This document shows, piece after piece, positions 1 through 64,000 of a DNA stretch of 64,000 nt (its first letter is position 1; each line of letters starts with the position of its first letter). This DNA is from an uncultured Planktomarina sp. (lineage in GTDB: Bacteria > Pseudomonadota > Alphaproteobacteria > Rhodobacterales > Rhodobacteraceae): the NCBI GenBank assembly GCA_905181815.1, contig CAJIZA010000007.1, positions 84,911 through 148,910 on the forward strand, in the 5' to 3' direction. The translations under genes were made by a program, and so were the position numbers. The notes below the pieces were generated by a model, which was not told the origin of the DNA, did not search any database, and was given only the letters and a program-made list of their open reading frames with translations.

Positions 1-482
1 ACTGCGGTTGTACCACCAACCCGCCCATTGCGGCGATCTTCACGAAACATATTCAATGTCAGCCCATCACACCGCAGCACCGGCGTCGCCATCTCAACCT
101 TCGGATCGCCTTTCATCTCTTCTATCAAAGCGGTGATGAACCACGGTGGAGTCAGCGGCGCGTCCCCTTGCAAATTTATAACAATATCCGCGGGATCAGG
201 CAATTTTTGAACGGCTTCTGCAACCCGCTCTGTCCCGTTGCGACAGCTCTGTGAGGTCATAATCACTTGACCGCCAAAGTTATGAACCGCATCAGCAATG
301 CGCAGATCATCCGTGGCCACAAATATCCCGTCAACATGAGGCACATCACAGGCTGTCTCCCAACTGCGTTGAATAAGTGACTTGCACACGCCAGTCGCGC
401 CAGTCAACATCTGTAAAGGCTTGCCTTCAAATCGCGTTGATGCATAACGCGCGGGGATTATGATCACGGTTTTATCTGTCAT
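1..482 (-). CDS. kdsB: 3-deoxy-manno-octulosonate cytidylyltransferase (CMP-KDO synthetase), 3' part cut by window edge
   Basis: The reverse strand reads from an ATG at 482 without a stop to the window edge, giving about 160 residues of the N-terminal part. It opens with TVIIIPARYASTRFEGKPL, the nucleotide-binding signature of KdsB, followed by VFVATDDLRIADAV, a QSCRNGTERVAEAV stretch and VINLQGDAPL, all in the order expected for this family. The enzyme activates KDO with CTP in the cytoplasm for the inner core of lipopolysaccharide, so the organism should make a KDO-containing LPS. The last third, beyond base 1, is not visible. No partner gene can be seen; the next feature upstream is a pseudogene on the same strand. 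Confidence 0.92.
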   Translation of the reverse strand, partial: MTDKTVIIIPARYASTRFEGKPLQMLTGATGVCKSLIQRSWETACDVPHVDGIFVATDDLRIADAVHNFGGQVIMTSQSCRNGTERVAEAVQKLPDPADIVINLQGDAPLTPPWFITALIEEMKGDPKVEMATPVLRCDGLTLNMFREDRRNGRVGGTTA

Positions 483-566
483 ACCTCTGACTTAAGAGAT
501 TACGAAGGGGTAATCAAAAGATTTATCCACCACGCATCGCGCTACCCCGCAAAATCAGAAATTATG

Positions 567-1245
567 CTAGACATCGTCAAAAAACTGATGGTTGCCATAG
601 CCAGCAGCCGTTGCCGGAAAGTTCAGGAACATATGCGTGCGATCCGCTGCAGCCGTGACCGTCCATTTGTAAATATTCCAATTAAATGCATTCGCTTGCT
701 AGAACATAATTTTAAAGTCAGTACCGCTGGACGCATCCCAACCGTTGATGTCCTGATTGAAGGTTTGTGTGATGTAGAATGTTCCAACGAAATTGTTCAC
801 ATTTTGCAGCTTCCGCTACGAAATGTCTTGATTAAAGGCAAGAGCATTTTGGAACAAATGGTAGAGCGAGCCCACATTGTTCATATCCCATCGCAAAATG
901 TCGCCATTGAAAGTGCTTCTGTTCAGAAACGCGTTGCCAAAATTGGTCATATTGCTCAAATCCCAGCTTGGGATTGCCCCAAATCCAGGGGTATCCCCAA
1001 AGTCGTGCACAGCCCAGTCACCAACTATTCTGCGAGAAAGTTTTCAATATGCGCCAGCAATTTGGCGTTTGAATTGGAATAGGCGCCGCAGGGGTCACAC
1101 CATCAGACAGGAATTGTACCACAGCTGGCTTTGCGAAGAGCGTGAAAAAGGCCAAAATAAGCGTTATGAACTGCCGTGAGAAATATTGAGGCAAATGAAA
1201 AAGGTCTTTCACCATTAATTCTGATAGATTCGCCTTCAAGAGCAA
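567..1245 (-). pseudogene. Decayed BspA-like/DUF285 surface-repeat protein
   Basis: Three reverse-strand frames join into one degenerate product. An N-terminal piece from about 1245 carries a hydrophobic segment (FITLILAFFTLFAKPAVV). A second frame continues with NSNAKLLAHIENFLAE, and a third reads SWDLSNMTNFGNAFLNRSTF and NALAFNQDIS, the repeat pattern of DUF285 (BspA-like) proteins. This frame then meets a TAG and continues with VGTFYITQTFNQDINGWD, meets a second TAG after KIMF, and ends at a third TAG (567-569). I therefore see two frameshifts and two internal nonsense codons. DUF285 repeats occur in secreted or surface proteins of unknown or adhesive role and are often horizontally spread. 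The original start is uncertain. Confidence 0.72.
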
Positions 1246-3977
<2,732 letters not shown>

Positions 3978-4003
3978 AGTTTGGATCAACCAAGTATTAT
4001 TTG

Positions 4004-4034
4004 AAAAGCCCACTCTGAAGAGTGGGCTTTTTTT
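4004..4034 (+). terminator. Rho-independent terminator after katG
   Basis: An 11-bp stem (AAAAGCCCACT paired with AGTGGGCTTTT) with a six-base loop is followed by a run of T residues. It lies 27 bases after the katG stop codon. Confidence 0.9.
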
Positions 4035-4191
4035 ATAAATTTCGAGGCTAAATCTGGTGGCATAGAATTGAAGTAATTTCCCCCAACTTTTTGCCCATCT
4101 TAAAATAAATGTTGAAATAATCCCCTAACTACGCCAGTCTCTATAAGAAGCTTTTGAAAGAGAGCGTTAGCAAAGGTTCTGGGAGAACAAA

Positions 4192-5253
4192 ATGAAATTA
4201 CGCGCGATTGCAACGATGATTTTAAGTACTACAGCATTAAGTGCGACCGCTGGAGGTTTTGAGACTAACTCTCTGTCAACATCCTTTATGTACGAGAAAG
4301 GCAATTATGCTGAACTTGGTATGTCAAGTCGATCGCCTGATGTTAAAGGTACAGTGTACGCTCCGACAGGCAGTGCGCTCGCAAAACAAGATTACGTTTC
4401 ATTGGCGATTAAGAGTGATATCTCAAGCGATTTATCTGTTGGCCTAACATCTTACAATCAGGGTGCGGTACAACTTGATTACTCCTCTGCAGGAAGTCCC
4501 TATGCTGTAGCCCTGCCTGTTGTCGATTTAGACATCAACGCATTGGCCGTTTTGGTGAAATATTCGCTCTCTGATAATGTGAGCATCCTTGGCGGTGCCA
4601 AACAGTCACAAGTTCAGAATGCGTCAGCCAATATATTTCAGAGTGCTGGATTGCCAGCGTCTTCTGTTTCAGGAGCTACTGAAACAAGCCTCTTGATTGG
4701 GGCATCATATGCAATTCCTAAAATAGCTTTGCGCGCTGAACTAATTTACGAAGGCGACGCTGATTTTTCGTTAGATACTTCAAATGCAGGCGTTGGAACC
4801 GGCAAAACAAGCGCATCAGTTCCCGATTACATGACCTTGAATTTTCAAAGTGGCATAGCTGAGGATACATTATTATTTGGATCAATTCGAAAGGCTGACT
4901 GGAGCAATCACCAAATTACAGTCTTTCCCGGTACACCAACAACTTCAAGTTTTACCGATACCACAACATATTCCCTCGGGATTGGTCGAAAAATAAACGA
5001 TGCAGTATCTCTTATAGCAAATTATTCAACAGAACCTGCGGGCTCATCGGCTTCTACAACGCCACTTACAATAACCAACGGTTACGATGCAATTGGACTC
5101 GCAGTAAGGTATTCAAGTGGTAATTCAACTGTAACTGCCGGCTACAGCTATGCTAAAGTTGGAAATATAACACTTACATCAGGCCTTGGCGTCGGAGAAT
5201 TTACCAACAATACAGTTACCGGCTTCGGTATAAAGATTGGCTATAATTTCTAA
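4192..5253 (+). CDS. FadL/OmpP1/TodX-type outer membrane transport protein
   Basis: 353 residues with a short Sec signal peptide (MKLRAIATMILSTTALSATA, cleavage near residue 20). The rest is rich in Ser/Thr/Gly with alternating beta-strand texture and ends in YNF, an aromatic outer-membrane sorting end. The opening EKGNYAELGMSSRSPDVKG resembles the start of Rhodobacterales FadL-like channels, which pass long-chain fatty acids or other hydrophobic substrates. A GGGAG site sits nine bases before the ATG. The base composition is clearly more AT-rich than that of katG or the catabolic genes beside it, which may reflect later arrival. The following cluster of acyl-CoA enzymes makes a fatty- or aromatic-acid substrate likely, but this is inference. 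Confidence 0.75.
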   Translation: MKLRAIATMILSTTALSATAGGFETNSLSTSFMYEKGNYAELGMSSRSPDVKGTVYAPTGSALAKQDYVSLAIKSDISSDLSVGLTSYNQGAVQLDYSSAGSPYAVALPVVDLDINALAVLVKYSLSDNVSILGGAKQSQVQNASANIFQSAGLPASSVSGATETSLLIGASYAIPKIALRAELIYEGDADFSLDTSNAGVGTGKTSASVPDYMTLNFQSGIAEDTLLFGSIRKADWSNHQITVFPGTPTTSSFTDTTTYSLGIGRKINDAVSLIANYSTEPAGSSASTTPLTITNGYDAIGLAVRYSSGNSTVTAGYSYAKVGNITLTSGLGVGEFTNNTVTGFGIKIGYNF

Positions 5254-5270
5254 TAACCATTACCAAAATG

Positions 5271-5300
5271 AAAATACCCTGCTTTGTCAGGGTATTTTTT
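5271..5300. terminator. Terminator between convergent genes
   Basis: AAAATACCCTG pairs with CAGGGTATTTT around a six-base loop. A T-run follows on the plus strand and an A-run leads in, so it can serve both the FadL-like gene and the converging thioesterase operon. Confidence 0.85.
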
Positions 5301-5323
5301 AAATTATCAAATCTGTCAAATTT

Positions 5324-5752
5324 TTACATCAAGCTGTTTAAATACTTTATCGTTTCTGAGCTTAATTCTGATGGTCGCCTTGTTCTGCGATTAACATTTA
5401 CATGAACAAAATGTCCTTGAGCAGCGGCAAAAATTTCCTCTCCTGGAAATAATCCAACGGCATAAGTAACCGATGACGTGCCCAGCTTACTAACCTGAAT
5501 TCCAGCGGTAATTATATCAGGAAACGCTAATTCTTTGAAATATTGGCATCCAGTTTCCACAACTAAAAATACAGTCTTGCCAAGTTTCAAGTCCAACACG
5601 CCTTGCTCCAGCAAATGCCCGTTCACTGCAGTATCAAACAACTGATAATGCACTGCATTGTTCATATGTCCATAGATATCATTATCAATCCAACGCGTGG
5701 TCAGAGTCGAGAAAGCACGATAATCGGAACGGGTTTTTTGAGTCTGTCTCAC
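5324..5752 (-). CDS. 4HBT-superfamily acyl-CoA thioesterase
   Basis: 142-residue hot-dog-fold thioesterase of the 4-hydroxybenzoyl-CoA/YbgC type. The active-site helix region RWIDNDIYGHMNNAVHYQL carries the catalytic Asp and the conserved GHMNN; a second conserved part is GKTVFLVVETGCQYFKEL. It hydrolyses an acyl-CoA thioester, with the chain length not predictable. The GTG at 5752 is preferred over the TTG at 5755 because it overlaps the TGA of the upstream dehydrogenase by four bases and lies seven bases after GAGG. It is the last gene of a three-gene minus operon and could release free acid or recycle CoA for that pathway. Confidence 0.85.
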   Translation of the reverse strand: MRQTQKTRSDYRAFSTLTTRWIDNDIYGHMNNAVHYQLFDTAVNGHLLEQGVLDLKLGKTVFLVVETGCQYFKELAFPDIITAGIQVSKLGTSSVTYAVGLFPGEEIFAAAQGHFVHVNVNRRTRRPSELSSETIKYLNSLM

Positions 5753-6903
5753 CAAGCAGCCTCATAAATTTGCATGGCTGCAGCCTCATCCACAGGGCGC
5801 GGGTTGTTGACCAGAAGGCGAGTTTGATTCATGGCATCGCGCGCCAGTTTAGGCAAGGCTTCCCGCGCGATACCCATCTCCCGCAAGCCTTGCTCGAGCC
5901 CACAAGCCTGGCTCAAATCTGCCATACCTTGGGCAAACTTCATGGCCGCCTCCGCCACGTTCATTGCAGGCAGATCTGGGAAAACATGTGGCAAGAGCTC
6001 CGCATAAGCCTTGGGCGCAACTTGCGCATTAAAGCGCAAGACATGCGGCAGAACCAAAGCATTTGAGAGCCCATGCGGGACTTTATAATGTCCCCCAATC
6101 GGATAGGCCAATGCATGCACGGCAGCCACGGGCGAATTGGCAAAAGCTTGCCCAGCCAACATGGAGCCCAAAAGCATGCCCGTACGAGCTTCAAGATCAT
6201 CAGGCTTTTGCACGGCGCGCAACAGCATTCGGCCCATAAGCCCCAGCGCCTCAACCGCCAGCGCACGGCTGATTGGATTGTTGTTGGCATTAACACTGGC
6301 GTAGGCTTCAATCGCATGAACCATAGCGTCGATGCCAGTTGCAGCCGTAACATGCGCAGGCAATCCAAGCGTCAGTTCCGGATCAAGCAGTGCCAGGTCA
6401 GGCAAAAGCAAGGGGCTTACCACGCCCATTTTCTCCGATGCGCCTGTGGTCACAATCGAAATTGGCGTCACCTCTGAGCCTGTCCCCGCAGTGGTTGGCA
6501 CCAACACCAGCGGCAAGCGCGGCCCCTGTGCATTGCCAATCCCATAGGCTTCCGCCAATGGCTGGCCTGAAGCGGCCAAAAGCGCGGCAAGTTTGGCGAC
6601 ATCCAAGGACGACCCTCCACCAAATCCAATCACCCCGGTGACGCCGCGCGCTTGCTGAGCGGCATGCAACACGATCGATTCCGGTGGATCCGCTTGCACC
6701 TGATCAAAGAGCGTCACCGCTACGCCAGCCGCGCGCAGGCCATCTGTCGCCTGCTGCACAAGGCCAGTGGCCATCATGCCCGGGTCAGTGACCAAAAGCA
6801 CCCGATCGCCGCAAATTGGGCGCGTGATCTTGCCCAACTCTCCAGCCAAGCCCGCCTCCATACGCAGGCTCGGGGTAGTATTAAAGGTGAAGGGGTTCAT
6901 CAT
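5749..6903 (-). CDS. Iron-containing (group III) alcohol dehydrogenase
   Basis: 384 residues. The N-terminal NAD(P)-binding half has GVIGFGGGSSLDVAK and the family loop VPTTAGTGSEVTPISI. Metal ligands are visible in GIDAMVHAIEAY (Asp and His) and in AVHALAYPIGGHYKVPHGLSNA (two His). The ATG at 6903 has AAGGA eight bases ahead; the longer frame from 6930 adds non-family residues. Members oxidise or reduce alcohols, lactaldehyde, 4-hydroxybutyrate, or act as maleylacetate reductases or hydroxyacid-oxoacid transhydrogenases. The neighbouring acyl-CoA dehydrogenase and kinase make a hydroxy-acid substrate attractive, but the sequence does not settle it. Confidence 0.9.
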   Translation of the reverse strand: MMNPFTFNTTPSLRMEAGLAGELGKITRPICGDRVLLVTDPGMMATGLVQQATDGLRAAGVAVTLFDQVQADPPESIVLHAAQQARGVTGVIGFGGGSSLDVAKLAALLAASGQPLAEAYGIGNAQGPRLPLVLVPTTAGTGSEVTPISIVTTGASEKMGVVSPLLLPDLALLDPELTLGLPAHVTAATGIDAMVHAIEAYASVNANNNPISRALAVEALGLMGRMLLRAVQKPDDLEARTGMLLGSMLAGQAFANSPVAAVHALAYPIGGHYKVPHGLSNALVLPHVLRFNAQVAPKAYAELLPHVFPDLPAMNVAEAAMKFAQGMADLSQACGLEQGLREMGIAREALPKLARDAMNQTRLLVNNPRPVDEAAAMQIYEAAW

Positions 6904-6978
6904 ATGCCAAGTCCTTCTTTTCCGGCGCAATCGCGTCTCTCAAACTTGCGGATCACATAGCCACATGGCAAAGCCTTC

Positions 6979-8214
6979 TTAGATCTTTTCCTGCGTATGC
7001 TTACGCAGCTCCGCCCGGGCCACTTGCCGACGATGCACCGCATCAGGTCCATCCGCCAGACGCAGGGTGCGCAGATGCATCCAGTAGGCCGCCAGGGGGG
7101 TATCTTGACTGATACCACCCGCCCCATGCAGCTGAATGGCTTCATCCACCACCTTCAAAGCCATGATCGGCGCTACAACTTTGATCTTAGAGATCCAAGG
7201 CGCCGCGGCACGCGGATCGCCTTGGTCCATCATCCATGCCGCCTTTAAACAGAGCAATCGCGCCATCTCAATTTCCATACGCGCATCCGCGATGATGTCA
7301 AAATTCGCACCCAGTTGTGCCAAGGGCTTACCAAAAGCTGTTCGGCTCAAACTGCGTTTGCACATAAGCTCCAGCGCCGCCTCTGCTTGACCAATCGCCC
7401 GCATGCAATGATGAATGCGCCCGGGACCAAGCCGGCCTTGGGCGATCTCAAAGCCGCGCTCCTCGCCCAGAAGCATATTTTCGGCAGGTACGCGAACATT
7501 GGTAAAGCGCAAGTGATAATGCCCATGCGGCGCGTCATCATGGCCGTAAATCTCCATGGGCCGCAGTTTTTCAATCCCCGATGTGGCTGCATCGACTACG
7601 ATCATTGAATGGCGCTTATGCTTGGGCGCATCTTCCGCACCAGTTTTCACCATAACGATATAGACCGCACAGCGCGGATCACCCGCGCCGCTGGCCCACC
7701 ATTTCTCACCGTTGAGCACATAGTCATCGCCATCCCGCATGCAGCTCAGGCTCAAATTCGTCGCATCCGAGGACGCCACATCCGGCTCTGTCATCACATA
7801 GGCGGATCTGATTTCCCCTGCCAACAGCGGCGCAAGCCAGCGGGTTTTCATCTCTTCAGTGCCATACCGCTCAAAGACCTCCATATTGCCCGTATCCGGC
7901 GCCGAACAGTTGAACACCTCGGCGGCCAAGGGTGATTTGCCCAGCTCTTCGGCCATGTAAGCATATTCCACCGTCGTCAGGCCAAAACCTTTTTCGCTGC
8001 CCGTCAGCCAAAAATTCCACAGACCTTCCGCCCGGACTTTATCCTTAAGCCCGGTCATGATTTCTAGCTGACGATCGGTCAACGTCCAGCGGTCCCCCTT
8101 AGAAACCTCCGCATGATACTCCGCCTCCAAGGGCATAATATCATTTCGAATAATTTGAGAAACTCGGTCCCGCAGCTTGGCGACACGCTCTGACAGTCCA
8201 AGGTTCATTTCCAT
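6979..8214 (-). CDS. Acyl-CoA dehydrogenase, ACAD10/11-like
   Basis: 411-residue FAD enzyme. It shows the central acyl-CoA dehydrogenase signatures YVMTEPDVASSDATNL and YVLNGEKWWASGAGD and the C-terminal DEAIQLHGAGGISQDTPLA. Near the end it has RLADGPDAVH; by eye, the Asp of ADGPD occupies the place of the catalytic Glu of the usual EGT motif, as in ACAD10/ACAD11-like enzymes, which process phosphorylated 4-hydroxyacyl-CoAs. It is first in a minus-strand operon that starts opposite a kinase-containing operon, separated by a palindromic operator. That arrangement supports a 4-hydroxyacyl-CoA role; ordinary branched-chain acyl-CoA oxidation is the alternative. Confidence 0.9.
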   Translation of the reverse strand: MEMNLGLSERVAKLRDRVSQIIRNDIMPLEAEYHAEVSKGDRWTLTDRQLEIMTGLKDKVRAEGLWNFWLTGSEKGFGLTTVEYAYMAEELGKSPLAAEVFNCSAPDTGNMEVFERYGTEEMKTRWLAPLLAGEIRSAYVMTEPDVASSDATNLSLSCMRDGDDYVLNGEKWWASGAGDPRCAVYIVMVKTGAEDAPKHKRHSMIVVDAATSGIEKLRPMEIYGHDDAPHGHYHLRFTNVRVPAENMLLGEERGFEIAQGRLGPGRIHHCMRAIGQAEAALELMCKRSLSRTAFGKPLAQLGANFDIIADARMEIEMARLLCLKAAWMMDQGDPRAAAPWISKIKVVAPIMALKVVDEAIQLHGAGGISQDTPLAAYWMHLRTLRLADGPDAVHRRQVARAELRKHTQEKI

Positions 8215-8271
8215 ATCGGCGCCCTCAATGTTCCAGTGATATTTTGCCCTTTACAGGGTTCCCCTTCATGA

Positions 8272-8291
8272 AACATACTCGTCAGTATGTT
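8272..8291. promoter_or_regulatory. Perfect 8-4-8 palindrome, probable TetR-family operator
   Basis: AACATACTCGTCAGTATGTT is a perfect inverted repeat (AACATACT, four-base centre CGTC, AGTATGTT). It lies in the 95-base divergent region between the acyl-CoA dehydrogenase and the maoC gene, 19 bases before the chosen maoC start. Its core matches the style of TetR/AcrR operators (ATACT...AGTAT), and a TetR-family regulator is encoded in the plus operon. Control of both directions by that protein is inference. Confidence 0.75.
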
Positions 8292-8309
8292 GTCAATGGA
8301 AGCCAAGTG

Positions 8310-8810
8310 ATGTCAGATCTGGAACGGGCCTTAGCCGCGCAAAGCGGGCAGATCGGCGTGCACTTGGGGCACAGCCCTTGGATATTGATTGATCAAGCGC
8401 GGATTGATGCCTTTGCCGAGGTCACCGGAGATCAACAGTTCATCCATGTCAACCCCGCCCGTGCTCGGGCAGAAACCCCTTTTGAGGGCACTGTCGCGCA
8501 TGGGTTTCTGACGCTCTCCATGGCCAGTCGCATGGCACAAGACACGCTGCCCAACCTACCCGGTCAGGTGATGAATCTCAACGCAGGATTTGATCGCTTG
8601 CGCTTTATCTCCCCGCTGCCCAGCGGTTGCAGAATTCGTGGCGCATTTAAACTCAAAGAGGTCACGAAGACCCAGGCCAACCACCTGCGCATGGTGACAG
8701 AGCTGATCGTTGAAATTGAACACAGCGACACGCCCGCCCTGGTCGCCGATTGGATCAATGTCGGCGTCTTTTCAGCCCCCCATCCAAGCAATGAGGCCCG
8801 GCACATATGA
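8310..8810 (+). CDS. MaoC-like (R)-specific enoyl-CoA hydratase/dehydratase
   Basis: 166-residue single hot-dog protein with the hydratase-2 region FAEVTGDQQFIHVNPARARA (catalytic Asp and His) followed by PFEGTVAHGFLTLSM. Such enzymes hydrate trans-2-enoyl-CoA or dehydrate (R)-3-hydroxyacyl-CoA. The ATG at 8310 is preferred to the frame start at 8244: GGAAG lies seven bases ahead, the protein then begins MSDLERALAAQSG, and the operator palindrome would otherwise fall inside the coding region. It is the first gene of the plus-strand operon and overlaps the kinase gene by ATGA. Confidence 0.88.
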   Translation: MSDLERALAAQSGQIGVHLGHSPWILIDQARIDAFAEVTGDQQFIHVNPARARAETPFEGTVAHGFLTLSMASRMAQDTLPNLPGQVMNLNAGFDRLRFISPLPSGCRIRGAFKLKEVTKTQANHLRMVTELIVEIEHSDTPALVADWINVGVFSAPHPSNEARHI

Positions 8811-9847
8811 CACAAACCCTTCACAGTTATGATTCTGAACGCCTCTCCACATACTTGGAGCAACATGTGGCCGGATTTTCTGGAATGGCGGAGATCACGA
8901 AATTTTCCAATGGCCAGTCCAACCCAACATATAAGCTGACTGACACCACTGGCAGCCATTTTGTGCTGCGCGCCAAGCCACCGGGCACCTTGCTTAAATC
9001 TGCCCATGCGGTAGATCGCGAATTCCGCGTCATGACCGCTCTGGCCACGAGCGCTGTGCCCGTACCGAAAATGTTGCACCTGTCAGGCGAGGACAGTCCA
9101 ATGGGCGCGCAATTTTTGGTGATGGAACATTTGGCGGGGCGGGTGTTTTGGGACCCCGCCCTCCCCGAGCAGTCCCCAGAGTTTCGCCAAGACGCCTACC
9201 ACGCGCTAGTGCGTACCCTGGCCGCTCTGCATGATGTTGATCCACGGGCCGTCGGACTAGCTGACTTTGGTAAGCCGGGCAATTATTTTTCGCGGCAAGT
9301 CTCGCGTTGGACACGGCAATATCGTGTCTGTGAGACACAGGCACGTCCCGATATGGATTGGACCATCGATTGGCTGGACCGCAACATGGTGCAAGATGAT
9401 GGGCAAACCGCCATCGTGCACGGTGATTACCGTTTGGACAACGTCATGTTCGACACAGAGACTCCCGACATGATCGCCGTTTTGGATTGGGAATTGTCCA
9501 CGCTGGGGCATCCTTTTGCCGACCTGGCCTATCAATGCATGGGTCTGCGGCTACCACAAAATGGTATGATCAAGGGGCTCAAGGGTATTGACCGAAATGC
9601 GCATGTGCTGCCAGAAGAAGCTGAATATGTTGCGCAATACTGCGCTCTCAGAGGCATAGCCCCACCTGAAAATTGGGCTTTCTATATGGTTTTTTCCTTC
9701 TTTCGACTGGCTGCCATTTTGGAGGGCGTTTTGCATCGTGCCCAATCTGGAAATGCCTCGAACCCTAGGGGTATTGATACGATGAGCCGCACCATTGCCA
9801 CTCTGGCCCAGGCCGCAAAACACACCGCTCAGGGCCGCCTGTCATGA
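8807..9847 (+). CDS. APH-fold kinase of the ACAD10/11 N-domain / LvaA type
   Basis: 346 residues with the aminoglycoside-phosphotransferase/choline-kinase fold. FSNGQSNPTYKL and FVLRAKPPG form the ATP-binding lobe, IVHGDYRLDNVMF is the catalytic loop (D207, N212), and AVLDWELSTLGHPFADLAY the Mg-binding motif (DWE, 227-229). The sequence style, with KPPG and GHPFADLAY, is that of phosphotransferases found next to acyl-CoA dehydrogenases rather than antibiotic-resistance kinases. In mammals a kinase and a dehydrogenase domain are fused in ACAD10/11; in Pseudomonas the lva operon carries them separately for levulinate. Here the dehydrogenase candidate is divergently encoded at 6979-8214. It overlaps both neighbours by four bases. 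Confidence 0.85.
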   Translation: MTQTLHSYDSERLSTYLEQHVAGFSGMAEITKFSNGQSNPTYKLTDTTGSHFVLRAKPPGTLLKSAHAVDREFRVMTALATSAVPVPKMLHLSGEDSPMGAQFLVMEHLAGRVFWDPALPEQSPEFRQDAYHALVRTLAALHDVDPRAVGLADFGKPGNYFSRQVSRWTRQYRVCETQARPDMDWTIDWLDRNMVQDDGQTAIVHGDYRLDNVMFDTETPDMIAVLDWELSTLGHPFADLAYQCMGLRLPQNGMIKGLKGIDRNAHVLPEEAEYVAQYCALRGIAPPENWAFYMVFSFFRLAAILEGVLHRAQSGNASNPRGIDTMSRTIATLAQAAKHTAQGRLS

Positions 9848-10452
9848 TGCTCGACAGCACATCGGTAAAGGGACGCATTTTAGATACCGCCGCTCGGGCC
9901 TTTGCCACCCATGGGGTGGATCAGACCTCGATTGATGATATCGCCCGCGACCTTGGCGCAACTAAGGGCAAAATCTACCATCATTTCGGGTCAAAAAGCG
10001 AATTGGTATGCGCCATTCGCAAACATTCCGTGCAGCTCACGTTAGAGCGAGTCCGCCCTCAGTTTGATGCACCAATGCCACCCGCGCAAAAATTTCACGC
10101 CATGGCCAAAGCCCATGTCATCGCTATGATATCAGAGCTGTCCTATCACCGCGTCGTGGTTGAGGAGATGCGCGGCTCGCGTACTGGCGGGGCGACACCA
10201 GCAGAGCGAGCTTTGCGGCTCGAAATCGCTGCGCTGCAATCGGAATATGAGGGTTTTTTCCGCAGCACCTTGGCCGAGGGTATCGCCAGCGGGCATTTTC
10301 GCGACCAAGACATTTCGATCGCCGTACGGAGTTTTTTGATGATGCTGCATGCGCCGATCTATTGGTACCAACCGCGCGACGCAGAAAATATCGCCGCCAT
10401 TGCCGACCAATTGGCCAATATGGCCTTGGGTGCAGTGGCAACGCCACAATGA
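9844..10452 (+). CDS. TetR/AcrR-family transcriptional regulator
   Basis: 202 residues. The N-terminal helix-turn-helix domain is clear: ILDTAARAFATHGVDQTSID followed by DIARDLGATKGKIYHHFGSK. The C-terminal ligand domain (roughly 65-200) is family-typical and not specific. It starts inside the kinase stop codon, so it is translationally coupled to the operon it probably controls. The palindrome at 8272-8291 is the obvious binding site, with an acyl-CoA or hydroxyacyl-CoA as the likely effector. The pairing is inferred from position only. Confidence 0.92.
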   Translation: MMLDSTSVKGRILDTAARAFATHGVDQTSIDDIARDLGATKGKIYHHFGSKSELVCAIRKHSVQLTLERVRPQFDAPMPPAQKFHAMAKAHVIAMISELSYHRVVVEEMRGSRTGGATPAERALRLEIAALQSEYEGFFRSTLAEGIASGHFRDQDISIAVRSFLMMLHAPIYWYQPRDAENIAAIADQLANMALGAVATPQ

Positions 10453-10518
10453 GATGTTGATCTCCCAAACACCTGCGCTTTACGTTGGCGCGGCGCTGCA
10501 ATCGCAAAGGACGCTTCG

Positions 10519-12609
10519 ATGACCCAACCTGTGACACTCTCGATGGCCGGCTCCATCGCCGTAATTGAGATCAATAACCCCCCAGTCAACGCGCTAAATC
10601 AGGTGGTGCGGCAAGGCTTGCGCGATGCTATCGTGCAAGCGGATACAGACACGGCCTTTACGGCCATCGTCATCATTGGAGCCGGGCGCAGCTTTCCTGC
10701 CGGGGCGGATATCAAAGAATTTGACCAGCCAATGCAGGATCCGCATTTGCCGGATGTGATCGATCGCATTGAAAGTTGCAGCAAACCGGTTGTGGCCGCG
10801 TTGCATGGCACAGCTTTGGGGGGCGGTTTTGAGATTGCCCTGGGCAGCCATTACCGCATCGCCGTGCCATCTGCGCGGGTGGGCCTGCCCGAAATTCATC
10901 TCGGGCTCATCCCCGGCGCCGGCGGCACGCAGCGCTTGCCGCGATTGTGTGGCGCCGCAATGGCGCTCGAGATTATGTTCAAAGGCACCCCCATCAGCGC
11001 GCAAGATGCTTTGACTGCCGGATTAATCGACCGTTTGGCAGAAGGGGATTTGCGCCAAGCCGCTTTGAACTATGCCGCGGAGCTCCAAACCCTGCGCCGC
11101 AGCAGCGATGCCATCTCCCACCTTGCGGACAAAGCCGCCTTCGAAGCGGCGTTGCAAAATGCAGCACAAACGGCCGCCAGCCGCATGCGCGGGCAAATGG
11201 CCCCACTGAAGATTGTCGATTGCGTGCGCGCCTGCATCACCCAACCTTTCGCGAATGGACGCCTGTTCGAAAGCGATTGCTTTTTTGAATGCCTTGCCTC
11301 TGAGCAATCCACAGGCATGATCCACGCCTTTTTTGCCCAGCGCGCCAGCGCCAAAGTTCCCGAAGCCAGCCGCGCAGAGCCACGCCCCCTAACCCGGCTT
11401 GGGGTCGTGGGCGGCGGCACTATGGGTGCAGGCATCACCGTCGCAGCCCTGAACAGCGGCCTGCCGGTCACGATGATCGAGCGCGATAAAGAAAGCTTGG
11501 CGCGGGGACGGGCCAATGTAGAGCAGGTCTATGATCGCCTGATTGCCAAAGGCCGCATGAGCGCGACGCAAAAATCTGATATTATGGCCCAGTATCAAAG
11601 CTCAACGGAATTTGCCGATCTGTCGGAGGTCGACATGGTGATCGAAGCAGTTTTTGAGCGGCTCGATATCAAACGCGGCGTGTTTGAACAGCTCGACAAA
11701 GTGCTAAAACCCGATGCGGTTTTGGCCTCCAACACGAGCTATATCGACATAGATGAAATTTCCAGTGCCACCAACCGCCGCGAAAACGTGCTGGGCCTGC
11801 ATTTTTTCAGCCCGGCAAATATCATGAAATTGCTCGAAATTGTTGTGCCGCAAGACGCGGCTGACGATGTGGTGGCTACAGGCTTTGCCTTGGCCAAAAT
11901 TTTGGGCAAAATTCCCGTACGTGCTGGCAATTCGCCCGGGTTCATCGGCAACCGCATTCTCGGAAAATATGGCGATTGCGCCGCCCATATGATGGAAGAC
12001 GGCGCCACGCCTTATGAAATTGATGCCGCAATTGTGGAGTTTGGCTATCCGATGGGCATCCATGCCATGTATGATCTGGCTGGTCTGGACATTGGATGGG
12101 ACAATCGCAAAGCCGCGCAGGACAAGCGCGATCCAGCGGAACGCTATGTTGAGATCGCCGACCGTATTTGTGAGCGCGGCTGGTTTGGGCAAAAAACCGG
12201 GCGCGGCTTCTACCTTTACCCGGGCGGTGCACGTATCGGAACGCCAGACCCTGAGATTCTTGCTCTGATAGAGGCGGAACGTGCCCAAAAATCCATCGCG
12301 GCCCGCAAATTCACCACTGACGAGATTATGGCGCGCTATCTGGCCGCTATGGTCAATGAAGCCTGTGACGTTCTGCGCGAAAGGGTGGCCTTGAAACCCT
12401 CAGATATCGATGTGACCTTCGTGCATGGCTATGGCTTCCCTAGATATCGAGGTGGGCCGATGAAATATGCAGACGGTTATGGTCTGGATCGACTGCTGGA
12501 CGATATCCGCCGCTATGGGCAGGACGATCCCATATTTTGGCAGGCCTCACCGTTATTGGAAGAACTGGTGGCCTCTGGGCAAACTTTCGACGACCTGAAC
12601 AAAGGATAG
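10519..12609 (+). CDS. FadB/FadJ-like bifunctional enoyl-CoA hydratase / 3-hydroxyacyl-CoA dehydrogenase
   Basis: 696 residues. The N-terminal crotonase domain (about 1-260) has the oxyanion-hole motifs and both catalytic glutamates: E105 in LGGGFEIALG and E125 in GLPEIHLGLIPGAGG. The NAD-binding domain begins with GVVGGGTMGAG (295-305), LHFFSPANIMKLLEIV holds the catalytic His, and SPGFIGNRIL leads into two C-terminal 3HCDH domains. It performs the hydration and NAD-dependent oxidation steps of beta-oxidation on S-3-hydroxyacyl-CoA. The length and domain order match the peroxisomal-type monofunctional-chain enzymes of alphaproteobacteria. No thiolase gene is in the window. It precedes the acyl-CoA dehydrogenase pair by four bases. 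Confidence 0.94.
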   Translation: MTQPVTLSMAGSIAVIEINNPPVNALNQVVRQGLRDAIVQADTDTAFTAIVIIGAGRSFPAGADIKEFDQPMQDPHLPDVIDRIESCSKPVVAALHGTALGGGFEIALGSHYRIAVPSARVGLPEIHLGLIPGAGGTQRLPRLCGAAMALEIMFKGTPISAQDALTAGLIDRLAEGDLRQAALNYAAELQTLRRSSDAISHLADKAAFEAALQNAAQTAASRMRGQMAPLKIVDCVRACITQPFANGRLFESDCFFECLASEQSTGMIHAFFAQRASAKVPEASRAEPRPLTRLGVVGGGTMGAGITVAALNSGLPVTMIERDKESLARGRANVEQVYDRLIAKGRMSATQKSDIMAQYQSSTEFADLSEVDMVIEAVFERLDIKRGVFEQLDKVLKPDAVLASNTSYIDIDEISSATNRRENVLGLHFFSPANIMKLLEIVVPQDAADDVVATGFALAKILGKIPVRAGNSPGFIGNRILGKYGDCAAHMMEDGATPYEIDAAIVEFGYPMGIHAMYDLAGLDIGWDNRKAAQDKRDPAERYVEIADRICERGWFGQKTGRGFYLYPGGARIGTPDPEILALIEAERAQKSIAARKFTTDEIMARYLAAMVNEACDVLRERVALKPSDIDVTFVHGYGFPRYRGGPMKYADGYGLDRLLDDIRRYGQDDPIFWQASPLLEELVASGQTFDDLNKG

Positions 12610-12613
12610 AGCT

Positions 12614-13810
12614 ATGGATCTGAACTTCACCGAAGCTGACCAGGCATTTCGCCAAGAAGTTATCGAATTTTTGAGAGTGGAATTACCAGCTGATATTTCG
12701 CGAAGGGTTCACGCGGACCTGCCCGTCAGCAAAGAGGACACAGAATTTTGGCATGCGGTTTTGCATAAACGCGGCTGGCTGACTTATAATTGGCCCAAAT
12801 CTTTTGGCGGTATTGGCTGGAGCCCCGTGCAACAATTTATCTTTGAGGAAGAATGCGCCGCCGCTGGCGCCCCGCGCATCTTGCCATTTGGCCTCAAAAT
12901 GCTGGCGCCCGTTTTGATAGCTTTCGGCTCAAAAGAGCAACAAGAGCATTGGCTCCCGCGCATGTGCGATGGCACTGACTGGTGGTGCCAAGGCTATTCA
13001 GAACCAGGATCTGGATCTGACTTGGCCAGTCTCAAAACGACAGCGGTTAAACAGGGCGATCACTATGTGATCAACGGCCAAAAAACTTGGACTACATTGG
13101 GCCAATACGCCAACATGATCTTTTGCCTCGTGCGAACGGACGGCGATTGCAAACCGCAAGCCGGTATTTCTTTCATCTTGGTTGATTTGGCAACGCCAGG
13201 TATTGAGATGCGCCCAATCCGCACGCTGGACGGGGGACAGGAAGTGAATGAGGTATTCTTCACAGATGTCCGCGTCCCTGCTTCAAACTTGGTGGGTGAG
13301 GAAAATAAGGGCTGGACCTATGCGAAGTACTTACTGGCCCATGAACGCAATGGCATCGCCAATGTCGGAATTTCAGGTCAGAAACTTGCTCGGCTCAAGC
13401 GCCTCTCCTTGACCCAAAAACGAAATGGAAAACCGCTGGCCGATGATCCATTGTTTGCGGCACGGCTGGCCCGTTTGGAGATAGAGCTACACAATCTGGA
13501 AACCACAAACTTGCGGGTTCTCGACGGGTTCTCGAAAGGCGCTGGACCCGGGCCAGAAAGTTCGATGTTGAAAATCATCGGATCAGAGTTGGAACAAAAC
13601 TTCGACGATCTCACGCGCCGCGCCTTGGGACGCCACGCACAGGCTCATACACCACAGGTGTTTGAGCCCGGCTACAATGGACCACAGGTGGCGCCACAAG
13701 ATATGGCCAATCAATCTGCCGCTTATTTCAACAAGCGCAAAGTGTCCATCTATGGTGGCTCAAATGAGATACAAAAAAACATCATAACCAAAATGATATT
13801 GGGGCTTTAA
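12614..13810 (+). CDS. Acyl-CoA dehydrogenase, large partner of a probable heteromeric pair
   Basis: 398-residue acyl-CoA dehydrogenase starting MDLNFTEADQAFRQEVIEFL. It has WWCQGYSEPGSGSDLASLKT and YVINGQKTWTTLGQYANM in the FAD/substrate core, and a C-terminal SIYGGSNEIQKNIITKMILG in which the residue matching the common catalytic Glu (YEGT) is Gly. This YGGSNEIQ form is characteristic of partners in two-subunit dehydrogenases acting on side chains of steroids, bile acids or other bulky acids. The second subunit follows four bases later. The operon position after the FadB-like gene places it in the same beta-oxidation pathway. Confidence 0.9.
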   Translation: MDLNFTEADQAFRQEVIEFLRVELPADISRRVHADLPVSKEDTEFWHAVLHKRGWLTYNWPKSFGGIGWSPVQQFIFEEECAAAGAPRILPFGLKMLAPVLIAFGSKEQQEHWLPRMCDGTDWWCQGYSEPGSGSDLASLKTTAVKQGDHYVINGQKTWTTLGQYANMIFCLVRTDGDCKPQAGISFILVDLATPGIEMRPIRTLDGGQEVNEVFFTDVRVPASNLVGEENKGWTYAKYLLAHERNGIANVGISGQKLARLKRLSLTQKRNGKPLADDPLFAARLARLEIELHNLETTNLRVLDGFSKGAGPGPESSMLKIIGSELEQNFDDLTRRALGRHAQAHTPQVFEPGYNGPQVAPQDMANQSAAYFNKRKVSIYGGSNEIQKNIITKMILGL

Positions 13811-13813
13811 GTT

Positions 13814-14908
13814 ATGGATTTTCAACCCACTGAGGAACGCCGCATGCTGGCGGATATGATTGGAAAATTCATTCAGAATGACTATCCACTGAAAGCGCGA
13901 ATAACGGCGGGCTCCAGCGCTTTAGGCTATTGCACTGCGGCCTATAGCACGATGGCACAACTGGGTTTGATCGGTGCATTGTTTGAGGAAGAGGTTGGCG
14001 GCTTTGGCGGCTCGGGGTTTGATATCGCCACCGTCTTCACAGAGCTGGGCAAAGGTTTGGTACTTGAACCGCTTAATGATACAGCACTGACCACCGGCTA
14101 TATTTTGGCGCAGACTGACCAGTTGGAACTTGTCGAACAGATCGTCCTTGGTGAAAAACGCGTGGCACTTGGCCTCATCGAAAATGGCGCAGATTATGAT
14201 TGGAGCGCGCCCGAGACGCTTGCGCGCCAAACAGGCGCGGCCTGGCAGTTGAACGGTGTAAAAACCTGTGTGAAATTCGCCCATGGGGCTGATGCGCTTA
14301 TTGTCAGTGCGCAAACACAATCGACGCCAGGGATCAGCTTATTTTTGATTGAGGCCGCGGCAGCAGGGCTCGCGGAGCATCCGTTCCAAACAGTCGATGG
14401 CGGCAACGCCTGCGAGATTACGCTGCACAATACACCTGCTCAGCTGTTGGCTGTGGAAGGAGCAGCCTATCCATTGATCGATGCCGCAGCCGCCCGCGCT
14501 ACTTTGGCCCTCTGCGCGGAGGCCTTGGGGTTGATGGAGCGAATTAAAGATATGACCATCGACTACATGCGCACGCGCAAACAATTCGGCAGCGAGCTGG
14601 GTAAATTTCAAGCTCTGCAACACCGCGTGGCGCAGATGCTGCTCGAAATCGAGCAGGCAAAATCGGCAGTCATCAATGCTGCGAATGATTTGCAGGCCCC
14701 CACCGATGAACGAAACCGCGCCATATCCGCGGCAAAATATTCCATTGGCCGGATTGGCTGTGCCGTTGCTGAAGAGGCGATCCAGCTGCACGGCGGCATT
14801 GGTATGACTTGGGAGTATGATTTGGGGCATTTCGCCAAGCGGCTTGTTATGATTGACCACGAATGGGGGGATCAAGACTTCCACATGATGCGCTTCGCTC
14901 AAAGCTGA
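13814..14908 (+). CDS. Acyl-CoA dehydrogenase, small partner of a probable heteromeric pair
   Basis: 364 residues, opening MDFQPTEERRMLADMIGKFI, a style typical of the shorter subunit in paired acyl-CoA dehydrogenases. The central beta domain is divergent. The C-terminal domain keeps DYMRTRKQFGSELGKFQALQ and EEAIQLHGGIGMTWEYDLGH. It lacks a canonical EGT catalytic motif at its end. The three-base gap to its partner and the end of the operon directly behind it suggest co-folding as an alpha2-beta2 complex; this is inference from family precedent. Confidence 0.88.
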   Translation: MDFQPTEERRMLADMIGKFIQNDYPLKARITAGSSALGYCTAAYSTMAQLGLIGALFEEEVGGFGGSGFDIATVFTELGKGLVLEPLNDTALTTGYILAQTDQLELVEQIVLGEKRVALGLIENGADYDWSAPETLARQTGAAWQLNGVKTCVKFAHGADALIVSAQTQSTPGISLFLIEAAAAGLAEHPFQTVDGGNACEITLHNTPAQLLAVEGAAYPLIDAAAARATLALCAEALGLMERIKDMTIDYMRTRKQFGSELGKFQALQHRVAQMLLEIEQAKSAVINAANDLQAPTDERNRAISAAKYSIGRIGCAVAEEAIQLHGGIGMTWEYDLGHFAKRLVMIDHEWGDQDFHMMRFAQS

Positions 14909-15122
14909 CGGGCGACACAGGTCTCTCTACAATACCTCCACCCTACTGGCGCCTTGTGGCGTATGATGAGCTATCCATAAGTATATAAAAATAAAAAATA
15001 TACTTTTTCCACTAAAATAATCTATTCGGTAGTGCCGTGACACCAGCCTTTTGGATATTCTCAGGGTGACAAAATCGCAATTTTTGAATTCCCAGCAGTG
15101 ACCGAATGGGCGTAAGGTCAGA

Positions 15123-15856
15123 ATGCTTGCAATCACCGATAGCCCACTCGCCCGTTCCACTGAGGTCATTGGCACCTATGGGCCAATCAAACTGCGCGAT
15201 CTTGAGGCGCATATGTCATTCTCACGCTCTGCCTTGCAACGGATTTGCGCACAACTGGAGGCACTAAATTGGGCGCGGCGTCGGGTCTTGGATAAAGCCT
15301 ATGCTCTCACTTATGCCATTGATGATTTTTTGCTTCAGCGCAATTTTCAGCCCCTGAAGTGGATCAAGTTCAGCCCGTTTTGACCATGGCAAATGCAGAG
15401 GGTTGCTATGACGTCACACTCTCTATGTTCAAAAGCAAAACACGACTTGTAGATGCCGACAGCACCAAGCCACCAGTCGACTGGACCACCGAGCATTCTT
15501 TAGTTTTCTCAAATGCAGCACTTTCTGCGCAGTCAGTGATGTCAGAGCAAGCACAAAAAACTCTCATCGCCAAAGCCACGACCCAAGCAAACCAGGAGGA
15601 GCAGACCGAGCTGCAAATGGGTAAATACCACCAAGAGGTCCGTAAAGCCCGGATGCGCGGTTATGTGCTTGATGCAACCCTGCCGTCCATCTCTTTCAGC
15701 TGGCGAGCAGAAACCGGCGTTATTTGCACGTTGACCGTTGAGCTAGCCGCAGCGACCTGCACTGCGCGGCAAGAGGTCCTTGACGGCCATCGGCAAATTA
15801 TGGAAGGATTTTTATCATATGCGACGATCATTTTCAATCAGATTTGGCGGCCATGA
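15123..15856 (+). pseudogene. IclR-family regulator split by a frameshift
   Basis: Two overlapping frames make one IclR-type protein. The first (from 15123) holds the winged helix (GPIKLRDLEAHMSFSRSALQ then RICAQLEALNWARRR) and runs out after DFLLQRNFQPLKWIKFSPF. The second continues in another frame with PEVDQVQPVLTMANAEGCYD and a complete effector-domain-like region to 15856. The break is at the CCCC run near 15350-15356; adding one C restores a continuous frame reading QPPEVDQVQPVL. Either the gene is inactivated or there is a homopolymer sequencing error. It lies just before an acyl-CoA dehydrogenase that it probably once controlled. The N-terminus is slightly short for the family. Confidence 0.75.
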
Positions 15857-15966
15857 GTGAGCAACACGCCTACGGCTAAAACAAATCGCAAGCTCCCACC
15901 CATCTGTTTCTTGTCATGTTGCGCAGGACGGCCTACCTACGGGATAAGTACCAAAGGAGGCGCAGC

Positions 15967-17127
15967 GTGTACCAGCCCGGTGAAACCTATAACGATATTC
16001 GCGAGGCCGTTGGCAAACTCTGCGCAGAATTTCCCGGAAGCTACTGGCGTGCACTGGATAGAGAGATGGCTTATCCGGCTGCTTTTGTGCAGGCTCTGAC
16101 TGAGGCTGGATGGCTGGGCGCTTTGATTCCTGAAAATTTTGGTGGATCAGGCCTGCCGCTCTCAGCTGCGGCCGTCATTTTGGAAGAAATCCACAGATCA
16201 GGGGGCAATGCTGGGGCTTGTCATGCACAGATGTATACCATGGGAACCCTATTGCGGCATGGCTCAGAGGCGCAAAAACACCAGTACCTGCCTAAAATCG
16301 CAGATGGGACCCTGCGGTTGCAGGCCTTTGGTGTAACCGAGCCCAGCTCAGGTACCGATACAGGCGCGTTGCGCACCACCGCCAAACGCGATGGGTCAAC
16401 TTATGTTATCAATGGGCAGAAAATTTGGACCAGCCGAGCAGAGCATTCCGACCTCATGCTGCTTTTGGCACGCACGACACCGCTGGAAGAGGGGATGAAG
16501 AAGACCCAAGGTCTCTCTGTTTTGCTGGTCGATATGCGCGAAGCACTGGGCAACGGTCTCACCCTACGGCCTATCCGCACCATGATGAACCATGCGACCA
16601 CAGAGGTCTTTTTTGACAATCTACGCGTGCCGGCAGAAAACTTGATCGGCGAGGAGGGCAAAGGATTTCGCTATATCCTCTCAGGCATGAATGCCGAACG
16701 TATTTTAATTGCCTCTGAATGTATTGGCGATGCGAAATGGTTTATCGAACACTCGGTGGCCTATGCCAAAGACCGCCAAGTCTTTGATCGCCCGATCGGG
16801 CAAAACCAAGGCATACAATTTCCCATTGCAAAGGCCTATACCAATATGCGCGCCGCTGAGTTGATGGTGAAAGAGGCGCTGGCCCTCTACGAAAACGATG
16901 GCAATCCCGGCGCTGAGGCCAATATGGCCAAAATGCTGGCAGCGGATGCCTCAAATGAAGCCGCCAATGTTGCGGTGCAAACCCATGGTGGGTTTGGCTT
17001 TGCTGAAGAATATGACATTGAGCGCAAGTTTAGAGAAACGCGGCTCTATCAAGTAGCGCCGATCTCAACGAATTTGATCCTGTCCTATCTCGCCGAACAT
17101 GTTTTGGATCTACCGCGCTCATATTGA
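15967..17127 (+). CDS. Acyl-CoA dehydrogenase
   Basis: 386 residues from a GTG at 15967, chosen because AAAGGAGG (15953-15960) sits six bases ahead; the longer ATG frame at 15916 places this ribosome site inside the gene. Core motifs are FGVTEPSSGTDTGALRTTA, YVINGQKIWTSRAEHSDLM and VFFDNLRVPAENLIGEEGKG. The C-terminus has AVQTHGGFGFAEEYDIERKF and RLYQVAPISTNLI, where Gln-Val stands in place of the usual EGT; this belongs to a subgroup of acyl-CoA dehydrogenases with an unclear catalytic base. It stands alone behind the broken IclR gene, outside the TetR operon. Confidence 0.9.
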   Translation: MYQPGETYNDIREAVGKLCAEFPGSYWRALDREMAYPAAFVQALTEAGWLGALIPENFGGSGLPLSAAAVILEEIHRSGGNAGACHAQMYTMGTLLRHGSEAQKHQYLPKIADGTLRLQAFGVTEPSSGTDTGALRTTAKRDGSTYVINGQKIWTSRAEHSDLMLLLARTTPLEEGMKKTQGLSVLLVDMREALGNGLTLRPIRTMMNHATTEVFFDNLRVPAENLIGEEGKGFRYILSGMNAERILIASECIGDAKWFIEHSVAYAKDRQVFDRPIGQNQGIQFPIAKAYTNMRAAELMVKEALALYENDGNPGAEANMAKMLAADASNEAANVAVQTHGGFGFAEEYDIERKFRETRLYQVAPISTNLILSYLAEHVLDLPRSY

Positions 17128-17137
17128 AACAAAGCCC

Positions 17138-17174
17138 TTGCCCCTGCCAGCCTAGAAAAGTTGTGGCAGGGACA
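17138..17174. terminator. Bidirectional hairpin between convergent genes
   Basis: CCCTGCCA (17142-17149) pairs with TGGCAGGG (17164-17171), extended by TTG/CAA at the base. It lies between the acyl-CoA dehydrogenase and the convergent quinone oxidoreductase. The T-run is weak, so it may be rho-assisted. Confidence 0.6.
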
Positions 17175-17185
17175 AAAGAGAACGC

Positions 17186-18160
17186 CTAGACTGTTAGGAT
17201 GGTCGAGCCAGTTGTGCGACGCGCCTCCAATGCATCATGCGCCGCTGTGACATCTTCCAAAGCAAACTCTTGACCAATCACAATTTTCACCTCGCCAGAT
17301 ATGACCTTCGAAAAGAGATGCCGCGCCATCTCCTGGCAATCTTCATGCTTGCCAATATGGGTAAAGAGCGTTGGGCGGGTGATTTTCAGCGAACCTTTCG
17401 CCCCCAATTGGGCCAAGTTGAACGGCGGTACTGGACCCGAGGCATTGCCGAAAGTGATCATCATGCCCAGCGGCTTGAGGCTGTTGAGGGATCCTTCAAA
17501 AGTGCTCTCACCCACAGAATCCATCACCACATCAACCCCCGCACCCCCAGTTAATTCTTTGACCTTCTCTTCGAAGTTTTCCAACATATAGTTGATGCAA
17601 TGCGTTGCCCCATGGTCCAAAGCCAATTGGCATTTTTCATCGCTGCCAGCGGTGCCAATCAGGGTAATGCCCTCTGACTTGGCCCATTGGCAGGCAATTA
17701 AACCGACGCCGCCTGCTGCTGCATGAAACAAAACCGTATCGCCTTTACTCAGCGGCGTGGTGCGATGAAAGAGATATTGCACTGTCATGCCCTGAAGCAT
17801 CATCGCCGCGCCCTGCTCGAAGCTGATCTCGTCGGGCAAAGGACAAACCTGCGCCGACGGCATCACGCGGCGCTCACAATAAGAGCCCGGCGGCATAGAG
17901 GCATAGGCCACACGGTCCCCAACCTTCACATGGGTGACACCTGCCCCCACAGCTTCAATCACACCGGCCGCCTCCATGCCAAGGGCCTGAGGCAAGGGCA
18001 GAGGGTAGAGTCCTGTGCGCTGATAAACGTCTATATAATTGAGCCCACAGGCTTTATGAGCGATGCGCACCTGCCCATCACCGGGTTCTCCGGCTGGCAT
18101 ATCCACAATTTTCAGTTGATCCGAACCCCCAAATTCTTTAATCACAACAGTCTTATTCAT
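17186..18160 (-). CDS. NADPH:quinone oxidoreductase (zinc-free MDR family)
   Basis: 324 residues, QorA-like. The start at 18160 follows AAGGAG by seven bases and gives MNKTVVIKEFGGSDQL; the longer frame to 18280 has no family resemblance. It shows the quinone oxidoreductase signature LFHAAAGGVGLIACQWAK (Rossmann AAxGGVG), plus ALGMEAAGVIEAVGAGV and VKVGDRVAY. No structural-zinc cysteines are visible. These enzymes reduce quinones or other electrophiles with NADPH. It may be linked to the preceding catabolic genes only by position. Confidence 0.9.
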   Translation of the reverse strand: MNKTVVIKEFGGSDQLKIVDMPAGEPGDGQVRIAHKACGLNYIDVYQRTGLYPLPLPQALGMEAAGVIEAVGAGVTHVKVGDRVAYASMPPGSYCERRVMPSAQVCPLPDEISFEQGAAMMLQGMTVQYLFHRTTPLSKGDTVLFHAAAGGVGLIACQWAKSEGITLIGTAGSDEKCQLALDHGATHCINYMLENFEEKVKELTGGAGVDVVMDSVGESTFEGSLNSLKPLGMMITFGNASGPVPPFNLAQLGAKGSLKITRPTLFTHIGKHEDCQEMARHLFSKVISGEVKIVIGQEFALEDVTAAHDALEARRTTGSTILTV

Positions 18161-18280
18161 CACGCTCTCCTTAGTTGAGAAATGAGTGTAGCGCATTGCG
18201 GTGCCGGTACAATCGCGAATTCCACTGAGATGACATCTACGGCGCTGGTCACCTTCGGCCTTTGACCTTAGGATCAGCAC

Positions 18281-18871
18281 ATGATTACATTTTCCCTTGC
18301 CATAGTCCTCATGCTTGCCACCCCCGGCCCCGGAGTTCTGTCCGCCGCTGGTGTCGGTGCTGGGTTTGGAGCCGCGGCTGGACTCCGCTACGTGGCTGGG
18401 CTCTGTATTGGGCAGGCCTTGGTTTATACGGCCGTCGCCGCGGGCCTGTCAGCCTTCGTGCTCGACACTCCGTGGTTGCGGATCACATTAATGACAGTGT
18501 CGTTTTTGTATCTGCTGTATTTAGCAAGCCGGATCGCTTTCGCCGGCGCGCAAGTGGCCTTCATTAGATCCGAAAACCCGCCCGGGCTCATGGCCGGTTT
18601 GCTCTTGCAGCCCATCAACCCGAAGGCCTACGCGGTGCTCACCGCTTTAATCACCGGATTTCCAATCTATGAGAACGCCTATTGGAGCGAAGTGGCCATA
18701 AAATTTGTCATTCTGAACCTGATTTGGGTGCCGATCCATGTGATTTGGGTCCTTTTTGGCGTCTCCCTCAAGCGGCTTAACCTCTCGCCTAAAGCGCAAC
18801 GGGCGATCAATATATCCATGGCCCTGTCAATGCTACTCGTGGTTGGCCTCGCCGCTTGGACCCTGCTCTAA
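18281..18871 (+). CDS. LysE/RhtB-family amino-acid exporter
   Basis: 196 residues, almost entirely hydrophobic, with about six membrane segments. The N-terminal [20 protein letters not shown] matches the family pattern (TPGP followed by a small-residue-rich helix), and [18 protein letters not shown] is the conserved NPK region. Substrate is unknown; family members export amino acids or related metabolites. The 3' end overlaps the convergent recO gene by 39 bases. Confidence 0.85.
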
Positions 18872-19600
18872 GCGGGCCGTACGAAACAAGCGCTCAACCA
18901 GCCGCTTTCGGGCTGAGGGCAACGCCCGATCCCCCAGGGATGGCGCTAACCATTTTTCCAAAAAATGCCCTGTGGTGCGCAATCCTTCGGAAATCTCACT
19001 ATTGTCCGCAACACTTTGCCCAATCATACTGGGCGCAAGTGGCAACAGCTGTGTCTTCCAGCGCCCCGCATGATGTGCCGCCACGGCCCTACCAGATTTT
19101 GGAGACACATAAGCCAGATCCTCAGTCGTGCCAGACACCGCGCAACAGCTGAGATCCAAACCAAAGCCCAAATCCTCCAACAGCTGCATTTCCCAGTGCA
19201 AATAGGCCAACGGCCAAGCCTCTGTGACGCAAATCAAATCCAAAAGATTGATCGAGGCGCTATAGAGTGCCCCATGCACCTCGCGCTCTGGTAAAGCGAA
19301 GCTCAAAAGCCCAACAACAGATGTCAAACCGGCCAGGGCCAAAGGATCTGCCATGACTTGCGCGGCCCGGCTGCGCAAAGGTTCAACCGCAAATGCACCG
19401 ATATGCTCTTCAAGCCTGGCTTTCCAGACCACCTCAAATTGACTGCCAGGCTGCAAAATAGGGGCTTGCTTGCGCCCAGCGCCACCGCGCACAACACCAG
19501 CATGTTTTCCATGATGTTCTGTGAAAACCTCAACGATGACGGCCGATTCACCATGCTTGCGCACAGCCAATAAAACTCCCTCATCCCGCCATTCTATCAA
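18833..19600 (-). CDS. recO: DNA repair protein RecO
   Basis: 255 residues. The N-terminal OB fold starts [20 protein letters not shown] and includes [19 protein letters not shown]; the C-terminal part has [20 protein letters not shown] and [10 protein letters not shown] in the family order. RecO loads RecA on SSB-coated DNA in the RecFOR pathway. It is the last gene of the housekeeping run rpoZ...era-DUF1491-recO on the minus strand and overlaps the convergent exporter gene. Confidence 0.95.
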
Positions 19601-19703
19601 AACATAGACCCCAACTCACATTAGGAAGGCACAGACCGGCCCCGTATTGGCCCAGTCTATCCAGACGCCTGGATAATGTTAAGCGCTTTACCGCGGCCCA
19701 TGG

Positions 19704-20036
19704 CTATTCGCTCAAACCGGGTTCATCGAGCAAATGACGCCCGCGCCGGTCTTCCACTTCAATCACCCAAAGATCTTGATCAAAGCCCCGCTGGCGGGCA
19801 ATCGCACGGTCCAAATCGAACTCATCCCCCGAAATCAGCTCCACCCAATTGCGCGCGCCGCTTTTCAAATCAAAAGAGCGCTGAAAAACGATGCCCTGCC
19901 CATCCAAAAGGTTGAGCTTGACCAAAACCGCCCCCGCCGTGGCGTCTCCCCGCTGGACAACGAAGGCCGGGATATCAGCAAGGCGCAGGCGCGTGAGATA
20001 GGCAGAGACCCAAATATCGCTGGTCAGGCGGATCAT
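19704..20036 (-). CDS. DUF1491 family protein
   Basis: 110 residues from the ATG at 20036, which overlaps the era stop codon as ATGA. The sequence has the full conserved pattern of DUF1491: RLTSDIWVSAYLTRLRLADI, PAFVVQRGDATAGAVLVKLN and DLWVIEVEDRRGRHLLDEPG. Function is unknown. Its fixed place between era and recO in Rhodobacterales suggests a housekeeping role, but nothing in the sequence shows catalysis. Confidence 0.88.
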   Translation of the reverse strand: MIRLTSDIWVSAYLTRLRLADIPAFVVQRGDATAGAVLVKLNLLDGQGIVFQRSFDLKSGARNWVELISGDEFDLDRAIARQRGFDQDLWVIEVEDRRGRHLLDEPGLSE

Positions 20037-20941
20037 TCGTTTCCATCGCGAAAATCGAGGCCCATTTCCTCGTAACGCTCTTTGTCTTCCAGCCAATTTG
20101 GGCGCACTTTAACCTTTAAAAACAAATGCACTTTCCGGCCCAAAAATTCTTCCAATTCCGTCCGCGCTTGGGTGGACACGGCTTTGATCGTCTCCCCACC
20201 CTTGCCAAGCACAATACCCTTATGGCCGTCTCGCATAACATAGATTAGCTGATCGATTTTACACGAGCCGTCTTTACGCTCTTCCCAAGCCTCCGTTTCA
20301 ACGGTCAGCTGATAGGGCAATTCTTGGTGCAAACGCAGGGTCAATTTTTCCCGCGTAGTTTCCGCGGCCAGCATGCGCAGCGGCAGATCAGCAATTTGGT
20401 CTTCAGGATAGAGCCAAGGGCTGTCAGGCAGCTGGCCGGCGATCCAAGTTTTCAGCGCCGCACAGCCGTGCCCCTTTTCCGCCGAAATCAGGAAGGTCTC
20501 GACAAAATCAAATGCCTCATTCATCGCCTTGGTCAAAGCCAACAGCTCTGCGGCCTGCACCTTGTCAATTTTGTTAATCGCCAGTGCAATTGATTTGCCT
20601 TTGGGAAGATCTTTGAGCGCGTTCATAATCGCATCCACGCCCTCCGTGACACCGCGATGCGCTTCAATCAAAAATACCGTCAGATCGGCATCGGCAGCTC
20701 CACCCCAGGCAGATTTCACCATCGCGCGATCCAAACGACGTTTGGGGCGGAAGATGCCCGGGGTGTCGACGAAAACAATTTGCGCCTCGCCCTCTAATGC
20801 AACACCACGAATACGGGCGCGGGTGGTCTGCACCTTATGGGTTACGATAGAAACCTTTGCCCCCACCATACGATTGAGCAGGGTTGATTTCCCTGCATTG
20901 GGTTCTCCAATCAGGGCCACAAATCCGGCGCGTGTGCTCAT
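20033..20941 (-). CDS. era: GTPase Era
   Basis: 302 residues. The GTPase motifs are GEPNAGKST (12-20), a VFVDTPGIF switch II region and AINKID. The C-terminal KH domain has [19 protein letters not shown]. Era binds the 3' end of 16S rRNA and helps 30S assembly. The start overlaps the rnc stop codon by ATGA, the normal coupling of rnc and era. Confidence 0.97.
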
Positions 20942-21621
20942 GCCCCTAACCTTTCCAACAATAATTTTGCCGCAGCCTGTTCGGCGTGGCGTTTCGATCC
21001 AGCTTTAGCCTGCGCCGCTTCGCCAGTATGTAATCTCACTTCAATCTCAAATTGCGGCGCGTGATCCGGGCCAGAGCGGGTCAGTTCAACATAATTCGGT
21101 GGAGGACCTTTGCGGGCCTGTACCCATTCTTGCAAAGCGGTCTTTGGATCGCGCGCATCGGCCTTGACGGAGGTGATCCGCGTATTCCACAGGCGCAGGA
21201 TCAGCGCCTGTGCTTTAGAAAAACCACCATCGCGATACACCGCTGCAATCAGCGCTTCCATCGCATCACCTAGCAAAGCTTCTTTGCGCCGCCCTCCGCT
21301 GATCATCTCAGAGCGGCCTAATTTCAACAGAGTGCCAATACCAATAGAGCGTGCCACATCCGCACAGGTTTCCTTGCGTACCAGAGCATTAAAGCGCGGC
21401 GCCAATTGCCCCTCGGTCGCCTCCGCATCCAGATCCAATAAAGCCTGCGCCATCACAAGCCCCAGAACCCGGTCACCTAAAAACTCCAGTCGTTCGTTGT
21501 CCGAGCGGGTTGCAGAGGAGATACTGGAATGAGTCAAAGCTGTGATAAGGAGCCCCGGGTTCTTAAACTCATAGCCGATATCAGCTGAAAACTGGCGTAA
21601 ATCAGAAGAAAGTTTAATCAT
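20938..21621 (-). CDS. rnc: Ribonuclease III
   Basis: 227 residues. The signature [15 protein letters not shown] carries catalytic acids E46 and D50, with a second acidic site in [17 protein letters not shown] double-stranded RNA-binding domain follows ([20 protein letters not shown] to the C-terminal [13 protein letters not shown]). It processes rRNA precursors and structured mRNAs. It lies between lepB and era. Confidence 0.97.
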
Positions 21622-21647
21622 GGCGAGACCTGGAAGGTACAGAGCAT

Positions 21648-22517
21648 CTAATCAATCGCCATGAAATAACGATCACTGCGCCACGTCCAGAAAGCCAAAA
21701 TTGAGGTGCCAGCAGAGGAAAACAAAATACGATCTGCACGCCCGACAATGTCTTTAAGCGGCACGAAGCCCACGCCACCAATGGACTGCGGCACCCGGCT
21801 GTCAGAGGAATTGTCGCGATTGTCCCCCATGAAAAAGAAATGCCCCTCCGGTACGGAATAGACTTGTGTCGTGTCCAAATTCATCCGCCCGCCAAGGCGC
21901 ATAGCATCTTGGTCAAACGTGTCTAATACGCCATGTTTGACGCTATTGGGCAGTGTCTCGATATATTTCGTCTTGATGCACTCCGCGCCCAGCCCAACTG
22001 CACCATTGGAACAGACCGGACGGTTGCGCTGCGAGCCTTGTGGTTCATAGGTTTCCACGAAATCTTCCGCCTGTGTCTGCGCAACTGGCGTGCCGTTGAT
22101 CTGCAACACCCCTCCTTGCATTTGGATCTTATCACCCGGAAGACCTACCAAGCGTTTGATATAATCGGCGCCCGTCACCGGATGGCGAAATACCACCACA
22201 TCGCCGCGCTCGGGAGCGCCGCCCAAAATCCGCGTGTCACGGTCTTCGATGAAGCCACAAAAATCATTCGCATCAATATTCAAGCCAAGGCTGGTAATTT
22301 GAATTTTCGGACAGGAGGCATAAGAGTATCCATAGGCCATTTTATTGACGAATAAAAAATCCCCGATCAACAGGCTATCTTTCATTGAGCCCGAGGGGAT
22401 CCAGAAGGGTTGAAAAAACAAGGTGCGAAACACCCCGGCAATCAGCAGGGCATAGACCACAGTTTTGACCGTCTCTATTACACTCGCAGCAAAGCTTTTT
22501 TCTTCAATGTCGTCCAT
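21648..22517 (-). CDS. lepB: Signal peptidase I
   Basis: 289 residues. An N-terminal membrane anchor (about 15-36) precedes the catalytic serine in PSGSM (S44); the general-base lysine is in [14 protein letters not shown] (K121). Later boxes [17 protein letters not shown] and GRADRILF are present. It cleaves Sec and Tat signal peptides at the periplasmic face. It sits in the acpS-lepB-rnc-era order common to alphaproteobacteria. Confidence 0.97.
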
Positions 22518-22568
22518 AACATCCTCGGGATTTGATTTAGGGCTATGTGCGGCGCTTACGTTCGAGAG

Positions 22569-22982
22569 TCAAGTTGTCCCGCCCCCATTTGGGAGCGCTT
22601 CAATCACCACAAAAGCCTGTGCCCACGGGTGATCATCAGTCAAAGTACAATGGATTACCGCGGTATGACCTGCGGGCGTCATCTGCGCCACACGCTCCGC
22701 AGCCCAACCCGTGACAGCCATCACCGGCTGACCACTACGCATATTGGTCACAGCCATGTCTTTCCAACTGATGCCCATAGCCAAACCCGTGCCAAGCGCC
22801 TTTGAGCAAGCTTCTTTCGCAGCCCAGCGTTTGGCGTAAGTGCCCGCAACATCTTTGCGCGCCTCCGCCTTGCGTTGCTCAACCTGCGTAAAGACCCGGT
22901 TTTTGAAACGATCACCAAAGCGATCCAATGTGCTTTGGATCCGCTCAATGTTCGCCAAATCTGTTCCGATACCTAAAATCAT
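22569..22982 (-). CDS. acpS: Holo-[acyl-carrier-protein] synthase
   Basis: 137 residues. [14 protein letters not shown] holds the metal-binding Asp and [17 protein letters not shown] the conserved Glu and Lys of the AcpS family. It transfers 4'-phosphopantetheine from CoA to apo-ACP. The ATG overlaps the stop of pdxJ by four bases. Confidence 0.95.
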
Positions 22983-23722
22983 CGACGAGCGTTTTGCATC
23001 AAACGACGCATTTCGGCAATGGCAGGTCCCAGACCCAAAAAGACAGATTCCCCAATTAAAAAATGTCCAATGTTCAGCTCGGCCACTTCTGGCAGGGCGG
23101 CTATCGGGGCAATGGATTCATAGCTCAAGCCATGACCGGCGTGCACCTCCAACCCTAGCTCGGCTGCAAACCGAGCACAGCGGGTGATCCGCGCCAATTC
23201 CTCTTCCGCAGCCTGGCGATTACCCTCGGCATGGAAGTCACAATATGCGCCCGTATGTAGCTCAACCACAGCGGCACCCACCTGCACACTGGCTTGCAAT
23301 TGCCCCTCATCTGCGGCCACAAAGAGCGACACGCGACACCCAGCCTCAACCAGAGGCGCAATGAAATCAGATAGACGGTCCTGATCTGTAGCCACATCCA
23401 GCCCGCCCTCGGTCGTCCGTTCCTCGCGCTTTTCTGGTACGAGACAGACCGCATGGGGCTTGTGGCGCAGGGCTATGGCCTGCATTTCGGCCGTTGCGGC
23501 CATTTCAAAATTCAAAGGGATGCGTAATGCGCTCATCAAAGCGTCAATATCTGCATCGCGAATATGCCGGCGATCCTCACGCAGGTGCGCGGTAATGCCA
23601 TCGGCCCCCGAGGCCTCCGCCAACAAGGCCGCGCGCAGAGGGTCGGGATAGGTGCCACCCCTTGCATTGCGCAAAGTGGCCACGTGATCGATATTGACGC
23701 CGAGACGTTGCTCCATGGACAT
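22979..23722 (-). CDS. pdxJ: Pyridoxine 5'-phosphate synthase
   Basis: 247 residues. The TIM-barrel signatures [44 protein letters not shown] and [18 protein letters not shown] are all present. It condenses 1-deoxyxylulose 5-phosphate with 3-amino-2-oxopropyl phosphate to make pyridoxine phosphate. Length is normal and acpS is translationally coupled behind it. Confidence 0.97.
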
Positions 23723-23803
23723 AATAATATCTTTCCGTTTTCAACTCAGACGCCAGAATCGTCTTCGCGTTTGAGGAGGGTTTTGCGGCGCAACTCTGCA
23801 AAT

Positions 23804-24415
23804 TTAGGCCGCCAATTGACCTTTTCTGCGATTTTTATATACGCGAATAGCTGGGACAGAAATAGCGTAAATCGCCAGCCCTGAAATCATCCCCGGCACC
23901 ACCCCGCCAATCATCCAGGGGAAAAACACCGTGTGCCAAAATTCGACCAAATAAGTCCAATCTCCGGGGGTTTGCGAGAAAAATGCAGCGATATTCGCAC
24001 CCAATTCTGACACCGCGCGGGCAAACATTTCACCCAAACCCAAGTGCAAATCGCTCTCTGGCCGATTGCCCAAAAACGCATGGCCAAAGCCAAGCGCCGT
24101 TGCGCCAATGGGGATGTAGGTCAGCGGATTGCCGAAAAATGTTCCCAAAAGCGAGGCAAGAACATTGGCTCGCAATACAAGCGCGAGCACCCAAGCCACA
24201 AGAAAATGTAACCCGTAAAACGGGGTGAAAGAGGTGAACACGCCAATCGCCACGCCGCGCGCGATTTCCTCCGGCGTTCCCGGCAGGCGGCGCAAACGGT
24301 GATTGATGTAAGAATAGGCCCGGGCCCAGCCGCCCTTTGGATAGACCCATTCCCAAAGCGCTCTGGGCAGCCCACGCTTTTCGCGACGTTTAAACACTAA
24401 TTTCGCCCCACTCAC
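23804..24415 (-). CDS. DUF2062 membrane protein
   Basis: 203 residues with a basic N-terminus and three or four hydrophobic segments. ARGVAIGVFTSFTPFYGLHF and LLGTFFGNPLTYIPI are the core of DUF2062. The start is ambiguous: GTG at 24415 inside rsh, or GTG at 24397 with a GGGG ribosome-like site. Function is unknown. In Rhodobacterales this gene commonly lies between rsh and pdxJ. Confidence 0.85.
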   Translation of the reverse strand: MSGAKLVFKRREKRGLPRALWEWVYPKGGWARAYSYINHRLRRLPGTPEEIARGVAIGVFTSFTPFYGLHFLVAWVLALVLRANVLASLLGTFFGNPLTYIPIGATALGFGHAFLGNRPESDLHLGLGEMFARAVSELGANIAAFFSQTPGDWTYLVEFWHTVFFPWMIGGVVPGMISGLAIYAISVPAIRVYKNRRKGQLAA

Positions 24416-26561
24416 CGTTCATAGATTCGATATCCCGCCCGAGTTCCGGATCCCGGTGACGGCTAACTTCTGCCACATCACTTTCAGCCTCCAGCGCCGT
24501 GAGCACCATGTGCAATTGTGACACATCCCTCAGCTCTAATTCGACGAGCAGTTTAAAATAGTCCGGCTTGCGGTCCAAAAAGTGAATGTCAGAGATGTTG
24601 GCATTCTGATCGCCAATCAATGTACAAATCCGCCCCATCACGCCTGCACCATTCAAAATGGTCGTGATGATCTGCGCCGGGTGGGTCGCGGCATGCTGTC
24701 CGTCACGCCAATGCAGATCTAACCACCGGTCCATTTGGGTTTCATAATGCAATAGGTTTGGACAATCGATGGTGTGAACCACAACTCCATGACCTTTGAA
24801 AATAATCCCAACAATGCGCTCTCCCGGCAAGGGGTTGCAACAGACGCCATGGGTGAACTTCTGTCCTGGCTCCAACCCGATCAAAGCTACCCCCGGCCCC
24901 AGCTCATCAGTGTCGCGCACCTTAAGATTTGGATAGAGCTCCGCCACCACGTCGCGCGCGGCGATTTCAGAGCTGCCAAGTCGGGCCAAAAGCTCATCGG
25001 CACTTGGCAATCCATAGTGTTTCGCTGCGGTCTTCAACGCGCGGTCGGTGGCCTTTTTGTTGACATTTTCGAAAGCTACCCGGGCAAATTCTTGCCCCAG
25101 ACTGATAAATTTTTCACGATCAAATTCGCGCAGGCTTCGGCGGATGGCTGTTTTCGCCCGGCCTGTAGCGACGATATCAATCCAGCTGGCCGGCGGGGTT
25201 TGGCCCTCTGCGGTAATGATCTGCACAGATTGCCCATTGCGCAGGCGCGTCCAAAGCGGCACGCGGATACCGTCAACCTTCGCCGAGACACAGGCCGCGC
25301 CGATGCGCGTGTGGATCGCATAGGCAAAATCAATGGGCGTGGCTCCACGCGGTAGTTTGATGACATCGCCTTTGGGCGAAAAGCAAAACACTTGGTCAGT
25401 GTACATTTCTAATTTGAACGCTTCGAGGAATTCACCATCGTCGCCTTCGGAGCTGAACCGCTCTGTCAGCGAGGAAATCCAAGTCGAAGGATCCAGAGCA
25501 AAAGGATTATCCACCCGCGCCCCGTCTCGATAAGACCAAGTCGCCGCCGCACCTTTTTCTGCCACTTGATGCATCGATTTGGTGCGAATTTGCACCTCCA
25601 CCCGGCGGGCGTTACGCCCCGAAACAGTGGTGTGAATGCTGCGGTAACCGTTAGATTTTGGCTGGCTGATGTAATCTTTAAACCGCCCTGGCACAGCCCG
25701 CCACCGCTGATGGATCAGCCCTAAAACCCAATAGCAATCGGATTCATTATCAACAATGACCCGAAATCCATAAATATCTGACAAGCGCGAGAAGGACAGC
25801 TCCTTATTTTTCATTTTGCGCCATATCGAATAGGGCTTTTTGGCCCGACCTTGAATTTCCGCGCCCTCAAGCCCCGCGCGCTCCAGTTCCTCTAGCAAGT
25901 CGCCTTTGATCTGTTGCACCACATCGCCAGTTTCGTTTTGCAACGTGATAAAACGGCGAATAATGGACTTGCGCCCGTCAGGATTGAGCACTTGAAAGGC
26001 CAAATCTTCCAGCTCTTCTCGCAGCCAATGCATCCCCATGCGCCCGGACAGTGGCGCATAAATATCCATAGTTTCAAAAGCTTTTTGTTGCTGTTTTTCC
26101 GGCGTCATCGAACGGATGGTGCGCATGTTATGCAAGCGGTCCGCCAATTTGACCAAAGTGACCCGAATATCTTTCGAGGTGGCCATGATCAGCTTGCGAA
26201 AATTCTCTGCCTGCTTGTTCACTCTGGAGGAAAGTTGCAGATTGGTTAGCTTGGTCACCCCGTCGACCAGTTCAGCCACCTCGCGGCTGAACAGACGTTC
26301 TACATCAGCAAAACTCGCCTTGGTATCTTCAATCGTATCATGCAACAACGCAGTGATAATCGTTGCATCGTCAAGATGCTGATCGGCCAAAATGCGGGCA
26401 ACTGCTACCGGATGGGTGTAATAGGGCTCGCCAGATCTGCGAAACTGTCCCTCATGCATGTCTTGGCAAAAACGATACGCTTTCGCAATCTGTTCAGCGT
26501 TGGTTGACGGATTGTAGGCGCGGATCAGACCGATCAGGTCGTCGGCTGTGATCATGCCCAT
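24390..26561 (-). CDS. rsh: Bifunctional (p)ppGpp synthetase/hydrolase (Rsh/SpoT)
   Basis: 723 residues with the complete Rsh plan. The HD hydrolase domain holds LLHDTIEDT (H74-D75). The synthetase domain has RVIVDNESDCYWVLGLIH and QPKSNGYRSIHTTV. A TGS domain follows (PKGDVIKLPRGATPIDFAYA), and a C-terminal ACT domain (IITTILNGAGVMGRICTLIG) completes it. It makes and degrades the alarmone in response to nutrient stress. It is the only Rsh gene in the window and is separated from rpoZ by six bases. The start is ATG 26561, with AAGG five bases ahead; an in-frame ATG two codons later is possible. Confidence 0.97.
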   Translation of the reverse strand: MGMITADDLIGLIRAYNPSTNAEQIAKAYRFCQDMHEGQFRRSGEPYYTHPVAVARILADQHLDDATIITALLHDTIEDTKASFADVERLFSREVAELVDGVTKLTNLQLSSRVNKQAENFRKLIMATSKDIRVTLVKLADRLHNMRTIRSMTPEKQQQKAFETMDIYAPLSGRMGMHWLREELEDLAFQVLNPDGRKSIIRRFITLQNETGDVVQQIKGDLLEELERAGLEGAEIQGRAKKPYSIWRKMKNKELSFSRLSDIYGFRVIVDNESDCYWVLGLIHQRWRAVPGRFKDYISQPKSNGYRSIHTTVSGRNARRVEVQIRTKSMHQVAEKGAAATWSYRDGARVDNPFALDPSTWISSLTERFSSEGDDGEFLEAFKLEMYTDQVFCFSPKGDVIKLPRGATPIDFAYAIHTRIGAACVSAKVDGIRVPLWTRLRNGQSVQIITAEGQTPPASWIDIVATGRAKTAIRRSLREFDREKFISLGQEFARVAFENVNKKATDRALKTAAKHYGLPSADELLARLGSSEIAARDVVAELYPNLKVRDTDELGPGVALIGLEPGQKFTHGVCCNPLPGERIVGIIFKGHGVVVHTIDCPNLLHYETQMDRWLDLHWRDGQHAATHPAQIITTILNGAGVMGRICTLIGDQNANISDIHFLDRKPDYFKLLVELELRDVSQLHMVLTALEAESDVAEVSRHRDPELGRDIESMNGEWGEISV

Positions 26562-26567
26562 GTTTCC

Positions 26568-26921
26568 TTAAGGTTGGCCTTGAGCTTCCATCAAAGCACG
26601 CAGCAATTTTTCATCGTTCAAATCATCTTCAGCAGGCTTGTCAGGCTCGCCGCCCATCAATAGAGCCATGGAATCCTCTTCCGGCTCGTCGACTTCGATT
26701 TGAGTTTGATTGCTTTCAATCAACCGCTCAAGCAGGTGATCGACCATTTGCGTTTCATCGGCGATTTCACGCAGGGAAACGACAGGGTTTTTGTCGTTGT
26801 CGCGATCTACAGTCACTGGAGACCCACTGGCAATCTCGCGCGCCCTATGGGCCGCCAACATGACCAGATCAAAACGATTTGGAACCTTGTCTACACAATC
26901 TTCAACTGTGACACGCGCCAT
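26568..26921 (-). CDS. rpoZ: RNA polymerase omega subunit
   Basis: 117 residues. [20 protein letters not shown] and [12 protein letters not shown] are the omega signature; the C-terminal acidic tail is typical of alphaproteobacteria. Omega helps assemble RNA polymerase and forms part of a ppGpp site, in keeping with its place directly upstream of rsh. Confidence 0.96.
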
Positions 26922-27016
26922 GTCTGACCTCCTGCACCTGTAATAAAGATCGATGTCTAGGAGCGAATGCCAAAAAACGCAAGGGTGAATCGCGCATTCA
27001 AACCACTGGCCAGCAC

Positions 27017-27610
27017 CTAAGGCATTGTCTTGAGTGCCGCGCGGTCTTCTACTGGCAAACGGTCAAACATCTGGCGCACCGTTAGACCCGACACCGGGTG
27101 ATACCAATTGGGTGCGACATCCATCAGCGGCCCTAAAACAAAGGCTCTGTCCTGCATTCGCGGATGCGGTAGGATCAACTCTTGCGGGGTCTGAGACATC
27201 TGTTCAGACAGAGGTTTGTCGCGCCACGCCTCATAGACCTCGACAGTTGGTGCAATTTCATCCCCAAAGGCCAGTAAATCCAAATCCAAAACCCGACCAC
27301 CCCATCGCTGGCTCCTCAGCCGGCCAAAATTAGCCTCGATGCGATGCAGAATCGCCAAAAGTTCATGTGATTCGCCCTGAAATTGAAATGAAACCGCCGC
27401 ATTAACGTAATCAGACCCGTATCCAACGGGAAAACAGGGGGTAACGAAATATTTACTTGTTCGCAGAAGGCTATTGGTCATTGAACGAAGTGACGCCAGC
27501 GCATAGCCCAAGGTCACATGCGGCGGACCCTTTGCAGAGTCTAAATTGCCGCCCATCGCGACCAGTATTGTTTTTTGCCGGTTTTCTATTTTAATTTGCA
27601 TGGGTGACAT
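27017..27610 (-). CDS. folK: 2-amino-4-hydroxy-6-hydroxymethyldihydropteridine pyrophosphokinase
   Basis: About 197 residues. The HPPK signature [18 protein letters not shown] and the conserved [20 protein letters not shown] are clear; [12 protein letters not shown] is the N-terminal loop. It transfers pyrophosphate to the pterin in folate synthesis. The start may be at 27610 or at the Met codon at 27601. It is transcribed divergently from the NYN gene and no other folate gene is adjacent. Confidence 0.93.
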
Positions 27611-27703
27611 TTACATAAAGTATTTTAATAACTATCTTAAAGCAGCCTAGGCTGCAACTTACTCATCTCGTGGCACCTGGTACTTAAAAAGGATATTCTT
27701 GGT

Positions 27704-28270
27704 ATGTTTTACCGCGACGAGCGCTTGGCGCTTTTTATTGATGGCGCAAATCTATATGCAGCCGCGAAGGCCTTGGGCTTTGACATCGACTACAAATTGC
27801 TTCGCCAAGAATTCACAAGCCGTGGAAAAATGCTGCGGGCATTCTACTACACCGCGCTTTTGGAGAACGATGAATATTCACCGATCCGACCTTTGGTTGA
27901 TTGGCTTAATTACAACGGCTTCACCATGGTCACCAAAGCTGCAAAGGAATTTACCGATAGCCAAGGCCGCCGGAAGATCAAGGGCAACATGGACATCGAG
28001 TTGACCGTAAACGCGATGGAACTGGCACCACATGTTGATCATATCGTGCTCTTCTCCGGCGACGGTGACTTCCGGCCAATGGTCGAAAGTGTACAACGCC
28101 AGGGCGTACGCGTGTCCGTGGTCTCCACAATTCGCAGCCAACCACCGATGATTGCAGATGAACTGCGCCGCCAATGTGACAATTTCATCGAATTGGATGC
28201 GTTGCGTGACGTGATCGGCCGCCCAGCGCGTGAAACCGATGACTTTGTGACCCCGGCGGAAGCCGAATAA
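27704..28270 (+). CDS. NYN-domain (LabA/DUF88) putative ribonuclease
   Basis: 188 residues. The PIN-like NYN fold is marked by LALFIDGANLYAAAKALGFD, GNMDIELTVNAMELA and HIVLFSGDGDFRPMVESVQR, which supply the conserved acidic residues D (FIDGAN), D (GNMDIE) and D (SGDGDF). Family members are predicted metal-dependent RNases with roles in RNA turnover; a specific target is unknown. An AAGGA sequence lies about ten bases before the ATG. Its location between folK and ispH is usual for Rhodobacterales. Confidence 0.88.
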   Translation: MFYRDERLALFIDGANLYAAAKALGFDIDYKLLRQEFTSRGKMLRAFYYTALLENDEYSPIRPLVDWLNYNGFTMVTKAAKEFTDSQGRRKIKGNMDIELTVNAMELAPHVDHIVLFSGDGDFRPMVESVQRQGVRVSVVSTIRSQPPMIADELRRQCDNFIELDALRDVIGRPARETDDFVTPAEAE

Positions 28271-28334
28271 TTCGCCCCAAGCTCTGGACGATCTTGCTCG
28301 GCACAATTAGCGTGCCGAGTAAAGGATTGCTGCC

Positions 28335-29300
28335 ATGACAAAACCTGAGCTCAAACTTTATCTCGCCGCGCCAAGAGGTTTTTGCGCGGGGGTAGATCGT
28401 GCCATAAAAATCGTCGAGATGGCTTTGCAAAAATGGGGTGCGCCCGTGTTCGTGCGCCATGAAATTGTGCACAATAAATTTGTCGTCGACAGCCTGCGCG
28501 CGCAGGGAGCTATATTTGTGCAAGAGCTGGACGAATGTCCTGATGATCGCCCAGTGATTTTTTCCGCGCATGGGGTGCCAAAGTCTGTTCCAAACGCCGC
28601 GCAGGCTCGCAATATGATATATGTCGATGCCACCTGCCCTTTGGTTAGTAAAGTTCACATTGAAGCAGAGCGCCACAGTGAGAACGGCCTTCAAATGATC
28701 ATGATTGGCCATGCAGGCCATCCCGAAACGATCGGCACTATGGGACAATTGCCCGATGGCGAGGTTCTGTTGGTCGAGAGCGAAACCGATGTTGAAGCCG
28801 TCGCCGTTCGTGATCCAGATCGGCTGGCCTATATCACCCAAACCACTCTATCGGTCGATGATACGGCTGGGGTTGTCGCGGCCCTACAACGCCGATTTCC
28901 CAATATCGTGGGGCCACATAAAGAGGATATCTGCTACGCCACGACAAATCGTCAAGAGGCGGTCAAAGCCATTGCCCCGCTATGCGAAGCGCTTTTGGTG
29001 GTCGGGGCTCCCAATTCTTCCAATTCCAAGCGTCTGGTCGAAGTGGCCTCGCGCGCCGGATGCAGCTATGCGCAATTAGTGCAGCGCGCTACAGATATCG
29101 ACTGGCGCGCATTAGATGGGATCAAGACTATCGGCATCACCGCAGGCGCCTCTGCGCCAGATATCTTAATCCAAGAGGTGATCGAGGCCTTCTCAGGCTA
29201 TTATGCGGTCACACTAGAAACTATAGAGACCTCAAAAGAAAACGTCAGTTTCAAAGTACCGCGCGTCCTGCGGGAGGTCGGAGCTTCTTTCCATGACTGA
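28335..29300 (+). CDS. ispH: 4-hydroxy-3-methylbut-2-enyl diphosphate reductase
   Basis: 321 residues. The three iron-sulfur cysteines appear in [13 protein letters not shown] (C17), [11 protein letters not shown] and [11 protein letters not shown], with the proton-donor region intact. It makes IPP and DMAPP in the last step of the MEP pathway. It overlaps the following methyltransferase by eight bases, which is followed by rnhA with another eight-base overlap, forming a compact plus-strand operon. Confidence 0.97.
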
Positions 29301-29880
29301 TGCGCAAACGCTCGCCGTCTATGACGCAAAAATTGACGATTACCTGCGCTTGACCCAAGCGCCACCCAGCACATCACTATTGGCCTTCATCAAGGCCATC
29401 CCAGAGGGTGGGCAGGTTTTGGATTTGGGCTGTGGACCCGGCCTCGCCGCTGCGGAAATGGCACGCCATGGCTGCGATGTGGAGGCCATTGATGGCAGCG
29501 CAGAGATGGTTGCCGCCGCCAGCAAACACTCAGGCGTGACGGCCCGGCAAGCCACATTTGATGAATTGCCATCACAAGCCACTTATCATGGCATTTATGC
29601 CAATTTTTCGCTGCTGCATGCAAAGCGCACAAATTTTAATCGCCATATCCAAGCCTGCTACACAGCGCTGCATCCTGGTGGGATCTTGCACCTCGCCATG
29701 AAACTTGGCACCGGCGAGAAACGCGATGAGCTGGGGCGCTTTTATACTTATTACACGGCTGAAGAACTGAAGAATATTTTGACGCAAGCCGGCTTTACCC
29801 TCACCTTCCAGCGCAATGGGCAGGAAAAAGGGCTCGCCGGAGATGTGGAACCGTTCATCATGATAGCCGCCCATGCATGA
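29293..29880 (+). CDS. Class I SAM-dependent methyltransferase
   Basis: 195 residues. Motif I is [19 protein letters not shown], followed by [16 protein letters not shown] (motif Post I) and [14 protein letters not shown]. The substrate cannot be told from sequence. It overlaps ispH and rnhA by eight bases each, so it is co-translated with them, but the neighbours do not point to a common pathway. Confidence 0.88.
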
Positions 29881-30325
29881 CCTTATCGCCTATACCGACG
29901 GCGCCTGCAGTGGCAATCCCGGCCCAGGCGGCTGGGGTGTGGTGATGCAGGCCAAAGCGGGCGACAAAGTGATCAAACAGCGCGAACTCAACGGCGGGGC
30001 AGCAGAGACCACCAATAACCGGATGGAGCTCATGGCGGCGATCTCCGCCCTTGAAGCGCTGTCGCGTCATTCGGCGATCACAATCGTCACCGACAGTGTT
30101 TACGTCAAAGATGGCGTGACCAAATGGATTTTCGGCTGGAAAAAAAACGGCTGGAAAACCGCCGCGAAAAAGCCGGTCAAGAATGAAGATCTCTGGAAAC
30201 AACTCGATACCGCACAAGCCCAGCATCAGGTCACTTGGGAATGGGTCAAGGGCCATGCAGGGCATCCGGAAAACGAATTGGCCGATGAATTGGCCCGCGC
30301 CGGCATGGTGCCTTTCAAGGACTAA
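29873..30325 (+). CDS. rnhA: Ribonuclease HI
   Basis: 150 residues. Catalytic acids lie in [18 protein letters not shown] (D9), [16 protein letters not shown] and [12 protein letters not shown], with the basic handle [20 protein letters not shown] and C-terminal [18 protein letters not shown]. It removes the RNA strand of RNA:DNA hybrids. Length matches the E. coli-type enzyme. Confidence 0.97.
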
Positions 30326-30348
30326 GCGCGTAGGACAGAAAGAATACC

Positions 30349-30585
30349 ATGGATAGAAAACGAAAGCTCACCTCTGTTTTTGAAGTTTCTGGATCAGTTC
30401 TGGCAATGGTCTACGCGTTGCTGATCGCCTCGAATACGGGCAATGAAATTCTTGGGTTCTCCCTTCTGTTCATATCAGCAAGCCTCTTTGCAGCCTGGGC
30501 TGTAATTGACCACCGCTGGACCTTTTTGCTGCTTCAGGGCTTCTACGCCGGTTCCGCCATCATCGGCCTGATCCGGTGGGCTTAG
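30349..30585 (+). CDS. Small membrane protein of unknown function
   Basis: 78 residues with a basic N-terminus (MDRKRKL) and three hydrophobic segments (about 12-28, 33-51, 56-76). I do not recognise a named family with confidence, though [20 protein letters not shown] is suggestive of small conserved membrane proteins of alphaproteobacteria. It follows rnhA by 23 bases and its stop overlaps the convergent fmt stop. Confidence 0.7.
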
Positions 30586-31481
30586 TCGAATTTTTGGGGC
30601 AGCGCGTGGCCTTGTAAAAACTCGGCAGCGGTTTGTGCTGTTTTGCCCGCCAGTTGCACCCGCGTGATGATAACTGAGTGCTGACCACAGGCCACTTCGA
30701 ACCCTCCAACCACCTGCCCCGGCGTTCCAGAGCCTTGGCCCACCTGGGAGGCTAGAAGTTTCATCCGCTGTCCCGCCAATTCACACCAGGCACCTGGAAA
30801 GGGCGAAAGCGCGCGAATTTGCCGGTCCACATCATGCGCCGGCCGCGTCCACTCGATACGCGCCTCAGATTTATCTATTTTCTGTGCGTAGCAAATGCCG
30901 ACCTCGGGTTGCACTTCGGGCGGATGACCAGGAAAATCGGCCAATACCTCCACAATCGCAGCAGCGCCCAGCGCCGCCAGTCGATCATGCAGCTCGGCCG
31001 TAGTTTCATGTGCCGCAATATAGAGCGCGCGGCGCAGGCGCACCGGCCCGGTGTCTAGGCCCGCATCCATCTGCATAATACATACGCCCGTTTGTGCATC
31101 TCCGGCCATAATTGCCCGATGGATCGGCGCAGCACCGCGCCAGCGCGGCAGCAAACTGGCGTGAATATTCAAACACCCAAATCGCGGTGTGTCCAAAAGC
31201 GCTTGCGGCAGGATCAGCCCATAAGCCACCACCACAGCTATATCGGCATCGAGAGCCGCGATATCGGTAAGTTCCGCCGGATCACGGAAGTTCTTGGGCG
31301 TAAACACCGTCCAACCTTGGCTCTCGGCATAGGCCTGTACAGGAGACGGGTGGCGTTTCTGGCCCCGTCCTGATTTGCGCGGTGGTTGGCTGTAAACGCC
31401 GACGATCTCATGCCCCGCTTCGGACAACGCCCGCAAAGCGGTGACCGAAAAACCAGGTGTGCCCATAAAGACTACGCGCAT
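30582..31481 (-). CDS. fmt: Methionyl-tRNA formyltransferase
   Basis: 299 residues. [19 protein letters not shown] opens the Rossmann domain; [20 protein letters not shown] carries the catalytic Asn-His and the SLLP loop; [20 protein letters not shown] begins the C-terminal OB domain. It formylates initiator Met-tRNA. It is third in a def - def-like - fmt operon, overlapping the preceding gene by ten bases. Confidence 0.97.
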
Positions 31482-31966
31482 AGTTTTCGAGCCCTTTTGA
31501 TCAGCATATCGCGCTTGAGCTTGGAGAGATTGTCAAAATACATCCGCCCATTGAGGTGATCGACTTGATGGAGCATCGAGCGGGCCCAGAGGCCAACCAG
31601 GTCTTTTTCCTGCCACGCACCAGCTTCGTCCATATAGCGCACCGTCACGCCGCGCGGACGTTTGATCTGCGCGGACACATAGGGCAGATTGGGGCTGGCC
31701 TCTACGCCCATCTCAAGCTTGGCAGATACATGCAGTGTCTCAGGATTGGCCATACGCAGAACCTCACCGCGCGCCGAAGAGGCATCCACCACCGCCAACC
31801 GCAACCCAATGCCCAATTGCGGCGCGGCCAAACCGACGCCTGGCATAGCTTCCATCACCGCAATCATATCGCGCCAAATGTCTTCAATTTCCGGGGTAAT
31901 TTTGTCAATCAGGTCCGCAGGTCTTCGCAGACAGGGGTGCGGCCAAGGTACAACGCTTCGGCTCAT
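31472..31966 (-). CDS. Degenerate peptide deformylase-like protein (catalytic residues replaced)
   Basis: 164 residues with a deformylase fold, but the active site is altered. Motif 1 is intact ([10 protein letters not shown], 43-52). Motif 2, normally EGCLS with a metal-binding Cys, reads EASPN with Ser91 at the Cys position by eye. Motif 3, normally HExxH, reads HQVDH (133-137), replacing the catalytic Glu by Gln. Loss of one metal ligand and of the general base argues against deformylase activity. The gene overlaps the intact def by ATGA and fmt by ten bases and has no frameshift, so it is maintained. A regulatory, structural or altered-substrate role is possible. Confidence 0.88.
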
Positions 31967-32484
31967 GACCGGGCCTGCTCGCGTTTAAATTTCTGCATCT
32001 TGCGGGTGATGAGTTGGCGGCGCATCGGTTTGAGGTAGTCAATGAACAGCTTGCCGTTTAGATGATCCAGCTCATGTTGCGCGCAAGTCGCCCAAAGACC
32101 TTCGAATCTTTGTTCGTGGATTTTTTCGTCCAGGTCCAGCCATTGCATGTCAATTTCTGCTGGCCGTTCGACCTCGCCATATTGCTCGGGAATGGACAGG
32201 CAGCCCTCTTCATAGGTGCTCAACTCCTCAGAGACCCAGGTGATGACCGGATTCAACAGAACCATCGGCGCCGCTGCTGCCCCTTCCTCTTTCACGCAAT
32301 CCATAACGAACACACTGCTCATCACGCCGATTTGCGGCGCAGCCAATCCGATGCCCGGCGCGTCATACATGGTTTCAAGCATATCCTCAGCTAAACGCCT
32401 AATCGCGGGGGTCACCTCAGCCACAGGCGTGGCCATCTTTTTCAAGCGCGGATCGGGATGGATTATTATAGGGCGTATTGTCAT
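31963..32484 (-). CDS. def: Peptide deformylase
   Basis: 173 residues from the ATG at 32484, which gives the usual start MTIRPIIIHPDPRLKK; a frame start at 32544 adds 20 atypical residues. All three motifs are intact: GIGLAAPQIG, EEGCLSIP (Cys95) and QHELDHLNG (H137, E138, H141). It removes the formyl group from nascent proteins. It heads the def - def-like - fmt operon. Confidence 0.95.
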   Translation of the reverse strand: MTIRPIIIHPDPRLKKMATPVAEVTPAIRRLAEDMLETMYDAPGIGLAAPQIGVMSSVFVMDCVKEEGAAAAPMVLLNPVITWVSEELSTYEEGCLSIPEQYGEVERPAEIDMQWLDLDEKIHEQRFEGLWATCAQHELDHLNGKLFIDYLKPMRRQLITRKMQKFKREQARS

Positions 32485-32626
32485 GGCGGAGTGATATTCA
32501 ATGCCGACCTGCAGTGCAATTGCCACATCAAATTTTCTTGCCACAATTTACGCGCCTGGCCCTTCCCAGCGCTTGATCTTTGGTCTTTTCACAGTAATCT
32601 TGAGTGATAGATATTAGGAATTTTCC

Positions 32627-33793
32627 ATGACCTTTGACACCCGGATTGACCGTCGCAACACCCACTCCTCCAAATGGGACATGATGGAGCCGCTCTATGG
32701 GGTTTCGCCAGACGATGGTTTGGCAATGTGGGTGGCCGATATGGATTTTCGTCCGCCACAAGCAGTGGCAGACAGCCTGACCAAGCTGACCAATCACGGG
32801 ATCTACGGCTATTTTGGCGATGACAGTGAATATCTCGATGCTGTGGCCTGGTGGATGAAAAACCGTCACGGCTGGGAGGTGCCCCGCGGCGGCATTTTCA
32901 CCACCCATGGGCTGGTGAATGGCACCGCGCTTTGCGTGGATACATTCACACAGCCAGGTGATGGCGTGGTTCTATTCACCCCGGTCTATCATGCCTTTGC
33001 CAAAGTGATCCGGGCCAACGACCGCGAGGTGATCGAATTGCCATTGGTGCAAAACAATGGCCGATATGAGATGGATTTCGACAGCTATGATGCGGCTCTG
33101 CCCTCGCATGCGAAAATGGTCATCCTCTGCTCGCCGCATAATCCTGGCGGGCGGGTATGGTGCCGTGCAGAACTGCAACAGGTGGCAGACTTTTGCGTCA
33201 GGCACGATTTGCTTTTGGTCAGTGATGAAATTCACCACGACCTGACCTTCGGCGTGAAACACACGCCCATGGCGCTGATTGACGGAATTTTAGATCGCTT
33301 GATTATGATGACTGCGGCCAGCAAGACCTTCAATATCGCGGGGGGCCATTCTGGCAATGTCATCATTGAGGACTTAGATTTGCGCGCCCGTTTTGCCAAA
33401 CGAATGCAGGCACTTGGACTGTCCCCAAATTCCTTTGGCCTGCATATGATTACCGCCGCCTACTCGCCAGAAGGGGCGCAATGGGTGGACGATTTGCTGA
33501 CCTATCTAGATGAAAATCGCAAAATTTTCGACGCTGGGATCAATGCCATTCCCGGCTTAACATCCATGCCTCTTGAGGCCACCTATTTAGCTTGGGTCGA
33601 TACCTCTGGCACGGGCATGCCTTTAGAAGAGGCCATCAATCGGGTGCAGAAACGGGCCAAAATCGCCGTCAACCACGGGCCAACTTTCGGCACGGGTGGA
33701 GAAAGCTTCCTACGCTTCAACATCGGCACGCAGCGCACCAATGTCGAGCGGGCGGTTGCAGCCATTCAGGAGGCTTTTTCGGATCTCCAATAG
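32627..33793 (+). CDS. MalY/PatB-type pyridoxal-phosphate C-S lyase
   Basis: 388-residue fold-type I aminotransferase-like enzyme. It starts with the PatB pattern NTHSSKWDMMEPLYGVSPDD and WVADMDFRPP. PLP contacts are in SDEIHHDL (D200) and TAASKTFNIAGGH (K233). Members act as cystathionine beta-lyases or cysteine-S-conjugate lyases, releasing homocysteine or a thiol, pyruvate and ammonia; simple aminotransferase activity is less likely. It is monocistronic and converges on the hypothetical gene at 33806. Confidence 0.9.
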   Translation: MTFDTRIDRRNTHSSKWDMMEPLYGVSPDDGLAMWVADMDFRPPQAVADSLTKLTNHGIYGYFGDDSEYLDAVAWWMKNRHGWEVPRGGIFTTHGLVNGTALCVDTFTQPGDGVVLFTPVYHAFAKVIRANDREVIELPLVQNNGRYEMDFDSYDAALPSHAKMVILCSPHNPGGRVWCRAELQQVADFCVRHDLLLVSDEIHHDLTFGVKHTPMALIDGILDRLIMMTAASKTFNIAGGHSGNVIIEDLDLRARFAKRMQALGLSPNSFGLHMITAAYSPEGAQWVDDLLTYLDENRKIFDAGINAIPGLTSMPLEATYLAWVDTSGTGMPLEEAINRVQKRAKIAVNHGPTFGTGGESFLRFNIGTQRTNVERAVAAIQEAFSDLQ

Positions 33794-33805
33794 TGGCCCG
33801 ACGGG

Positions 33806-34156
33806 TTAACTGCGACCGATCAAGGCCACAGGCTTATTGGCATCCCGCTCAAAGTCCAGTGGCGCGCTGTCAACGGCACGAGTGTTGCGCTTAAACTCAT
33901 AGCGCATCTCACCGCCCTCTTCCTCAGAGGCGACTATCAAACATTGATACAGATGGCGGCTGCCGTCGTAGAGGTCCACGAGACCACGCAACTGTGGTGC
34001 ATCTTGCAGGTCCACCGAAAATCCGCTGTCCCAATATTTCAAAACCGTAAAAATCTCCGTGCCCGCCTGCACCCGCAATCGGCTCTTCTTTCGCAGCGCA
34101 TGCTTGCGGGCCGCTTCCAAACCCTCCGCCACTTCTTTCGGCAAAAATGTTGTCAT
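33806..34156 (-). CDS. Conserved hypothetical protein, unrecognised
   Basis: 116 residues, soluble and charged, beginning MTTFLPKEVAEGLEAARKHA, which looks helical and basic. The middle (EIFTVLKYWDSGFSVDLQDA) looks like beta strands, with a later HLYQCLIVASEEEGGEMRYE. GGAGACG lies seven bases ahead of the ATG. I do not recognise a domain; a PilZ-like barrel cannot be excluded. It lies downstream of cobM on the same strand after an 87-base gap, so a link with the cob operon is uncertain. Confidence 0.72.
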   Translation of the reverse strand: MTTFLPKEVAEGLEAARKHALRKKSRLRVQAGTEIFTVLKYWDSGFSVDLQDAPQLRGLVDLYDGSRHLYQCLIVASEEEGGEMRYEFKRNTRAVDSAPLDFERDANKPVALIGRS

Positions 34157-34243
34157 TTTAACGTCTCCTTGACTAATAGCCTGCGCGGGAAAACCGCGAC
34201 GGTCAAGGCAGTCACTAAAATGTGAAGCGTTTTTTGAAGGCGC

Positions 34244-35017
34244 TCAAGCCACCGCAGTTTTGCGATTGCGCAGCACATGTTCCATATCTGGATGATAGAG
34301 CGCAGAATCCACAAAATCTTGCTGCTCTTTCAGGGCAGGCCCCACCAAGATCAAGGCAGTTCGGGTGATTTTCGCATCCCGCACTTTTTTGCGAATATCG
34401 CTGAGTGTGCCGCGGATGATGATCTGATCGGGCCAACTGGCCCGGTAAGCCACCACGACCGGGCACTCTGCTCCGTAATGCGGAATCAAAACCCTTTCAA
34501 TCTCACGCATATTGCGAATCGCGAGGTGAATGGCAAGTGTTGCTCCAGAGATGGCAAAATTCTCAAGTGTCTCCCCAGCGGGCATGGAGGTCGACTTCAT
34601 CGACATGCGCGTCAAGACAATCGACTGGGCTATCTCAGGAATCGTCAGCTCTTGCCCCAAGGCGGCCGCAACAGCGGTATAGGCGGGAACGCCAGGGATA
34701 ATTTCATAGTCAATTCCATCGGCCCGCAGGCGGCGAATTTGCTCCGCAATCGCGCCATAGAGCGACGGATCACCCGAATGCACCCGCGCCACGTCCTGCC
34801 CTATGGAATGCGCGGCCAGAATTTCCGCATGGGTCTCGTCTAATGTCATGGACGCAGTGTCGAGAACGCGCGCATCTTTGGGCGCGCAGGCTACAACCTC
34901 CTCGGGCACCAAAGACCCGGCATAAAGGCACACCGAACATGCACCTATGATCCGCGCAGCTTTGAGGGTCAAAAGTTCAGGATCCCCAGGCCCCGCTCCG
35001 ATGAAAAAGACTGTCAT
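34244..35017 (-). CDS. cobM: Precorrin-4 C11-methyltransferase
   Basis: 257 residues of the tetrapyrrole methylase family. The SAM-binding start VFFIGAGPGDPELLTLKAAR, then CLYAGSLVPEEVVACAP, DVARVHSGDPSLYGAIAEQI and EIIPGVPAYTAVAAALG fit CobM/CbiF. It methylates C-11 in corrin ring formation. It is the last gene of the cob operon and starts within the stop codon (ATGA) of the cbiG-cobJ fusion. Confidence 0.93.
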   Translation of the reverse strand: MTVFFIGAGPGDPELLTLKAARIIGACSVCLYAGSLVPEEVVACAPKDARVLDTASMTLDETHAEILAAHSIGQDVARVHSGDPSLYGAIAEQIRRLRADGIDYEIIPGVPAYTAVAAALGQELTIPEIAQSIVLTRMSMKSTSMPAGETLENFAISGATLAIHLAIRNMREIERVLIPHYGAECPVVVAYRASWPDQIIIRGTLSDIRKKVRDAKITRTALILVGPALKEQQDFVDSALYHPDMEHVLRNRKTAVA

Positions 35018-36855
35018 GTGACATTTCCTTCTTTCATGGGAGCCAAATCCCCATCAATCTTACGCGCATAGCCGCGCGGGGTAAACATACGAGGCCCTTC
35101 GCCAAGCTGCGCCAGGCGCGAATTTGACGAGCCAATCAAGACCACTGTCAGCATATCCACCTCGTCCACCTGCAAATCCTCCAGACGGCGATAGCGAATA
35201 TGCTCCTTGGGCCGCCCCAATGAGCTGGCCAACATCACCGGCGTATCGGCCGGGCGATGTTGCAACAATATATCACGCGCCTCTGACAAAAGTGTGCGTC
35301 GGGTCTTGGAAACGGGATTATACAAGGCGATGACGAAATCCCCCTCAGCAGCCGCTTGCAAGCGCCGCAGTATATCCGCGCGCGGCGTGAGCAGATCTGA
35401 CAAAGATATCGTACAAAAATCATGGCCCAAAGGCGCACCAGCGCGCGCAGCCGCTCCTTGCAGGGCAGAGACCCCAGGGGAGCAAACCACATCCACACGG
35501 CGGGCCACATCGCTCACACCCATTTGGTCGGCTGGACGGTCCAGCAATTCAAAAACCAATGCGCCCATGGCATAAATGCCCGCATCCCCAGAACAGACCA
35601 AGGCGACGTTCTTGCCAAGACCCGCCTGTTCCAACGCATAGCGACAGCGCGCCTCTTCATCGCCCAAGGGGAAATCAGAACGCTCTTTGCCTACGGCGAG
35701 CGGGCCCAACAAATCGATATAAAGCCCATAGCCGACCAGCTCCTGCGCATCGGCAATCAAGCGCGACACCTCTGGTGTGCGCCACGCCGCCTGGCCTGGC
35801 CCAATCCCAACCACCGACAGGCGACCTCGGGCCGCGCCGCGTAAATCTGACAGGGGCATATCCGCCAAACCAAGCGCCACTGTCGCATTCGCGGTTTTGC
35901 GTTTTTGCAGCCACAGAACGCCCTCAGAACCGAGCTGCGCTAAGGCCGCCCCTTCTGACACGCCGTGACAGCCAACCTCGGCGAATACCACCTCAGAAGG
36001 CGTGGCCAAACGGGGGGCTTCTGCCTCTAGCTCCTCTGCGGAAAAAAGGCGCAGAGGCACGTTCAATTGCTGGGCAAGCTCCAACATCGCGGGCTCATCC
36101 GCTTTGAGCGAAATCGTGTTTATAGAATGCACCGCCGCGTCACAGACTCCCGCCTCATTTAACGCAGTATGCACCAAATCGGCCAATTCCTGTGGCGGGC
36201 AATTGCGCGCACAGCCCACCCCGATGGTCACGCGCTTCGGCGCAAAATGCAGGTGATTGGGACCCAAATCACTTTGCCACATCATATCACAACTTAGCTT
36301 CACCGTATCACCCGCGGGCATATCTGCTATCCACGTGGCTTGAGCGGCCTCTGCCCCCGAGAGCACCGCACCGCCGCCGGATAACAGCGCCGCCATTGCG
36401 CCCTTAGCATGTTGCGGATTGGCCAAAGCCCAACCGTCGGGTGGTTCATCCAAAGACACACCCAGAGACACATCCCCCGCCGTCGTCACAGCTGCCGTGC
36501 TGTCCAGAGCCTCGGCAATGCTGCGGGCCAACCGGTTGGCTCCGCGATGCCCCCCCAAAAGCGGCACAACGACCGATCCATCATCGGCTACGGAGACCAC
36601 TGGTGGCTCTTGGGTTTTATCGCTCAGCAGGGGCGCCACGGCGCGGATCAAAATTCCACTGGCACAGACCCCAACAATCGGAACCCCAGCTGCGAAAAGA
36701 TCACGCGCATGATCCAGAGCATTGTCAAAAAAAGCATCCGCCTGCACCACGCGACCTGTTCGGCCATGCAGCGGCGCATCAAGCGCGCGCGCTATAATCT
36801 GAGCCACCGCAAGACCAGAGGCATTCAGCGCCAAAACAACAGGGGTTAGAGCCAT
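35014..36855 (-). CDS. CbiG-CobJ fusion: cobalamin synthesis CbiG/CobE domain plus precorrin-3B C17-methyltransferase
   Basis: 613 residues with two parts. Residues 1 to about 330 are CbiG-like: the N-terminal domain with VGVCASGILIRAVAPLLSDK and VVVPLLGGHRGANRLA, then a C-terminal CobE-like domain from VTIGVGCARNCPPQELADLV (209 on) to GVSEGAALAQLGSEGVLWL. From about 345 a complete CobJ/CbiH methylase follows (LSVVGIGPGQAAWRTPEVSR, VALVCSGDAGIYAMGALVFE, CSPGVSALQGAAARAGAPLG). CobJ methylates C-17 and contracts the ring. CbiG opens the delta-lactone in the anaerobic route, and CobE is an accessory protein in the aerobic route. Fusion puts consecutive ring-contraction steps in one chain. It overlaps cobI by ten bases. 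Confidence 0.9.
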   Translation of the reverse strand: MALTPVVLALNASGLAVAQIIARALDAPLHGRTGRVVQADAFFDNALDHARDLFAAGVPIVGVCASGILIRAVAPLLSDKTQEPPVVSVADDGSVVVPLLGGHRGANRLARSIAEALDSTAAVTTAGDVSLGVSLDEPPDGWALANPQHAKGAMAALLSGGGAVLSGAEAAQATWIADMPAGDTVKLSCDMMWQSDLGPNHLHFAPKRVTIGVGCARNCPPQELADLVHTALNEAGVCDAAVHSINTISLKADEPAMLELAQQLNVPLRLFSAEELEAEAPRLATPSEVVFAEVGCHGVSEGAALAQLGSEGVLWLQKRKTANATVALGLADMPLSDLRGAARGRLSVVGIGPGQAAWRTPEVSRLIADAQELVGYGLYIDLLGPLAVGKERSDFPLGDEEARCRYALEQAGLGKNVALVCSGDAGIYAMGALVFELLDRPADQMGVSDVARRVDVVCSPGVSALQGAAARAGAPLGHDFCTISLSDLLTPRADILRRLQAAAEGDFVIALYNPVSKTRRTLLSEARDILLQHRPADTPVMLASSLGRPKEHIRYRRLEDLQVDEVDMLTVVLIGSSNSRLAQLGEGPRMFTPRGYARKIDGDLAPMKEGNVT

Positions 36856-37547
36856 GGATCGGCGCCTTTCGTTAAGATAATCATTGAGAAATAGGGAGCT
36901 TTTTCAGGAGCCTGAGCCAAAGGGCAGACCAATTCATCCGGCAGGCTGGCCCGCTCGATATAGGCGGCTTTTCCAGTCAGGTCCAACTCCGCTATCACAG
37001 CGCGAATTTTGGGCAAATGCCTCCCCACCTTCATAATCACAACACTTTCCGCCCCCTCAATGCGGGCACGCAATTCTTCCGCTGGCAATGGTCCAGGCAG
37101 AACAGTCAAACGCTCGTTGCGCGCCGCCAAAGGCATGCCCGCCCTTGCGGCGCAGGCCGCGATCGAGGTCACGCCCGGCACAACCTCCACCTGATAGTTG
37201 GTGGCAAGCCGCGCGTAGAGATACATAAAGCTGCCATAAAAAAACGGATCACCTTCGCAGAGGCAGATCACGTCATCACCCCGATCCAAAGCCGCCGCGA
37301 TGCTATTTGCGCCAATGTCATAGGCCGCCTGCGCCGGGGCGCGCTCGACCGTCATCGGCACATCCATCATAATTTCTTCGGCCTGCGGAGAAATCAAATC
37401 GGCGGCAATCGACCGAGCAAAACTCTCCCCACCGGCCAAACTCGGATAGGCGATCACCTTTGCATCAGAGATGAGGCGGCTCGATTTGACAGTCATCAAT
37501 TCCGGGTCGCCAGGGCCAAGCCCGACGCCGTATAAAATTCCACTCAT
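36846..37547 (-). CDS. cobI: Precorrin-2 C20-methyltransferase
   Basis: 233 residues. LYGVGLGPGDPELMTVKSSR opens the SAM methylase fold; VICLCEGDPFFYGSFMYLYA is the CobI/CbiL signature; VEVVPGVTSIAACAARAGMP follows. It methylates C-20 of precorrin-2 (or of the cobalt form). It overlaps cobL by ATGA. Confidence 0.95.
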   Translation of the reverse strand: MSGILYGVGLGPGDPELMTVKSSRLISDAKVIAYPSLAGGESFARSIAADLISPQAEEIMMDVPMTVERAPAQAAYDIGANSIAAALDRGDDVICLCEGDPFFYGSFMYLYARLATNYQVEVVPGVTSIAACAARAGMPLAARNERLTVLPGPLPAEELRARIEGAESVVIMKVGRHLPKIRAVIAELDLTGKAAYIERASLPDELVCPLAQAPEKAPYFSMIILTKGADPWL

Positions 37548-38743
37548 CGCTTAATCAAGCTCCATTGGATCACAGGCATGAAGGGACGCCAGCCACGATA
37601 AGGCCCGACCGGTTCAGCGCGACTCACCGAAAGGCGCACCAACTCTCCACCATGTTTGGCATGTAGGGCCATCAAGACCGTTTCGCTCTCTAAGGTCACC
37701 GCATTGGCCACAAACCGCCCAAGGGGTTTGAGCGCCTGCCAGGCTGTTTCAAACACCGCTTCGCTCAAACCGCCGCCAATGAAGATCGCATCAGGGGCCG
37801 CCAGACCGTCCAGCGCATCTGGAGCTATCCCTTCGATCACTTGCATCTTGGGCGTTCCGAGGGCCAGTGCATTTTGACCGGCCATCGCGCGCCGATCTGC
37901 GCGCGGTTCAATGCCTATGGCCTGCGCATAGCGGGCGGCGCGCATCCATTCCACGGCCACCGAACCACAGCCCGTACCAATATCCCACAATAGCGCGCCG
38001 CGCATTGGCATCAGCTTGGCAATGGTTACCGCCCGCACCTCGCGTTTTGTCATAGTGCCATCATGTTCAAAAAGCTCATCAGGCAGGCCCGGGATACGCG
38101 GTAAAAGTGCGGCGTCAGGCGCCGCCACACAGTCAACGGCCAGGGTATTAAAGGGCGGCACCTCATGGGACCAACTCTCCGCCAGGCCGTCAAAGCGCTG
38201 TTCTCTCTCTCCCCCCATCGCGGCTAGAACCGTCATCTTTGAGCTGCCAAAGCCGCGCTCGGTCAAGAATTTTGCGATTTGCCCGGGTGTTTGCGCGCCC
38301 GTGGTCAAGATCAACAAGCGTTGATCGGGTTGAATGAAAGCAATCATCTGCTCAACCGGCCGGCCATGCACGGTCAGCGTTTCCACATCTGCCATTGACC
38401 ACCCCATCCGCGCAGAGGCCAGCTGAAAGGCACTGAGCTGCGGGTGGTAGGTGATTTCACTCGGATCGATTTCACGGCCAATTCGAGCCCCAACAGAAAA
38501 CCAAAGAGGATCACCCGTTGCCAGAACCACCACGCGCTTGCCGCGCAACCCCTGCAATTTCAAAATCAACGCATCAAATGGACTAGGCCAGCTCAAACAC
38601 TCCGCAGAGGTGATGCCAGCCAAGTGGTGATGGCGATCACCGCCGATAATGACCTGCGCAGATTGCAAAACAGCGCGGGCCGCAGGCAGCAAGCCCTCCA
38701 GTCCATCCTCGCCGATACCAACGATGTGCAGCCAAGCGCTCAT
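37544..38743 (-). CDS. cobL: Precorrin-6Y C5,15-methyltransferase (decarboxylating)
   Basis: 399 residues fusing a CbiE-like tetrapyrrole methylase (1 to about 205: LHIVGIGEDGLEGLLPAARA, VVVLATGDPLWFSVGARIGR) with a CbiT-like Rossmann methylase (about 230-399: GALLWDIGTGCGSVAVEWMR, AIGIEPRADRRAMAGQNALA, DAIFIGGGLSEAVFETA). It methylates C-5 and C-15 and decarboxylates the C-12 side chain. It overlaps cobH and cobI by four bases each. Confidence 0.95.
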   Translation of the reverse strand: MSAWLHIVGIGEDGLEGLLPAARAVLQSAQVIIGGDRHHHLAGITSAECLSWPSPFDALILKLQGLRGKRVVVLATGDPLWFSVGARIGREIDPSEITYHPQLSAFQLASARMGWSMADVETLTVHGRPVEQMIAFIQPDQRLLILTTGAQTPGQIAKFLTERGFGSSKMTVLAAMGGEREQRFDGLAESWSHEVPPFNTLAVDCVAAPDAALLPRIPGLPDELFEHDGTMTKREVRAVTIAKLMPMRGALLWDIGTGCGSVAVEWMRAARYAQAIGIEPRADRRAMAGQNALALGTPKMQVIEGIAPDALDGLAAPDAIFIGGGLSEAVFETAWQALKPLGRFVANAVTLESETVLMALHAKHGGELVRLSVSRAEPVGPYRGWRPFMPVIQWSLIKR

Positions 38744-39378
38744 GAGGCCAGCTCCGGCAGGCCGGCAGACAATGCGTTGACCGCAGCGGAGGCAATCGCA
38801 GATCCGCCCCGCCGGCCACGCAAAGCCACAAAATCACACCCACGCGGGTTTGCCGCCAGCTCTGCTTTGGATTCCGCCGCCCCCACAAAACCAACAGGAA
38901 ACCCAAGGATTACCGCTGGTTTTGGTGCACCTTGGTCGAGAAGTTCGAGCAGATGAAACAACGCCGTAGGCGCATTTCCAATCGCCACAACGGCGCCGTC
39001 GAGATGATCTGCCCAAAGCTCAACCGCCGCAGCCGAGCGCGTGTTGCCGATACGTTCGGCCAAAGCCGGCACTGAGGGGTCGTTCAATGTGACCATCACC
39101 GGGTTTTCAGCCGGCAGATAGCGCCGGATGATCCCTGCACCCACCATTTCGCAATCACAAAGGATCGGGGCGCCCGCCGCCAGAGCCGCCGCACCTGTCC
39201 GAAATGCCTGTTCTGAGAAGGCCAAACGATCTGCAATTTCAACCATGCCGCAGGCATGTATGATCCGCGTTGCCAATTTATCAAGCCCGTGAGGAAAACG
39301 TGTCAAATCTGCTTCCTGCGCGACCGTGGCAAAGCTTTCAGCGTATATGGCCTTTGGGTCTTTCTCATAAGGACGCAT
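38740..39378 (-). CDS. cobH: Precorrin-8X methylmutase
   Basis: 212 residues from the ATG at 39378, which follows GAAGG by eight bases and gives MRPYEKDPKAIYAESFATVA. A longer open frame to 39813 is the antisense of the histidine-rich tail of cbiX and is not coding. The CobH/CbiC motifs are present: IIHACGMVEIAD with the catalytic His (H41), ILCDCEMVGAGI, and AVILGFPVGFVGAAESK. It moves the C-11 methyl to C-12 to form hydrogenobyrinic acid (or the cobalt form). Confidence 0.95.
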   Translation of the reverse strand: MRPYEKDPKAIYAESFATVAQEADLTRFPHGLDKLATRIIHACGMVEIADRLAFSEQAFRTGAAALAAGAPILCDCEMVGAGIIRRYLPAENPVMVTLNDPSVPALAERIGNTRSAAAVELWADHLDGAVVAIGNAPTALFHLLELLDQGAPKPAVILGFPVGFVGAAESKAELAANPRGCDFVALRGRRGGSAIASAAVNALSAGLPELAS

Positions 39379-39424
39379 GCGCGGGGCCTTCGATTGTTTC
39401 AATGGGCGCGCCCATCGAGTTTCT

Positions 39425-40549
39425 TTACGTCTTCGGTGACTTGCGGGCGCTTTCCGGCCCATGCGGATGATCCGCATGGGGATATTCCGCATGCACATGT
39501 TCATGGCTGTGGGTGTGTCCATGCCCGTGATCGTGATCGTGGCTGTGGTCATGGCCTTGGCTGTCATGATGATGATCGTGCCCTTTGGCCTGTTTCTCCA
39601 ATCGGCACAGACCTGTGCAGAAGCTGTCACAGAGCTTGCAATCCTCAACATTCGAGCCGGGCGCTGAGGCGCCTTGCCCTTCCACATGATGATGATGCGA
39701 TTCTTGAACCGCACCCACTTCAGCCTCAAATCCCAAAACCTGCGTGCGATATTTGCACATGGCGCAATTGGGCGGTGGAATTTCTCCAACTTGCTCGGTG
39801 ATCCGTTCTGCAAAGGTCGCCAGCACTTGCTCGTGGTCGTTCAAATACCCAGCTTTTACAAATTGAATATCGGCGTGTTCCGCAGCAACTTGATCGGTGA
39901 AGCCGTAAATTCGATCAATCAAAATGCCGGAAAAGAGGAAATAAGGGAACACAACAATCCGCTTATATCCAAGTTTGCTCGCATGCTGCAGGCAGGGTTC
40001 AACCAACGGGAACGTCACGCCCGAATAGCCAACTTCACACCAGCCAAAGCCAAGCCCTTCGTGCAACATACGCGCAATTTTCGCCACATTGCCATTGGCA
40101 TCAGGGTCAGATGCACCGCGCCCAATCACCACAAGGCAAGTCTCATGCATCGGGACCTCCCCATGGGCCGCATTAGCCACCGCGATCGCCTCTTGCACCC
40201 GGCCGCCAGCTGCGGCGATCATCTTGGGATCCACGCCCAACTCCCGGCCATAGCTGACTTCAATCCCATACTTGGCCGCATAGGTATTCAGCACGGTCGG
40301 GATATCATTCTTGGAGTGCATCGCGGCAAAGAGCATACCGGGAACGGCCAAAATTTTGTCACATCCCTGGGCGCGGAGCCGATCCAACCCGTCCCGAATT
40401 ACAGGGTTGGCAAATTCCAAATAGCCATATTCAACAGCCCATTCCGGCGGCAGGTGGGCGGGTAGTTTTTCCGCCAGCACGCTAAATTGATCGACGGCCG
40501 CTTGGCTGCGTGAGCCGTGGCCACAAATCATGACTCCGATTTTACTCAT
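39425..40549 (-). CDS. cbiX: CbiX-type sirohydrochlorin cobaltochelatase with Cys motifs and histidine-rich tail
   Basis: 374 residues from the ATG at 40549. Two CbiX/SirB chelatase domains are visible: GVMICGHGSRSQAAVDQF near the start (H11), and a second from about 137 (LVVIGRGASDPDANGNV). After residue 255 come cysteine groups CAMC (262-265) and CKLCDSFCTGLC (304-315), then a histidine/aspartate-rich tail (323-364). A C-terminal CxxC cluster site and His-rich stretch are known in long CbiX proteins of other bacteria and are linked with an Fe-S centre and metal storage. It inserts cobalt into sirohydrochlorin, the early-insertion route, although the other genes here bear aerobic-route names. 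Confidence 0.92.
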   Translation of the reverse strand: MSKIGVMICGHGSRSQAAVDQFSVLAEKLPAHLPPEWAVEYGYLEFANPVIRDGLDRLRAQGCDKILAVPGMLFAAMHSKNDIPTVLNTYAAKYGIEVSYGRELGVDPKMIAAAGGRVQEAIAVANAAHGEVPMHETCLVVIGRGASDPDANGNVAKIARMLHEGLGFGWCEVGYSGVTFPLVEPCLQHASKLGYKRIVVFPYFLFSGILIDRIYGFTDQVAAEHADIQFVKAGYLNDHEQVLATFAERITEQVGEIPPPNCAMCKYRTQVLGFEAEVGAVQESHHHHVEGQGASAPGSNVEDCKLCDSFCTGLCRLEKQAKGHDHHHDSQGHDHSHDHDHGHGHTHSHEHVHAEYPHADHPHGPESARKSPKT

Positions 40550-40550
40550 C

Positions 40551-40760
40551 TCACGCCTCCTGCGGTTCGGGCTCTTCGCCCTCACTGTCCTGCGCTTCGG
40601 CCCCTTTTAGGGCTGCAACGGCCCCAGTCGCAAGCGCCGCTGCGATGGCCGCGGCAATGACCCAATGGTCATGGCCTCCTGCTATAGCCTCCACATGCCC
40701 CAAATGCGCCCAAGCCGGCGCGGGCAGAAGACAGGCTAAAAATAACGGACACCGGGTCAT
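40551..40760 (-). CDS. Small membrane protein with signal peptide, head of the cob operon
   Basis: 69 residues: a signal-like start ending in PAPAWA, a short histidine-containing loop (HLGHVEAIAGGHDHW), one membrane segment (about 33-52) and an acidic tail. AAAGGA lies nine bases before the ATG, and the stop is one base from the cbiX ATG. Similar small proteins beside CbiX occur in Rhodobacterales (I associate them with DUF6732). The HGH/HDH loop invites a cobalt-handling role, but nothing proves it. Confidence 0.75.
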   Translation of the reverse strand: MTRCPLFLACLLPAPAWAHLGHVEAIAGGHDHWVIAAAIAAALATGAVAALKGAEAQDSEGEEPEPQEA

Positions 40761-40990
40761 ATCTTGGTCCTTTAATCTTGTAGGTCAAAGGCCCCGCCGC
40801 ACATCCGTTATACGGTCTAATCCGACGATCACAGTCTGCATCCCCAGTTTGGGTCAACGCAGCGCCATGCTCCTCTCCGGTCCTTCGACGTCGTCTGACC
40901 TTCTGCTAAGCCATTGCAGCGCCGGGAGCAAATGGATTCCCGACCGCACGGCGCCTGCAAGCGACGTTTTGCAGGATCAAGTAGCATTCA
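40761..40990 (-). other. Structured leader upstream of the cob operon, class unknown
   Basis: Between the first cob-operon gene and the divergent reductase lie 394 bases without a gene. The half nearer the cob genes folds well on the minus strand. CTGCAA/TTGCAG near 40950-40975 and GCGCCG/CGGCGC enclosing GGGA/TCCC (about 40915-40955) form stems, and CCATT/AATGG is an alternative pairing. A B12 riboswitch would be expected here, but I cannot find the B12-box consensus. Whether this is a diverged riboswitch, another leader RNA or chance is open. Confidence 0.35.
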
Positions 40991-41154
40991 GCTTTCTGAC
41001 ATAATAAAAGAAATTCGCCCAGAGCCGAGCCATATCCAAAGTGAACCCGTTGGCTCCAAATCGAAAAAGCAAGCAATTAAGATTGGTTTTGCCATTTCCA
41101 GCGCCACGACCCTGAGGTAGATGGGCAGGACGCAGCGCAGTTAGGGAGCGAGTG

Positions 41155-42114
41155 ATGGGACAACTGGTTGATGGTGTTTGGCATGATGCTTGGTATGACA
41201 CCACAAAATCCGGGGGTGCCTTTCAGCGCTCCACTGCAAAATTCCGCAACTGGATAACGGCCGATGGCAGCACAGAATTTCAGGCCGAAAGCGGACGCTA
41301 TCATCTATATGTTTCCTTGGCCTGCCCCTGGGCGCATCGCACATTAATTTTTAGACAACTTAAAGACTTAACCGCACATATCAGCGTTGACGCGGTGCAT
41401 CCTGACATGTTGTCTGACGGCTGGACCTTCGAGAGCGATTGGGCTGGTGCAACAGGCGACCGGCTGTTTGGCCTGCCATTGGCCCGCGATATTTATCTGC
41501 GTGCGGATCCAAAAATCAGTGGTCGCGTCACAGTGCCGATTCTTTGGGACAAGCACAGGGAAACCATTGTATCCAATGAGAGCTCCGAAATCATTCGCAT
41601 GTTTAACTCCGCCTTTGATCGGCTGACGGGCAATAATATGGACTTTTGCCCCCAAGAGCTGCACAAGGCGATAGAGCCAATCAACCAACGCATTTATGAC
41701 ACACTCAACAACGGCGTTTACCGCTGCGGATTTGCCACTTCCCAAGCTGCCTATGATGCAGCAGTGGGCCCATTGTTCGACACCTTGGACTGGCTGGAGC
41801 AACGCCTATCGCGCAAGCGCTATGTCATGGGAGAAAGGCTCACCGAGGTCGATTGGCGCTTGTTTCCAACCCTCATTCGTTTTGACAGCGTTTATCACCT
41901 GCATTTCAAATGTAACCGCAAGCGCATCATGGATTATCCTAATCTTTGGGCCTATACCCGCGAGCTCTATCAATACGAAAGTATTGCTGAGACGGTGAAT
42001 ATGGATCATATCGTCCGCCACTACCATTACAGCCATGATACGATTAACCCCAATCGCATCATCCCTATCAATCCAGACCTCGACTGGTACGCGCCCCATG
42101 GGCGCGGCGATTAA
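41155..42114 (+). CDS. Glutathionyl-hydroquinone reductase (YqjG/xi-class GST)
   Basis: 319 residues. The catalytic Cys lies in LACPWAHRTLIF, the xi-class CPWAHR signature; VSNESSEIIRMFNSAFD is the glutathione-binding site; the C-terminal helical domain has RYVMGERLTEVDWRLFPTL. These enzymes reduce glutathionyl-hydroquinones and recycle quinone adducts. ATG 41155 is preferred to the GTG one codon earlier because of spacing from GGGAG. It lies between two cobalamin gene sets but has no evident role in them. Confidence 0.92.
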   Translation: MGQLVDGVWHDAWYDTTKSGGAFQRSTAKFRNWITADGSTEFQAESGRYHLYVSLACPWAHRTLIFRQLKDLTAHISVDAVHPDMLSDGWTFESDWAGATGDRLFGLPLARDIYLRADPKISGRVTVPILWDKHRETIVSNESSEIIRMFNSAFDRLTGNNMDFCPQELHKAIEPINQRIYDTLNNGVYRCGFATSQAAYDAAVGPLFDTLDWLEQRLSRKRYVMGERLTEVDWRLFPTLIRFDSVYHLHFKCNRKRIMDYPNLWAYTRELYQYESIAETVNMDHIVRHYHYSHDTINPNRIIPINPDLDWYAPHGRGD

Positions 42115-42190
42115 CCAGCAACCAAGCCCTTGCGTTTTGGAGCAGCCAACGCAACTATTCGCCAAGATCTGTCAATTGCAGGAGAAACCA

Positions 42191-42562
42191 ATGACGTCAT
42201 GGATTACCATTTGCGACACCTGCAAACGCGAAGACTGGACACCAGAGATTCAGCCCCTCACCGATGGCGAAATATTAGCAGATTTAATCGAAGCACGCGC
42301 CGCAACCGCAGGAGTGAAAACCCGGCGTGTCTCGTGCATGATGGGCTGCGTGCGGGCCTGCAATGTAGCGGTGCAAGCACCTGAAAAACTGTCATATGTT
42401 TTGGGAACATTTGAGCCAAGCCCCGAAAATGCCCAAGCCATCGTAGATTATGCGGCACAGCATCAAGCCTCAAAAACCGGCCAGGTGCCCTACCGCGATT
42501 GGCCACAAGCAGTGAAAGGCCATTTCACCACGCGCATGACCCCGTTGCCGGACACTGACTAA
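42191..42562 (+). CDS. DUF1636 family metal-binding-like protein
   Basis: 123 residues from the ATG at 42191, seven bases after GGAG. Cysteines in WITICDTCKRE and in RRVSCMMGCVRACNVAVQ form the ferredoxin-like CxxC...C...C pattern of DUF1636. The rest, KLSYVLGTFEPSPENAQAIV, is family-typical. The function is unknown. The gene shares one base with cobC (TAATG), and the family often appears among cobalamin genes, so a role in B12 synthesis or cobalt handling is a fair inference. Confidence 0.87.
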   Translation: MTSWITICDTCKREDWTPEIQPLTDGEILADLIEARAATAGVKTRRVSCMMGCVRACNVAVQAPEKLSYVLGTFEPSPENAQAIVDYAAQHQASKTGQVPYRDWPQAVKGHFTTRMTPLPDTD

Positions 42563-43509
42563 TGGCGGGAAAGGAGCGAGATCACGGTGGCGGTCTTGAC
42601 GCGGCAGCAGCAAAATTTGGTGGCGCGCGGGGTGACTGGCTTGATATATCCACCGGGATCAATCCCGAGAGCTACCCGATAACCAACCTCGATCTGACGC
42701 CAAATGATTGGACAGCGCTGCCTGATAGAGGCGCAGATACTGCGCTTTGTAACGCCGCACGACGATTTTGGCGGGTGCCGGTCCAGGCGGATGTTCTGGC
42801 CGTGCCGGGATGTTCAGCCGCTATTGCTCAAATCCCTGCACTTCAAACTGCAGGCCAAGTCGAGATCGCTCTGCGAAGCTATAATGAACACGCCGCCGCC
42901 TTTCGGTTTCATGGCTGGGACGTACAAGAACACCCCCCTGCTCCTTTGGCCCGTGTTGTGGTCCATCCCAACAACCCAACCGGCATATTCCAACCTCAGA
43001 TCCCACCTGCGCCCCTGACGGTGATTGACGAGAGCTTTTGCGATATCGCTCCGGCGCAAAGCCATATCGCGCAAGCCAAGCAACCTGGTCATATAATATT
43101 GAAAAGTTTTGGAAAATTTTGGGGCCTAGCTGGATTGCGTTTGGGGTTTGCGATTGGAGATCCAGAGTTGATCGACGCTCTGCGACAAAGGCTTGGCCCT
43201 TGGCCGGTCTCTGGGATCGCGTTGAAAATTGGCGCCACGGCGCTGATCGACACCACTTGGGCCAAACAAACTCAGGCCCGGCTGACCGCGGATTCCGAAC
43301 GTCTTGACCTGCTGATGCGGCGCAAAAACGCCCGCCCTATGGGCGCCTGCCCGCTGTTTCGTACCTATGAAGTCGCCGATGCCGAGCAGCTTCACCACCA
43401 CTTGGCAAAGCGCAAGATCTGGACGCGGGTTTTTCCCTATAGCCAGACATGGATTCGACTTGGCCTGCCACCACAGGGGCAGTGGGAGCGGTTAGAGGCC
43501 ACCCTGTGA
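42562..43509 (+). CDS. cobC: Threonine-phosphate decarboxylase-like aminotransferase of cobalamin synthesis
   Basis: 315-residue PLP enzyme. HGGGLDAAAAKFGGARGDWL and ISTGINPESYP are the CobC/CobD opening; PLP binding is in HPNNPTG and VIDESF; the Schiff-base lysine is in LKSFGKFWGLAGLRLGF (K185 by family alignment). It makes the aminopropanol arm precursor, (R)-1-amino-2-propanol phosphate, from threonine phosphate. Start overlaps DUF1636 by one base and the end overlaps cobD by GTGA. Confidence 0.9.
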   Translation: MAGKERDHGGGLDAAAAKFGGARGDWLDISTGINPESYPITNLDLTPNDWTALPDRGADTALCNAARRFWRVPVQADVLAVPGCSAAIAQIPALQTAGQVEIALRSYNEHAAAFRFHGWDVQEHPPAPLARVVVHPNNPTGIFQPQIPPAPLTVIDESFCDIAPAQSHIAQAKQPGHIILKSFGKFWGLAGLRLGFAIGDPELIDALRQRLGPWPVSGIALKIGATALIDTTWAKQTQARLTADSERLDLLMRRKNARPMGACPLFRTYEVADAEQLHHHLAKRKIWTRVFPYSQTWIRLGLPPQGQWERLEATL

Positions 43510-44411
43510 CCCTGTTTTTGGCGCTTGTCCTGGATGCGCTGCTAGGCGAGCCAAAGTGGCTTTGGTCACGCCTGCCACATCCGGCCGTGCTTATGGGCAA
43601 TCTCATCACTCGAGCCACGAGCATGCTCAATCACGCGCCACATCAAAAACCCAAAGGTGTGATCTTATGCATCGGATTGGGTGTACTCGGCGGACTTACC
43701 GGGGTCCTCTTGGCGCAACTTGGGCCTGTGGCCGAAATTTTGGTCACTGCAATCCTCGTGGCACAAAAATCCTTGATGCAGCATGTGCAAGACGTGGCTC
43801 AGTCCCTGCGGCTGTCACTTGCCGCCGGGCGCAGGAGTGTGGCCATGATTGTTGGACGTGATACAGCCCAGATGGATGCTCCGCAGGTGGCCCGCAGCGC
43901 CATTGAAAGCGCGGCAGAAAATTTTTCCGATGGGATTGCAGCGCCAGTTTTTTGGTTTGCGCTGGCAGGTTTGCCCGGTGTGATCATCTATAAAATGATC
44001 AACACCGCAGACAGTATGATTGGTTATAAGAACGAGACATATTGGGATTTCGGATGGGCCTGCGCCCGGCTGGATGATCTGCTGAATTGGGCGCCCGCTC
44101 GGCTGTCCGCCTTTGGAGTTTGGCTGATTACCGGGTGCCGCACCTCTTGGGGCACCATTATCTCTGAGGCAAAATTGCACCGCTCCCCGAATGCCGGCTG
44201 GCCCGAGGCAGCGATGGCCTATGCGCTTGATGTCAGCCTCTCAGGCCCACGCAGCTATGAGGGAAAATTAGAAAAATTTCCTTGGGTCAACGCCACTGGC
44301 CGCAAAAACATTGGACCGGTTGAGATCGAAAAATCTATTCAGACACTCTGGCTAACCTGGGGCACGATGGCGCTTTTGGTGGCTGGCATCGCCCTTGCAT
44401 TTTTATTGTAA
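43506..44411 (+). CDS. cobD: Adenosylcobinamide-phosphate synthase
   Basis: 301 residues from a GTG at 43506 that overlaps the cobC stop by four bases; the longer frame from 43449 would overlap cobC by 20 codons. It has several membrane segments and the CobD/CbiB motifs LDALLGEPKWLWSRLPHPAV, RDTAQMDAPQVARSAIESAA, ENFSDGIAAPVFWFALAGLP and GYKNETYWDFGWACARLDDL. It joins the aminopropanol phosphate to adenosylcobyric acid. Naming follows the alphaproteobacterial convention (cobC-cobD). Confidence 0.95.
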   Translation: MTLFLALVLDALLGEPKWLWSRLPHPAVLMGNLITRATSMLNHAPHQKPKGVILCIGLGVLGGLTGVLLAQLGPVAEILVTAILVAQKSLMQHVQDVAQSLRLSLAAGRRSVAMIVGRDTAQMDAPQVARSAIESAAENFSDGIAAPVFWFALAGLPGVIIYKMINTADSMIGYKNETYWDFGWACARLDDLLNWAPARLSAFGVWLITGCRTSWGTIISEAKLHRSPNAGWPEAAMAYALDVSLSGPRSYEGKLEKFPWVNATGRKNIGPVEIEKSIQTLWLTWGTMALLVAGIALAFLL

Positions 44412-44451
44412 AAAGGCCTAATTGCAACGGGTTTTCTGTTGGGAAATTGAC

Positions 44452-45621
44452 ATGTACTACTTCTTTTTGTCCTTTTTTTTATTGTGTTACGCCAGCCTGG
44501 CCTCTGCCACTTGTGGTACGGATTGGGCGTCGTTTATCAAAAATGTAAAGCAAGAGGCAGTGGCACAGGGCTACCCGCGCCCATTGGTGACGCGCTTTTT
44601 TGACGGCGCAGCACAAGACCCCAAGGTAATCAAAGCAGACCGCCAGCAAGGGGTGTTCCAAAAAGACTTCATCAACTTCTCTAATGCGTTAATCTCGGAG
44701 AACCGCTTGGTGCACGCACAGAAGAACGCCGCCAAATACGCCACTACCTTTGACAGGGTGTCCCGTGATTACGGGATCCCACCAGGAGTCTTACTAGCTT
44801 TTTGGGCGTTTGAAACGGATTTTGGGGTCAATCAAGGCAATTTCAACGCGCTCAATGCGCTGCTTACCCTGTCACATGATTGCCGGCGCCCTGATCTGTT
44901 TCGCCCACAGGTTTTTGCAGCACTCGAGCTTTACAAACGCGGTGATTTTGATCCGCGAGAGACGCAAGGCGCTTGGGCAGGCGAAATTGGCATGATCCAA
45001 ATGTTGCCCAAAGATATTCTGGACAGCGGCACGGATGGGGATGGTGATGACCAAGTCGATCTACAAAGCTCTGCCGAAGATGCTCTTATGAGTGGCGGGC
45101 ATATGCTGCGTCGATTGGGCTGGCAGGCCGGTGCCCCGTGGTTGCAAGAAATTGAATTGCCTAAAAATCTTGATCTGACACTGACTGGCCTCGACAAAAG
45201 CCTGCCGGTCTCTCGCTGGCAGGCGTTTGGGGTGACGGGGCGGCATGGCCCCTTACAGCCCAGCGCGGGCCAAGCCTCTGTGTTACTTCCGGTTGGCCAT
45301 AAGGGTCCGGCCTTTCTGACCTATCGGAATTTCAACGTCTACTTTGAATGGAACCAGAGCCTGGTCTATGTCACCACAGCCGCCTATTTCGCCACGCTGC
45401 TATCGGGTGCACCACGGTTTGATCCCGGGACGCCGGACACGGGCTTGACTGGGCAAGAAATGCAGGCCCTGCAGCAAAAATTAATGGCCCGAGGTCATGA
45501 TGTTGGAAAAATCGATGGTATTTTAGGCTCCAAAACCCGCGCCGCTGTGCAAGCGGAGCAAGAAAGGTTCAATCTGCCCGCCGATGCTTGGCCGACCCCA
45601 AGCTTGCTTAATCGGCTTTAA
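44452..45621 (+). CDS. Lytic murein transglycosylase (MltB-type, SLT_2 plus peptidoglycan-binding domain)
   Basis: 389 residues from ATG 44452, which yields a proper signal peptide (MYYFFLSFFLLCYASLASA). The SLT_2 catalytic domain has YGIPPGVLLAFWAFETDFGV (catalytic Glu in FETDFG) and GAWAGEIGMIQMLPKDIL. The C-terminal PG_binding_1 domain begins about 325 (MQALQQKLMARGHDVGKIDG). It cleaves glycan strands to 1,6-anhydromuropeptides in the periplasm. A Cys at mature position 2-3 (ATCGTD) is not in a lipobox, so it is probably soluble. Confidence 0.92.
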   Translation: MYYFFLSFFLLCYASLASATCGTDWASFIKNVKQEAVAQGYPRPLVTRFFDGAAQDPKVIKADRQQGVFQKDFINFSNALISENRLVHAQKNAAKYATTFDRVSRDYGIPPGVLLAFWAFETDFGVNQGNFNALNALLTLSHDCRRPDLFRPQVFAALELYKRGDFDPRETQGAWAGEIGMIQMLPKDILDSGTDGDGDDQVDLQSSAEDALMSGGHMLRRLGWQAGAPWLQEIELPKNLDLTLTGLDKSLPVSRWQAFGVTGRHGPLQPSAGQASVLLPVGHKGPAFLTYRNFNVYFEWNQSLVYVTTAAYFATLLSGAPRFDPGTPDTGLTGQEMQALQQKLMARGHDVGKIDGILGSKTRAAVQAEQERFNLPADAWPTPSLLNRL

Positions 45622-45646
45622 GATCTTCATGCGGCATCCCGAGGCG

Positions 45647-48600
45647 CTAGGCCACCAGTTGTTCGGCTTTCTTCAGGTCAACCGAAACCAGCTGGCTGAC
45701 CCCTTGCTCCGCCATCGTCACACCAAACAAACGGTCCATACGCGCCATGGTCACCGCATGGTGGGTGATGATCAAAAACCGCGTGTCCGTCCTGCGGGTC
45801 ATCTCATCGAGCAGATCGCAGAACCTTGTGACATTCGCATCGTCTAAAGGCGCATCCACCTCATCAAGCACGCAAATTGGCGCGGGATTGGCCAAGAAGA
45901 CCGCAAAGATAAGCGCCATCGCCGTCAGAGTTTGCTCACCACCCGACAATAGCGAGAGGGTCGAGAGTTTCTTACCCGGTGGTTGACACAAAATTTCCAG
46001 CCCAGCGTCCAACGGATCATCATTTTCTACCAAAACCAAATTCGCCTCGCCACCGCCAAACAAATGCGAAAACAGAGTGCCAAAGTTGCGGTTCACCTCA
46101 TCAAAAGCGGCCAACAAACGTTCGCGGCCCTCTTTGTTGAGGCTAGCAATCCCACCGCGCAGAGTTTTGATTGCCTCTTCCAAATCGGTTTTCTCTTTGG
46201 TGAGCATATCAAATTCCTCGCGCACCTCTTGAGAATCCTCTTCCGCCCGCAGGTTGACTGCGCCCAGCGCTTCTCGTTGACGGCGCAAACGGGCTACTTC
46301 TGCCTCCACCTGTTCAGAGGGCGGCATTTTCAGCGGATCGACCTCCAATTGTTCCAGCAGGCTTTGCGGCTCAGTTTGCAGCTTCTCACGAATGCGCTCC
46401 GCCGCCAAACCCACCGCCTCCAAAGCAGCTTCAGAGCGCGCCTCAGCGCCAGCTCGTTTTTCGCGGCTTTCCGTGGCCACGCGCCCAGCATCACGCTCGG
46501 CCTCAGAAGCCTGGCGCATTTCCGTCTCGGCCCGCGCCAAGTTATCAGCGGCCAATTTTCGGCGCGTTTCAGCTTCCTCTGACGCGGAGATGAGCTCTGC
46601 GCGTTGGCTTCTGATGTTATCGGGCTCTGAGAGCGCTGCTGCCAATTCTGATTCAGCCTTGCTGTGACGCTGTTCCAGTTCGACAGCACGCGTTTTGGCA
46701 TTTCCCAAACGTTCTTGCCAGCTGCCAATATCTTTGGTCAATGCCGCAATACGCTTGACCCGCGCTTCACCATCACTGCGCAGATCATCATGAGCCGCAC
46801 GACGGCTCATCATAGTGACCCGGCTGGCTTCAACCGTCAGGCGAATGTCCTCCACCCGTGCCCGCTTGGCGGCAAGATCTTCCAAGCCTTCCCGGTGGAT
46901 TTGCGCTTCACGCAGCTGCACGCGCGCTTCACGCGCCTCTTCCCCGTAGCGCGTGACAGCTAACGCCAGCGCCTCAACACGCCCGCCGGCAAGATTGCGC
47001 TCCGCCTCAGCCCGAGACAATACCCGTCCCGCATCCGCCATCATCCGATCTGCGGCCTGGCGGGCCTCACGGGTCTCTTGATCGGTTTTGGTCAGGGTTT
47101 GCAATTGACTAACCAGCGCTTGATGCGCAGTTTCCGCTTGGCTTGCCACCACCTGCGCGTCTTTCAATTGTGATTGCAAAGCCTGAAGGCGATTGCGTTG
47201 CTCAAGCGCCAAGGCCGCCGCCGAGGGGGCATCCTTGGCTTGGGACCGAAACCCATCCCAACGCCAAAGATCGCCATCTCGGCTGACCAGTCTTTGCCCC
47301 GGTAAAAGAACCCCATGCAGCCGTGCGCCCTCCTCGGCTTTCACAAGGCCAACTTGTGCAATCCTGCGGTTCAACACGCCAGGAACGGTGACGTATTGGC
47401 CAAAACTTTCAACGCCCTCCGGCAGGCGGGGTGGGGTGTCATACTCCTGCAGCTGCGCCCAGCCTGATCGTCCTTCCGTCGTCACAGACGGGGCTTTAAG
47501 ATCATCAGCCAGCGCTGCGCCCAGAGCCTTTTCATATCCACTTTCAACATGCACTTGGTCAAGCAGCTGGTCGCCTTGACCGCGATTGCGTTCCACCAAT
47601 TTCACCAGTGCGGACACTTCCGCCTGTAACGCATTGACGACCCCATTTGCCTCGGATCTGGCAGTCCGCGCACTGTTTTCTTGGTTTAGGCAGGCTGCCC
47701 GACGCGCCTCCGCCTCAGCCAAAGCCGTTTCGGCCTGCGCAACTGCCTCAACAGCTGCCGCCTCATCAAAATGGGCTTGATCATAGGCTGCTGCGGCGTC
47801 ACTGACCTGTGTGCGGGCCTCAGCCACCGCAGACTCAGCATTGATCTCTTCGGTCTCAGCCTTGGACAGGCGTTTTTGGGCATCCTCAAAGAGCCGATCC
47901 GCCGATTGGTGGCTGGCGGCCAGACGCGCGACATCTTCGGTGATCTCCGCCAATTGCGATTCACGATCGTGCAAAACAGCGGCCGCCTGTGAGGCCTCCC
48001 CAGCCGCTTTTTGCACTTTTTTGCTCTGCCCGGCCCCGGCTTTTTCATGCTCTGCCAGTTCCGCGCGCAGACGCTCAATTGTGTCGCCTGCATCAGCATT
48101 CAGATTTTGTTCCCGCGCCATATCGGCCGCCAGCTGGGCGATGCGTTGCTCCAAAGTGTAGATGGTTTGCTCAGCCCGTTTCGCTTGATCGCTGAGCGTA
48201 TCTTTTTGTACATTCAACCGCTGCAACACTGCATTGGCGATGGCTTCTTCCTCGCGCAGGGGAGGCAGGGCCGCCTCGCAAATCTCACGGGCCTTCACAG
48301 ATTTCTGAACTGCGGTTTCGGCTTGGGCCGCTGTGATCGTACCGGCGCGCAGAGCCTCTTCAGCTGCCGCACGGGCCTCTTCTGCCTCTTGCCACCGGCG
48401 ATACAGTAAGAGCCCTTCTGCCAGACGCAGACTGGCCCCCAACTCTCGATATCTTGCCGCTTGTTTTGCCTGCCGCGCCAGTTGGGATAGTTGATTGGCC
48501 AATTGTTCGATCACGTCATCCACGCGTGACAGGTTCGTTTCAGCACCGCGCAATTTCAGCTCGGCCTCATGCCGCCGCGCATAGAGACCCGAAATTCCAG

Positions 48601-49102
48601 CCGCCTCTTCCAAAATCCGACGCCGGGCCTTGGGTTTGGCATTGATCAATTCACTGATCTGCCCCTGCCGAACGAGGGCAGGAGAATGCGCACCAGTGCT
48701 GGCATCGGCAAAAAGCATCTGAACATCCCGCGCCCGCACATCTTTGCTATTGGCCTTATAGGCAGAGCCAATATCGCGCGTGATGCGGCGGACCACATCC
48801 AAAAAATCACTTTCATTGAAGCTCGCCGGAGCCAGCCTTTTGCTGTTGTCGATTTGCAAAATGACTTCTGCAAAATTACGGGCCGGACGTGTGGCGGTTC
48901 CGGCGAAGATGACATCCTCCATCCCACCACCACGCATGGCCGTCGGACGGTTCTCGCCCATAACCCAGCGCAGCGCCTCCAGCAAATTTGATTTACCACA
49001 GCCATTGGGGCCCACCACCCCGGTCAAACCATCAGCAATAATCAAATCTGTGGGGTCCACAAAGCTTTTGAACCCGTTCAATCGTAATTTAGAAAACCGC
49101 AC
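45647..49102 (-). CDS. smc: Chromosome segregation ATPase SMC
   Basis: 1151 residues. Walker A is VVGPNGCGKSNLLEALRWVM; the ABC signature and Walker B are LSGGEQTLTAMALIFAVFLA and CVLDEVDAPLDDAN. Long coiled coils (about 165-500 and 640-1000) flank a hinge around 510-625. The start is GTG 49102. It condenses and organises chromosomal DNA with ScpA/ScpB, whose genes are not in the window. The usual upstream neighbours in Rhodobacterales are missing here; instead there is a decayed lipoprotein gene. Confidence 0.97.
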   Translation of the reverse strand: MRFSKLRLNGFKSFVDPTDLIIADGLTGVVGPNGCGKSNLLEALRWVMGENRPTAMRGGGMEDVIFAGTATRPARNFAEVILQIDNSKRLAPASFNESDFLDVVRRITRDIGSAYKANSKDVRARDVQMLFADASTGAHSPALVRQGQISELINAKPKARRRILEEAAGISGLYARRHEAELKLRGAETNLSRVDDVIEQLANQLSQLARQAKQAARYRELGASLRLAEGLLLYRRWQEAEEARAAAEEALRAGTITAAQAETAVQKSVKAREICEAALPPLREEEAIANAVLQRLNVQKDTLSDQAKRAEQTIYTLEQRIAQLAADMAREQNLNADAGDTIERLRAELAEHEKAGAGQSKKVQKAAGEASQAAAVLHDRESQLAEITEDVARLAASHQSADRLFEDAQKRLSKAETEEINAESAVAEARTQVSDAAAAYDQAHFDEAAAVEAVAQAETALAEAEARRAACLNQENSARTARSEANGVVNALQAEVSALVKLVERNRGQGDQLLDQVHVESGYEKALGAALADDLKAPSVTTEGRSGWAQLQEYDTPPRLPEGVESFGQYVTVPGVLNRRIAQVGLVKAEEGARLHGVLLPGQRLVSRDGDLWRWDGFRSQAKDAPSAAALALEQRNRLQALQSQLKDAQVVASQAETAHQALVSQLQTLTKTDQETREARQAADRMMADAGRVLSRAEAERNLAGGRVEALALAVTRYGEEAREARVQLREAQIHREGLEDLAAKRARVEDIRLTVEASRVTMMSRRAAHDDLRSDGEARVKRIAALTKDIGSWQERLGNAKTRAVELEQRHSKAESELAAALSEPDNIRSQRAELISASEEAETRRKLAADNLARAETEMRQASEAERDAGRVATESREKRAGAEARSEAALEAVGLAAERIREKLQTEPQSLLEQLEVDPLKMPPSEQVEAEVARLRRQREALGAVNLRAEEDSQEVREEFDMLTKEKTDLEEAIKTLRGGIASLNKEGRERLLAAFDEVNRNFGTLFSHLFGGGEANLVLVENDDPLDAGLEILCQPPGKKLSTLSLLSGGEQTLTAMALIFAVFLANPAPICVLDEVDAPLDDANVTRFCDLLDEMTRRTDTRFLIITHHAVTMARMDRLFGVTMAEQGVSQLVSVDLKKAEQLVA

Positions 49103-49286
49103 CGAAACATGCCCTCGTGATTCTTCTGGGTTAAGTGTGCCGAAGCGATAGGGGCGGAGTCAACGCCAACGACCCTTATCCTGTGGGTTCGAAGAACTTA
49201 TCCACAATATATTGGTGCCTTACGGCACAATTACGTGTAACACGGCAGCTCAGGAGCGATTGTTATTTCAAGGGTATTTGGCGCTC

Positions 49287-49497
49287 TTACTCGCCAGCTT
49301 CACTGTCTTTGTTGCCAGCTCGGTGGCTGTTGAGCCAATCAAACGCCGCGAAAATGTCGAATTGATCCACCAATTTTTGAAGATCCACCTTTTCAGGCTC
49401 AACGGCCGGTTCAGGTACAGATTCCTGCTAAGGCTGGGATTGCAAGCAGCCAGTCAAAGCAGTTGCCAAAACGACAAAAAACCAAAACCTTTTTCAT
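49287..49497 (-). pseudogene. Small lipoprotein gene with frameshift and nonsense codon
   Basis: From ATG 49497 the frame starts MKKVLVF. A run of six A on the plus strand (49476-49481) shifts it; removing one base restores VVLATALTGCLQSQP, a signal peptide with lipobox LTGC. Six codons later is an in-frame TAG, after which QESVPEPAVEPEKVDLQKLV and FDIFAAFDWLNSHRAGNK continue to a stop at 49287. So there are two lesions in about 70 codons. I read it as a recently inactivated lipoprotein of unknown function; a homopolymer error would explain only one lesion. Confidence 0.65.
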
Positions 49498-49832
49498 CAC
49501 AAACTTCAAAACTATTTGCACACACTGCACCCTGCATCACCGGCCTTCTTGCCCCAAGTCAAGCGCCGCCACGCCCGCTTATGGCTTTGCTCAGCGATGT
49601 TTTGTCCAATAATAATACTCGATGACCCGTTCACGAGCGCGCGCGATACCAAACCGGAGGCCAATGGCGTATTAAGGATGCGAAATTTCCTCAAAGGCGC
49701 TAGAGATTTTCGACAGGGCCTGCGCCGATGGAATAATCCGCAGCGACGCAGCTTGCGTTACCGCCGCAATTGGGTCAGCCTTTTCGTCAAAGCTACAAGA
49801 GAAATGTGTGCGCGCAAGATCAGGAGAGAGCT
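49498..49832. other. Intergenic region before the SDR gene
   Basis: 335 bases with no intact gene. On the plus strand a frame of about 53 codons (49679-49840) reads SSKALEIFDRACADGIIRSD and on to RSGESCV, with a protein-like composition but no usable start codon; it runs eight bases into the SDR gene. It may be the tail of a lost gene. Nothing else is supported. Confidence 0.4.
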
Positions 49833-50624
49833 GTGTTTGATTTGGAATTAAGTGGGAAAGTGGCCCTTGTGACCGGCGGCAGTGACGGCTTGGGCCGCGC
49901 TGCGGCGCACCGGCTGGCGATGGAGGGGGCTTTGGTTGTCATCTGCGGCCGGCGGGCCGCGCATGCGCAACAGACGGCGCAGGACATAACAGCCGCGGTG
50001 CAAGCCTCTGGCAATAACGGGAGCCAGGTTGTAGGCCTGCGTGCCGATGTCACAAATTCAGATGACTGTGACGCGCTGATCGCCGAAATTCTGCAAAATC
50101 ACGGTGGCATTGATATTTTAATCAATAACGCCGGCGCATCCGCTGCTATGGGTTTGGCTTTGGTGGATGATGACCTGTGGCTGTCAGATTTTAATCTCAA
50201 GGTCATGGCGGCCGTGCGCTTATCGCGGCTTGCTATTCCGATAATGAAAGCGCGCGGTGGAGGGGCCATTGTCAATGCCAGCATTGGCGGCGGTAAGGCG
50301 CCAAACGCGGGCGCGCTGCCCACAAGCGTCATGCGCGCCGCTGGGCTGAATTTAACCAAATCTTTGGCTCAGGAATTTGCCGCCAGCAATATCCGCGTCA
50401 ATGCCATATGCATTGGGTATTTGAAATCAATGCAATGGATCCGCCAAGCTGAAAATGCCGACCCAAGTTCAATCTACGAAAATTTTTCCCAAAAAATTCC
50501 AATGGGCCGGATGGGTGAGGCTGAAGAATATGCCGACCTCGTGGCCTTTTTGAGTTCGCAAAGGGCGTCTTACATCACGGGCACGGCCGTTAATCTTGAT
50601 GGTGGGCTGTGCCCAGTCGTTTAG
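49833..50624 (+). CDS. Short-chain dehydrogenase/reductase-like protein lacking the YxxxK pair
   Basis: 263 residues from GTG 49833, chosen because AGGAG lies six bases ahead. The Rossmann part is normal: VALVTGGSDGLGRAAAHRLA (TGxxxGxG, 14-21) and DILINNAGAS (NNAG). At the catalytic site the protein reads VNASIGGGKAP and then ALPTSVMRAAGLNLTKSLA; by alignment Thr164 replaces the catalytic Tyr and Arg168 the Lys of YxxxK. The C-terminal SYITGTAVNLDGGL is standard. Without Tyr and Lys ordinary SDR chemistry is doubtful. It lies alone between smc and the TauE gene. Confidence 0.85.
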   Translation: MFDLELSGKVALVTGGSDGLGRAAAHRLAMEGALVVICGRRAAHAQQTAQDITAAVQASGNNGSQVVGLRADVTNSDDCDALIAEILQNHGGIDILINNAGASAAMGLALVDDDLWLSDFNLKVMAAVRLSRLAIPIMKARGGGAIVNASIGGGKAPNAGALPTSVMRAAGLNLTKSLAQEFAASNIRVNAICIGYLKSMQWIRQAENADPSSIYENFSQKIPMGRMGEAEEYADLVAFLSSQRASYITGTAVNLDGGLCPVV

Positions 50625-50644
50625 GCCCCGATGCGAAGGGTAAC

Positions 50645-50666
50645 GGCAGGGAGTGTCCCCCCTGCC
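50645..50666 (+). terminator. Hairpin after the SDR gene
   Basis: GGCAGGG pairs with CCCTGCC around an eight-base loop, 20 bases after the SDR stop. It has no T-run, so it is a weak terminator candidate. Confidence 0.45.
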
Positions 50667-50690
50667 ATTAATGTAAAGTGAAGAACATTT

Positions 50691-51461
50691 ATGGACTACA
50701 GCCTTGGCTTTTGGTTTTTTGCGACCCTGGCGGCACTTGCTGTTGGGCTCGGCAAGGGGGGGCTTCCTGTGGTGGCAGCCTTGGCCGTGCCGAGCCTGTC
50801 ACTTTTCATGTCCCCCATTGCCGCCGCCGGCTTGCTTCTACCGGTCTATATCGTCTCCGATGCCTTTGCTCTTATCGCCTATCGCCGAGACTTTAATCGC
50901 CAGGTGTTAAAAATCGCCGCAATAGGAATGACCCTGGGTGTGGGGATTGGCAGTGTTACGGCACATTTAATCATCGAATGGGTGATTACAGTGCTGATTG
51001 GCCTGATGGGCGGGCTTTTTGCCCTGCGGATGCTCACGCAACGGGGCGATCCCGCAAAGAAACCGATCCACACAGCCCAAGGATTATTCTGGACCACCAT
51101 CGCGGGATTCACCAGTTTCATAAGCCACAACGGGGGGCCGCCTTGGCAAATTTTCACTCTGCCGTTGAAGTTGCAAAAATCAGTCTTCGTTGGCACTTCG
51201 GTAATTGCTTTTTCCTACTGCAACGCCATCAAGTTGATCCCCTATATTTGGCTTGGACAAGTCAATATTCAAAGCTCTTTTGTCTCGCTCTTTTTGATGC
51301 TCCCTGCCGCTCTTGCCGTCTATCTCGGGGTTTTTTGGGTTAAAAAAATTCCCGAATCACTATTTTTCAAATTCGTCACCTGGGCCTTAATGATAATATC
51401 GATAAAACTGATCTGGGACGGCCTCATGGACAGCCCCCTGGCACGGGGGCACCTCTTTTAA
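50691..51461 (+). CDS. TauE/SafE-family membrane permease
   Basis: 256 residues with seven or eight membrane segments. The start LAALAVGLGKGGLPVVAALA carries the family GxGKGG pattern, and GFTSFISHNGGPPWQIFTLP is the conserved middle motif. Members export sulfite, sulfoacetate or other anions, or take up organic sulfur compounds; the substrate here is unknown. It ends 225 bases before rplB. Confidence 0.88.
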   Translation: MDYSLGFWFFATLAALAVGLGKGGLPVVAALAVPSLSLFMSPIAAAGLLLPVYIVSDAFALIAYRRDFNRQVLKIAAIGMTLGVGIGSVTAHLIIEWVITVLIGLMGGLFALRMLTQRGDPAKKPIHTAQGLFWTTIAGFTSFISHNGGPPWQIFTLPLKLQKSVFVGTSVIAFSYCNAIKLIPYIWLGQVNIQSSFVSLFLMLPAALAVYLGVFWVKKIPESLFFKFVTWALMIISIKLIWDGLMDSPLARGHLF

Positions 51462-51686
51462 AGGCCCTCCATTTCACCCAACCGGAACTGCACGAAAGTC
51501 TCTTAAAACCTTGTGCCGCCCCTCTTGCCTCCCTTCCCGCCCCCTGCTATCAGCCCTCATCGTCATTCACCCCAGATTCGTCTGGGGTGGTGTCGTTTGG
51601 GGAAACCCAAATTAATAGGGCACCTACGGGGGCCTAAACACCAGCGGCCCTTTAGGGCTGCACGAAGCAAACGGAAGACAGAAAGC
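51462..51686 (+). promoter_or_regulatory. rplB leader with three consecutive hairpins
   Basis: The leader contains CACCCCAGA-TTCG-TCTGGGGTG (51568-51589), a nine-base-pair stem with a TTCG tetraloop. It is followed by TTTGGG-GAAA-CCCAAA (51596-51611) and a seven-pair stem with loop TTTA (51644-51661). None has a T-run, so they look like a structured 5' leader rather than a terminator. It must contain the promoter and any feedback control of this displaced ribosomal block, since the S10 leader and rpsJ-rplC-rplD-rplW are not upstream. Confidence 0.55.
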
Positions 51687-52529
51687 ATGGCACTCAAGTC
51701 GTATAAACCGACGACGCCGGGCCAGCGTGGGCTGGTACTGATCGACCGTTCGGAGCTTTGGAAAGGACGTCCTGTCAAGACTCTCACAGAGGGTTTGACA
51801 AAATCGGGCGGCCGGAACAATACCGGGCGGATCACATCACGTCGTCGTGGCGGTGGGGCAAAACGCCTTTACCGCATTGTGGACTTCAAACGGAATAAGT
51901 TTGACGTTTCAGCAACTGTGGAACGGATCGAATATGACCCGAACCGGACAGCATTTATTGCTCTCATCAAATATGATGATGGTGAGCAGGCCTATATCCT
52001 AGCCCCTCAGCGTATGGCTGTTGGTGATAAGGTGATCGCCACTGCAAAAGCCGATATCAAACCCGGCAACGCAATGCCCTTCTCAGGCATGCCAATTGGC
52101 ACAATCATCCACAACATCGAATTGAAAGCTGGCAAAGGCGGGCAGATCGCACGCGCCGCTGGCACATATGCTCAATTTGTTGGCCGTGATGGTGGCTACG
52201 CCCAGATCCGCCTCTCTTCAGGTGAGCTGCGTTTGGTCCGCCAAGAATGCATGGCCACCGTTGGTGCTGTGTCTAACCCAGACAACTCCAACCAAAATTT
52301 CGGTAAAGCGGGCCGGATGCGTCACAAAGGTGTGCGCCCCTCCGTTCGTGGTGTGGTTATGAACCCGGTCGATCACCCGCACGGCGGTGGTGAAGGTCGG
52401 ACATCTGGCGGTCGTCACCCGGTTTCCCCATGGGGCAAGCCGACCAAAGGTGCACGCACGCGCAACAAAAACAAAGCGTCACAAAAGCTTATTATACGCT
52501 CTCGTCACGCCAAGAAAAAGGGGCGTTAA
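51687..52529 (+). CDS. rplB: 50S ribosomal protein L2
   Basis: 280 residues from ATG 51687, giving [20 protein letters not shown]; an upstream in-frame extension is not L2. The signatures [40 protein letters not shown] and [20 protein letters not shown] are complete. L2 binds 23S rRNA at the peptidyl-transferase centre. It heads a five-gene block, an unusual position because rplW is normally just upstream. Confidence 0.98.
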
Positions 52530-52532
52530 TCG

Positions 52533-52811
52533 ATGTCTCGTTCCGTATGGAAAGGTCCGTTTGTGGATGCTTACGTGCTTAAGAAAGCCGAAGCTGCCAG
52601 CGAAAGCGACCGTAACAACGTTATCAAAATTTGGTCGCGTCGTTCAACAATTCTGCCCCAATTCGTGGGCTTGACCTTTGGCGTCTACAATGGCCGGAAG
52701 CATATTCCTGTCAATGTGACTGAAGAAATGATTGGCCAGAAATTTGGTGAGTTTTCGCCAACCCGTACCTACTACGGACACACGGCTGATAAAAAAGCGA
52801 AGCGGAAATAA
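52533..52811 (+). CDS. rpsS: 30S ribosomal protein S19
   Basis: 92 residues, [20 protein letters not shown] to the basic C-terminus, with the family motifs [20 protein letters not shown] and [20 protein letters not shown]. It binds the 16S rRNA head with S13. It is three bases after rplB and three before rplV. Confidence 0.98.
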
Positions 52812-52814
52812 GCT

Positions 52815-53195
52815 ATGAGCAAGGATAAAAATCCCCGCCGCGTGGCTGACAATGAAGCAATGGCAAAAACGCGAATGCTTCGGACATCCCCGCAAAAGCT
52901 GAACTTGGTTGCTGCGATGATCCGCGGCAAAAAAGTCAATAATGCTTTGACAGATCTGACCTTCTCCAAGAAGCGTATTTCTGATGACGTGAAGAAATGT
53001 CTGCAGTCTGCAATTGCAAATGCTGAAAACAACCACAATTTGGATGTTGACGAGCTGGTTGTGGCAGAAGCCTATGTCGGCAAAAACTTGACAATGAAAC
53101 GCGGTCGTCCTCGGGCGCGCGGTCGTTTTGGCAAGATCGTTAAACCATTTTCCGAACTGACTATTTTGGTTCGCCAGGTTGAGGAGCAAGCGTAA
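52815..53195 (+). CDS. rplV: 50S ribosomal protein L22
   Basis: 126 residues. [20 protein letters not shown], the [20 protein letters not shown] stretch and [20 protein letters not shown] (tunnel loop) identify L22. It lines the exit tunnel. Its stop overlaps the rpsC start by one base. Confidence 0.98.
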
Positions 53196-53914
53196 TGGGA
53201 CATAAAGTCAATCCAATCGGTATGCGTCTTCAGATCAACCGTACTTGGGATAGCCGTTGGTATGCAGATACCAAAGACTATGGCAACTTGTTGTTGGAAG
53301 ACCTGAAAATCCGGGAATTCATTGGTGAAGAATGTAAGCAAGCTGGTATCAGCCGTGTTATAATTGAGCGTCCGCACAAAAAGTGCCGCGTCACAATCCA
53401 CACAGCCCGTCCAGGTGTGATCATCGGCAAGAAAGGTGCGGACATCGAAGGTCTGCGCTCCAAAGTTGCCGCAATGACAGACAGCGAATTGCACCTGAAC
53501 ATCGTTGAAGTCCGCAAGCCTGAGCTTGATGCAGCCTTGGTTGCGGAGAGCATTGCGCAGCAATTGGAACGCCGGGTGTCTTTCCGCCGCGCCATGAAGC
53601 GTGCGGTTCAAAGTGCCATGCGTATGGGCGCCTTGGGCATTCGTGTGAATGTTGCCGGTCGTTTAGGCGGCGCGGAAATCGCGCGTACTGAATGGTACCG
53701 TGAAGGCCGCGTTCCGCTGCACACACTGCGTGCTGACATTGATTACGCACATGCTGAAGGTCTTACGGCCTATGGTATCATCGGGATCAAAGTTTGGATC
53801 TTCAAAGGCGAGATCATGGAACACGATCCTGCCGCGCGTGATCGTAAATCGCAAGAATTGCAAGATGGCCCAGCACCTCGTGGTGCAGGTGGCAATCGCC
53901 GCAACGACCGCTAA
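53195..53914 (+). CDS. rpsC: 30S ribosomal protein S3
   Basis: 239 residues. [20 protein letters not shown] opens it; the KH motif is [40 protein letters not shown] lies in the C-terminal domain. It sits at the mRNA entry site of the 30S subunit. Confidence 0.98.
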
Positions 53915-53925
53915 GGAGAAGAACA

Positions 53926-54339
53926 ATGCTTCAACCAAAGCGCACTAAGTTCCGCAAGATGCACAAGGGCCGGATCCACGGCGAAGCCAAGGGTGGTACC
54001 ACCCTGAACTTTGGCTCATTCGGCCTGAAAGCGACACAACCTGAGCGCATTACTGCGCGTCAGATCGAAGCGGCGCGTCGTGCCATGACACGTCATATGA
54101 AACGTCAAGGCCGTGTTTGGATCCGGATTTTTCCAGACCTACCCGTAACCTCAAAGCCAACCGAAGTTCGGATGGGTAAAGGTAAAGGTTCCGTTGATTT
54201 TTGGTCCGCCAAAGTCAAGCCTGGCCGAGTTATGTTTGAAATTGATGGCGTCTCAGATGTCGTCGCCCGTGAGGCTCTGCGTCTTGCTGCGATGAAATTG
54301 CCAATCAAAACCCGCGTTGTGCAGCGCGAGGACTGGTAA
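53926..54339 (+). CDS. rplP: 50S ribosomal protein L16
   Basis: 137 residues. [20 protein letters not shown], the [20 protein letters not shown] stretch and the conserved [20 protein letters not shown] are present. It lies at the A-site tRNA elbow. In the usual S10 order rpmC and rpsQ would follow at once; here a strong terminator follows after 32 bases. Confidence 0.98.
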
Positions 54340-54371
54340 ATCCAAAGCAGGTTAACCTGTGCAAATAAACG

Positions 54372-54405
54372 AGCCCCCATCGACACATCGATGGGGGCTT
54401 TTTCT
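54372..54405 (+). terminator. Rho-independent terminator closing the ribosomal block
   Basis: AGCCCCCATCGA pairs with TCGATGGGGGCT around a short loop, followed by a T-run. It shows that transcription of rplB-rplP ends here. Confidence 0.93.
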
Positions 54406-54449
54406 TGGAAAGTTGTCCATGATGTTGGCACAAAGCAAGCTCTGGCCGG

Positions 54450-54641
54450 CTAAACCGCGCAGCTCATGTCCGTACCGCAGCACATCGGTGACTTGATTTT
54501 ACCTTCACATTTTGCACATTTGGAGATCTGCACGACGGTGCCATCTCCCAAGGTCAAATTATCATTGACCAGGGCTTCTTTACAATCGGTGCAACTGGCA
54601 TCGACCCCCATATTGCAAACACCACAACGATACGTCGCCAT
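54450..54641 (-). CDS. Small Cys-rich zinc-ribbon-like protein
   Basis: 63 residues from ATG 54641, with GAGGAGA a proper distance ahead. Cysteines occur in YRCGVCNMGV, SCTDCKEA, SKCAKCEG and MCCGTDMSC, enough for a zinc ribbon plus further thiols. No named family can be assigned. It could bind zinc, copper or an Fe-S cluster. It is convergent with the ribosomal block across the terminator. Confidence 0.72.
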   Translation of the reverse strand: MATYRCGVCNMGVDASCTDCKEALVNDNLTLGDGTVVQISKCAKCEGKIKSPMCCGTDMSCAV

Positions 54642-55042
54642 TTCAGGTCTCCTCATCCGCGTTCAACTCATTCAACGCTAGTCTGGAGCAGATGCATCTG
54701 TCTAGCCTGTTTCACCAAAATTGCATCCAAAAGAGCAGGTGACTTCCCTACAAAACTAAGCCACCGCCGTCGGAATGCGGTATTGCGCACTCACTTAGAT
54801 GCGCCTCTTAGCACCAAGATCTGACGCAAAACTAATCTGAAACAATGCCGCCTCTTCTTGATTTTCGATCACAGAGCCATGCGGCCCATATGTTTTTACC
54901 AATCGTAAAAATGGCGATATCTTAAAAGATACGTTCATCAAGAAATAAGGACGTATGATTGCCAAAACACAGCTGAGAAGTCGGCCACTCACAAGATGAG
55001 CACACGCCCTTACAGGCTCATAAATTAAGCGTGTTGACTTAC
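54642..55042. other. Intergenic region without a recognised gene
   Basis: About 400 bases. One minus-strand frame of 65 codons (54795-54992) has no ribosome site or family resemblance. I see no tRNA or repeat and assign nothing. Confidence 0.5.
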
Positions 55043-55120
55043 CTAAATTCCTGGAATGAAGGGAATATCGCAGGCGGCCAGCACGACCATAGCGGCAATC
55101 AAGAGAGAGACTTTTACCAT
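55043..55120 (-). CDS. 25-residue lipoprotein
   Basis: A very short gene starting at ATG 55120, preceded by TAGGAGGT at eight bases, one of the best ribosome sites in the window. The product begins MVKVSLLIAAMVVLAAC, a signal peptide with lipobox LAAC, and the mature part is only Cys plus DIPFIPGI. It is expected to be lipidated and anchored in the inner or outer membrane, in the manner of entericidin-like mini-lipoproteins. Its function is unknown. The strong ribosome site and intact lipobox argue that it is real. Confidence 0.72.
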   Translation of the reverse strand: MVKVSLLIAAMVVLAACDIPFIPGI

Positions 55121-55324
55121 ACTGAGTAACCTCCTAGAGTGATTCAGTTAAAGGTTAAGTAGTTTTTCAAGTAGATCAAGCGTCAATTCCGCAACCAACA
55201 GAAAAAGCCAATATTACGTCCGTCACGGGCAGAGGCTCCAGAACATCACATAGCCAAACGCACCTGAGAAAGTGAGGATTTTCACTAGATAAAAATGGCA
55301 TGGCGTATTAGGAAGCTTACATGC

Positions 55325-55401
55325 GTCTCCTTAGCTCAGCTGGATAGAGCAGCCGACTTCTAATCGGCAGGTCGAGGGTTCGAATCCTTCAGGGGACGCC
55401 A
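55325..55401 (+). tRNA. tRNA-Arg (anticodon TCT)
   Basis: 77 bases fold as a full cloverleaf: acceptor GTCTCCT with AGGGGAC, D-stem GCTC/GAGC, anticodon stem GCCGA/TCGGC with loop CTTCTAA, T-stem GAGGG/CCTTC with TTCGAAT, discriminator G, and encoded CCA. The anticodon TCT reads AGA and AGG. Its 3' end is a common phage or island attachment site, and integrase-like debris follows about 100 bases later. Confidence 0.96.
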
Positions 55402-55475
55402 TACTTTCATTTTATCCACATAGTACTCCTTTTTAGGCGTTACGAGCAGATATCAACTAATAAAGTCCCATATGC

Positions 55476-55498
55476 AGCCTCCTATTTTAGTGGAGGCT
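55476..55498. repeat. Inverted repeat before the integrase remnant
   Basis: AGCCTCC (55476-55482) pairs with GGAGGCT (55492-55498), two bases before the ATG of the remnant. It could hide the GGAGG ribosome site in a hairpin or be an operator. Confidence 0.5.
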
Positions 55499-55500
55499 CC

Positions 55501-55817
55501 ATGATTCACAGATTGCAGTTTGGTGACATTCTACAAGTTAAGAGCAGAAAGAAAGCAGGGCGTTGGTACTGTAAAGCAAAGATTCCTGCCGAACTATCGA
55601 GATGCCTACAAGGATTCACAGGCCACCGCTTGGCTTGGTTCTGGCTCACTAGCTGACGCACAAGACGTTGCTCCCAACAGTAAAAGAGAAAGAACAGCAA
55701 AAGTTTCTGGCTAAAGTTGCGAAGTATGATCCTTTACTAGTAGCAGCGGAATGTCTTTACGATGAATGTAAGCAACGCCGGCAAACGGATGATCTCAGCT
55801 TGTTTGAAAATAGCTAA
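55501..55817 (+). pseudogene. Fragment of a tyrosine-recombinase (integrase) N-terminal region
   Basis: Three plus-strand frames join. The first, from ATG 55501, reads RKKAGRWYCKAKIPAELSRC. The second reads WLGSGSLADAQD. The third reads LPTVKEKEQQKFLAKVAKYD and DPLLVAAECLYDECKQRRQT, ending at TAA 55817. The pattern of a WYxKxxIP strand, then an LGTxSLADAQ-like helix, then a LPxxKEKF helix is that of the N-terminal arm/core-binding region of phage-type integrases. Two frameshifts and the absence of the catalytic domain show a dead remnant beside its probable target, tRNA-Arg. Confidence 0.55.
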
Positions 55818-56035
55818 ATGCAGATTGGTTGGTGGAATACCCAAGATGTAAATTAGCCCTAATCTCTTCAACCGGGCTTAATCTGACAGAATTTTCCTAA
55901 TAACAAATAGCAGTTTCGCCCATGCGTGGCCAACTCATAAGATACATCCTGCGCTGGCGTTGGATCTGGGAATGATGTTAGGACTTATTTCTGAGAACGA
56001 ACAAGCGCATTGTATCTATCAAATGTGAGCTATCG

Positions 56036-57049
56036 ATGACAAATCTGCTTAACGCTTTTCCACTTGCCAGCTTTATCGTTGGGCCAGAGGGGTATGTGGT
56101 TGGTGCCAATGAACAGGCGCTAGTGTTGTTTGGTAGGGACATCATTGGGCGCACTTCTGTGGAAGTCGTTCGCAACCCGAATGTGCATGACGCAATTGAA
56201 CATGCCTTGGCACAGAAAACTCGAAAGCAATGTGATTGGAATACGACGCAGGCCACGACGGATTTAGTATATCACATTACGGCGAGTTGGATTGAGGCGG
56301 AAGATATATTAGTCACCTTCCGAGATGTCACAGATATTGAACAGTCACTCAGGGCGCGCCGCGAATTTGTAACTAATGTAAGTCATGAGCTCAAAACGCC
56401 TCTGACAGCGATGCTTGGGGTTTTGGAGACTTTGCAACTCATGGGCTCATCAGAGCCAGAAGCACAGCAGAGCTTTATCGGTATGATGCAACAAGAGACT
56501 CAAAGGATGAACCGTCTGGTGAGCGATTTATTATCGCTCAGTTCTGTGCAAGCGAATGAGCGCATTCGGCCCTCAACTCCAGTAGATTTATGCGCTTTGC
56601 TAGAGGAGACTATTACGAGCCTGCAAGGTCTCACCCTTCAGTCTCATTCGCAATTGTTGTTCACACCGCCAAAAACGGCGTCCATCATACTTGGAGATGG
56701 AGACCAACTACGGCAGGTCGCCATAAACCTGATTGAGAATGCCATAAAATACGCAGGATCAGGGAATATTCTTATTGGCTTAAGCAGTATGGCTTACCAG
56801 CCATTGTTGCGCTGCAAGGGTGTTAAAATCACTGTAGAAGATCATGGCCCCGGAATTGCCGCCATTCATATTCCGAGGTTGACTGAAAGATTTTATCGGG
56901 TGGATGGCCACCGTAGTCGGAACCTTGGTGGCACTGGATTGGGCTTGTCCATCGTCAAACATATTGTCAGCCGGCACCGGGGTCGCATGCGGATCAAGAG
57001 TACTTTGGGATGTGGGAGCCAATTTGCTATTTATCTTCCAGCAAATTGA
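56036..57049 (+). CDS. phoR: Phosphate regulon sensor histidine kinase PhoR, without membrane segments
   Basis: 337 residues. A PAS-like domain (about 5-105; GPEGYVVGANEQALVLFGRD) leads to HisKA with FVTNVSHELKTPLTAMLGVL (the phospho-accepting His) and HATPase boxes NLIENAIKYA, VEDHGPGI and GGTGLGLSIVKH. No transmembrane helix is visible, so it must sense through PstSCAB/PhoU from the cytoplasmic side. It precedes pstS by 115 bases and is transcribed with the regulon, but it lies before the Pho box, so it may have its own promoter. Confidence 0.9.
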   Translation: MTNLLNAFPLASFIVGPEGYVVGANEQALVLFGRDIIGRTSVEVVRNPNVHDAIEHALAQKTRKQCDWNTTQATTDLVYHITASWIEAEDILVTFRDVTDIEQSLRARREFVTNVSHELKTPLTAMLGVLETLQLMGSSEPEAQQSFIGMMQQETQRMNRLVSDLLSLSSVQANERIRPSTPVDLCALLEETITSLQGLTLQSHSQLLFTPPKTASIILGDGDQLRQVAINLIENAIKYAGSGNILIGLSSMAYQPLLRCKGVKITVEDHGPGIAAIHIPRLTERFYRVDGHRSRNLGGTGLGLSIVKHIVSRHRGRMRIKSTLGCGSQFAIYLPAN

Positions 57050-57065
57050 TTTGGGTTTTTTGAAA

Positions 57066-57094
57066 TTGTCATAAAACTGTTACAAGCCTGTCGC
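57066..57094 (+). promoter_or_regulatory. Pho box with three heptamer repeats
   Basis: TTGTCAT (57066-57072), CTGTTAC (57077-57083) and CTGTCGC (57088-57094) are spaced by exactly four bases, giving the 11-base period of PhoB sites; the consensus heptamer is CTGTCAT. It lies 71 bases before pstS, where PhoB would activate pstSCAB-phoU-phoB under phosphate starvation. Confidence 0.85.
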
Positions 57095-57164
57095 ATAAGC
57101 TTTGCAAAAGCCCGTTAGGCATGGGTCTGACAAAAGTCAGATTCAGTTGCTTTAGGAGATTGCA

Positions 57165-58193
57165 ATGTACAAGTTCACAACAACCCTTATTACCGCGGCT
57201 TTGTCGGTCTCGGCGGGCATGTCTCTCGCGCGCGACCAAATCCAGATCGCAGGATCGTCGACCGTCTTACCTTATGCCTCAATTGTGGCGGAGGCCTTTG
57301 GAGAAAACTTTGACTATCTAACGCCTGTGGTTGAATCCGGGGGATCCTCGGGCGGCATGAAACGATTCTGCACTGGACTGGGTGAAAACACGATAGACAT
57401 CGCGAATTCTTCACGCCGCATAAAAGACAGCGAAATAGCGGCGTGCGCAGAACAAGGTGTAACAGAAATTATCGAAGTTCGAATTGGTTACGATGGAATT
57501 GTGTTTGCCTCTGATTTCGAGGGACAAAAATTTGCGTTCCATCCGGTGGACATCTATCAAGCTTTAGCTGCGCAATTGCCAATGGATGGTGAAATGCGGG
57601 CCAACAGTTACGCAAATTGGTCTGAGATCGACGCAAAATTCACTGCGCAGCCGATACAGGCCTATATCCCCGGTACGAAGCATGGCACGCGTGAAGTGTT
57701 TGAAGAAAAAATTCTTCTCGCAGGTTGTGAGGCCTCTGGAGCTTTGGCCGAAATTTTGTCGCTTAATGGTGGTGACAGCAAAGCTGCTAAGACCGCCTGT
57801 ATGACGGTGCGCAACGATGGATATTCTGTGGATATTGACGGGGATTACACCGAAACACTGGCGTCCATTGCGTCCAATAAAAATGGAATTGGCGTTTTTG
57901 GTCTCTCATTTTATGAGAACAACACAGACAAACTGCAAGTGGCGACAATATCGGATGTCATGCCCTCGACCGAAAGCATTTCTTCTGGCGATTACCCTGT
58001 TTCACGTCCGCTCTACTTTTATATAAAAAAGGCGCATATTAGCATAATCCCTGGACTCAAAGATTATGCTGCATTTTTCACTGCGGAGGAGATCGCGGGT
58101 CCAGATGGTCCACTGGCTGAATATGGCTTGGTTGCCGATCCGCTTCTAGAGCAAACCCAAGAGCAAATTAAAAACGAAACAATCATGCGGTGA
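57165..58193 (+). CDS. pstS: Phosphate ABC transporter, substrate-binding protein
   Basis: 342 residues with a signal peptide (cleavage near SLARD). IQIAGSSTVLPYASIVAEAF is the phosphate-binding opening; VVESGGSSGGMKRFCTGLGE and IDIANSSRRIKDSE form the binding loops; PGTKHGTREVFEE is the second-lobe motif. It is of the PstS type with two disulfide-like Cys pairs. It captures phosphate in the periplasm. GGAGA lies before the ATG. Confidence 0.95.
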   Translation: MYKFTTTLITAALSVSAGMSLARDQIQIAGSSTVLPYASIVAEAFGENFDYLTPVVESGGSSGGMKRFCTGLGENTIDIANSSRRIKDSEIAACAEQGVTEIIEVRIGYDGIVFASDFEGQKFAFHPVDIYQALAAQLPMDGEMRANSYANWSEIDAKFTAQPIQAYIPGTKHGTREVFEEKILLAGCEASGALAEILSLNGGDSKAAKTACMTVRNDGYSVDIDGDYTETLASIASNKNGIGVFGLSFYENNTDKLQVATISDVMPSTESISSGDYPVSRPLYFYIKKAHISIIPGLKDYAAFFTAEEIAGPDGPLAEYGLVADPLLEQTQEQIKNETIMR

Positions 58194-58265
58194 GCCCACA
58201 CTCATGGTGCAATTCCCTGCGCCTTGCCTGGATATATCTGGGCAAGGCCAAAACTTTAGGACAAC

Positions 58266-59510
58266 ATGCCAACTTATATTCTAATTCTGATGGTTATTGC
58301 CTTGGCTCTCTTAGGGTTTTGGCTTGGCAAACGAAAGGTCAATTTGGCTGCAGCTTCTTTGCATTCATTGCCCGTGCATTATGCCACCTATGTTCTGCTG
58401 ATGACGATTTTTCCGGCTGCACTCACCCTGGTCATCTGGAGCCTGGCTGCGCCCTGGCTGCTCCATGAACAAGGTTTGACACTTCCAAACACCAATGACC
58501 CTGTTGCCCAAGCCGACGCAGCGTTAAAATCTATCGTGGTAATCATTGTTGCCGTTGTGTCCCTATTTTTTGCGATGCAAAAAGTGTCGCCAAAGTTCCG
58601 GGCTCGCAATGTTGTTGAGAAATTTATTCTAGCTGCTCTGCTGATTTGTGCCGCCCTTGCTGTACTAACCACGGTTGGCATTGTGGTATCTATGGTGTTT
58701 GAGACAGCTCATTTTCTCAATCTACACAGCTGGAAAGATTTCTTTTTTGGTCTGGCTTGGTCACCTAACTTTCACGGTGACAGCGCCCTATCGATTTTGC
58801 CGTTACTCTGGGGCACGCTGTATATCTCTTGTGTGGCGCTTTTGGTTGCGGTGCCTGTCGGTTTGTTATCTGCGATTTACTTATCTGAATATGCCTCGAG
58901 TTTCATCCGTTCCATTGCAAAGCCTTTACTCGAAATTTTGGCAGGGATACCAACGATCGTTTATGGCCTTTTCGCTTTGCTCACCTTTGGGCCATTCTTG
59001 AGGGATCTGTTCGGACCAGAGGGCTTTTTTTCCGTTGGTTGGATGAGCGATGCGCGCTCGGTGGCGACGGCGGGTATCGTCATGGGAATTATGCTCATTC
59101 CCTTTGTCTCATCTCTATCAGATGACATTATTAATGCGGTTCCACAATCACTCAGGGACGGCTCTTTTGGGCTGGGCGCAACGCGATCTGAAACCATCAA
59201 ACATGTGTTATTGCCTGCCGCACTTCCTGGGATCGTTGGCGCAATCCTTTTAGCGGCGTCGCGTGCCATTGGCGAAACAATGATTGTCGTTCTAGGCGCT
59301 GGCGCGATTGCGCGTTTCACAGGCAATCCGCTTGAAGCCTTAACCACCGTGACAACACGCATTGTCAGTCAATTGACCGGAGATGGAGATTTTAATAGCC
59401 CCGAAACATTGGTGGCATTCGCCCTTGGTCTCACCCTATTTGTACTGACCTTGGGGCTAAATATCTTTGCCCTCTACTACGTCCGTAAATATCGCGAGCA
59501 ATACGAATGA
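58266..59510 (+). CDS. pstC: Phosphate ABC transporter permease PstC
   Basis: 414 residues. An N-terminal part with three membrane helices and a periplasmic insert precedes the permease core: LLWGTLYISCVALLVAVPVG, the EILAGIPTIVYGLFALLTFG motif, and the coupling helix VPQSLRDGSFGLGATRSETI. The extended N-terminus is characteristic of alphaproteobacterial PstC. It overlaps pstA by ATGA. Confidence 0.95.
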   Translation: MPTYILILMVIALALLGFWLGKRKVNLAAASLHSLPVHYATYVLLMTIFPAALTLVIWSLAAPWLLHEQGLTLPNTNDPVAQADAALKSIVVIIVAVVSLFFAMQKVSPKFRARNVVEKFILAALLICAALAVLTTVGIVVSMVFETAHFLNLHSWKDFFFGLAWSPNFHGDSALSILPLLWGTLYISCVALLVAVPVGLLSAIYLSEYASSFIRSIAKPLLEILAGIPTIVYGLFALLTFGPFLRDLFGPEGFFSVGWMSDARSVATAGIVMGIMLIPFVSSLSDDIINAVPQSLRDGSFGLGATRSETIKHVLLPAALPGIVGAILLAASRAIGETMIVVLGAGAIARFTGNPLEALTTVTTRIVSQLTGDGDFNSPETLVAFALGLTLFVLTLGLNIFALYYVRKYREQYE

Positions 59511-60835
59511 TTGAGCCAAACCCATATAAATCACTCTTTGCCGCAAGCGCGCAAAACAAACGCCGCGCGGCTGCAGAGAAACGTTTTCACAGGCTCGGGC
59601 TGGCCGCTATTTTTGTTGGCCTATCCATGCTTGCCATTCTTATGACGACGATTGTCACAAAAGGATCCGGCGCTTTTCAACAGAGTTTTATCACACTGGA
59701 CGTTGCCCTGTTGGAAGCAAAGCTCGACAAAAAAGGTACACGAGATCTGGACAACCTAAAGAAAGTTACAACCTTTGGATATGCGCCCTTGATCAAAGTA
59801 GCCTTTGAACAGGTGGTTGTAGCCCGTGGCATTGAAACAGACCTCACATCAAAGGACATGGCCGCGATTGTTTCCAAAAGCGCCGCTGCGCAGATGCGCG
59901 ATTGCGTTTTGAACGATCCAGGCTTGATTGGAACCACAGCTGAATTCAAGTTCCTGGCAAATTCCTGGATTGATGGCTATCTAAAAGGGCGGGTGACGCG
60001 GGAAACGATTGCAAACAATAAGAATGTATCTATTGCGCAGTTGGACTTTGCAGACCAACTCATTGAGCTTGGTATCATTGGAAAATCGTTCAATATTCAA
60101 TTTATTTTGGGTGCAGATGCCTCTGATCAGCGACCAGAGGATGCGGGCATTGGCGTAGCGATAATCGGCTCTTTTGCCATGATGTGCGTTGTTTTGCTGC
60201 TGGCCTTGCCGATTGGTGTGGCCAGCTCCATTTATTTGGAGGAATTTGCCCCCAAAAACCGCCTCACTGATTTTATCGAAGTCAATATAGCAAATCTGGC
60301 GGCTGTTCCTTCGATCGTTTTCGGAATTTTGGGTTTAGCAATTTTTATCAATACGATGCATTTGCCGCAATCTGCACCCGTCGTTGGGGGGCTGGTGCTC
60401 ACACTTATGACTTTGCCCACATTAATTATCTCGACCCGGGCTGCTTTGAAAGCGGTTCCGCCAAGTATCCGCAGTGCAGCACTCGGGGTCGGCGCATCAA
60501 AAATGCAATCCACCTTTCACCATGTCTTGCCATTAGCAGCGCCAGGGATCCTGACTGGAACAATCCTTGGCTTAGCGCAGGCTTTGGGCGAAACTGCACC
60601 GCTCTTGCTGATTGGGATGATTGGGTATGTGGCGACGAATATGCCCGAAACAGTGTCTCAAGGTCTTTTGTCGCCAAACTCTGCCATGCCAGCGCAGATC
60701 TATGAATGGGCCAAACGTGCAGATCCAGCATTCTATGAGCGCGCGTGGGGCGGGATAATTATATTACTGATCTTTTTGGTAACAATGAACTTAATTGCAG
60801 TGACACTACGGCGGCGCTTCGAACAGAGATGGTAG
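59507..60835 (+). CDS. pstA: Phosphate ABC transporter permease PstA (DUF3333-type)
   Basis: 442 residues. A long N-terminal region (about 25-210) containing one membrane segment and a soluble part matches the DUF3333 extension of alphaproteobacterial PstA. The core has [40 protein letters not shown] and the coupling loop [20 protein letters not shown]. It forms the membrane channel with PstC. Confidence 0.95.
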
Positions 60836-60839
60836 ACCT

Positions 60840-61643
60840 ATGAACGATAAAATTAGTGCTTGCGAGGAATTGGCTATGAACTCCCAAACTATAAAAATAA
60901 GTGCGCGCCATGTAGATGTTCATTATGATAAAACACATGCGATCAAAGACGTCAGTGTAGAAATCCCATCCAACAGCGTGACCGCGTTTATTGGTCCCTC
61001 TGGCTGCGGGAAATCGACTTTTCTCAGATGCCTCAATCGGATGAATGATACGATTGAAAGCTGTCAGGTAAGCGGTGATATCTTGCTCGACGGGGAGAAT
61101 ATTTACGATCCTAAGGTAGACCCAGTTCAGCTGCGTGCCAAGATCGGTATGGTGTTTCAAAAGCCTAATCCTTTTCCAAAATCCATCTATGACAATGTGG
61201 CCTATGGGCCCCGCATCCATGGGCTTGCCCAGGGTAAATCCGACCTTGATGCACTTGTGGAACAAGCGTTGCGCCGCGCCGCTATTTGGGAAGAAGTCAA
61301 AGACCGGTTGAGTGCGCCGGGCACTGGCCTGTCTGGCGGGCAACAGCAGCGGGTTTGTATTGCCCGCGCTATTGCCACGGCACCAGAGGTTTTGTTGATG
61401 GATGAGCCCTGCTCTGCGCTGGATCCGATTGCCACGGCACAAATCGAAGAGTTAATCGACGAATTGCGCCAAAATTATGCTGTTGTAATTGTCACCCACT
61501 CAATGCACCAAGCTGCAAGGGTTAGCCAAAAGACAGCCTTCTTTCACATGGGCACGTTGGTAGAATTCGGGGATACAAAGACAATTTTTACCAACCCGAC
61601 AGATCCGCGGACAGAGGGTTACATTACCGGACGTATAGGCTAG
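60840..61643 (+). CDS. pstB: Phosphate ABC transporter ATP-binding protein
   Basis: 267 residues. Walker A is [21 protein letters not shown]-loop [20 protein letters not shown]; signature [16 protein letters not shown]; Walker [16 protein letters not shown]. An internal ATG at 60876 with GAGGA ahead is an alternative start giving 255 residues. It hydrolyses ATP for PstSCA and is part of the signal complex with PhoU and PhoR. Confidence 0.97.
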
Positions 61644-61651
61644 GAGAAAAA

Positions 61652-62371
61652 ATGAGCTCAGATCAACATATCCGCACCGCATTCGATCGTGACCTTGACC
61701 AATTACAAGCTCAAATGCTGCGCATGGGGGGCTTGGTGGAAGTCGCCATTCTGGACGCTGCAAAATCATTTGAGACTCAAGATGTGCAACTGGCCGACGA
61801 AGTGCGCGTGGCTGATCGCATTATTGATGACATTGAAGCACAGATAAACGAGGATGTCGCCAGCATTATTGCCCTACAAGCGCCCGCAGCACGGGACCTG
61901 CGGCTGCTTTTGTCAATCTTAAAAGTTGCCGGAAACTTGGAGCGTATCGGCGATTATGCAAAAAATATGGCAAAGCGCACGCACCTATTGCTGCAGTTGC
62001 CAAATATCGAAAACTCATCCAGCTCCCTTCGACGCTTGTCGCGTGAAGTTCAGTTGATGCTCAAAGACAGTCTCGATGCTTATGTTCAACGCAACACTGA
62101 ATTGGCCAAAGATGTGATCGTCCGCGATAATGACGTCGATGAACTTTACAATGGCCTGTTTCGGCAGTTTGTGACACATATGATGGAGGATCCGCGCAAT
62201 ATTACGGCGTGCCTTCATCTGCATTTTATAGCGAAAAACATCGAACGCATGGGGGATCATGTAACCTCTATTGCAGAACAGGTGGTACTTGTCGTCACCG
62301 GTCAAATGCCCAGCGAAGACCGCCCCAAGGGCGATCTCACCTCAGTCGACGTAAAATTATCTCAGGAATAG
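61652..62371 (+). CDS. phoU: Phosphate signalling protein PhoU
   Basis: 239 residues forming two three-helix PhoU domains. RTAFDRDLDQLQAQMLRMGG, the RLLLSILKVAGNLERIGDYA motif and its repeat HLHFIAKNIERMGDHVTSIA are diagnostic (E/DxxxD metal sites). It shuts down PhoR signalling when phosphate is plentiful. It is eight bases after pstB and three before phoB. Confidence 0.96.
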   Translation: MSSDQHIRTAFDRDLDQLQAQMLRMGGLVEVAILDAAKSFETQDVQLADEVRVADRIIDDIEAQINEDVASIIALQAPAARDLRLLLSILKVAGNLERIGDYAKNMAKRTHLLLQLPNIENSSSSLRRLSREVQLMLKDSLDAYVQRNTELAKDVIVRDNDVDELYNGLFRQFVTHMMEDPRNITACLHLHFIAKNIERMGDHVTSIAEQVVLVVTGQMPSEDRPKGDLTSVDVKLSQE

Positions 62372-62374
62372 GAC

Positions 62375-63061
62375 ATGCAGGCGCGTCCCAAAATACTGAT
62401 TGTCGAAGACGAACCAGCACAGCGCGAAATCTTGCTTTACCATTTGCAAAAGGCCGGGTTTGAAGCGCTATGGGCCGACAACGGTGAAGAGGGTCTGCTA
62501 TTGGCACAAGAAAATCTGCCCGATTTGTTGATCTTGGACTGGATGTTGCCAAAGTTGTCAGGATTGGAAGTTTGTCGTCGGCTGCGCGCACATCAAGACA
62601 CGAAACACATTCCAATTATCTTGCTGTCGGCACGATCTGAAGAGGCCGACAAAGTGCAAGGCTTGGATATTGGCGCCGATGATTATGTTGCCAAACCCTA
62701 CTCGATTATAGAATTAATGGCGCGCTTAAAAACCCAATTGCGCCGACACAGAGCAAGCCTATTAGGCGCGCAATTGCGCTTTCAAGATATTATCTTAGAT
62801 GCAGCCGCCCACAAAGTTTTTCGGGCAGGGATGGAAATAAAACTAGGGCCAACAGAATTCAAATTGCTCACGACCTTTATCGAAAAGCATGGCCGGGTGC
62901 TGTCTCGCGAGCAACTTTTAGACCAGGTTTGGGGCCGAGATATCTATGTCGACAGCCGCACAGTCGATGTGCATGTGGGCCGCTTGCGAAAGTCGCTTAC
63001 GCAATATGGCGGTGATGACCCACTCCGCACCATCCGCGGCGCCGGCTATGCTCTTGGGTGA
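62375..63061 (+). CDS. phoB: Phosphate regulon response regulator PhoB
   Basis: 228 residues. The receiver domain has ILIVEDEPAQREILLYHLQK, the phospho-accepting Asp in LLILDWMLPKLSG and the switch Lys in DDYVAKPYS; the C-terminal winged helix has GPTEFKLLTTFIEKHGRVLS and DIYVDSRTVDVHVGRLRKSL. It binds Pho boxes such as the one at 57066. Placing phoB last in the operon gives positive feedback on its own supply. Confidence 0.96.
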   Translation: MQARPKILIVEDEPAQREILLYHLQKAGFEALWADNGEEGLLLAQENLPDLLILDWMLPKLSGLEVCRRLRAHQDTKHIPIILLSARSEEADKVQGLDIGADDYVAKPYSIIELMARLKTQLRRHRASLLGAQLRFQDIILDAAAHKVFRAGMEIKLGPTEFKLLTTFIEKHGRVLSREQLLDQVWGRDIYVDSRTVDVHVGRLRKSLTQYGGDDPLRTIRGAGYALG

Positions 63062-63080
63062 CAAAAAATATATTTTGTCA
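63059..63080 (+). terminator. AT-rich inverted repeat overlapping the phoB stop codon
   Basis: TGACAAAA pairs perfectly with TTTTGTCA around the loop AATATA, starting at the phoB TGA. It may act as the operon terminator, though no T-run follows, or be an operator or mRNA-end stabiliser. Confidence 0.5.
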
Positions 63081-63586
63081 GATAATTGGCCGGTTCTAAC
63101 CGATGGGGGGACGCCAAACACCATACAGGCGCACTTCAAGGCTCGTTTAAAAGTAGCAAAACCGAGAATGTTTCATCACTAGAGAAGCTTCGGATTAGCC
63201 CCACCAATCTCAAGCAAGTTTAATCTCATAGTTTCAGCTCATGCCTATTTGATGGTGTAGAGCTTCAGCACGATAGTTGTTTCTTCTCACGCGCCAGGCC
63301 CAACAACCAACAACATGTTCATCGAGGCGAATTGTGTGTTCCCAGTTTCCAAACGATCAGCGAAAGCAAAATTCAAAGAGGTTCAGGTAACAGATCGTAG
63401 GTCATCATCGGATCTGCTGTACGTCGTCACTTTTTAAGTTTCGTTGCTCCAAGATTGCTAATCACTTTTATCGAAGCAAAAGGTTTTATCCGAAGCCAAG
63501 ACCAGCCTAGTTTCGCCTGACCACTCAATTCGAAACCGCAGGTGTAGGATAGTGACATTAATTTTTGGGTTATTGTAGGCATATCC
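63081..63586. other. Intergenic region between phoB and the COG0523 gene
   Basis: About 500 bases. A minus-strand frame near 63240-63370 reads LNFAFADRLETGNTQFASMN then a TGA and EETTIVLKLYTIK, a possible gene remnant I cannot name. No RNA gene or intact reading frame is supported. Confidence 0.4.
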
Positions 63587-64000
63587 TCAAACAGTTTCCG
63601 CAGTTTGAAGAGTGCGCAGCATCTCAAAGCTGTAGACAAGCTCTGAACGGGTGATGTCGCGGCCAATAATAACGATGCGCGATTGACAGGTTTTGCCCTG
63701 CCAGTCGTGAAGGGGCACCGGTGGATCAAAAATATGCTGCACACCGTGAAACACGAACGGCATCTCAATGCCGATAAGATGTACGATCCCTTTCACGCGC
63801 AGGATGTCAGGCCCGCGCAGACTGATGAGTGTGTCGAGCCAACGATCAAACGCATCAGGAGGAATTGGGTCGTTCAGGACAATGGACGCCGATCCAATCC
63901 GCGCATCGTGTTTGGACAGTGGGGCTGTGGGTACCAAAGACGGGGCTAGACCTGAAAGATTATTAAATGGATCTTTGGAAACAAATGCAGGTGCAGGTGG
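63587..64000 (-). CDS. COG0523/CobW-family GTPase, C-terminal part (5' end outside window)
   Basis: The frame is open from the window edge to a stop at 63587 (137 residues). It carries the CobW C-terminal domain: SLRGPDILRVKGIVHLIGIE, FVFHGVQHIFDPPVPLHDWQ and SRIVIIGRDITRSELVYSFE. Upstream of it the chain reads DPFNNLSGLAPSLVPTAPL, a linker. The GTPase domain lies beyond base 64000. Family members are metal chaperones for zinc, cobalt or iron; which one cannot be told from this part. Confidence 0.88.
   Translation of the reverse strand, partial: PPAPAFVSKDPFNNLSGLAPSLVPTAPLSKHDARIGSASIVLNDPIPPDAFDRWLDTLISLRGPDILRVKGIVHLIGIEMPFVFHGVQHIFDPPVPLHDWQGKTCQSRIVIIGRDITRSELVYSFEMLRTLQTAETV

Follow-up and report, generated by a model that had tools for sequence, protein, structure and literature searches.

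Gene content of the divergent cluster

In this study, we analysed a 64,000-nucleotide window from an uncultured Planktomarina sp. (RCA roseobacter) and examined a divergent gene cluster at positions 5324–14908 (Table 1). All genes that an earlier note had named here, namely the iron-containing alcohol dehydrogenase (Fe-ADH), thioesterase, MaoC hydratase, FadB-like enzyme and two further dehydrogenases in addition to the kinase and the acyl-CoA dehydrogenase (ACAD), are present as full-length ORFs, and their positions and domain families agree with it. Its gene list was incomplete, as a TetR regulator gene in the kinase operon had been overlooked. The kinase and ACAD genes, described as lying back to back, are indeed divergent but not adjacent, because the MaoC gene sits between them. 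The label PimF, used below for the FadJ-like fusion, is given by gene position. Neither the PimC-like nor the PimD-like protein reached the curated cut-off of its family.

Table 1 Predicted features of the cluster and its flanks.
Feature	Position	Strand	Basis or remark
FadL/OMPP1-like outer-membrane protein, candidate uptake porin	4192..5253	+	Neighbour; convergent with the leftward operon, outside it
Terminator-like hairpin with T tail, 11-pair stem	5271..5298	-	3' of thioesterase gene; consensus scan
4HBT thioesterase	5324..5755	-	PF13279/PF03061
Iron-containing alcohol dehydrogenase (Fe-ADH)	5749..6930	-	PF00465/PF25137
ACAD10/11 (LvaC)-type 4-phosphoacyl-CoA dephospho-dehydroxylase (predicted activity)	6979..8214	-	Mouse ACAD11 (8v3u/8v3v); residue set
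RLGPGRIHHCMR helix of this ACAD			Holds the conserved Arg/His
Promoter-like TTTACA-18-CATACT, MaoC-kinase operon	8250..8279	+	Both hexamers conserved in alignment
Promoter-like TTGACA-17-TTTCAT, ACAD-Fe-ADH-thioesterase operon	8268..8296	-	By reading; second hexamer poor; missed by scan; largely conserved
Predicted operator palindrome AACATACT-CGTC-AGTATGTT	8272..8291	.	Between the divergent operons; overlaps both promoter-like sites
MaoC-like enoyl-CoA hydratase	8310..8810 (corrected start)	+	PF01575; start from alignment of relatives
APH-fold kinase, ACAD10/11 kinase-domain/LvaA type, predicted 4-hydroxyacyl-CoA kinase	8807..9847	+	PF01636; 3dxp, mouse ACAD11, residues, tree
DarR-like TetR regulator	9844..10452	+	PF17932/PF00440; DarR match
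Enoyl-CoA hydratase/3-hydroxyacyl-CoA dehydrogenase fusion (ECH/3HCDH, FadJ-like)	10519..12609	+	Domain and NCBIfam profile searches
PimC-like ACAD, large-subunit type	12614..13810	+	TIGR03204, 458.8 bits (cut-off 623.85)
PimD-like ACAD, small-subunit type	13814..14908	+	TIGR03203, 255.6 bits (cut-off 652.7)

Two start codons were reconsidered. For MaoC, ATG 8310 is likelier than TTG 8244, which we dropped because the intervening DNA is conserved, looks non-coding and carries a 1-base insertion in one relative. The true start of Fe-ADH is probably near 6903, since the alignment with most homologues begins no earlier than about residue 9–12. The terminator-like hairpin is weak taken alone (15 sites in the region versus 12.9 expected).

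Neither an AMP-binding (ligase) nor an SDR domain was detected among the ten proteins scanned for Pfam-type domains, and the cluster contains no ligase or thiolase. Elsewhere in the same genome, the thiolase-C domain has five matches and the AMP-binding domain 15, some of the latter being fragments of one gene. The FadL-like protein has no Pfam match of its own; it is 28% identical to the FadL of L223, which matches PF03349 at 6.7e-17.

The kinase and the ACAD10/11-type dehydrogenase

The window ACAD matches mouse ACAD11 (E 5e-118) and conserves R626, R631, H634, C635, M636, R637 and D753 (mouse numbering), the last being the first D of its ADGPD motif. In ACAD11, substitutions at R626, H634 and R637 are described as the most disruptive, and D753 as the catalytic base (PMC12440821). 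The full residue set occurs in 104 of the 107 ACAD11-type sequences compared; in the other three, the aligned piece stops before D753 at a contig end (L036) or at a break between two frames that splits the ACAD gene (L035 and L038). As negative controls, neither the three other ACADs of the window nor any of six other ACADs in the set carries this residue set. We infer from this pattern that the enzyme converts 4-phosphoacyl-CoA to 2-enoyl-CoA.

The kinase resembles PDB 3dxp (E 1e-98) and mouse ACAD11 (E 3e-72), has the catalytic HGDxxxDN motif and conserves D220, N225 and R176. R86 of the published ACAD11 kinase, which lies next to the alpha-C Glu, has no match by number, index 85 being Phe; an Arg stands beside that Glu in both proteins. 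A 56-row tree places it with other bacterial kinases; mouse ACAD11 and 3dxp belong to an adjoining group that has support. The grouping with unrelated phosphotransferases that the earlier note had named as the contrary outcome was not seen in this tree, which is a modest test: it is midpoint-rooted, long branches lead to the mouse, 9o56 and 3ats rows, and 3ats, whose branch is very long, is the sole clearly distant APH protein. These features point to a 4-hydroxyacyl-CoA kinase.

Both genes travel together. Among 61 genomes, 31 have both, two only the kinase (G021 and G023), one only the ACAD (G043, with only a 116-bit kinase match) and 27 neither (Fisher p 7e-14, or 1e-8 by genus; the genomes are related, so these p-values overstate independence). 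Fifteen of the 20 Planktomarina genomes have both and five have neither, and a kinase was found elsewhere in all 11 tested genomes that lack one near the ACAD gene. The kinase and ACAD orthologues of the isolate IMCC1909 are 90 and 98% identical to those of the window. Of the 15 Planktomarina genomes with a kinase, 13 conserve the gene order as far as contigs extend, although about 1 kb of extra DNA separates Fe-ADH from ACAD in L040 and L041; the remaining two (G013 and G019) have FadL, ACAD and kinase alone in the stretches examined. In 13 Planktomarina loci the contig extends far enough to show the FadL-like gene; it accompanies the cluster in ten of them, including the reduced L042 and L043, and is missing next to it in L035, L038 and L066.

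It is very improbable that this is an ordinary β-oxidation cluster in which the ACAD is a plain dehydrogenase and the APH protein is unrelated, for example serving small-molecule resistance. APH-fold proteins are diverse, and NCBIfam gives the kinase only sub-threshold aminoglycoside matches (42.7 bits, cut-off 205), on which aminoglycoside resistance was rejected as its function; against such a cluster stand the ACAD11 residue set, the co-occurrence and an operator common to both genes even when they are unlinked.

We also regard as unlikely, though less so, that the pair acts on another hydroxyacyl-CoA, with a ring or branched side chain, a dicarboxylate or a hydroxyl at another carbon, in a cluster for alicyclic, steroid-like or dicarboxylic acids. 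The resemblance to PimC/PimD would fit such substrates, as would a Sphingobium plasmid on which a kinase-ACAD pair lies alongside genes annotated as P450, epoxide hydrolase and hydroxysteroid dehydrogenase. However, every phosphate-binding residue of the 4-phosphoacyl enzymes is conserved, and ring-cleavage and steroid genes are absent from the ten proteins scanned. A search of plasmids gave other relatives, none of them named lva.

A predicted operator shared by both operons

The palindrome between the operons is the sole match in the window at up to three mismatches and the sole one in the genome at fewer than three, and it is conserved in all 13 aligned Planktomarina loci. Its core, ATACT-N4-AGTAT, equals the published DarR operator (PMC10636190). 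DarR is also the closest solved homologue of the TetR protein (E 4e-36), which keeps the DNA-contact Lys-Gly equivalent to Lys44-Gly45 of DarR. The protein does not conserve W(X)6Q(X)7L, the DarR signature for cyclic nucleotides: it has the Trp, but the Gln position falls in a 3-residue gap. The promoter scan gave 13 sites versus 9.2 expected, and its match at the MaoC-kinase promoter is weak taken alone.

Operator counts across genomes were restricted to sites with at most one mismatch, because matches with three mismatches are at chance level and fewer than for the reversed control (4 versus 7 per strand of the genome that holds the window). At this threshold, 248 family genomes contain 15 operator sites, versus three for the reversed pattern. 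Twelve of them adjoin a TetR homologue or share an operon with one, compared with none of 74 control loci, and the other three have no adjoining TetR gene. At least five of the TetR-linked sites adjoin genes outside the dehydroxylation pathway. Near-exact copies occur next to related TetR genes in other genera, partly alongside genes of this pathway. In G307 and G308, two Rhizobiaceae MAGs, the operator lies upstream of SDR-kinase and of TetR-ACAD on different contigs; with two mismatches allowed, the reversed control also gives one site in each.

The operator was not found before the ACAD gene in many loci without an adjoining TetR gene. In 21 of 22 loci that do not belong to the main cluster type, the best match within 300 bases upstream of ACAD had 5–7 mismatches; these 21 include L042 and L043 as well as loci of Roseobacter, Roseovarius, Tateyamaria, Ruegeria, Yoonia and Sulfitobacter. 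The exception, L141 (Profundibacterium, TetR 57% identical), had three. In L137, L144 and L145, the operator is present farther away, past the TetR gene. The divergent operons are probably under joint regulation, and the TetR protein would bind the palindrome and repress both.

Proposed pathway and relation to known systems

We propose with considerable confidence that these genes form a divergon for the catabolism of 4-hydroxy acids via phosphorylation-dehydroxylation and β-oxidation, and that the divergon belongs to a wider regulon. The central claim of the earlier note, that a divergent catabolic cluster encodes the ACAD10/11 kinase and dehydrogenase as separate proteins of LvaA/LvaC type, is upheld by the active-site residues with their negative controls, the kinase tree, the co-occurrence and the common conserved operator. 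The substrate would probably be a medium- or long-chain fatty acid with a hydroxyl on carbon 4, a chain length suggested by the FadL-like neighbour (absent from 3 of 13 loci) and the PimCD resemblance only. A ligase encoded elsewhere in the genome would form the CoA thioester, and the PimC/PimD-like dehydrogenases and the FadJ-like fusion may trim longer chains until the hydroxyl is at C4. The kinase would then phosphorylate the 4-hydroxyl of the 4-hydroxyacyl-CoA, the ACAD10/11-type flavoenzyme would expel the phosphate to yield 2-enoyl-CoA, and the hydratase/dehydrogenase with a thiolase from elsewhere in the genome would complete β-oxidation. The thioesterase may free stalled CoA esters. 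Repression of both operons from the single palindrome would last until an acyl ligand releases the TetR protein.

The most likely role of Fe-ADH is to interconvert 4-oxo and 4-hydroxy forms, as LvaD does in Pseudomonas. It scores under every NCBIfam equivalog cut-off listed, including those of lactaldehyde reductase and ErcA, and its family gives it no assigned function; its best PDB match is an NAD-dependent methanol dehydrogenase (242 bits). Among 28 other family loci, 17 have the thioesterase gene beside that of Fe-ADH. As such pairs are often found apart from kinase and ACAD, their role may be generic.

The same chemistry could serve short natural substrates, i.e., levulinate, 4-hydroxyvalerate, 4-hydroxybutyrate or small γ-lactones, with Fe-ADH as the 4-oxo/4-hydroxy enzyme and PimFCD handling only C4–C5 products; we regard this as a clearly less likely reading. 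The closest characterised bacterial system, lva, is for levulinate, and LvaD has been called a 4-oxopentanoyl-CoA 4-dehydrogenase (PMC9628823). Moreover, Fe-ADH scores 238.5 bits to the 4-hydroxybutyrate dehydrogenase model NF058672, and some of its homologues adjoin ORFs that look ALDH-like by eye. That score is below the cut-off of 500, and we rejected the assignment; the cluster also has no ligase, and the FadL-like neighbour and the PimC/PimD-like pair suit longer chains.

In mammals, the enzymes behind the removal of 4-hydroxyls from fatty acids became known through papers published in 2024 and 2025. Both halves of ACAD10/ACAD11 (PMC12440821, PMC11342911) are homologous to the Planktomarina proteins and have phosphate-binding and catalytic residues in common with them, and Burkholderia orthologues of both proteins are reported to replace ACAD10 domains (PMC11342911). 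The mammalian activities are fused, and ACAD10 has a HAD domain, whereas the Planktomarina pair has none and consists of two proteins in two divergent operons with a bacterial regulator and β-oxidation partners alongside. The Pseudomonas putida lva operon (LvaA kinase, LvaC ACAD, LvaD and LvaE), compared here through published descriptions rather than LvaA/LvaC sequences, likewise has a split kinase and ACAD with an oxidoreductase alongside. Its hallmark, an LvaE-like ligase and an LvaD-like SDR in the operon, is absent from the Planktomarina cluster, which has Fe-ADH instead, TetR control and PimFCD-like β-oxidation genes. The pim operon of Rhodopseudomonas palustris has a large/small ACAD pair and a hydratase-dehydrogenase fusion. 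Planktomarina shares these, but with scores under the curated cut-offs, without ligase or thiolase in the cluster and in combination with the 4-hydroxy module. The mycobacterial and rhodococcal DarR, apart from its cyclic-nucleotide signature, differs in its target genes.

The sister clusters of G211 (L258), G305 (L144) and Notoacmeibacter (L145) have the same ACAD-TetR, operator and MaoC-kinase, together with PimF/C/D in L258 and PimC/D in L144. All three carry an RhlG-like SDR instead of Fe-ADH-thioesterase. Because this SDR occupies the place of the Planktomarina module in L258, a replacement of the 4-oxo/4-hydroxy oxidoreductase is suggested, and the SDR perhaps does the same job, judged by gene position. 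It has no match at 1e-40 in G000. Strict exclusivity of SDR and Fe-ADH is true of the loci examined and not of whole genomes: G024 has an SDR-kinase locus (L051) plus an Fe-ADH elsewhere.

The earlier note had also supposed the arrangement to be new. Split pairs themselves are nothing unusual among bacteria, and L127, L128 and L132 likewise carry the Fe-ADH-thioesterase module beside theirs, so it is not unique to Planktomarina; with both the chemistry and split pairs known, it is the gene set and the common DNA switch that look new. No published account of such clusters was found beyond the ACAD10/11 and levulinate papers, in a search thin on subscription literature. Among the terms looked for, the RCA genome paper yielded none on lipids, and a dicarboxylate RB-TnSeq paper neither phosphotransferase nor 4-hydroxy.

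The locus suggests how bacteria wire 4-hydroxyl removal into β-oxidation: one predicted operator links the kinase and dehydrogenase with the hydratase, the paired ACADs and an interchangeable oxidoreductase, and does so in some genomes despite scattered genes. More speculatively, and with rather little confidence, we suggest that the DarR-type TetR and AACATACT-N4-AGTATGTT might define an alphaproteobacterial regulon for hydroxy-fatty-acid dehydroxylation through phosphorylation, that the regulator moved from sensing cyclic nucleotides to sensing 4-hydroxy- or 4-phosphoacyl-CoA, and that bloom-associated Planktomarina swapped SDR for Fe-ADH-thioesterase and feeds on oxylipins of algae and on 4-hydroxy and 4-oxo acids from lipid peroxidation, taking them up via the neighbouring FadL. 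The 20-bp operator, the TetR protein and the active-site residues offer testable handles on which hydroxylated acids the lineage can use.

Planktomarina is an abundant ocean bacterium and is described as a major lineage of roseobacters in oceans from temperate to polar latitudes (PMC10675870).

The divergon and its gene order in relatives

The stretch at 5324–14908, in a Planktomarina genome of 2.54 Mb, carries two gene sets pointing away from each other (table), with 4-base overlaps at MaoC/kinase and kinase/TetR. The gene families are as the earlier note had claimed, and its list was otherwise accurate, but it omitted the TetR gene, and the kinase and ACAD that it placed back to back are separated by MaoC.

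Features of the divergon (window coordinates)
Feature	Position	Location
Hairpin with T tail	5271–5298	after thioesterase gene
4HBT thioesterase	5324–5755	leftward set
Fe-ADH	5749–6930	leftward set
ACAD (ACAD10/11 type)	6979–8214	leftward set
MaoC	8310–8810	rightward set
APH kinase	8807–9847	rightward set
TetR	9844–10452	rightward set
ECH/3HCDH fusion (PimF)	10519–12609	rightward set
PimC-like ACAD	12614–13810	rightward set
PimD-like ACAD	13814–14908	rightward set

Of the 15 Planktomarina genomes with the kinase, 13 have the order thioesterase-Fe-ADH-ACAD // MaoC-kinase-TetR-PimF-PimC-PimD to the extent that their contigs cover it; in two loci (L040 and L041), Fe-ADH and ACAD are approximately 1 kb farther apart. 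FadL, ACAD, and kinase alone were seen in the stretches fetched from genomes G013 and G019. The kinase match in G013 (L015, G013:C70:1673-2692), a MAG with a reduced locus, contains one in-frame TGA. FadL adjoins the cluster in 10 of the 13 Planktomarina loci reaching the place. Three loci beyond Planktomarina, from Loktanella, Yoonia, and Sulfitobacter MAGs (L127, L128, and L132), have the order kinase // ACAD-Fe-ADH-thioesterase. Loci fetched by ACAD were the best 80 of 401, and nine of these 80 contain Fe-ADH, six being Planktomarina. Among 28 family loci of Fe-ADH outside Planktomarina, thioesterase adjoins Fe-ADH in 17, and ACAD was found in the 1.5 kb flanks of none.

The kinase and dehydrogenase as an ACAD10/11 pair

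Judged by sequence, kinase and ACAD form a pair of the ACAD10/11 type. The best solved relatives of the ACAD are 4hr3 (E 8e-125), mouse ACAD11 (5e-118), and human ACAD11 (2e-116), the next being at 9e-41; those of the kinase, which retains D220, N225, and R176, are 3dxp (1e-98) and mouse ACAD11 (3e-72). According to the published ACAD11 model (PMC12440821), the phosphate is held by R626, H634, and R637, where nonconservative substitution was most disruptive, the substrate is oriented by R631, and D753 is the base. We mapped these residues by index (chain index = residue number minus 1) in an alignment of 113 fetched ACAD sequences and the four of the window. The window ACAD reads R-R-H-C-M-R-D at the key positions, as do 104 of 107 ACAD11-type sequences with identity down to 32%; in the other three, the aligned piece stops before D753 (contig end in L036, frame change in L035 and L038). 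This set is absent from the PimC-like, PimD-like, and 15916–17127 ACADs of the window and from six other locus ACADs. The ADGPD motif pointed out in the earlier note thus contains the equivalent of the catalytic base. The ACAD gene in L035 (G018) and L038 (G017), both Planktomarina MAGs, is broken across two frames, by MAG error or decay.

A kinase tree of 56 rows, in which the midpoint root and the long branches of mouse ACAD11, 9o56, and 3ats allow broad placement only, groups the window kinase with those of Planktomarina, Roseobacter, Yoonia, and one Ruegeria. Mouse ACAD11, 3dxp, and 9o56 belong to an adjacent starred group, which has 18 rows, and 3ats is remote, in agreement with the kinship first proposed.

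Sixty-one genomes chosen by kinship were scored for the two genes (kinase >200 bits, ACAD at E ≤ 1e-80). Both genes are present in 31, the kinase alone in two (G021 and G023), the ACAD alone in one (G043, with a kinase match of 116 bits), and neither gene in 27 (Fisher p 7e-14; counted by genus, 17/2/1/22 and p 1e-8; both values ignore kinship). A kinase threshold of E ≤ 0.001 gives 32/3/0/26. Planktomarina has both in 15 of 20 genomes and neither in five, some of which are incomplete MAGs. The kinase lies within the fetched stretch in 31 of the best 80 of 401 ACAD loci. It was present in all 15 of these genomes that were probed (best E per genome ≤ 4e-87), 11 of them picked for no kinase in the stretch; therefore, those tested from Roseovarius, Tateyamaria, Ruegeria, and Phaeobacter retain the pair, mostly unlinked. 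In L080, L088, L109, and similar loci (Roseovarius, Tateyamaria, and Ruegeria), the ACAD11-type gene sits amid unrelated-looking neighbours, with the kinase elsewhere.

A palindromic site and a DarR-like regulator

The ACAD-MaoC gap aligned in 13 Planktomarina loci contains a palindrome whose arms are conserved and whose centre varies, AACATACT-N4-AGTATGTT. It is exact in 11; L037 has one mismatch and L038 a 5-base centre. The window copy (8272–8291) is the only match with ≤3 mismatches in the window (0.12 expected) and the only one with <3 in the whole genome. An operator-like palindrome with three mismatches in the same genome (L227, G000:C7:647-666) is at chance level. When the 95-base gap was shuffled 20,000 times, a perfect 8-4-8 palindrome appeared 25 times. 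The site overlaps promoter-like TTTACA-18-CATACT (rightward, promoter scan) and TTGACA-17-TTTCAT (leftward, by reading only).

The best solved relative of the TetR is DarR (E 4e-36). According to its published description (PMC10636190), all DarR operators contain ATACT(N)4AGTAT and are contacted via Lys44 and Gly45. The predicted operator matches this experimental one, and the match is an independent check because the palindrome was found before the DarR relation was known. Of the DarR residues, the window TetR keeps this Thr-Lys-Gly along with Ser-Lys and the first Tyr. It lacks the W(X)6Q(X)7L signature for cyclic nucleotides: the Trp is there, but the place of the Gln falls in a gap.

Sites with ≤1 mismatch number 15, in 13 of 248 family genomes (reversed control, 3 sites). 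Ten lie within 80–530 bases of a TetR homologue (33–45% identical to that of the window, Lys-Gly kept), two are the Planktomarina ones with TetR within the operon, and three are without TetR (G020, G147, and the second site of G130). Such a TetR was found at 1e-6 in none of 74 control loci of 3.3–4.3 kb fetched by other searches; L154, carrying two of the operator sites, was excluded from these controls. The two sites of G279 neighbour PimC-PimD and MaoC // Fe-ADH-thioesterase-FadL, that of G211 is at ACAD-TetR // SDR-MaoC-kinase-SDR-PimF-PimC-PimD, and the second of G130 neighbours an AMP-ligase-like gene with Fe-ADH after it (tblastn 29 and 50%). TetR-linked sites in G129, G142, G152, G242, and G024 adjoin other genes, e.g., quinone-oxidoreductase-like; therefore, the family of regulators to which the operator belongs is broader than the 4-hydroxy pathway. 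A DarR-like TetR with the operator beside a quinone-oxidoreductase-like gene is seen in three genera (L230, L233, and L237 of G129, G152, and G142), perhaps a second branch with a different target.

Seven genomes were chosen for TetR, MaoC, or SDR near ACAD or Fe-ADH. Each of G307 and G308 carries exactly two sites (≤1 mismatch), one before SDR-kinase and the other before TetR-ACAD, on separate contigs. In G305, a site separates ACAD-TetR from SDR-MaoC-kinase-PimC-PimD, another precedes a thiolase, and one more, with 2 mismatches, is not accompanied by a pathway gene. Sites are inside the cluster in G306 and G279, and none turned up in G304 and G309 at 2 mismatches.

Proposed route and proposed SDR/Fe-ADH swap

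Every activity, binding, and expression assignment in the cluster is a prediction. The kinase, ACAD, and hydratase steps would follow the published enzymology of ACAD10/11, LvaA/LvaC, and Burkholderia orthologues of the kinase and ACAD (PMC11342911). A whole-genome search gave five thiolase and 15 AMP-binding domain matches (14 above the cut-off, some being pieces of one gene), none linked to the cluster; with these elsewhere, the route is probably completable. The FadL-like neighbour and PimCD resemblance suggest long-chain substrates. The PimC/PimD-like pair may be a heteromer with one ordinary active site only. By eye, IYEG of 1ukw, whose Glu is the usual catalytic one of ACADs, is IYGG in PimC and HEWG in PimD.

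We infer that Fe-ADH performs the 4-oxo/4-hydroxy step, the weakest part of the model. In Pseudomonas this step falls to LvaD, named as a 4-oxopentanoyl-CoA 4-dehydrogenase (PMC9628823). In G211 (L258), the first gene of the kinase operon is a RhlG-like SDR (assigned through its L245 relative; 2b4q, 245 bits), and neither Fe-ADH nor thioesterase was found in the 20 kb; the locus otherwise has the same genes as the window cluster, with a second SDR and an enoyl-CoA hydratase added. Relatives of the SDR with ≥55% identity are present in L049, L051, L135, L144, L145, L258, and L259, none with Fe-ADH, and such an SDR was not seen in the Fe-ADH loci L127, L128, L132, and L223. At 1e-40, whole genomes lacked the SDR in six of six Planktomarina tested, G279, and G301. 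G024 has both, at separate places.

Split kinase-ACAD pairs are already known and widespread. What is new, as far as found, is how the cluster is composed, its predicted operator of the DarR type, and the exchange of SDR and Fe-ADH. The literature searched gave no description of such a cluster, which is not proof of absence.

A third downstream ACAD (15916–17127), of non-ACAD11 type, is kept in several Planktomarina loci, missing in others, and probably outside the divergon. Catalase-peroxidase KatG (1719–3977) adjoins the FadL gene and is present in 11 of the 13 Planktomarina loci reaching that place (partial in L039, absent in L042 and L043); it may fit lipid-peroxidation chemistry, but may also be there by chance.
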